From positions 1 through 24,089 of IMG/VR virus record IMGVR_UViG_3300045918_000266: a DNA stretch of 24,089 nucleotides. One strand, given 5' to 3'. Below the pieces are notes generated by a model. The model was not told the origin of the DNA and did no database searches. It saw only the letters and a list, made by a program, of their open reading frames with translations. This DNA comes from a virus. The translations under genes were made by a program, and so were the position numbers. Shown piece by piece: positions 1 to 24,089 of this stretch (the stretch's first letter is position 1; each line of letters starts with the position of its first letter).

Positions 1-25
1 GCGGAGGTCATTGCTTGGGCTGGGT

Positions 26-120
26 CGGGCACTATCTGGGACACCGGGCACTATCTGGGACACCGGGCACTATCTGGGACACCGGGCACTATCTGGGACA
101 CCGGGCACTATCTGGGACAC
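26..120. repeat. Five exact tandem copies of a 19-bp GC-rich unit
   Basis: The unit cgggcactatctgggacac occurs five times head to tail without interruption (26-44, 45-63, 64-82, 83-101, 102-120). A decayed sixth start (cggggacta) follows at 121. Twelve of 19 bases are G/C, in sharp contrast with the AT-rich phage genes to the right. There are no spacers, so it is not a CRISPR array. It might be an iteron-like or packaging-related array, transposon-end repeats, or an assembly or junction artefact at the contig edge. Seen directly; function unknown. Confidence 0.9.
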
Positions 121-303
121 CGGGGACTAAAGGGGATCTGGTTTCTATCCTATCTAGGTCCTTAGTTCTATCCTAAACTCAATAGACTCCTTGTTGAGTT
201 CATATTTTCTCATCTTGGGCCCAGTCGTAATAATCTATTTAAGTTATCTCAATAAATAGTTGAATTATATTATTTTAGTATGTGGTATTTGATTATGGGA
301 TAT
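121..303. other. Non-coding stretch between repeat array and first gene
   Basis: No convincing gene is present. The stretch contains a 10-bp direct repeat ttctatccta (143-152 and 166-175). It also has a 7-bp inverted repeat, aactcaa (176-182) with ttgagtt (194-200), around an 11-nt loop and without a T-run on either side. On the minus strand a 19-codon frame begins near 213, but it lacks a good ribosome binding site. This is the region downstream of the last minus-strand gene and could carry its transcript end. Confidence 0.4.
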
Positions 304-612
304 CTATTGTGGAAGCAATTCTTTAGAAGATAAGGTCTCTGTATACTCTATCAATCCATTACCTCTAATTATTCTATATAGGATATCTGTATTGGTTATG
401 AATTTTGATTTTATATCTTCATTACTTTTTATAATTGATAGTAGAAATTTATAGGTTATATCTTCATTATTACGGACATCAATAAAGATGAAGTCACTCT
501 TTGATTCTTTTATTTTTTTATAGGCTTGATCTAAGGTTATATTATTTGAGTTCAGTCGGATAGACTTCCATTTGGAACCGTTGATGAATACTTTGAAGAT
601 AAGTTTATTCAA
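304..612 (-). CDS. Hypothetical protein, 102 aa, TTG start
   Basis: Not recognised. The frame starts at a TTG codon (plus-strand caa at 610-612), preceded by AGGA about 10 bases upstream. There is no in-frame ATG, so the start is moderately certain. The protein is basic and rich in I, N and K. It has an alternating strand/helix look (a hydrophobic strand around DFIFIDV in the middle) and no membrane segment, cysteines or signal peptide. It is the last gene of the minus-strand cluster before the non-coding, repeat-bearing left edge, about 40 bp downstream of the zinc-ribbon-like gene. Function unknown; codon use and composition match the neighbouring phage genes. Confidence 0.55.
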   Translation of the reverse strand: MNKLIFKVFINGSKWKSIRLNSNNITLDQAYKKIKESKSDFIFIDVRNNEDITYKFLLSIIKSNEDIKSKFITNTDILYRIIRGNGLIEYTETLSSKELLPQ

Positions 613-654
613 TTTTATTATTTCCTAAAGTAATAGATTCTTTTGCCATCTAGT

Positions 655-912
655 TTATATGAGGCCATATGATAAGCCGTTAGTAGATTTGGATTCATTT
701 AACTTCCTATTTTTATAGTAATCATAACCACATTGTCTACATTGAGACTTATACCCACTTTCTCTTTGACTGTCTTTGCACCAGTTCTCATAAGAGATTA
801 CTTTCCAAAGGAAACATTTGGTACATTGCTTTTCCTCGACTCCATTAACTACTCTTATATTTTTGAAAGGTTGAAATCGAGGAATTTTAAGGGTATAAGT
901 TTTTCTAGTCAT
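655..912 (-). CDS. Small zinc-ribbon-like protein, 85 aa
   Basis: The protein carries two CxxC knuckles, C30-x2-C33 and C58-x2-C61, about 25 residues apart. After the second pair comes a basic aromatic stretch (YDYYKNRK). The pattern CTKC...YKSQCRQCGYDYYKNRK is like the zinc-binding segments seen in many small phage proteins, some of them attached to HNH-type endonucleases. No HNH catalytic residues follow here, so a nuclease call is not justified. The ATG at 912 has a purine-rich AAGAAG just upstream and overlaps the end of the preceding gene by 8 bp, implying translational coupling. It may bind nucleic acid or protein through a Zn ribbon; target unknown. Confidence 0.65.
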   Translation of the reverse strand: MTRKTYTLKIPRFQPFKNIRVVNGVEEKQCTKCFLWKVISYENWCKDSQRESGYKSQCRQCGYDYYKNRKLNESKSTNGLSYGLI

Positions 913-1183
913 TCTTCTTTATTTTATTAAACGATATTGAGAAGGCGTCGTTGATTACTTCATATAGGTCTGAGTGGTTGCAACGTATACACTTGAGGAT
1001 TAAGTGGTAGTCCTTGGTTGAGTCTATATGACCCATCATAGGAGCATTACATTCTGAGCAATTAGAGATAAGACTTGCTTCTAGGACAAACAAAGTATTT
1101 GGCTTTTGAATTTTATTGAGTTTAGTTTGGAGATCAAAGTTAATTGCAATTGCTCTGTCTAATTTATTCTGAATGCTATTCAC
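905..1183 (-). CDS. Small protein with CxxC pairs, 92 aa, GTG start
   Basis: The start is GTG (plus-strand cac at 1181-1183) with GAGG six bases upstream. Residues 1-30 look helical. C42-x2-C45 and C65-x2-C68 form a second treble-clef or zinc-ribbon-like pattern (CSEC...CIRC), unrelated in sequence to the one in the next gene. The gene overlaps both neighbours by 8 bp, so these small genes are probably co-translated. No family recognised. A metal-binding structural role is inferred from the cysteines only. Confidence 0.6.
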   Translation of the reverse strand: MNSIQNKLDRAIAINFDLQTKLNKIQKPNTLFVLEASLISNCSECNAPMMGHIDSTKDYHLILKCIRCNHSDLYEVINDAFSISFNKIKKND

Positions 1184-1442
1184 TTTTTACCTCATTTCTA
1201 GGTCTTAATAAATCTTCAACTCTATTATTCGTAAGGTTATCCATTAATATCCATAAGTCTTTCTTAGCTACTGGACAAGCGGTTCGTTCTTTCATTTGTC
1301 CTAAAGCAAATTGAAGATGGTCTTCTCTTTTTTTAAACTTCATTAAAGCAGGAGAAACTGATTGGATAATCTCTGTCTTAGTTTGGTTTTCTCTTTTAAG
1401 TTTCTTAATTTGTTCTTTTAATCGTTTATTTTCTTCTATCAT
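1176..1442 (-). CDS. Hypothetical coiled-coil protein, 88 aa
   Basis: The first 35 residues are almost entirely charged with heptad-spaced leucines and isoleucines (NKRLKEQIKKLKREN), a clear predicted coiled coil. The rest is a short mixed segment with one cysteine and a basic tail. The ATG at 1442 is preceded by AAGG six bases upstream. The 5' end overlaps the transglycosylase gene by 17 bp and the 3' end overlaps the following zinc-ribbon gene by 8 bp. The position right behind the lysozyme gene fits many functions. Because it lacks a membrane segment it is not an obvious inner-membrane spanin. Function unknown. Confidence 0.6.
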   Translation of the reverse strand: MIEENKRLKEQIKKLKRENQTKTEIIQSVSPALMKFKKREDHLQFALGQMKERTACPVAKKDLWILMDNLTNNRVEDLLRPRNEVKSE

Positions 1443-1779
1443 AATTAGCCTTGTATTTTAAAACTTGGGTTACATATACTCTATTTTTAGATGTTGCTGT
1501 GCCTGCATTATATGCAGAGATAACTAGTGGGACTCGTTTATAAATCTGATTGAGGCTTGATAAGATCTTACAAGAACAATCCACATTATTATATGGGTTC
1601 ATTAGTGTTGGAACGTTTTGAATATTACAGAAATGTTTTGCTGTAGTTAATCTTATTTGCATAAGACCGTAGTTTCCTTGAGATACTGCTTGCTCTTGGA
1701 AATTAGACTCAACTCTCATTATAGATTTCATTAAGACTGGATTAACATTGAAGCACAGAGAAAAAAGTAGTGCCATCAT
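1426..1779 (-). CDS. SLT-type lytic transglycosylase (phage lysozyme), 117 aa
   Basis: This is a compact soluble lytic transglycosylase domain that cleaves the MurNAc-GlcNAc bond of peptidoglycan. Motif 1 is RVESNF with the catalytic Glu at about 24. Motif 2 is GNYGLMQIR (about 35-43). Motif 3 is SAYNAGT (about 88-94), followed by the usual YVTQVLKY helix. All hallmark residues of the Slt/GEWL fold are present. The N-terminus (MMALLFSLCFNV) is hydrophobic and short; it could be a weak export signal, or the start may simply lie tight on the domain. AAGGAG lies 6-9 bases before the two adjacent ATGs at 1779/1776. It follows a strong hairpin and a two-TM gene, which suggests a lysis cassette, although a tail-associated lysozyme cannot be excluded. 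Confidence 0.88.
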   Translation of the reverse strand: MMALLFSLCFNVNPVLMKSIMRVESNFQEQAVSQGNYGLMQIRLTTAKHFCNIQNVPTLMNPYNNVDCSCKILSSLNQIYKRVPLVISAYNAGTATSKNRVYVTQVLKYKANYDRRK

Positions 1780-1797
1780 TTAAGACTCCTTTTGTAA

Positions 1798-1828
1798 AAT
1801 AGGTCCTAATGTTTAGTTAGGACCTATT
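1798..1828 (-). terminator. Strong hairpin, probable terminator between two-TM gene and lysozyme gene
   Basis: A perfect 12-bp inverted repeat, aataggtcctaa (1798-1809) and ttaggacctatt (1817-1828), has a 7-nt loop. Read on the minus strand the stem is followed by TTTAC and an A/T stretch. The U-run is short, so termination may be partial, letting some transcripts read into the transglycosylase gene whose Shine-Dalgarno lies just beyond. It could alternatively be an RNA processing or stability element. Confidence 0.65.
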
Positions 1829-1855
1829 GCCATATTCAGTCGTGTGAAGGACTTT

Positions 1856-2041
1856 CTAAAAATAAAAATACTTCTTTAGTAATCTTACTCCAAAATTAAG
1901 TGCTACTGTAAAGAATCCTACCAATAAGAAAATTCCTAAGCAAAACAAAGTTGCGTCATTTGATTGTACCAATTCAGGGATTATACAGGTTATTAACGTG
2001 AAGAAAAAACAAGTTGTCATGAGGTATAACAATATTTTCAT
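1856..2041 (-). CDS. Two-TM small membrane protein, holin candidate, 61 aa
   Basis: There are two strongly hydrophobic segments, about residues 4-22 and 31-53. They are separated by a short polar turn with a proline, a glutamate and an Asn-Asp pair. The tail is basic and aromatic (RLLKKYFYF). Size, two membrane helices and a positively charged C-terminus fit small class II-like holins. The gene lies immediately upstream (in transcription) of the SLT lysozyme gene, separated only by the hairpin. No sequence family is recognised, so the holin call rests on topology and position. The ATG at 2041 has GAGGAA six bases upstream; the gap to the preceding gene is 3 bp. Confidence 0.55.
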   Translation of the reverse strand: MKILLYLMTTCFFFTLITCIIPELVQSNDATLFCLGIFLLVGFFTVALNFGVRLLKKYFYF

Positions 2042-2044
2042 ATG

Positions 2045-2263
2045 TTATTCCTCATCTTCACTTTCTTCATCAAAATTAGAAGTTACTTCGTCATCTTCTG
2101 AGTCATCTAACAAAATAGCTTTTTTAAAGACTGGTTTTGGATCATTGTATGATACAAATTCAGCAACATCAAAAGAATCTTGCGCAATGGTTAATGCATC
2201 ATTCTCTGATCCTGCTTCAACTTCAATAGTAAATGGGATAAAACCGGTAACTGTATATTTCAT
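2045..2263 (-). CDS. Small acidic-tailed protein, 72 aa
   Basis: An N-terminal beta-like half (MKYTVTGFIPFTIEVEAGSE) is followed by a helix and a very acidic tail (residues about 53-72 are mostly D, E and S). The start resembles short phage proteins with an antiparallel sheet and one helix that often match DpnD/PcfM-like folds; that is only a visual resemblance. AGGAG lies eight bases before the ATG. It sits between the tRNA and the two-TM gene. The acidic tail could mimic DNA or bind a basic partner. Function unknown. Confidence 0.6.
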   Translation of the reverse strand: MKYTVTGFIPFTIEVEAGSENDALTIAQDSFDVAEFVSYNDPKPVFKKAILLDDSEDDEVTSNFDEESEDEE

Positions 2264-2282
2264 ATTATAAACTCCTGTAAAA

Positions 2283-2358
2283 TGGTAGGGAGACTAGGAC
2301 TCGAACCTAGATTGACGGAATCAAAATCCGCTTGCTTAACCAATTGGCAGATCTCCCT
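2283..2358 (-). tRNA. tRNA-Gln (anticodon UUG)
   Basis: Read on the minus strand it folds as a full cloverleaf. The acceptor is AGGGAGA/TCTCCCT with discriminator A and an encoded CCA (2283-2285). The D stem is TGC/GCA with a GG-containing loop. The anticodon stem is GCGGA/TCCGT around the loop TTTTGAT, giving anticodon TTG. The T stem is CTAGG/CCTAG with loop TTCGAGT. The class I variable loop is short. It decodes CAA, which suits the AT-rich phage genes. It lies 8 bp after the preceding gene, so it is probably processed from the operon transcript. Confidence 0.95.
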
Positions 2359-2366
2359 ATATAAAT

Positions 2367-2813
2367 TTATTGATTAACAGACGATGTCGTGTTATCTTGT
2401 GGTCGTGGAGTTTCATGAGACTCTAACGCTCTCTCTTTCATTACTACACCAGCGAACAACCATTGAACAATCTTACGATCAAAGTCAATTCTCTTAAGAC
2501 AATCAACATCTCTACCTTGTTTACCAACTTCAATTAGCTTAAGGTTAAAACGAATATCTGCTTCAATACCTTTAATCTCTTCTTTAAGATCATCGGTTTT
2601 ATTTTTAAGTTCATTAGCTTTCTCTCTCTTTTGAGATGTTAGAAGAGAGGCTGTCTTTGCAATCTTAAGAAGTTCAGCGTCAGTTAAATCAAAGATAATG
2701 TTTTCTTTAACTTCATACTCTTCAATTCTTGGTGGTTTTGGATTACTAACTGGTGCTGCTGGAGTTGGAGCATTGTTGTTTGAAGGAACTTCTGTTTCAT
2801 TAGTTGGTTGCAT
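2367..2813 (-). CDS. Coiled-coil phage accessory protein, 148 aa
   Basis: Residues 1-30 are a low-complexity P/N/A/T linker. Residues about 45-100 form a charged coiled coil (KREKANELKNKTDDLKEE). Next comes a compact segment with the order G-x-x-R-D-V-x-C, then an aromatic/basic strand, GVV and ER. The last 15 residues are disordered. This order, coiled coil then G..R.V.C then strand then (T)G.V..R.(M/L)...E, is a pattern common to small phage and plasmid proteins of unknown function. I recognise the pattern but no assigned activity. AGGAG lies six bases before the ATG; the 5' end overlaps the previous gene by 14 bp. Confidence 0.65.
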   Translation of the reverse strand: MQPTNETEVPSNNNAPTPAAPVSNPKPPRIEEYEVKENIIFDLTDAELLKIAKTASLLTSQKREKANELKNKTDDLKEEIKGIEADIRFNLKLIEVGKQGRDVDCLKRIDFDRKIVQWLFAGVVMKERALESHETPRPQDNTTSSVNQ

Positions 2814-3096
2814 TTTCTTCTCCTGTTGTTTCTGCCTGAATTGCGTTGTTATGTTGGACTAATAATAAGGCTGCTTTAAGAACAAACTCTCCAAATGGAA
2901 CTGGACCAGTTGCAGATATTTGTTTATGCTTACACATACTATAGATAGCATCTACTGCTGACTTAACATTTTCTACTACAGCATCCATCTGAGGAATAAC
3001 GTTATCATAATCTGTAGCATTTTCTAATGTAACTAACTCTCCATTAAACGAGTCAATCACTACACTAATTTCTTCATTGAATTGTTCAACATTCAT
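2800..3096 (-). CDS. Hypothetical protein, 98 aa (first gene of promoter at 3122-3150)
   Basis: Not recognised; mostly helical and acidic, with a middle VENVKSAVDAIYSM helix and a polar C-terminus. The frame is open further upstream to 3150, but the ATG at 3096 is chosen for two reasons. AAAGGAG lies directly before it, and a consensus-like promoter occupies 3122-3150, so a transcript starting there cannot include the longer N-terminus. It leads the operon that continues through the coiled-coil protein, the tRNA, and the acidic and two-TM proteins. Confidence 0.65.
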   Translation of the reverse strand: MNVEQFNEEISVVIDSFNGELVTLENATDYDNVIPQMDAVVENVKSAVDAIYSMCKHKQISATGPVPFGEFVLKAALLLVQHNNAIQAETTGEENATN

Positions 3097-3121
3097 AATG
3101 TCTCCTTTAAAATTTAATGCG

Positions 3122-3150
3122 ATTATACTCTGAGTTGATAAACTCTTCAA
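3122..3150 (-). promoter_or_regulatory. sigma70-type promoter TTGAAG-N17-TATAAT
   Basis: On the minus strand the -35 is TTGAAG (3145-3150), the spacer is exactly 17 bp and the -10 is a perfect TATAAT (3122-3127). Transcription would start near 3115, about 20 bp before the ribosome binding site of the gene starting at 3096. It fits host RNA polymerase recognition. No obvious operator repeats surround it. Confidence 0.7.
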
Positions 3151-3192
3151 AATAACGAAGGCTTTGTGTAGATTTATAATGAAATGAACTAC

Positions 3193-3435
3193 TTATTCTG
3201 TTTTATCGTAATGTTTTAAGTCCATTAACTTTTCTTTTTCGTCTTTAGCTTTCTCACAGTCTTCTATAATCTCTTGTATATATGCTTTTTTCATAGGCAA
3301 AGAATTATAATACTTGGGATCTTGCATATATTCAGCAATTGTCATTTCATGACCATTAATAATTATCTTTGTTGTTGAAGACATATTTAACTTATCTCTT
3401 AACGACATACATTTTAATTTTGGTTCTATTTTCAT
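3193..3435 (-). CDS. Hypothetical protein, 80 aa
   Basis: Not recognised. Residues 20-45 look like a small sheet (TKIIINGHEMTIAEYMQDP), a shape often seen in short phage proteins. A long charged helix (about 48-75) with many K and E follows. The ATG overlaps the TGA of the upstream gene (ATGA), with AGGTG upstream, so translation is coupled. It is the last gene before the promoter at 3122-3150. Function unknown. Confidence 0.6.
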   Translation of the reverse strand: MKIEPKLKCMSLRDKLNMSSTTKIIINGHEMTIAEYMQDPKYYNSLPMKKAYIQEIIEDCEKAKDEKEKLMDLKHYDKTE

Positions 3436-4058
3436 TTAAAAACACCTGAATAATCTACTAAACGTAATGCTATGTTCTTTTGATTAACATTATCTGCAGA
3501 TTTATATGGATTATAATAAGTTTGTGCATCAGCCAATGATATCAGCGCAGAAGTTAGAGAACGAGTGTATTTATTTGCTTCGTCTTCTAATAAAAATATA
3601 AGTGACTCAATAACTTTTATTTTAAACATAACATTATTATACTTTGTTTCATTAACTAATATATCTTTACTTAGTGGCTCTAATTCTAGTTGATGTTGCA
3701 CTAATAAATAATTTAAACTATACGGTTCTATTTTTTCAATTGCATTCATTGCCAATTTTAATTCTTTTAATAAGCTTTCTTCTTGAATATTAGTCGTCAC
3801 CTCTGTAAAGATTAACTGAAAAAACCGTATTCTATATTCGTCATGAATAAGATTAAGCATGAAGTTAATAATCCAATGTGGTTTATTATGTTTTATAATA
3901 ACCTCATTAATATATTCTTCATAGTTAAATAGATTATCAACCTTGTCACCAAACTTCTTGAAAAGGAAACGTGAAGCATCTGGGCAACCTTCGTAGTTAA
4001 CGAGCTTAGCAATAGAAAATTCCTTTAAGTCTTCTGCATGCGCTTTAAGTTTAATCAT
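3432..4058 (-). CDS. Hypothetical helical protein, 208 aa
   Basis: Not recognised with confidence. It is almost all alpha-helical, with a conserved-looking segment at the start (FSIAKLVNYEGCPDASRFLFKKF cut short here) and a helical repeat-like body. It shows no catalytic motif, signal or membrane helix. An ATG 12 bp further upstream is in frame but has no ribosome binding site. The ATG at 4058 is preceded by GGAG six bases upstream and is therefore preferred. The 5' end overlaps the previous gene by 8 bp. A loose resemblance to helical immunity-type proteins was considered but is not supported. Confidence 0.65.
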   Translation of the reverse strand: MIKLKAHAEDLKEFSIAKLVNYEGCPDASRFLFKKFGDKVDNLFNYEEYINEVIIKHNKPHWIINFMLNLIHDEYRIRFFQLIFTEVTTNIQEESLLKELKLAMNAIEKIEPYSLNYLLVQHQLELEPLSKDILVNETKYNNVMFKIKVIESLIFLLEDEANKYTRSLTSALISLADAQTYYNPYKSADNVNQKNIALRLVDYSGVFK

Positions 4059-4305
4059 TATATTCTCCATTTAGATTAAATTCTACATATCTCACATCAA
4101 ATGTACACCCGTCTAGTCTTTTTGGTTCAAATGTTTTGTTGAGAACACCAGTTAAAGCTAGTCTAGCAAGATATCCTTGATCATATGTATGGATGGGATT
4201 TGAATACACCTCTAAAGCTAAACGATATATATTCAACTTTCTTTCTAATTCTTTTGATTTCTTTTTATAATAGAATAGTTGAGAAGACTTATCTATGTCT
4301 TTCAT
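4051..4305 (-). CDS. Hypothetical protein, 84 aa
   Basis: Not recognised. A highly charged N-terminal helix (YYKKKSKELERKLNIYRLALEV) precedes a short mixed segment ending with FDVRYVEFN. A near-perfect AGGAGG lies eight bases before the ATG at 4305, one of the strongest ribosome binding sites in the window, so expression is likely high. The last codons contain the Shine-Dalgarno of the next gene. Function unknown. Confidence 0.6.
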   Translation of the reverse strand: MKDIDKSSQLFYYKKKSKELERKLNIYRLALEVYSNPIHTYDQGYLARLALTGVLNKTFEPKRLDGCTFDVRYVEFNLNGEYND

Positions 4306-4335
4306 TAGCGCAACCTCCTGTTGTACAGGAAATTC

Positions 4336-4605
4336 TTACATTTGAGTTGGATTATGCTTTGCTTGTTCTTTAACTAATTCCACTCTACAATCTGATAAAG
4401 CTTGCATCGTGTCTTCTAAAAGATTACAAATTCTAATGGTGCTTTCAGAATTATGTTGACATATAAATATAAGATTTTTGTTATTATCATATGTGGCTCT
4501 ATATGCTTCAACAATTAAATCTTTTTTAGAATGTAGGATCATACAATAAAGCGATGATCCTATAAATCCTAATGCTAAAATAATCTCTGAAGTTGAGAAA
4601 GTCAT
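4336..4605 (-). CDS. Single-pass membrane protein with cytoplasmic or periplasmic helix, 89 aa
   Basis: One N-terminal hydrophobic segment (about residues 6-25, SEIILALGFIGSSLYCMIL) is followed by a lysine pair and a long charged helix. The topology, one signal anchor plus helical domain, is shared with inner-membrane spanins and with many other small phage membrane proteins. No overlapping lipoprotein frame was found here, so spanin is not claimed. The ribosome binding site is weak (TTGGTACAG upstream of the ATG at 4605), which may mean low expression or a different start. Function unknown. Confidence 0.5.
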   Translation of the reverse strand: MTFSTSEIILALGFIGSSLYCMILHSKKDLIVEAYRATYDNNKNLIFICQHNSESTIRICNLLEDTMQALSDCRVELVKEQAKHNPTQM

Positions 4606-4655
4606 ACTGTACCAATGTGGTTAATGTAATTAAATAATATCATTGATGATCTCGC

Positions 4656-4673
4656 AGACTCATGGATGAGTCT
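4656..4673 (-). other. Stem-loop at the exonuclease stop codon
   Basis: Agactca (4656-4662) and tgagtct (4667-4673) form a perfect 7-bp stem with a 4-nt loop. The TAG stop of the exonuclease gene overlaps the 5' side of the stem on the transcript. No U-run follows, so it is not a clear intrinsic terminator. It may slow 3' exonucleases or separate this operon from the next genes. Confidence 0.35.
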
Positions 4674-5271
4674 ATCTAATCTCAATACCAGATGTGAACT
4701 CAATAATTCTTCCATCTTTTGTTTTATGTTTAAGTTTTTCTCCATTAACGACCTTCATAAACAAATCATAAGTTCGTCTTACATCTCCTCTACAATACTC
4801 AATAACTTCCATACACTTTCCTTCTCTCCAAAGTTGAGGAGCAAAACCTCCTTCCATTTCTTTAGCATCACCAAGTGTTGGAACTGATACGCTATTAAGT
4901 CCTACTCTTTGTCCTACAGCTTTATGAAAATCTAAACATAAGTCTATAGTCTTTCCTTTCAAAGCAGTTTGAAACAATTTTCTAGCAGCTAGATGTTCAG
5001 GAGTCTTTACTTCTCCACCCCATAAAGGATAATCAAATCCAAGAGTGTTGAAGCCAACAACATAATCAAATGAGTTTAAATAAGAAAAGAAGTTGGTCAT
5101 TGTTCTAGACTCAACCCAGTCTCTATAGATGCCTTCATTCGTTAGAGAACAAGTGACTGCATTTCCTAAATATTCTGAAGCTTGAAATGAGAATGGAGGC
5201 TTAACATCTCTAAGACATTCAGCGTCTACGGTTACTATCTTTTTACCTTGAAACTGTTCAACATAGTTCAT
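4672..5271 (-). CDS. DnaQ-like DEDDy 3'-5' exonuclease, 199 aa
   Basis: The RNase H-like 3'-5' exonuclease motifs are in order. ExoI is VTVDAE (D16, E18), ExoII is VVGFNTLGFDYP (D80) and ExoIII is EYCRGDVRRTYDLF (Y159 and D163, the YxxxD form). This spacing matches the DEDDy group that includes PolB-type proofreading domains and related stand-alone exonucleases. It would hydrolyse 3' ends of DNA (or RNA) with two metal ions. GGAG lies 5 bases before the ATG at 5271. It is the last gene of the operon driven from 6251-6279. The DnaE-type polymerase in this window shows no exonuclease domain and a degraded PHP domain, so proofreading in trans is plausible but inferred. Confidence 0.85.
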   Translation of the reverse strand: MNYVEQFQGKKIVTVDAECLRDVKPPFSFQASEYLGNAVTCSLTNEGIYRDWVESRTMTNFFSYLNSFDYVVGFNTLGFDYPLWGGEVKTPEHLAARKLFQTALKGKTIDLCLDFHKAVGQRVGLNSVSVPTLGDAKEMEGGFAPQLWREGKCMEVIEYCRGDVRRTYDLFMKVVNGEKLKHKTKDGRIIEFTSGIEIR

Positions 5272-5301
5272 ATAATCTCCAATTTGAATATTGGAATTAT
5301 A

Positions 5302-5550
5302 CTACTCGTCTGAAGGACCCGCTTTAAAATCTAAAGTAATGTAGTACATATCTTTGATAAACGAGTTGAGGTTTATCTTAAATAGTTTACAAAACTTCTC
5401 CCACTTTTGAATAGGTAAAAGCTTCGTTCCATTTTCTACCATAGCAATTGATTGAGAGTTTTTGAAGCCAATTAAGTCTGCCATTTGAGCTTGCGATAAG
5501 CTATGTTCTTCTCTTAATATCTTAAACCATTTACCAAAATTATCTCTCAT
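5302..5550 (-). CDS. XRE/Cro-type HTH regulator, 82 aa
   Basis: A classic five-helix Cro/CI/XRE DNA-binding domain fills residues about 5-65. The scaffold helix is WFKILREEHS and the helix-turn-helix is LSQAQMADLIGFKNSQSIAMVENG, quoted as two segments: LSQAQMADLIG and FKNSQSIAMVENG. LLPIQKWEKFCKLFKI completes the domain. There is no dimerisation or cleavage domain beyond a short tail, so it is Cro-like in size. It overlaps the upstream gene by ATGA and is the fourth gene of the operon whose promoter (6251-6279) is covered by repeated GTTTACA half-sites. Autoregulation by this protein is the simplest model. A lysogeny repressor is less likely, since no integrase is seen. Confidence 0.85.
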   Translation of the reverse strand: MRDNFGKWFKILREEHSLSQAQMADLIGFKNSQSIAMVENGTKLLPIQKWEKFCKLFKINLNSFIKDMYYITLDFKAGPSDE

Positions 5551-5831
5551 AAATTATCCCTTTCGTATTTATCAAACACTGATAGCATTAGTTCAATTGC
5601 TGTTCCTATATTTTTCTTTTTAGGAAAGACAGTTTCATATTCATATATAATACCTTCGATTATTACAGGTTTATTATCCATAAAAATTCTATTTGTTTCA
5701 AAGTAAAATTGATTGCGTTCTTTATTTTCATTAACTTCTAAATATTTTTTAATAAAATCTAATTGATGTTGTTTTAATCCTTGATATCTTAATAAACTGT
5801 ATGAATTAAACGTTTCTGTTATTGTTTTCAT
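5547..5831 (-). CDS. Hypothetical protein, 94 aa
   Basis: Not recognised. It is rich in K, E, N, F and Y, with a mixed alpha/beta look (central IFMDNKPVIIEGIIYEYETVF strands, given here only as landmark pieces IFMDNKPVII and IYEYETVF). The stop overlaps the ATG of the HTH gene (ATGA). A toxin partner for the HTH protein was considered, but no HigB/RelE motif is visible and the pair belongs to a longer operon. The start is the ATG at 5831, only 2 bp from the stop of the preceding gene. Function unknown. Confidence 0.6.
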   Translation of the reverse strand: MKTITETFNSYSLLRYQGLKQHQLDFIKKYLEVNENKERNQFYFETNRIFMDNKPVIIEGIIYEYETVFPKKKNIGTAIELMLSVFDKYERDNL

Positions 5832-5833
5832 AA

Positions 5834-6025
5834 TTATTCCTCTAATAAAGATTTTAACTCTTTAATTAAATTTGTTATTTTTTCTAGTTGATCCCACATA
5901 TTATCAACATCTTTTGTTGTTAAATTTGGTTCTGTTAATCTGTTGGTTAAATCTGCTTTTAAAAATCGTAACGCTTTTAATGATAATGTAGCAGATTCTC
6001 TATTTAATATAATTTGTGTATTCAT
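5834..6025 (-). CDS. Hypothetical helical protein, 63 aa
   Basis: Not recognised. It has two predicted helices: residues 8-30 (ESATLSLKALRFLKADLTN) and 40-63 (VDNMWDQLEKITNLIKELKS), the second with a leucine/isoleucine heptad pattern. GAGG lies six bases before the ATG at 6025. It is the second gene of the operon, 11 bp after the 59-residue leader gene. The size and helical hairpin shape suit a small regulatory or inhibitor protein, but that is only a guess. Confidence 0.6.
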   Translation of the reverse strand: MNTQIILNRESATLSLKALRFLKADLTNRLTEPNLTTKDVDNMWDQLEKITNLIKELKSLLEE

Positions 6026-6036
6026 AAAACCTCTTT

Positions 6037-6216
6037 TTATTTATTAATTTTTTTAACTGATTCAAAAAAGAAAGCGCTAACGTCTGGATATATTTCGCTA
6101 ACAAGTAATTCTAATTTTTTACGAGCTTCGCTTGGTGATTTCGCTAAAATAATGTGTGTAACTTTTCTAAATTGAGCAAATTCTGAAAAAATTGCTATTA
6201 CTTTATAATTATTCAT
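6037..6216 (-). CDS. Small hypothetical protein, 59 aa, first gene of autoregulated operon
   Basis: The frame runs from the ATG at 6216 to TAA at 6037 without interruption and encodes MNNYKVIAIF...FESVKKINK. The layout is strand, helix, strand, helix: a strand (YKVIAIFSEF), a second strand (THIILAKS), a helix (PSEARKKLELLVSEI) and a basic tail. GAGG lies five bases before the ATG, and the -10 TATAAT is about 35 bp upstream, giving a short leader. It is the first gene after the operator-promoter region, the usual place for an early host-takeover protein. No family recognised. Confidence 0.65.
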   Translation of the reverse strand: MNNYKVIAIFSEFAQFRKVTHIILAKSPSEARKKLELLVSEIYPDVSAFFFESVKKINK

Positions 6217-6250
6217 ATTAACCTCTTTGTTTGGTTGTGGTTATATAAAT

Positions 6251-6279
6251 ATTATACTATAGTTTACAGACAATGTAAA
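6251..6279 (-). promoter_or_regulatory. sigma70-type promoter TTTACA-N17-TATAAT
   Basis: On the minus strand the -35 is TTTACA (6274-6279, one mismatch from consensus), the spacer is exactly 17 bp and the -10 is TATAAT (6251-6256). The start point would be near 6244, about 28 bp before the ATG at 6216. This is the best promoter in the window. It lies in the only sizeable gap among the central genes (6217-6370) and drives the operon 6216-4672. The -35 element itself is part of a GTTTACA/TGTAAAC half-site. Confidence 0.8.
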
Positions 6280-6320
6280 CATTTATTTACACTGTTTACA
6301 ATTTTTTTCAATATTTTACA
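6262..6320. promoter_or_regulatory. Operator array of GTTTACA / TGTAAAC half-sites
   Basis: Half-sites are gtttaca (6262-6268), tgtaaac (6274-6280, inverted), tttaca (6286-6291), gtttaca (6294-6300) and ttttaca (6314-6320). The first two make a perfect 7-bp inverted repeat with a 5-bp centre lying across the spacer and -35 box. Tgtaaa (6274-6279) and tttaca (6286-6291) form a second overlapping palindrome. Binding here would block RNA polymerase. The XRE-type protein encoded by the fourth gene of the same operon is the obvious candidate ligand. The repeats are seen; the regulator is inferred. Confidence 0.7.
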
Positions 6321-6370
6321 ATTATAAGTGGTTGATTTTATATAGATATAGGCCTAAGTTATTGAATAGA

Positions 6371-7747
6371 CTAGTCATCATCCTCGTCTTCAAGGATTGA
6401 TTTTCTTGCTTGATGATAAGTATCTATAATGCTATCAATCTCACCAACCTCACCTACACCAGTGTTGTCCTCAATGTAGAAGTTTGCTAAAGCGATAGAC
6501 ATTACACAGTCATCATGTTTACCATCTGGAGCTTCATAACTAAATTTACCAGTCTTGGTGAAAGATAACTCTAAGATCTCAAACTCATTTCTTACTGTGG
6601 AAATATTTGGAATGTCGAGCACTCCATATTCAAATGACATAATCAATTTATTAATCAGATCGTTTTTAGATTGGTTTGTAAAGACATATGGTATAGCATT
6701 AAACTCTGCTGGAATAAAGTCTGTTAAACCACTACCAACTCCAGTCGCATCATAAATTAAATCGGTGCAATCAAATCTTGCTCCTAACATTTTACATTTC
6801 TCTAATACTGTTTTGTAATCTGTCTTATTTATTCTAGCATAGTAGATCATCTTCTTGGTGGTTAGAGAAAATACCGTTATCACCGTAAAGTCTACAGACT
6901 TAGCCCAGTCGATAGCCATGATGGTAGCTTCTTCTGAACAGATGTTCTTCCAATTTGAGTGGTACCATTCTTGCTGGTCAGATTCAAACTCAACTAATGC
7001 TCCTCTAAATACTCCATCTAAATTCTTAAATATACCTCCACCACCATCAATAAACTCTGCACCAAACTCTTGGCGTCTTACATGATCTGGTAAGTCTTTC
7101 ATTAGGTCGATAAGAAGAGGTGGATAATCTGGTCGCTTATTCCATGGTTGTTGAACAGCAAAGTAACGAGGTTTTGCTGGATCTTTACCATCTAAAAATA
7201 AATGATAGACCCAATTCTTTCCACGTGGAGTTGTGATGATTACAATCTTACAATTTTTCTTTCTTGCAATAGGAAGAATATTTTGTTGGAATACTGTTTT
7301 AGATATTAAAGCACCTTCATCTATAACAACTAAGTTATATCCTTTTGATACGATAGATTCAGGAGCGTCAGCAGATCTTAAAAATAACTTAGCATCATTC
7401 CAAAAATGAAGTTCATTATCTCCTTTCTTATATTCAAAGAAAGTGAAACCAGTTTCTGGACACTTATCATTAATGAATCTCTCTCCAGTATTTTCATTCA
7501 CACCAAAGAAAACATCTTCAATTGGAGCTTTAGCTATCTTATAATTGGGAGCAATCCAACAAACTTGTAGGTTTGGATATTTTAATATGGGAGGAAGAAC
7601 TATTGAACCAACAACAAAAAGTGTCTTACCCCACCCCCGGGAACAAATGATAATTATTACATCAGCATTTGACGCCATGATTTGATCAAGTACTTCAACT
7701 TGGCCAGCATGAGGTTCATAATTAACTTTTATTGTTGCTGTTCGCAT
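6371..7747 (-). CDS. terL: Terminase large subunit (packaging ATPase-nuclease), 458 aa
   Basis: The N-terminal ATPase has Walker A CSRGWGKT (35-42), Walker B LVVIDEG (139-145) and coupling motif ITTPRGKNW (about 172-180). The C-terminal RNase H-like nuclease has MAIDWAKSVDFT (about 279-289, first metal Asp), IYDATGVGSGLTD (second Asp) and HDDCVMSIALA (Asp 412/413). Length is normal for the family. It powers DNA translocation into the prohead and cuts the concatemer. The ATG at 7747 is preceded only by a purine-rich GAGAAG. Its first 26 bp lie inside the 3' end of the upstream endonuclease gene. Expected partner: the TerS candidate at 8237-8902. Confidence 0.95.
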   Translation of the reverse strand: MRTATIKVNYEPHAGQVEVLDQIMASNADVIIIICSRGWGKTLFVVGSIVLPPILKYPNLQVCWIAPNYKIAKAPIEDVFFGVNENTGERFINDKCPETGFTFFEYKKGDNELHFWNDAKLFLRSADAPESIVSKGYNLVVIDEGALISKTVFQQNILPIARKKNCKIVIITTPRGKNWVYHLFLDGKDPAKPRYFAVQQPWNKRPDYPPLLIDLMKDLPDHVRRQEFGAEFIDGGGGIFKNLDGVFRGALVEFESDQQEWYHSNWKNICSEEATIMAIDWAKSVDFTVITVFSLTTKKMIYYARINKTDYKTVLEKCKMLGARFDCTDLIYDATGVGSGLTDFIPAEFNAIPYVFTNQSKNDLINKLIMSFEYGVLDIPNISTVRNEFEILELSFTKTGKFSYEAPDGKHDDCVMSIALANFYIEDNTGVGEVGEIDSIIDTYHQARKSILEDEDDD

Positions 7748-8240
7748 ATTTTTCTTCTCTTCTTTTTTGAAAATATATCTTTAAGCCAGATGAAACATTT
7801 TTCCTATGCTCTTCACTATGAACAACTTTCTTTCTATTTGGATATTTAATTCCAGTAGCAGCTTTAGATAAATTAGCTCTTGCTTCTAAACTCTTTGGGC
7901 CCTTTTTAACTCTCATCTTCTTTAATGCTTCTTCAGTATGCTTATATCCTAAGCAGCCTTCTCCACCTAATGTGAGATTATATCCGTGTTGAGTTACTAA
8001 AGAATTAAATTGAGCCACATACTTAATTTCTAATTCATTTAAGTTTTCTTCATTATTTGTTTCAGCTAATACTTCCCACTTAAAGTTATCCCAACCATGT
8101 TTTCTCATTGCAGAGTATAAAGGATATTTTGTTTTCTTCATTCCTCTTTTATGCTCATCCATTCTAACTAAAAATTCTCTAGCGGTTTTGCCAATATAAA
8201 CTTTACCATTAATAGTATTGGTTATCTTATATATTATCAT
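7722..8240 (-). CDS. Free-standing GIY-YIG homing endonuclease with NUMOD3, 172 aa
   Basis: The GIY-YIG core is at residues 2-17 (IIY...VYIGKT). R26, H30 and the catalytic Glu region LNELEIKYVAQF (E71) are present, so the nuclease looks intact. After a GGEGC linker come NUMOD3-type DNA-binding repeats (GYKHTEEALKKMR, GPKSLEARANLSKAA). The ATG overlaps the terS stop (ATGA at 8237-8240). The 3' end runs 26 bp past the terL start, reading its Shine-Dalgarno as basic residues. Such genes spread by cutting phage genomes that lack them. It is closely similar to the genes at 15895 and 23714. It is a free-standing selfish gene, not inside an intron, since both flanking genes are intact. Confidence 0.92.
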   Translation of the reverse strand: MIIYKITNTINGKVYIGKTAREFLVRMDEHKRGMKKTKYPLYSAMRKHGWDNFKWEVLAETNNEENLNELEIKYVAQFNSLVTQHGYNLTLGGEGCLGYKHTEEALKKMRVKKGPKSLEARANLSKAATGIKYPNRKKVVHSEEHRKNVSSGLKIYFQKRREEKYANSNNKS

Positions 8241-8902
8241 TCAACAAATCCACCAAACAAATCTGGTGCTTCATTGTTTTCTACTAAGACTTCAGTCATG
8301 GTTTCATTCTTAGGCTCTGGTTGTTGCTCAGATTTATCTTCTTTTGTTGGTGTGATATCTACTATAGTTCTATTCTCAGTTACTATAGGAATATGTTTAG
8401 GCATTTCAACATTGATTTGAACTATACGAGAGTTTCCTGTTGCTGTTGAAGTATCTCTAAACTCTTTAGTAAATATGGTTAGAGAAGAGAGTAAGTCCTT
8501 CATATTATTATTTGAGATCATATAAGTAGGATCTTTTGCTTGCAACAATAATATCCTATTAACTTGAATCGTAATAGCTTCAGTTATCTTTGCAATCAAA
8601 CCTGTTTGAGACTTTGCTACCTTCTTCAATACAGCATCATACAGTTTATTTTGGTACTCTTCTTTTCTTCTTTGGAATTGATAAGACTTGTATATTTTCT
8701 TTGCCACATCAATAGCAACATGGTATTTTTCTGATAGTTGAACTACTGATAGATCATTAACAACATAATCTACCAACATAGCTTTCACCATATCAGTATA
8801 GAAGTTCTTTCCATTATTCTCTATTGAGTTCTCAACTTCAACCTTTAGATCCTCTTTAACGTCTGCATCTAATTCTGGAGCATTATTGTTTTGCTGGCTC
8901 AT
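8237..8902 (-). CDS. Probable terminase small subunit, 221 aa
   Basis: Residues about 38-75 form a helix-turn-helix (AMLVDYVVNDLSVVQLSEKY and HVAIDVAKKIYKSYQFQRRK). A long helical oligomerisation region follows (about 76-150, ending with an FTKEFRDTSTATG segment), then a strand IVQINVEM and a disordered acidic tail. This order is that of phage small terminases, which bind pac/cos DNA and stimulate TerL. Identification also rests on its place directly before terL, interrupted only by the endonuclease gene. The ribosome binding site is modest (GAGA). The gene overlaps the previous one by 20 bp. Another HTH DNA-binding role is possible. Confidence 0.7.
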   Translation of the reverse strand: MSQQNNNAPELDADVKEDLKVEVENSIENNGKNFYTDMVKAMLVDYVVNDLSVVQLSEKYHVAIDVAKKIYKSYQFQRRKEEYQNKLYDAVLKKVAKSQTGLIAKITEAITIQVNRILLLQAKDPTYMISNNNMKDLLSSLTIFTKEFRDTSTATGNSRIVQINVEMPKHIPIVTENRTIVDITPTKEDKSEQQPEPKNETMTEVLVENNEAPDLFGGFVE

Positions 8903-9215
8903 TTAAATCTCTATTTTGGGAATAATAATCATTTAATATTCCATCTAATATTTGATGTTGATTTTGAACTTCAGTTAATTTAAACTGCGCTGTTTTAATA
9001 GTATCTGCAACAGCTTTTCTAAATTCAGGAGTGCTTACTGGAATAATAGACTCATAAATAACTTTAGTAGTTGTGAAGGCTATTAACTCTCCATCATGAT
9101 TTGGTCTTAATGACTCAGCATAAACAGCGAGTTGAACTACAATTCCGTTGTGGTGATCTTTACTTAAAACAATACACGCTAAATTATCATTGTGAATATA
9201 AACTTTGCTCTTCAT
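8883..9215 (-). CDS. Hypothetical protein, 110 aa
   Basis: Not recognised. The N-terminal half is beta-rich (KVYIHNDNLACIVLSKD, then GIVVQLAVYAES) and the C-terminal half is helical (FRKAVADTIKTAQFKLTEVQ). GGAG lies eight bases before the ATG at 9215, which overlaps the sigma gene stop by one base (TAATG). It sits between the sigma-like factor and TerS, so it is probably expressed late with packaging genes. Function unknown. Confidence 0.6.
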   Translation of the reverse strand: MKSKVYIHNDNLACIVLSKDHHNGIVVQLAVYAESLRPNHDGELIAFTTTKVIYESIIPVSTPEFRKAVADTIKTAQFKLTEVQNQHQILDGILNDYYSQNRDLNEPAKQ

Positions 9216-9802
9216 TAGAAATTCTCCATCTTTACTTTAATAACTTTAATCGATTTTATTAAATCAATTCTCTTTACTGTAAGCTTCTCTTCCATTTCAT
9301 CAAGCGTATGCCCATAAATCAAATGCATAACTAAAACTTTCGTCTCTAAATCAGAAAGTCTTCCCACTAAATGCTCAAACTTTTTAGCGTATAATAACCA
9401 ATCTTCAGCAGTAGTGAAATCAATCATTTCTTCTGAGTCATAAAAAACTTCTGGACAATAGAGTTTAGATTGTGAATTCTTTTTAGAGGAAATCTTCTTT
9501 GATAAATTCCCCATTTGATAATAGAGAATAGATGAAAGATATGTGGTCATCTTTAATTTACGTTCGGTATCAAACGTTGCTACGCCTCTCCACATAAGAA
9601 CTCTAATGTGTTGCAACAAATCATCGGTGTCCCAACCAAATGTTTCAAACGTAGCATTCTTATATTTATAAACATACTTATTAACGATGAACGACATTTC
9701 ATTCTTTATTAGTCGTTCTACTTCAATACCAATGCGATTAGTTTCTTTCTCTGAAAGAGCAAGTAAAACATTCTTTGTCTTATTTCTAGCCGTCTTAGCC
9801 AT
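9215..9802 (-). CDS. RNA polymerase sigma-like factor, 195 aa
   Basis: Residues about 36-109 read as sigma region 2: a helix pair with DTDDLLQHIRVLMWRGVATF (the usual EDLLQEG.lal..Ai.rFD layout) and FDTERKLKMTTYLSSIL, then a basic KKISSKKN. The C-terminus (about 145-195, LSDLETKVLVMHLIYGHTLDEMEEKLTV split by a turn) resembles the region 4 HTH frame. It would direct host RNA polymerase to phage promoters, as T4 gp55 does for late genes. A TTG 12 bp upstream is in frame, but the ATG at 9802 with GGAAG upstream is preferred. The location just ahead of the terminase genes supports a late-gene role, which is inferred. Confidence 0.78.
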   Translation of the reverse strand: MAKTARNKTKNVLLALSEKETNRIGIEVERLIKNEMSFIVNKYVYKYKNATFETFGWDTDDLLQHIRVLMWRGVATFDTERKLKMTTYLSSILYYQMGNLSKKISSKKNSQSKLYCPEVFYDSEEMIDFTTAEDWLLYAKKFEHLVGRLSDLETKVLVMHLIYGHTLDEMEEKLTVKRIDLIKSIKVIKVKMENF

Positions 9803-9823
9803 ACATGCTTCCAATTTTATAGG

Positions 9824-10165
9824 TTACTCTTCAGTTTTGTCTGAAGCTTTTTTATCTGCATAAAACACTATCGTGTAAACATTTGATCCAACAAAAGTTT
9901 GAGTCACCAATTTCATATCGTGTTCTTCAAGAAATGCATTAATCTCTCTATCAACATCAGCAATAATTTGGCTCTTGAAAATCTTAGCTCTAATATTTCC
10001 TTTCTTTGGTTCATAGAATAAAGAGATGATAAACTTACCTTTAGCAACAGACTCATTTTGTGTAGCAAACTTTAATGTTGCTGTAGCTAAGAAATCGTTT
10101 AGTTGTTGCTCAATGGAGTCTTTTGTTTTTTGTAACTTGTTAAATGACAAAGTTTTGATTAGCAT
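9824..10165 (-). CDS. Hypothetical protein, 113 aa, start codon in hairpin
   Basis: Not firmly recognised. The core is strand, strand, helix, strand (GKFIISLFYEP, AKIFKSQ, VDREINAFLEEHDMKLV, YTIVFYADK), preceded by a basic amphipathic helix. The core resembles small proteins of the Cse60 type, but only by eye. AAGGA is nine bases before the ATG at 10165, and both lie in a 12-bp inverted repeat (10164-10202) that could hide the start. The gene precedes the sigma-like factor, with a 21-bp gap to its start. Function unknown. Confidence 0.6.
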   Translation of the reverse strand: MLIKTLSFNKLQKTKDSIEQQLNDFLATATLKFATQNESVAKGKFIISLFYEPKKGNIRAKIFKSQIIADVDREINAFLEEHDMKLVTQTFVGSNVYTIVFYADKKASDKTEE

Positions 10166-10202
10166 ATTCTATATTCCTTGTTTAGATTATAATATAGAAT
10201 AT
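10164..10202 (-). promoter_or_regulatory. Start-codon-sequestering hairpin
   Basis: A perfect 12-bp inverted repeat, atattctatatt (10164-10175) and aatatagaatat (10191-10202), surrounds a 15-nt loop. On the transcript the 3' arm contains the first two bases of the AUG at 10165, and the Shine-Dalgarno AAGGA spans the edge of the loop. The stem is all weak pairs except two G-C, so it would be of moderate strength. A TATAAT is also present within the loop region (10186-10191) but without a -35. It could alternatively be a protein operator, being symmetrical DNA. Confidence 0.5.
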
Positions 10203-10231
10203 TACTATTGAGTTATTTTATTTTGATATTC

Positions 10232-10429
10232 CTATTCAATTTTTTGAAAAATCCAAGTTATTTCTATTCCTACTTGGATTTTTTGATCAGCTAAGTGGTT
10301 GTTGAGAACTTTAAGGTCCTTCTCAATTTTAGGATAGAAAACGCTATCAATTAACTTTCTAGCATTTTCCATCTCATTATCATTAACTGTTTCTTTAGGT
10401 AACTTCTTTTTTTTAAACGGGTGCCACAT
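10232..10429 (-). CDS. Hypothetical small basic protein, 65 aa
   Basis: Not recognised. The start is strongly basic (MWHPFKKKKLPKE), followed by an amphipathic helix and an aliphatic C-terminus (VGIEITWIFQKIE). AGAGGA lies about eight bases before the ATG at 10429. It overlaps the upstream gene by 17 bp and is followed by the 66-bp gap containing the start-codon hairpin. The basic end could contact membrane or nucleic acid. Function unknown. Confidence 0.55.
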   Translation of the reverse strand: MWHPFKKKKLPKETVNDNEMENARKLIDSVFYPKIEKDLKVLNNHLADQKIQVGIEITWIFQKIE

Positions 10430-10829
10430 TTTCAGTTTCCTCTTCCTTTTTAATAGCTAGGTTTTCTGTAGCATTTATTCTATCAATGTGAGCTTGAACC
10501 AATTCGTTTGTTCTTGTAACATACTCAGTATATGCCATCTCAAATGAAGGATCTTTTAGTTTTTCTAACTCATAGAAACGAACATACATAACTTCTAATG
10601 AGGCTTTAGAGATAACTTCGCAAGCATATAATCTTTTTTCTAATGAGACTAAAAATGTTCTCATCAAATGGTTATACATGCCATCAACTCTCGTTTTATA
10701 GAGCGCCAAATCTTTATTGGTATTTGCAATAAACTCTTGAATTTTGCCAGTAACCTGTCTAGATCCTTTGTCTAATAGTGTAGCTAACTTTTTCACCTTA
10801 ACTTGTGCCAATTCTTCTTCAGTAAACAT
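10413..10829 (-). CDS. Hypothetical all-helical protein, 138 aa
   Basis: Not recognised. The whole protein is predicted helical and charged (for example EEELAQVKVKKLATLLDKG, then a long central helix, then ELVQAHIDRINATENLAIKK). One cysteine lies in the middle. There is no signal or membrane segment. AGGAG lies five bases before the ATG. It could be a structural scaffold-like or accessory protein, but nothing specific supports this. It is part of the string of small genes between the RuvC-like and sigma-like genes. Confidence 0.6.
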   Translation of the reverse strand: MFTEEELAQVKVKKLATLLDKGSRQVTGKIQEFIANTNKDLALYKTRVDGMYNHLMRTFLVSLEKRLYACEVISKASLEVMYVRFYELEKLKDPSFEMAYTEYVTRTNELVQAHIDRINATENLAIKKEEETENVAPV

Positions 10830-10837
10830 AATATCTC

Positions 10838-11029
10838 CTATTTTAACAACTCAACTTGGTGTATTTTTAATATTAAACCATTATCTAAATGCAATTCATA
10901 AATGTTTGATGCAGACTCATATAAGCTTAAGAGTCCTCCATTCTTTACTAAATGGATAACCGTATAAATTTTATTATCTACTAAAGATTTTACCTTATCA
11001 CCAGTTCTAATAATAGTTTGTCCATTCAT
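10838..11029 (-). CDS. Small SH3-like beta protein, 63 aa
   Basis: The sequence has the rhythm of a small beta barrel: GDKVKSLVDNKIYTVIHLVKNGGLLSLYE and later LHLDNGLILKIHQVELLK (given as landmarks GDKVKSLVDNKIYTV and LHLDNGLILKI). This is the layout of phage SH3/KOW-like short proteins. The frame is open further upstream, but the ATG at 11029 has GGAG seven bases before it and overlaps the TGA of the RuvC-like gene (ATGA), so this start is chosen. No named family. Possibly nucleic-acid or protein binding. Confidence 0.6.
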   Translation of the reverse strand: MNGQTIIRTGDKVKSLVDNKIYTVIHLVKNGGLLSLYESASNIYELHLDNGLILKIHQVELLK

Positions 11030-11748
11030 TGTTGAGCTCCAAGCTTCTTTATAAATGCTAGACCTAAACAAATAGAGTCAGCAATATCGTTATCTTTTTT
11101 CTTAAACTTAAGATTAAAATACTCATTCACGTAATTCACCGACAATGTTTTACTATTTATTTTACCCTTAACTTTACCGTCTTCTTTATAACGATAACTT
11201 CTCATCATCTTCTTGGCTTCAAGCATCATGGCTCTTTCGAATGTCTTCTTAATCTTGTTTGCTTCACGCTTCTTTAAACAACGAGATAACTCTAATTCAT
11301 GAGACAATTTATTATGTTCACAACAAATCTTATAACATTTTTCAAGCTCTTCTTTTCTTGCGGTACTAATTTCTTTATTATCTTTTCTTTGTTCTTTGTC
11401 TAAAGAAATGCCAAGCAACCATCGCCACTCAGAAGTATCAATGTAATTAACTTTAGCCTTAAATCTATCGTTCAAAGCAAAATGAATAAACTCTAAACAT
11501 TTTTGAGAATATCTATTCTTTCCTTTATTGGTTTCTTCTATAACAATATGATCTGGCATTATCTCTTGAGCTACCTTTAATAAGTCTTCAGCTAAAGCTT
11601 TAGCCATTGCTATATAATTATGTGGATAGTTTTCAGAAGTCTCATCACCAATAATTTTAGAGGTAACGAGACCATAAGAGATAAGCTTACCATCTTGAAT
11701 AACAGACCAACCAGACTTAGTTGATAAATCTAGTGATAGAACTTTCAT
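11026..11748 (-). CDS. RuvC-like Holliday junction resolvase, 240 aa
   Basis: RNase H-fold resolvase motifs: LSLDLSTKSGWSV at the N-terminus (first catalytic D7), HIVIEET (E71/E72) and NDIADSICLGLAF near the C-terminus (D221 and D224). These correspond to the D-E-D-D tetrad of RuvC. It is larger than E. coli RuvC because of a lysine/glutamate-rich helical insert (about residues 115-195). It would cut branched DNA before packaging and resolve recombination intermediates, like T4 gp49 in role but not in fold. It starts 2 bp after the lipoprotein stop with a weak Shine-Dalgarno, so it is probably coupled. It could also be a RuvC-family nuclease of other specificity. Confidence 0.85.
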   Translation of the reverse strand: MKVLSLDLSTKSGWSVIQDGKLISYGLVTSKIIGDETSENYPHNYIAMAKALAEDLLKVAQEIMPDHIVIEETNKGKNRYSQKCLEFIHFALNDRFKAKVNYIDTSEWRWLLGISLDKEQRKDNKEISTARKEELEKCYKICCEHNKLSHELELSRCLKKREANKIKKTFERAMMLEAKKMMRSYRYKEDGKVKGKINSKTLSVNYVNEYFNLKFKKKDNDIADSICLGLAFIKKLGAQQ

Positions 11749-11749
11749 C

Positions 11750-12169
11750 TTATTCTTTGTCTACATTTTGTAACGATTGGTGTTCAAGAAAGTTGTGAAT
11801 TTGATGTCCAATAATTTTATTAAGGTTATCGTTCATAAGTTTAAGGTTTTTTTTAATTTCTTTAGTGCATCTGTTATCTAATAAGATGCAAGCAGTCTCT
11901 AATTCTTTTTTAATCTCAATAAAGTCGTCGATTGGAGTTATAATTGCTCCACCGCGTTTGTCGTTAGGCTGAAGCAAGTCTATTAACTCTTCAAAGTTTA
12001 ATGTTGTTAACTGACCAGATATAAGTGTTACACAATCTGCACCAGCATCGACTACACCAGCAACAGCGCAGTGAGTGGTGTCTTTAATTTTTACCGATCC
12101 GCACGCTTGTAGAACCATCATTAAACTTAATAAGCTTAATAAGATCATCTTGTTCTTTTTTGTGGGCAT
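11750..12169 (-). CDS. Predicted lipoprotein, o-spanin candidate, 139 aa
   Basis: Residues 1-22 are a lipoprotein signal: basic MPTKKNK, hydrophobic ILLSLLSLMMV, then lipobox LQAC with C23 as acylation site. The mature part has three more cysteines pairing plausibly (C35, C47, and CILLDNRC near 93-100) and a helical C-terminus. The ATG at 12169 with AGGAG seven bases upstream is preferred over an in-frame ATG 39 bp upstream. Its first 86 bp overlap, in another frame, the 3' end of the membrane protein gene. That layout is typical of spanin pairs. It would be anchored in the outer membrane. A general phage lipoprotein (for example superinfection exclusion) is the alternative. Confidence 0.7.
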   Translation of the reverse strand: MPTKKNKMILLSLLSLMMVLQACGSVKIKDTTHCAVAGVVDAGADCVTLISGQLTTLNFEELIDLLQPNDKRGGAIITPIDDFIEIKKELETACILLDNRCTKEIKKNLKLMNDNLNKIIGHQIHNFLEHQSLQNVDKE

Positions 12170-12464
12170 CTTTAAACTCCTGCGAATCAATACCTTTATT
12201 GGTAGCAATTATTTTTAATTTCAATTGAATTTTTTCAAACTCTTTTTGGTGAATTTCATCTTGAAGAATAACTTTCTCAATTTTTATAAACCGTACAATG
12301 TAAGGATATAATTTGTTTGTTCCATAAATAATGATCTTAGTGATCATCATTGCAAGCCAACCTTGTGGAGATATAGATAAGGAGACCATTGCATCAGCAA
12401 TGGCCACCTTAATCATGACATCCCAAACATAACTTTTAAATAGATCTGCGAAGTCAATAGTCAT
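12084..12464 (-). CDS. Membrane protein with charged helical tail, i-spanin or holin candidate, 126 aa
   Basis: Two hydrophobic stretches occur in the first half (about 13-32 and 34-58, the second being WLAMMITKIIIYGTNKLYPY). A long charged helix follows (residues about 63-115, rich in K, E, Q and D). The membrane anchor plus coiled domain, with a lipoprotein gene overlapping the 3' end by 86 bp, resembles i-spanin/o-spanin organisation. The two hydrophobic stretches and a proline between them would also fit a small holin or unrelated membrane protein. The start at 12464 has AGGA immediately upstream and lies just past the previous stop. Confidence 0.55.
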   Translation of the reverse strand: MTIDFADLFKSYVWDVMIKVAIADAMVSLSISPQGWLAMMITKIIIYGTNKLYPYIVRFIKIEKVILQDEIHQKEFEKIQLKLKIIATNKGIDSQEFKDAHKKEQDDLIKLIKFNDGSTSVRIGKN

Positions 12465-12466
12465 TA

Positions 12467-12706
12467 TTATCCTACTTGTCCATCAATTTTATCAACAGCT
12501 GGAAGAACAACCCCATCTAATTGATCAATAAACGGCATAACTAGATCGTCAACTTTGTTAGTTGAAAGAACAGCAGACTCTTTTAACCAAGTCTTTACAG
12601 CTGCGTAAATGTGTTTAACTTCTTCTTCAGCTACATTTTTAAGAGCTGGAATTTCTGTATCAGAAATTTTCTTTGCAAGGTCTTTTAAATCATAAGCTTT
12701 TTCCAT
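12467..12706 (-). CDS. Hypothetical protein, 79 aa
   Basis: Not recognised. It is mostly helical and acidic, with an amphipathic C-terminal stretch (VDDLVMPFIDQLDGVVLPAV cut into repeats of D-x-x-V/L) in which the pattern (I/V)DxLDGxVLPAVDKIDG shows an internal near-repeat. AAAGGAG lies six bases before the ATG, a strong site. It leads the membrane protein and lipoprotein genes, separated from the preceding large gene by about 46 bp that contain a small AT-rich hairpin. Function unknown. Confidence 0.55.
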   Translation of the reverse strand: MEKAYDLKDLAKKISDTEIPALKNVAEEEVKHIYAAVKTWLKESAVLSTNKVDDLVMPFIDQLDGVVLPAVDKIDGQVG

Positions 12707-12726
12707 AAAATTCTCCTTTAAAATTA

Positions 12727-12745
12727 TTATAGTTCTTCACTATAA
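12727..12745 (-). terminator. Weak AT-rich stem-loop after the SbcCD gene
   Basis: Ttatagt (12727-12733) and actataa (12739-12745) form a 7-bp stem with a 5-nt loop. On the minus strand it is followed by TAATTTTA. It sits just past the stop of the 1092-residue gene. The stem has a single G-C pair, so termination would be inefficient. The same DNA contains TATAAT on the minus strand without a good -35. Confidence 0.3.
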
Positions 12746-12752
12746 GATGTTA

Positions 12753-15700
12753 CTATACAATATATGATATCTTGCTTTTCTTGACAATTGAGATTGAATT
12801 TGTAAACATTGATTTGAAAGACTCATCATGGTCCACAATAAATATTGTTTCATATTCAGACTCTAGTTCCTTTAAAAACTTCATTGTTTGAGACTTTCCT
12901 TTCTCATCTAGTCCATTCAATATCTCATCTAACGCTATCCAATTCAACTTAGTGCCTGAAGATTTGGCGATTACCTTAGCTAAGGCCAAATTTAGAGCAA
13001 GGCATATTCTAGCTCGCTCTCCACCAGACAATGAATTATAAGAACATTCATCTCCATTATTTATAATCTGAACAGAGATCTTTTCTTTCACATCAGACTT
13101 GGATTCAGTTACTGCAGAGATATTGAGTTTCAATACTCCATCAAACAAAGTATTGAGGTGATCATTTGCTATTAGATTGATTTGCTCAAAACAAGAGTCC
13201 ATCAAATAAGACTTAATGTAAACATGTAGAGCTTGTTTCCACCAAGTTCCATAAGCAACTTTAGTTATCCAATAATCTCTATTATCAATAGATTTAAGCT
13301 CAACTTCTTTCGCTTGTTGAAGATCTGATACATTCTTCTCTAATATTGATGTGTATGGATTAGTTTCTTTATTAGCATTTTCAAGAGATAAGAGATGCTT
13401 ATTCTCAATAACTGGAACTTCTGAGAATGGATTAACTTTAGTCTCTTCAAGAGCAATTAGCTGAGTGTATGGATTAGTTTCTTTCTTTTTATTTTCTATC
13501 TGAGCTAAAGCAGGAGACACTGAGCTATTAATCTGAGCAAGCATATCGTTCTTAAACTTAATAGTCTCATTAATAGACTTTATAGTTCTCAATATTGTAT
13601 CAAGTTCTAATTCAATATTCTTCTTTTCATATCCTTTTTTATCTATCTCTTGCAAACGACGATCTATTTGAGGAGCTTGATCTAAATAAACTTTAATTGC
13701 TGTAGCTTTTTTCTTTAAGTCATTTGAGATATCATCTAACTTATCTATGTCTTGTTGGAATACATCAATATTTTTATGAATACATTCAACATCAATTGAT
13801 TGATAACAATGTGGACAATCAGATAGATCTCCATTCTTAATCTTTTCTTGATCAGCTCCAATTTTATTATTGAGAACTTGCACTTGTTTAGTGTTAGAGA
13901 AAAGCTCATTCGAAATCTTTTGTTCTTTTATTTTAAGCAGGATCACAGTATCTTTTTTAGTTAAGAGTTCTTGTTTCTCCTTCTCTAAAGCTTCCATATC
14001 TGGAATAGTTTTTAATAACTTATCATGCTTATCTTGAGTTGGTGTTATTTTATTTCTTAATTCTTCAATCTCATTATTAACAACTTCAATTTTACCTTGT
14101 TGAGCAGCATTGAACATAGATAAATCTGTATTGAAATTCTCAATCATATCTATTCTAAGTTTTTCAAAACCTTGTTCTTTAAGTTTAAGAACTTTTATCT
14201 TCCCTACCTTGTGAATTTCCCATTCATGAGATTTATTTTGAGTCTCAATTTTAATATTAGCTATTCTAATATTTTCTGAGTCTACAAGGCATTGCATTTC
14301 CAATAATTTATTTTGATGAGCAAGATGCCAATTAGTCAATTTAGTTTGATTATCTTGAATAGTAACTGTTAAATGAGATACTTTGAAAGAGTCTTGATTA
14401 ACGATGCTCTGTGCAGCTTCTGCAGCAATCTGTTCTGCTCTGAGGACCTCTTTAACCTTATCTAATATAGTATCATAGATCGAAAGATCAGTGATCTCAG
14501 CAATCAATTGTTTCTTCTCAGTATCTGATGCAGATAGAAATCTATCCATCGCTCCAAATTGAGTGAAGTAACTTGATTTGAGAAATATATCTAATGATTT
14601 ACCAAGCTCTTGTTCAATAAACTTTTGAGTCTCTCTATTATCTTTGCCTCTTAGTTCTTGACCGTTTGGCATAATCATTACCAAATCGTTCTCATGTTCT
14701 CTATGTTTTCGATAACGGCGAATAATATATTCTTCTCCATTAGATTCTAAAAACAACTCAACAAATAAATCTCTACCAACTTGTCTGTTAATAGCTTCAT
14801 CTGCTTTTAATGATTTTGAAGTCTCACCATACATTCCATAGCAAGGAACATCTAAGAAACTAGATTTACCTGATCCAGTATTAACGCCTAGATCCTCATC
14901 ATAACCTTCAACTAAAGTTAATCCCATTGGAGTGTATTCAAATGATCCTTCTTTAAATGAAAGAAAATTATTCCAATTAGCTTTCTTAAGTCTGAATTGT
15001 TTAGAAGAAGATTGTGAGAAATTATTAATGAGTTCGCCAATAGCAGACTTAAAATATTTCTCTAGTTCATTTTTATCATAAGTCGTTTTGCAATTAGCCA
15101 AATAGAATTCAATAACCTTAATAGGATTATTTAATATCTCAGAAGAGACTCTTTGCTCTGATTGTTTAGTTATTTCTGTTGAGATGGTAACTGAATTAAC
15201 ACCTAACAGTTCTTTTAAATATTCTACTGTAACAGATTGAGTAAACTCTTTTGTTCCTTTAAGAAGAACTTTAACTAATGAGTTTGCTGGAAGCTTTTCA
15301 ATTGGAGTTATAGTATCTTCAAACACTATTTGCTTATGTCTTCTAACATTTGTCATTACTGGAACAGTATTAATTTTTCCATTAACAATTTCTAGTTTCC
15401 ATATAAACTTCTCTTCATTAGCTTCGCCGAAGTTTACGGTAAACGGTGAGCCAAAATAAAGAATGTTATCTGCTGGTCTTTGTGAACGATGATAATGTCC
15501 AGAGCCTACAAAATCAAAATCTTTAAAAGCTTCTGGAGCAATTGATGACTCATCAACAATATAGTCGCCCATATATGCGCCACGAATTCCTTGGTGGACT
15601 AAAAGATTTTTTACTTCTCTGTCTTTCATTTGAGCAAGAATATCTAATAGATCATCTCCATTAGGTTGATATGGTATGCAACCGAAATCTATACCATTAA

Positions 15701-16031
15701 TATTTCTGCATTCATGCTGGCTAATTAAGGTTATATTAGGTAGTGAGGTTAAGAAATAAAGAGAATTAGAAGAAGCATTCTTATTTTGGAGGTCATGGTT
15801 TCCAATTAAGATATAAATTTGAATGTCTCCAAACTTATTAAAGAGATCTATAAGTGGATTAGACCACTCAGATCTAATCATAGCTTTGCCGTCGTTAAGG
15901 TCTCCACAGATAAAAAGAGGGACCTTGTGGTCCCTTGCTAACTTTAATGCTTGTGTTAATGTTTCCATCGCTACATCTAAATTCTTTAAAGATAGGTGGA
16001 CATCTGAAATTACTATAAGTTTGGTTGGCAT
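12753..16031 (-). CDS. SbcD-SbcC (Mre11-Rad50) fusion protein, 1092 aa
   Basis: Residues 1-230 are a calcineurin-like nuclease of the SbcD/Mre11/T4 gp47 type: DVH (D10, H12), GDLND (D44), GNHD (N78, H79), H146 and GHYH (H179, H181). About 230-340 matches the capping region. Residues about 345-1092 are an SbcC/Rad50/T4 gp46 ATPase: NTGSGKSS (384-391), coiled coils, zinc hook CPHC (739-742), SLSGGER (about 1000), Walker B WIALDE with D-loop, and H-loop VDHD. All active-site parts of both enzymes are present in one uninterrupted frame. It would process DNA ends for recombination. The two parts are separate genes in E. coli, T4 and T5. The start has a weak purine-rich site inside the upstream endonuclease frame. 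Confidence 0.93.
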   Translation of the reverse strand: MPTKLIVISDVHLSLKNLDVAMETLTQALKLARDHKVPLFICGDLNDGKAMIRSEWSNPLIDLFNKFGDIQIYILIGNHDLQNKNASSNSLYFLTSLPNITLISQHECRNINGIDFGCIPYQPNGDDLLDILAQMKDREVKNLLVHQGIRGAYMGDYIVDESSIAPEAFKDFDFVGSGHYHRSQRPADNILYFGSPFTVNFGEANEEKFIWKLEIVNGKINTVPVMTNVRRHKQIVFEDTITPIEKLPANSLVKVLLKGTKEFTQSVTVEYLKELLGVNSVTISTEITKQSEQRVSSEILNNPIKVIEFYLANCKTTYDKNELEKYFKSAIGELINNFSQSSSKQFRLKKANWNNFLSFKEGSFEYTPMGLTLVEGYDEDLGVNTGSGKSSFLDVPCYGMYGETSKSLKADEAINRQVGRDLFVELFLESNGEEYIIRRYRKHREHENDLVMIMPNGQELRGKDNRETQKFIEQELGKSLDIFLKSSYFTQFGAMDRFLSASDTEKKQLIAEITDLSIYDTILDKVKEVLRAEQIAAEAAQSIVNQDSFKVSHLTVTIQDNQTKLTNWHLAHQNKLLEMQCLVDSENIRIANIKIETQNKSHEWEIHKVGKIKVLKLKEQGFEKLRIDMIENFNTDLSMFNAAQQGKIEVVNNEIEELRNKITPTQDKHDKLLKTIPDMEALEKEKQELLTKKDTVILLKIKEQKISNELFSNTKQVQVLNNKIGADQEKIKNGDLSDCPHCYQSIDVECIHKNIDVFQQDIDKLDDISNDLKKKATAIKVYLDQAPQIDRRLQEIDKKGYEKKNIELELDTILRTIKSINETIKFKNDMLAQINSSVSPALAQIENKKKETNPYTQLIALEETKVNPFSEVPVIENKHLLSLENANKETNPYTSILEKNVSDLQQAKEVELKSIDNRDYWITKVAYGTWWKQALHVYIKSYLMDSCFEQINLIANDHLNTLFDGVLKLNISAVTESKSDVKEKISVQIINNGDECSYNSLSGGERARICLALNLALAKVIAKSSGTKLNWIALDEILNGLDEKGKSQTMKFLKELESEYETIFIVDHDESFKSMFTNSISIVKKSKISYIV

Positions 16032-16710
16032 TTTCTCTCTCTTTTTTCTTTCTTAGTCTTGTTGCCGCTAAAGAAACCTTTAAATTATTAATATGCTCTT
16101 CTGTTCTTGGCGGTTTCTTTTTTCCTTTTAAAGCTAACGATAAGTTCCTTTTACCCTCTTCTGTCATCTTAATTCCAATATGTCCTAAAGAGATGTTCTT
16201 TTTAGATTCAGCAGATCTTTTCTTACCAACATTAAGAGTATTACCCATTAAATTCTTACTTGTTTTTGCTCTATGGGCAGCAGATTGTTTCCTACCCTTA
16301 CCTCTACTTTTACCCTTTTGACTTAGGCTTATTTTAACTTTCTGCTCTGCAGACATAGGTTTACCTTTATTGGGAGCAGGCTGCCCTTTTCTTGCTTTTG
16401 ATATTTTTCTGCCTATTTCACCAGTACTATCTATACAGCCTTCTCCACCATCAGTTTCGTTATATGATCTACCATATTGAGCAATATATTTTATTTCAAG
16501 TTGGGATAATTCTTTTTCAGACGTTGCGAATGAATCTAAAATTTCCCAACTAAATTTATCTTTACCATATTTTCGAATAGCTTTAGAGAAAGTATTTGTT
16601 CCGGTAGGAGCCCCATCTATATGCTCATCTCTTCTAATGTCAAGCGATCTAGCAGTTTTTCCAATATAGAATTTGCCATTGGTAATATTTGTTGCTTTAT
16701 AGATTATCAT
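15895..16710 (-). CDS. Free-standing GIY-YIG homing endonuclease with NUMOD3 repeats, 271 aa
   Basis: The GIY-YIG core is at 2-17 (IIYKATN...FYIGKT). R26, H30 and the Glu segment LSQLEIKYIAQY (E72) are intact. After GGEGC come four to five NUMOD3-like DNA-binding repeats (GKPMSAEQKVKISLSQKG, GRKQSAAHRAKTSKN, GKKRSAESKKNISLG, GKKKPPRTEEHINNLK). The ATG overlaps the recA-like stop (ATGA, 16707-16710). The 3' end runs 137 bp into the SbcCD gene in another frame, so the last 46 residues or so are overlap-encoded and unlike the rest. It is longer than its relative at 7722. A selfish gene placed between two recombination genes. Confidence 0.92.
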   Translation of the reverse strand: MIIYKATNITNGKFYIGKTARSLDIRRDEHIDGAPTGTNTFSKAIRKYGKDKFSWEILDSFATSEKELSQLEIKYIAQYGRSYNETDGGEGCIDSTGEIGRKISKARKGQPAPNKGKPMSAEQKVKISLSQKGKSRGKGRKQSAAHRAKTSKNLMGNTLNVGKKRSAESKKNISLGHIGIKMTEEGKRNLSLALKGKKKPPRTEEHINNLKVSLAATRLRKKKERENANQTYSNFRCPPIFKEFRCSDGNINTSIKVSKGPQGPSFYLWRP

Positions 16711-17798
16711 ATACTATTTGTTGAGGCTCTCATCATCATCTTATTGAATAATTCTCTATATAATATTGGATCTTCTACTAAAGCTTCTGCCATTTTTTTA
16801 GACCCATTAAATTTCAGACCATTATAAGAAAGCCATGCTCCAGATCCTTCTATAATATTTAACTTATTGCAAATATCTACGAGTTCAATTTCTTTATTAA
16901 CAATGCCTCGCATATATTCGATTTGCACCCAGCCCACGCGAGCATCACCTTCTCCCATTTTATTCTTTTGGCATACCACTTTTACTTGATGACCGATTTT
17001 CACCGGCTTACCATTCGCGTCCAAATCAGTAGGATGGAATATATTTTCACCAGCATTTGTGGCTAAAAATTTATACTGTATCTCGTGTTGGAGAGCTTCA
17101 CCGCCATTAGTATCCCATATTTGATTGCCAAACATATCATTTCCACCAGATCTTGCTTGGCCGATTAGAGCCAAATGGATTCTTTGAGTGCGGCAAAACA
17201 TTCTGACAAATGGAAATATCTTCGCCAAATAGTTAGCTCTCTTTCCAAAATCACCACGGCTTAGTCCATTGTCTTTGGCAGCTTTAGATATTTGAGAATC
17301 TGTATCTGGAATTTGCATTACTGACATCGCTTGAATTGAATCGGCTGCCATAAAACAAATTTTTATACCTTCATTTTTAATTGCTAATTGAAGGTCTTTT
17401 AAAATTCTTTGTTCAAAAATTTCCATAATACAGACTTCTCTCACAATTAGAACTCTTTCGAGATCAATGCCATTAGCTGCCATCCATCTTAATGTAGATT
17501 CAAACTCAAAAGACATTTCGGCATCAACAAATACGGCGATCGCATCTGGCTCTTGTCTCATAAAATCTTTCATTAGATCTAGAACAAGCATTGTCTTACC
17601 AGAAGACTTAGGTCCATACCAAAGAGACATTGTTCCAGCTTCAAATCCTATTGCACTCATCCAAGCTAAACTTGGAGACGATGAATAAGCTGGAGCTCTT
17701 GGTGGAACTTGAATCGCTAAGTCTTGAACAATAGTAGAGGCTTTATAGAAACCCTCCTTTTTAAGGAGAGTTCCAAATAGATTAGGTTTTTCTGACAT
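16707..17798 (-). CDS. uvsX: UvsX/RecA-like recombinase, 363 aa
   Basis: The RecA core has Walker A GPKSSGKT (62-69, as in RecA apart from one residue), catalytic Glu in FVDAE (about 94), Walker B ICFMAADS (about 147-154), a variable loop region with SRGDFGKRA, and GQARSGG. It coats ssDNA and carries out strand invasion for recombination-dependent replication and repair. The ATG at 17798 with AAGGA upstream is preferred over one 24 bp earlier, which overlaps the preceding gene. The neighbours, a gp32-like SSB and a small helical protein upstream and SbcCD downstream, match the T4 recombination set. The symbol is assigned by analogy. The protein is closer in length to T4 UvsX (391) than a fragment would be. 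Confidence 0.9.
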   Translation of the reverse strand: MSEKPNLFGTLLKKEGFYKASTIVQDLAIQVPPRAPAYSSSPSLAWMSAIGFEAGTMSLWYGPKSSGKTMLVLDLMKDFMRQEPDAIAVFVDAEMSFEFESTLRWMAANGIDLERVLIVREVCIMEIFEQRILKDLQLAIKNEGIKICFMAADSIQAMSVMQIPDTDSQISKAAKDNGLSRGDFGKRANYLAKIFPFVRMFCRTQRIHLALIGQARSGGNDMFGNQIWDTNGGEALQHEIQYKFLATNAGENIFHPTDLDANGKPVKIGHQVKVVCQKNKMGEGDARVGWVQIEYMRGIVNKEIELVDICNKLNIIEGSGAWLSYNGLKFNGSKKMAEALVEDPILYRELFNKMMMRASTNSI

Positions 17799-17808
17799 AT
17801 TAGTTTCC

Positions 17809-18246
17809 TTATTTATCTGCATTCATATTACGATAATAATAATAAGCTGACTCAAAATCTTTCTTTTTGTTTGTTACATATTCAAATATGTCTGTCAACT
17901 CATTAAATCTCTTATGCGACTCAACATAGTCTGGATCACATTGACAAAGCTTTTCTTTTGCAGCTACAGACTTTTCTTCTGAGGCTCTATGAAATACTCC
18001 TTCAATTTTCTTATAATCAGATTTAGCATCTAATACTGAAGATGATAAACCAAACAATAAGTCACTACACAAACTAGATAAGTTAAGGAAATCAAAAGTT
18101 AATTTCTCAGCTTCTGCTAATGCTGAACCGGTTTGAGACAACTCTCCAATTGATTTCATTTTAGCTGCGGCCATCTGAACACAATCAAAGTTCTTTTGGT
18201 TTTGAGCATAGAAGTCTTCATAGTTCTTATATTTTCTAAAATACAT
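17809..18246 (-). CDS. Small helical protein, possible UvsY-like recombination mediator, 145 aa
   Basis: All-helical with a basic start (MYFRKYKNYEDFYAQNQKNF), a central segment (VLDAKSDYKKIEGVFHRA) and a tyrosine-rich C-terminal helix (DFESAYYYYRNM). Size and position (between the ssDNA-binding protein and the recombinase, in one operon) are those expected of the T4 UvsY mediator (137 aa), which loads UvsX on gp32-coated DNA. No sequence signature proves it. The C-terminal helix pattern is only compatible. The ATG at 18246 is used, with AGGAG upstream. Confidence 0.55.
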   Translation of the reverse strand: MYFRKYKNYEDFYAQNQKNFDCVQMAAAKMKSIGELSQTGSALAEAEKLTFDFLNLSSLCSDLLFGLSSSVLDAKSDYKKIEGVFHRASEEKSVAAKEKLCQCDPDYVESHKRFNELTDIFEYVTNKKKDFESAYYYYRNMNADK

Positions 18247-18255
18247 AATGACTCC

Positions 18256-19155
18256 TTAGTCTTGTAGTAATGCTTTCATATTAGCTAACTCTTGAGCCAC
18301 AGTATCATTAACTGCTGTAGTTGGTTGAATAGCATTTGTAGGTGGAGGAGTTACTGGAAAATTGTTTTGTTGAGCTACACTTGAAGCTGCACTTTGTTGT
18401 GGTTGTTCAACAGGTTTTTGATCTAATCCACTTGGCATTTGAGCTGCAAAGTTTCTATCATTTGGATCTTCGGTTGGTGCTGAAGCATAACCTTGTTCTA
18501 ATATTGCTCTTAATTCAGATGGCGTATAGTCTCTATAAACTTTTGAAAGATCGATTAGAGGAGAGAGTCCTTCTAATTTCTTAATTGAGTTGTCAAGAAC
18601 TTCATAAACATATCTTGTCTTTGCAGCTTGACCAGATCTTTCACAGAACATTAAGTAGTTCTCATTTGGATTTGTAACGTTTATTTTCTTTTGTTCCCAA
18701 AAGTATTTAACTTTTGTATGTAGTGGATCATGACCATTCCAAGATAATGAAAGAACTTTTTGTTCTCCACCGTCTGTAAGAATGTTCCAAAGGTAAGTTG
18801 GTTTTCTTTTAATGTCTCCAACTCTTTTCATAATATCTGTGATAGCTTCTTCAGCAGCTTTAAGGTTTGGATAAGCAGTTGCTCCGGTTTTAATCATTTC
18901 AATTTGACCATTAAGTCTATCTACTTCATCACAAATAGGACAAGATTTGTGAGAAAACTTAGTACACTTTAAAGCTTTTACTTTATTATTCTCATCAGTA
19001 AATCCCCAATGAAGACCAATTTGCTCATACATTTTTCCAGGAGCGTAAGGTGGAAGTAATCTAAATTTGTGTTGACCTGTTTTGAAGCTGTGGAATCCAA
19101 CTCTTTGTGTAGAAGTAAACATGTCGTCTGAAAATCCGTAGTACTCTGTAGTCAT
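18256..19155 (-). CDS. gp32-like single-stranded DNA-binding protein, 299 aa
   Basis: An N-terminal OB-fold type core is followed by a zinc site, C64-x4-H69-x2-C72-x2-C75 (CTKFSHKSCPIC), comparable to the His/Cys zinc module of T4 gp32. The motif LSLSWNGHDPLHTK and strand YLMFCERSG are typical of the family. From about residue 225 the protein is a disordered Q/P/A/T-rich linker ending in an acidic-hydrophobic tip (LANMKALLQD), which usually recruits replication partners. It binds ssDNA during replication and recombination. AGGAG lies six bases before the ATG. It is transcribed before the mediator-like and UvsX genes. Confidence 0.85.
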   Translation of the reverse strand: MTTEYYGFSDDMFTSTQRVGFHSFKTGQHKFRLLPPYAPGKMYEQIGLHWGFTDENNKVKALKCTKFSHKSCPICDEVDRLNGQIEMIKTGATAYPNLKAAEEAITDIMKRVGDIKRKPTYLWNILTDGGEQKVLSLSWNGHDPLHTKVKYFWEQKKINVTNPNENYLMFCERSGQAAKTRYVYEVLDNSIKKLEGLSPLIDLSKVYRDYTPSELRAILEQGYASAPTEDPNDRNFAAQMPSGLDQKPVEQPQQSAASSVAQQNNFPVTPPPTNAIQPTTAVNDTVAQELANMKALLQD

Positions 19156-19167
19156 AAGTATCTCCTA

Positions 19168-19719
19168 TTATAGCTCGACTTGAGCTTGGTTAAAGTTTAG
19201 TTCTGATTTAATATATGGCCCGTAACAAATAGCGTCTTGCATCAACCCAGAGAGAAATGTAGGATTAACTGTGTGCAACATTTCAATTAGATCGTCTAGG
19301 TATTTAGAAGGTAAATGCCAAGATAAATCTCCAGTTTTATATTCTTTGCCTTCTCTTATTGCGGTTGCTACTTCACCGATATTTTTATCAGTTGTTCCTT
19401 CTGAATAGATCCAACAAAGGTCTGGAAAAGTAGTAGCAAAAATAGTATCTGAGAAACGATGTGTAGCGAAATATTCATCTGGAACCTTTGTAGCAAAATA
19501 AATCGTAGTTTTTTCTTCTGTACATTTAAACCATACGTAGAATATAGAATTTCTTTTAGTTAATTTTTCTAATGAACACTTGTTAATCCAAGGTAAATCA
19601 ACTTTAATATCGATATCACACTCAGTTGCTAGAAACTTTCCTTCAATTGGAGTTGGTTTCATATTCAACGTAAGATTAATTTTCTTCATCTCTTCAATTA
19701 TGTCTTGTTCTGTTTCCAT
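19168..19719 (-). CDS. Hypothetical protein, 183 aa
   Basis: Not recognised. It is a mixed alpha/beta protein with several aromatic strands (SIFYVWFKCTEEKTTIYFA as a landmark) and a helical C-terminus; four cysteines are scattered without a metal pattern. GGAGG lies seven bases before the ATG, which overlaps the polymerase stop by one base (TAATG). Its place between the DNA polymerase and the ssDNA-binding protein suggests a replication accessory role, which is only context. No signal peptide or membrane helix. Confidence 0.6.
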   Translation of the reverse strand: METEQDIIEEMKKINLTLNMKPTPIEGKFLATECDIDIKVDLPWINKCSLEKLTKRNSIFYVWFKCTEEKTTIYFATKVPDEYFATHRFSDTIFATTFPDLCWIYSEGTTDKNIGEVATAIREGKEYKTGDLSWHLPSKYLDDLIEMLHTVNPTFLSGLMQDAICYGPYIKSELNFNQAQVEL

Positions 19720-22700
19720 TATAATTCCTCCATACCTAATATCGTCATTTGAACTGTGTTATTATATTCTGATGTGGCACAATGAAATTTAATATTCTTC
19801 TTTTCTTTCAATAAACTTTCTTTATAAATATTAATTTCATCTTCCCATATTCTTAGTTTAGTTGACTCTCCAGAGTTAGTGATTTCAATTACACCATATT
19901 CTTTATCGGTCTTAGTTTTTTTAATTGTTATTTTTTTAATAGTACCCAAGACGTAGACTTTTGTTTTAGCTTTAATTTGCTCATCATATCTAGTTAACTT
20001 ATCACTAAATCTGTCTCCATATATCTCATATAGATCTACAGATAAGAATGATAGAGAAGTTATTCTGTTCTCATTAAGTTGATAAGTCGTTAGAGCAGAG
20101 AGTTCAACTGGAACCTTTTCTTTTCTGCTAATGAAATACTTATTGATGAGCTCTTGTTTTTGGTTTGGATGAAGAGACTCAAAACAACCTGAATAAATAA
20201 GTCTCAACACTACTGTTTTATTTACTCTTGTTTTGTTAACTCTTGAAATGAAATATTCAAATGAAGTAAATGGTCTACACTTATAAATTTCTTCAGTTGC
20301 TTTAGGTCCTAAACCTTTTATCGCTGTAAATGGGAATTGAATTTTCTTATTCTCATTAATAACATATTCCATTTCAGATAAGTTAATGTCTGGATCTACA
20401 CAATATTCTTTTGCAGCAGAATAGTATTCTCTCAACTTATCTGCATCAACAACTTTCAAACAACTAATCCACCAATGAAGTGGATAGTGGGTCTTTAAAT
20501 ATTGGCAATAATAACCTATTAAAGCATATGACATTGAGTGTGACTTGTTAAATCCGTATCCAGAGAATGTAGCCATCAGATCCCAAATGTGTTCTGCTAC
20601 AGTTCCATGTGATTGTCCATCTTCTCCAGTATGAGGAAACTTTGTGTCTGGATATTTTATCCAACAATGATTAACAAATCGTTCTTTATATGGAGCCAGA
20701 ACTTTTGGGTCCTTCTTACCCATCCCTTTTCTGATATCGTCCGCCTCAGCAAGAGTAAATCCACCAAGAATTTGAGAGGCTTTCATAACTGACTCTTGAT
20801 AAATCATAATACCATATGTTTCTCTTAACTCTTCTTCCAAAGCTGGATGTGGTGGAGTTGAAAATCGATCTCCACAAACTCTTTTAAAGAACTCTATGTG
20901 CTGACCATTCTTCATTGGACCCGGTCTACCAACAGAGGTTGTCATTGATAAAATATCTAAACACATAGATGATAATGGTAAATGTCCTAAAATATTTATT
21001 GCAACATCAGAGTTAAATTGAAATGTAGCTGAAGTTAATCCATCTACAAATCCTTTATAAGTCTCCATGTCGTCTAGTGGAATATCATATATGTCTTTGA
21101 TACCAACTAGATCACAACAACCTTGCAAGAACAAGAGAGTCATTAATCCAAGAATATCATATTTAATAATGCCTGATTTTTCACATTCGCTTGCAGAAAA
21201 TTCAAGAACATATTGTCCTTTTACTTTCCTGAGGGGAGCAAAATCAAATATACTATCTTGAGTAATAGCCAGCCCACAATTATGAGCCCACATTCCATTA
21301 ACAAGTCCAACTGGACAACTACTATCTAATACAGTAAAATCATAAACTTGTTGGTTTTTTAAAGTGCTTCTACTTTGAATAAAGTTAATTTTATTTTTCA
21401 CCTTTTGATTTTTATAATCTTGTAAGAATCCAATAGTTTTAGAGAACAAGCAATTACCATAAAAAGAAAGATAAAAAAGTCCTGTAGCTCTAGATTTCCA
21501 ACCGTCTAATGATGGAGCATTACGTATAAAATTAGCTGAAACATAACCGTTTTCTTTAAGAAATTGATATATCTTTTCTATAATAGGAATTGATGTAAGT
21601 TTTAACGTCACTCCACCTCTAATCACAAAACCATTTGCGCTAAACATTCCTCGCAACCAAGAGAATTTTTGCATAATATTCCAATTAGGCCAGTTAATTG
21701 GAAAAGTTTTGTCTTTAACGAATTGGCTACAATAGCCTAAATCAAACAAAGTTTTTGATAATTCAATAGATAATAGAACTCTATCTGATCTATCTTGTAA
21801 TTCATATTCACATTTATTTAATAAGTTAAAGATTGCTTCATCTTTTCCTTTTGTAAAATAAAGATAAAATTGTTTTTTATTTTTTAAATAAGTTCCATCA
21901 TTCCATAACCAACCTAATAAAACAAATAGTCTATCAAAATCATATGCTAATTGTTGAGATGGCTTAAAATTCATTGATAAATTTTCAAAATTTCCATCAA
22001 TATTTAAAAACTTATGATCAAACGTGTTTTTTGAAATATACGTTTTATTAGAATACAGGCTGCTTTTAATATGGAAAACCTCAATATCTTTGTAACCATT
22101 AAAGAAAAATCTCGCCCGCTTCCAGCCACTTGGAGTTAAAATCTTTTTTACTGTACCGTTGAGTTCACTAAAAGACTTAAATCCCTCATCTGTGAGAATA
22201 GTTGAATCACCACTAAAACAAGGATGAGTGCCGTATTGACGATTATAACCAAGAAGACGGCCGACATTTTCTCTGATATTAGGAAATTCATCAAAGAATT
22301 TTTTAGCAACTTCATTTTCATTACAGTTCCTTTCAAAGAATTGCAACTCAGTTTCTTCTTGGTCTTTCATACCAAAAGTTCTAGTTACATTATTAATAGT
22401 TTGAAAATCTAATTCTGGATTAAAAAATCTAGCTACGTCTTTTACAGAACCTGCAGCTTTCAAAGTTTGTGACGTACCAATTCTTATAACTCTATCATGA
22501 CCATACTTCTCAATTAAATATTGACGAGCCTTTTCTGGATCTGAAAAGTCTAAGTCAACATCGGGTAGGGTCCCTTTTTGAATACGGCCTTTAGAAATGA
22601 AGCGCTCAAATAGAAGTTTAAATCTAATTGGATCTAAATGGGTTATTTTAAGACAATAGTTTACTAATGATCCAGCTCCTGAACCTCGTCCTGGTCCAAC

Positions 22701-23705
22701 CATGATCCCATTTTCTCTACACCAGCGACAAAGGTCTTCAAGAACTAAGAAGTAGTCAATTAAATCTACTCGACCATTGTTTTGAATAGCATCCATCTCA
22801 TATTCAAATCGCTCTTTATAAGTTACATTATCTTGTAACCTTCCATAGTCTTTAGCTATTCTCCACACTAACTCAGTCTTTGAACAACCATCTGAATTTA
22901 ATGGATGAAGTAGATGAGGAAAGTTTACAACTTGATCATGAAACTTTAATTCTATCTTAGAACACTCTTCTAAAATAATATTAGATACTGAACAGCCATG
23001 CATAAAGTTTGCTACAGTACAATATGAAGCATGATCTTGCCATTTAGTTGCTAAGTCTTTTAGAGAAAGGATGTGCTTCGACTCTGTAAAAACTTCTTTA
23101 TGAGATCCATATGAAGCATTGTCAACCATAATATCTTGAAGAACTTTATAAGACTCATCAGGAAGAAATGCATTACACGTAACTATAAATTTATTAGTGT
23201 TTTGAATAATGATTTTATTTTTTTCAATATGCTCATGATCAAAAATAATTTCATAAATAAGATGGTCTTTAAATATTGGACTTAATATAGAGTGGTAATC
23301 ATAATTGTCTATTAAACAATAAAGTCCTTCTTTGAATTCATTCAAGTCATAAAAAGATATGCATGGCATTTTATGCATATCAACATTATTATGAGATGAT
23401 GAAACTAATTTGCAGAGATTAAAGTAGCCTTCTTGATTTCTTGCTATAAGAATAATTCTATTAATCTTATTCATATTATCAAAGAAAAATAATTCAATTC
23501 CTAAAGCAACTGGATATTCTTCTTTCTTAGCTGTGAAGTAAAAGTCAAGAAGACCTGCTGCAGTATAACGGTCTGTTATAGCAAAGCCTTTTAATCCTTT
23601 TTCTTTAGCTTTTTTAATTATCTCTTTTGGTTTGCCAATACCAATGCCACAACTATAGTGACTTTTTTGATTCAAGTTTGAGTAAGTGGGTTTTATATTT
23701 GTCAT
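19719..23705 (-). CDS. dnaE: DnaE-type DNA polymerase III alpha with intein, 1328-aa precursor
   Basis: C-family replicative polymerase. A degraded PHP domain (1-250) is followed by fingers/palm motif GPGRGSGAGSLVNYC (about 340), PDVDLDFSD (P381-, first catalytic Asp pair) and KYDILGL (D850, third catalytic Asp). HhH segment FTAIKGLGPKATEEIYKC and a C-terminal OB fold (about 1255-1325) complete it. Residues 496-809 are an intein (see separate entry); the mature enzyme is 1014 aa, shorter than bacterial DnaE (about 1160). The PHP metal ligands HxH and TDH are replaced (SNLNQKSHYS, ITDRY), so it is probably catalytically dead there. The upstream site is weak (AAAG). The start lies 8 bp after the endonuclease stop. 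Confidence 0.95.
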   Translation of the reverse strand: MTNIKPTYSNLNQKSHYSCGIGIGKPKEIIKKAKEKGLKGFAITDRYTAAGLLDFYFTAKKEEYPVALGIELFFFDNMNKINRIILIARNQEGYFNLCKLVSSSHNNVDMHKMPCISFYDLNEFKEGLYCLIDNYDYHSILSPIFKDHLIYEIIFDHEHIEKNKIIIQNTNKFIVTCNAFLPDESYKVLQDIMVDNASYGSHKEVFTESKHILSLKDLATKWQDHASYCTVANFMHGCSVSNIILEECSKIELKFHDQVVNFPHLLHPLNSDGCSKTELVWRIAKDYGRLQDNVTYKERFEYEMDAIQNNGRVDLIDYFLVLEDLCRWCRENGIMVGPGRGSGAGSLVNYCLKITHLDPIRFKLLFERFISKGRIQKGTLPDVDLDFSDPEKARQYLIEKYGHDRVIRIGTSQTLKAAGSVKDVARFFNPELDFQTINNVTRTFGMKDQEETELQFFERNCNENEVAKKFFDEFPNIRENVGRLLGYNRQYGTHPCFSGDSTILTDEGFKSFSELNGTVKKILTPSGWKRARFFFNGYKDIEVFHIKSSLYSNKTYISKNTFDHKFLNIDGNFENLSMNFKPSQQLAYDFDRLFVLLGWLWNDGTYLKNKKQFYLYFTKGKDEAIFNLLNKCEYELQDRSDRVLLSIELSKTLFDLGYCSQFVKDKTFPINWPNWNIMQKFSWLRGMFSANGFVIRGGVTLKLTSIPIIEKIYQFLKENGYVSANFIRNAPSLDGWKSRATGLFYLSFYGNCLFSKTIGFLQDYKNQKVKNKINFIQSRSTLKNQQVYDFTVLDSSCPVGLVNGMWAHNCGLAITQDSIFDFAPLRKVKGQYVLEFSASECEKSGIIKYDILGLMTLLFLQGCCDLVGIKDIYDIPLDDMETYKGFVDGLTSATFQFNSDVAINILGHLPLSSMCLDILSMTTSVGRPGPMKNGQHIEFFKRVCGDRFSTPPHPALEEELRETYGIMIYQESVMKASQILGGFTLAEADDIRKGMGKKDPKVLAPYKERFVNHCWIKYPDTKFPHTGEDGQSHGTVAEHIWDLMATFSGYGFNKSHSMSYALIGYYCQYLKTHYPLHWWISCLKVVDADKLREYYSAAKEYCVDPDINLSEMEYVINENKKIQFPFTAIKGLGPKATEEIYKCRPFTSFEYFISRVNKTRVNKTVVLRLIYSGCFESLHPNQKQELINKYFISRKEKVPVELSALTTYQLNENRITSLSFLSVDLYEIYGDRFSDKLTRYDEQIKAKTKVYVLGTIKKITIKKTKTDKEYGVIEITNSGESTKLRIWEDEINIYKESLLKEKKNIKFHCATSEYNNTVQMTILGMEEL
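21279..22220 (-). other. Intein in DnaE (314 aa, class 1, degenerate LAGLIDADG domain)
   Basis: It begins at Cys 496 (block A CFSGDSTILTDEGF), block B is NTFDHKFL (T66, H69 of the intein), block F is VYDFTVLDSS, and block G is GMWAHN followed by Cys 810. All splicing residues (C1, TxxH, HN, C+1) are present. The central region carries two LAGLIDADG-like helices. LFVLLGWLWNDG (D108) keeps its Asp, while WLRGMFSANG has Asn (N196) at the place of the second catalytic Asp, so DNA cutting is probably lost. The flanking extein reads YGTHP/CGLAITQD when joined, an intact DnaE segment. Splicing is likely to be autocatalytic and required for activity. Confidence 0.93.
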
Positions 23706-23713
23706 AGAACATA

Positions 23714-24089
23714 TTACTTTAATCTAGCTGAAGACATCTTACTTCTATATGCAGCATATCTAATGGGATCATTTAACATTTCTTTCCTTGATTTAGATAA
23801 ACTTTCTCTATGTTTATCTGAAAATGGATTTTTTCTTCCAGTAAGAGTAAGTGAAATTTTTCTTTTAGTTTCGCTGTCTTGTTTAATACCTTTATTCCAA
23901 GCTGGTCTTCCTGAGAGTCCATCTCCACCTTTGGTCATATTATATTGAGGTTTTAATTCAGCAATATATTTTATTTCTAAAGCATTTAGTTCAACTTCAT
24001 TAGAAGCTGAATTATCTAACATTTCCCATTTAAAATTATCTCTACCATATTTAACAATGGCTAAATGAAAATATTGCTTTGGCACTTTA
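23714..24089 (-). CDS. GIY-YIG homing endonuclease with NUMOD3, 3' part only (runs off window)
   Basis: The frame is open to the window end, so the GIY-YIG core (about 35 residues) is missing here. An internal GTG at 24085 could be mistaken for a start. What is present aligns with the two other endonucleases: GRDNFKWEML, LNALEIKYIAEL (catalytic Glu segment), NMTKGGDGL, then NUMOD3 repeats (GRPAWNKGIKQDSETKRKIS, GRKNPFSDKHRESLSKS). It stops 8 bp before the DnaE start. Placed directly upstream of the polymerase gene, as its relatives are upstream of terL and SbcCD. Confidence 0.85.
   Translation of the reverse strand, partial: KVPKQYFHLAIVKYGRDNFKWEMLDNSASNEVELNALEIKYIAELKPQYNMTKGGDGLSGRPAWNKGIKQDSETKRKISLTLTGRKNPFSDKHRESLSKSRKEMLNDPIRYAAYRSKMSSARLK

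Follow-up and report, generated by a model that had tools for sequence, protein, structure and literature searches.

A predicted 19 bp operator within the promoter of an XRE-encoding operon in an uncultured phage group

A strong promoter overlapped by several copies of a heptamer, upstream of an operon encoding a small XRE-type DNA binding protein, raises the question of which of the repeats, if any, form an operator and which protein would read it. The promoter lies in a 24,089-base viral contig (hereafter the window) in which the major genes are all on the minus strand, in the order DNA polymerase III alpha, RecA, an SbcCD-like nuclease, a sigma-like protein and the terminase large subunit, followed by the XRE operon and then by an exonuclease gene and small genes. 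A sequence-only reading had proposed that this is an autoregulated early switch, with cooperative binding to four or five GTTTACA/TGTAAAC half-sites, in a phage with no visible integrase.

A DNA search gave no match of the window to annotated phage DNA, no match of its terminase among annotated phages exceeds ~26%, and a terminase scan of 84,980 prokaryote genomes found distant relatives only, none above 25–42%. The terminase is common to three other records, G001 (77 kb, 90%), G002 (63 kb, 63%) and G003 (46 kb, 48–49%). There is no comparable operon downstream of the terminase in G003, and the conservation argument covers one close relative (G001) and one distant relative (G002), in records that are possibly incomplete. 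Profile searches with the XRE protein, the exonuclease and a 148-aa gene found no further relatives. The phage carrying the operon is tailed and looks to be virulent in character.

Several other features of the window were noted. A tRNA-Gln (anticodon ttg) is at 2283–2358, and three ORFs (7722–8240, 15895–16710 and 23714–24088) are GIY-YIG-like endonucleases by eye, all on the minus strand; the GIY-YIG-like ORF preceding the terminase is missing from that position in G001, where the nearest match is at 11.3 kb. The DNA polymerase III alpha gene (19719–23705, minus strand) has an apparent intein-like insert (CFSGDSTILTDEG ... GMWAHNC; by eye), and the G001 homologue (1331 aa) is similar in length to that of the window. 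A 19-bp G+C-rich tandem repeat (CGGGCACTATCTGGGACAC) is present in 5.5 copies at 26–129, at the end of an otherwise AT-rich contig, and could be an assembly-end feature.

The promoter is on the minus strand, and the near-perfect sigma70 match and the perfect 7-5-7 palindrome (6280–6262), which takes in the −35 and the greater part of the spacer, are both as the sequence-only reading described them (Table 1). We located five half-sites, at 6262–6268, 6274–6280, 6285–6291, 6294–6300 and 6314–6320 (the third and fifth with one mismatch each), and the uneven distances of 12, 11, 9 and 20 bp between successive centres were reproduced. When the window and G001 were searched for this 7-5-7 palindrome, a single copy was found in the window and a single copy in all 77 kb of G001, a distribution that suits a local autoregulator. 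The 17 bp spacer is upstream of the expected start site, so the signal is at the level of DNA rather than RNA, and an RNA hairpin was ruled out by this position. A promoter-like site on the plus strand (6295–6322) shows no conservation in the relatives.

Table 1. Features of the XRE operon and its promoter region, in window coordinates
Feature	Coordinates	Strand	Comment
Promoter TTTACA (6279–6274)-17 bp-TATAAT (6256–6251)	6251–6279	−	11/12 to consensus; orthologous promoters in G001 and G002
Proposed XRE operator GTTTACA-TTGTC-TGTAAAC	6262–6280	−	Perfect in window and G001, missing in G002
Cassette element TGTAAAT-AAAT-GTTTACA, ending in the −35	6274–6291	−	Exact also in G001 P2 and P3
Two extra half-sites, 6294–6300 (exact) and 6314–6320 (one mismatch)	6294–6320	−	Window only
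Predicted 5′ leader, RBS AGAGG before ATG 6216	6217–6244	−	Sequence
Operon gene 1, 59 aa, no family	6037–6216	−	Without G001 counterpart
Operon gene 2, 63 aa, no family	5834–6025	−	No G001 counterpart found
Operon gene 3, 94 aa, no family	5547–5831	−	46% to G001
Operon gene 4, 82-aa XRE protein (HTH_3), proposed autorepressor	5302–5550	−	E=2.5e-7; phrog_8
199-aa DNA_pol_B_exo2-like exonuclease, next same-strand gene	4672–5271	−	90% to G001

The intergenic region is only 22% G+C, and how unusual the half-sites appear depends on the background chosen. Among 200 whole-window shuffles, one had at least five half-sites (≤1 mismatch) within 60 bp and none had three exact half-sites within 60 bp. Local shuffles in which the motif was left free (any 7-mer with at least two G/C) gave at least five copies of some 7-mer in 71 of 300 (24%), and about 25% contained a perfect 7-bp inverted repeat. 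The array by itself is thus weak evidence, because AT-rich intergenic DNA yields repeats of this kind when shuffled. These local frequencies favor an explanation in which there is no operator and the half-sites are chance products of an AT-rich promoter, but the spacer is conserved in the orthologous promoter and divergent in paralogous ones (see below), and we consider this explanation very unlikely. Of random AT-rich spacers placed beside this −35, 1.6% contain a perfect palindrome. Across viral contigs the bare palindrome is present at 80 or more loci, none with an XRE relative among the matches listed, and it is therefore too frequent to serve as a diagnostic on its own. One further match to the promoter plus palindrome (L188) is on an unrelated contig, before the gene for a recombinase, and was discarded as chance or convergent. 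The credibility of the predicted operator comes from its conservation, and not from the number of half-sites.

The operator-promoter core is identical at 29 of 30 positions in the window and G001, compared to 77 of 111 aligned bases in the rest of the intergenic region (Fisher p=8e-4). The orthologous G001 promoter (P1) has identical hexamers and a perfect palindrome with no further half-site, the outer arm being lost (ATTAAAT). In G002 the promoter is kept as TTTACT-17-TATAAT with a related leader, and the right arm of the palindrome is lost (2/7); an inverted repeat was sought in this promoter and no clear operator was found. The XRE proteins of the window and G001 are 59–61% identical and share an identical presumed recognition stretch, NSQSIA, while the G002 helix-turn-helix (HTH) protein in the same slot is 132 aa long, is 29% identical over 70 residues, and has a different stretch in place of NSQSIA. 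Across these three genomes the presence of the palindrome appears to follow the XRE protein, being kept with it and lost where the HTH has diverged. Part of the conservation could be explained by the closeness of the window and G001, and the contrast between the XRE protein (61%) and its neighbor (90%) is not special, as nearby small genes are 32–76% identical.

Comparison with G001 also shows that much of the promoter belongs to a repeated cassette. The pattern TGTAAAT-N4-GTTTACA-N17-TATAAT is present exactly at window position 6291 and at G001 positions 63187 (P2) and 64557 (P3), and the cassette with its leader has three or more copies in the 77-kb G001 genome, where it serves several small-gene operons. 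P2 and P3 also have nearly the same leader (GAATTAACAGCAACAAAACAAAAGG), and the window leader matches the cassette leader only in part. Both P2 and P3 are missing the right arm of the palindrome (TGTAAAC). The spacers of the window promoter and G001 P1 are identical at 16 of 17 positions, and those of P1 and its paralogue P2 at 5 of 17, which is chance level, in contrast to 57 of 61 identical positions outside of the spacer (Fisher p=2e-7). The spacer is therefore kept between XRE promoters and divergent in the paralogues, and its palindrome arm is specific to the XRE operon. In these alignments the spacer is the part of the promoter that follows the identity of the operon, varying from copy to copy.

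Because the window promoter fits the cassette pattern exactly, the half-site at 6291–6285 is explained by the cassette rather than by the palindrome. Neither G001 nor G002 has anything matching the half-sites at 6294 and 6314, and of the five sites the orthologous G001 promoter retains the 7-5-7 pair alone. Cooperative binding across the unevenly spaced array, as had been suggested, is consequently unsupported. The sequence-only reading requires that the repeats not be conserved in phages lacking the XRE protein; in a partial comparison this stands for the palindrome, whereas TGTAAAT-N4-GTTTACA occurs independently of the XRE operon. The latter element may be a site for an activator, an UP-type element or a site for a second regulator.

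The cassette suggests two further explanations. First, the XRE protein might be a regulon-wide regulator that binds TGTAAAT-N4-GTTTACA at every cassette, with the half-sites forming a shared code for early operons. Both elements are built from the same heptamers, the exact element is present at three promoters, and a single HTH_3 gene was found in the 77-kb G001 genome; but the arms converge in one element and are everted in the other at a different spacing, such that one dimer cannot read both alike, and the outer arm is lost from the XRE promoter of G001 itself. We regard a regulon of this type as unlikely. Second, the cassette could be a mobile plug-in unit with identical, reused flanks (TGTAAAT-N4-GTTTACA, −10 and leader), into which a 17-bp spacer is swapped together with an operator for the small HTH autorepressor of each operon. 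G001 P2 (63187–63262) fits this idea, as a different perfect palindrome (ACATGTA-TGAT-TACATGT) lies in its spacer and the leading gene of its operon codes for a 49-aa protein that could be an HTH, given a low-confidence three-helix model (pLDDT 72); a search for its family found none. This second explanation seems quite unlikely.

The Cro-sized HTH protein described as the fourth gene of the operon was confirmed as an 82-aa HTH_3 product, which scores 31.1 bits against a curated family cut-off of 23, and its gene overlaps gene 3 at ATGA. The structure model has five helices (pLDDT 83), and fold comparison returned the DNA-binding repressors C.BclI, SinR (with DNA), C.AhdI and P22 c2. By sequence, two solved structures were matched, C.BclI (E=2e-5) and, weakly, Aca3 (E=0.0075). 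A further HTH match (L004) covers 45 residues inside a 397-aa protein and was set aside, as no HTH gene in an operon of this kind is involved.

These matches invite comparison with two groups of small autoregulators. The restriction-modification controllers C.BclI and C.AhdI are the nearest solved structures by both sequence and fold, and are small XRE autoregulators; C proteins can activate as well as repress. Unlike their operons, that of the window has no restriction or methyltransferase genes, and we do not assign the XRE protein to the C proteins because linked restriction-modification genes are lacking. In G002 alone the HTH gene is next to a methyltransferase gene, the DNA methyltransferase ORF being located between the HTH and exonuclease genes (L006 8641–9715) and flanked by a duplicated exonuclease start of about 60 bp, as if through a mobile event. 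The second group comprises the Aca (anti-CRISPR-associated) families, for which published work describes repression of a core promoter that contains an inverted repeat (PMC9410906). The window operon resembles those of Aca3 and other HTH_3 members in having a small HTH gene after small ORFs and a core promoter close to consensus with an inverted repeat in it. Unlike them it has no known acr gene, and the exonuclease and other genes follow the HTH gene on the same strand; with no acr gene found, we have not classified the protein as an Aca.

The content of the operon bears on whether it is an anti-defence (acr-aca-like) operon, with the variable small genes as counter-defence genes and the XRE protein as an Aca-type brake. 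Genes 1 and 2 have no counterpart found in G001 even though the terminase and exonuclease flanks are both 90% identical, and since the other neighboring small genes are also divergent (32–76% identical to G001), only the replacement of these two genes stands out. A lipoprotein encoded in the G002 slot shares 50% identity with one from the G001 P2 operon, indicating that cargo has moved between cassettes. Together with the strong promoter, its core inverted repeat, the family-less ORFs ahead of the HTH gene and the Aca3 match, these features speak for an anti-defence role; but genes 1–3 have no match in Pfam, PHROG or NCBIfam, and thus no known acr or anti-defence family is represented, and the Aca3 match is weaker than that to C.BclI. 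We consider such a role unlikely.

Cro and CI proteins (P22 c2, lambda, 434) offer a further analogy, in that an HTH dimer on a palindrome of ~17–19 bp blocks a promoter, and the XRE protein might act similarly. Its Cro-like size, and a family also found among phage repressors, are compatible with a lysis-lysogeny or early-late switch of a temperate phage. However, the operon differs from those switches in having no divergent promoter pair or divergent repressor gene and only one operator, and no integrase, resolvase, S24-type CI repressor or second HTH_3 protein was found in the four records (possibly incomplete), extending to the three relatives the earlier observation that no integrase is visible. 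With these absences, and terminase relatives in prokaryote genomes that do not exceed 25–42%, we do not classify the locus as a lysogeny switch, and a temperate switch is extremely unlikely.

We think it likely that the XRE protein negatively regulates its own operon through a single 19-bp operator inside a strong sigma70-type promoter, in the manner of Aca or Cro-type autorepressors. A dimer of the 82-aa protein would bind GTTTACA-N5-TGTAAAC and, as this site overlies both the −35 and the spacer, established promoter biology predicts that the bound dimer would exclude RNA polymerase. The operon would fire once the DNA enters the cell, and its product would then switch it off or keep it at a steady level. 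The promoter anatomy, its conservation and a spacer arm that depends on which operon it serves are directly observed; the binder, the repression and the timing are inferred. Of the autoregulated early switch proposed earlier, the operator within the promoter and autoregulation by the XRE protein are thus retained, and the early switch is not, there being a single palindrome and no conserved divergent promoter.

Self-repressing operons are a common design; what sets this switch apart is that it belongs to a repeated module whose copies differ only in the docking site. A vague operator array is replaced by a precise predicted 19-bp operator with a named candidate binder, separated from the repeated module, in a group of uncultured phages without annotated close relatives. 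If the module is common to small variable genes, it would provide a handle on fast-turnover, and possibly anti-defence, genes in uncultured phages.
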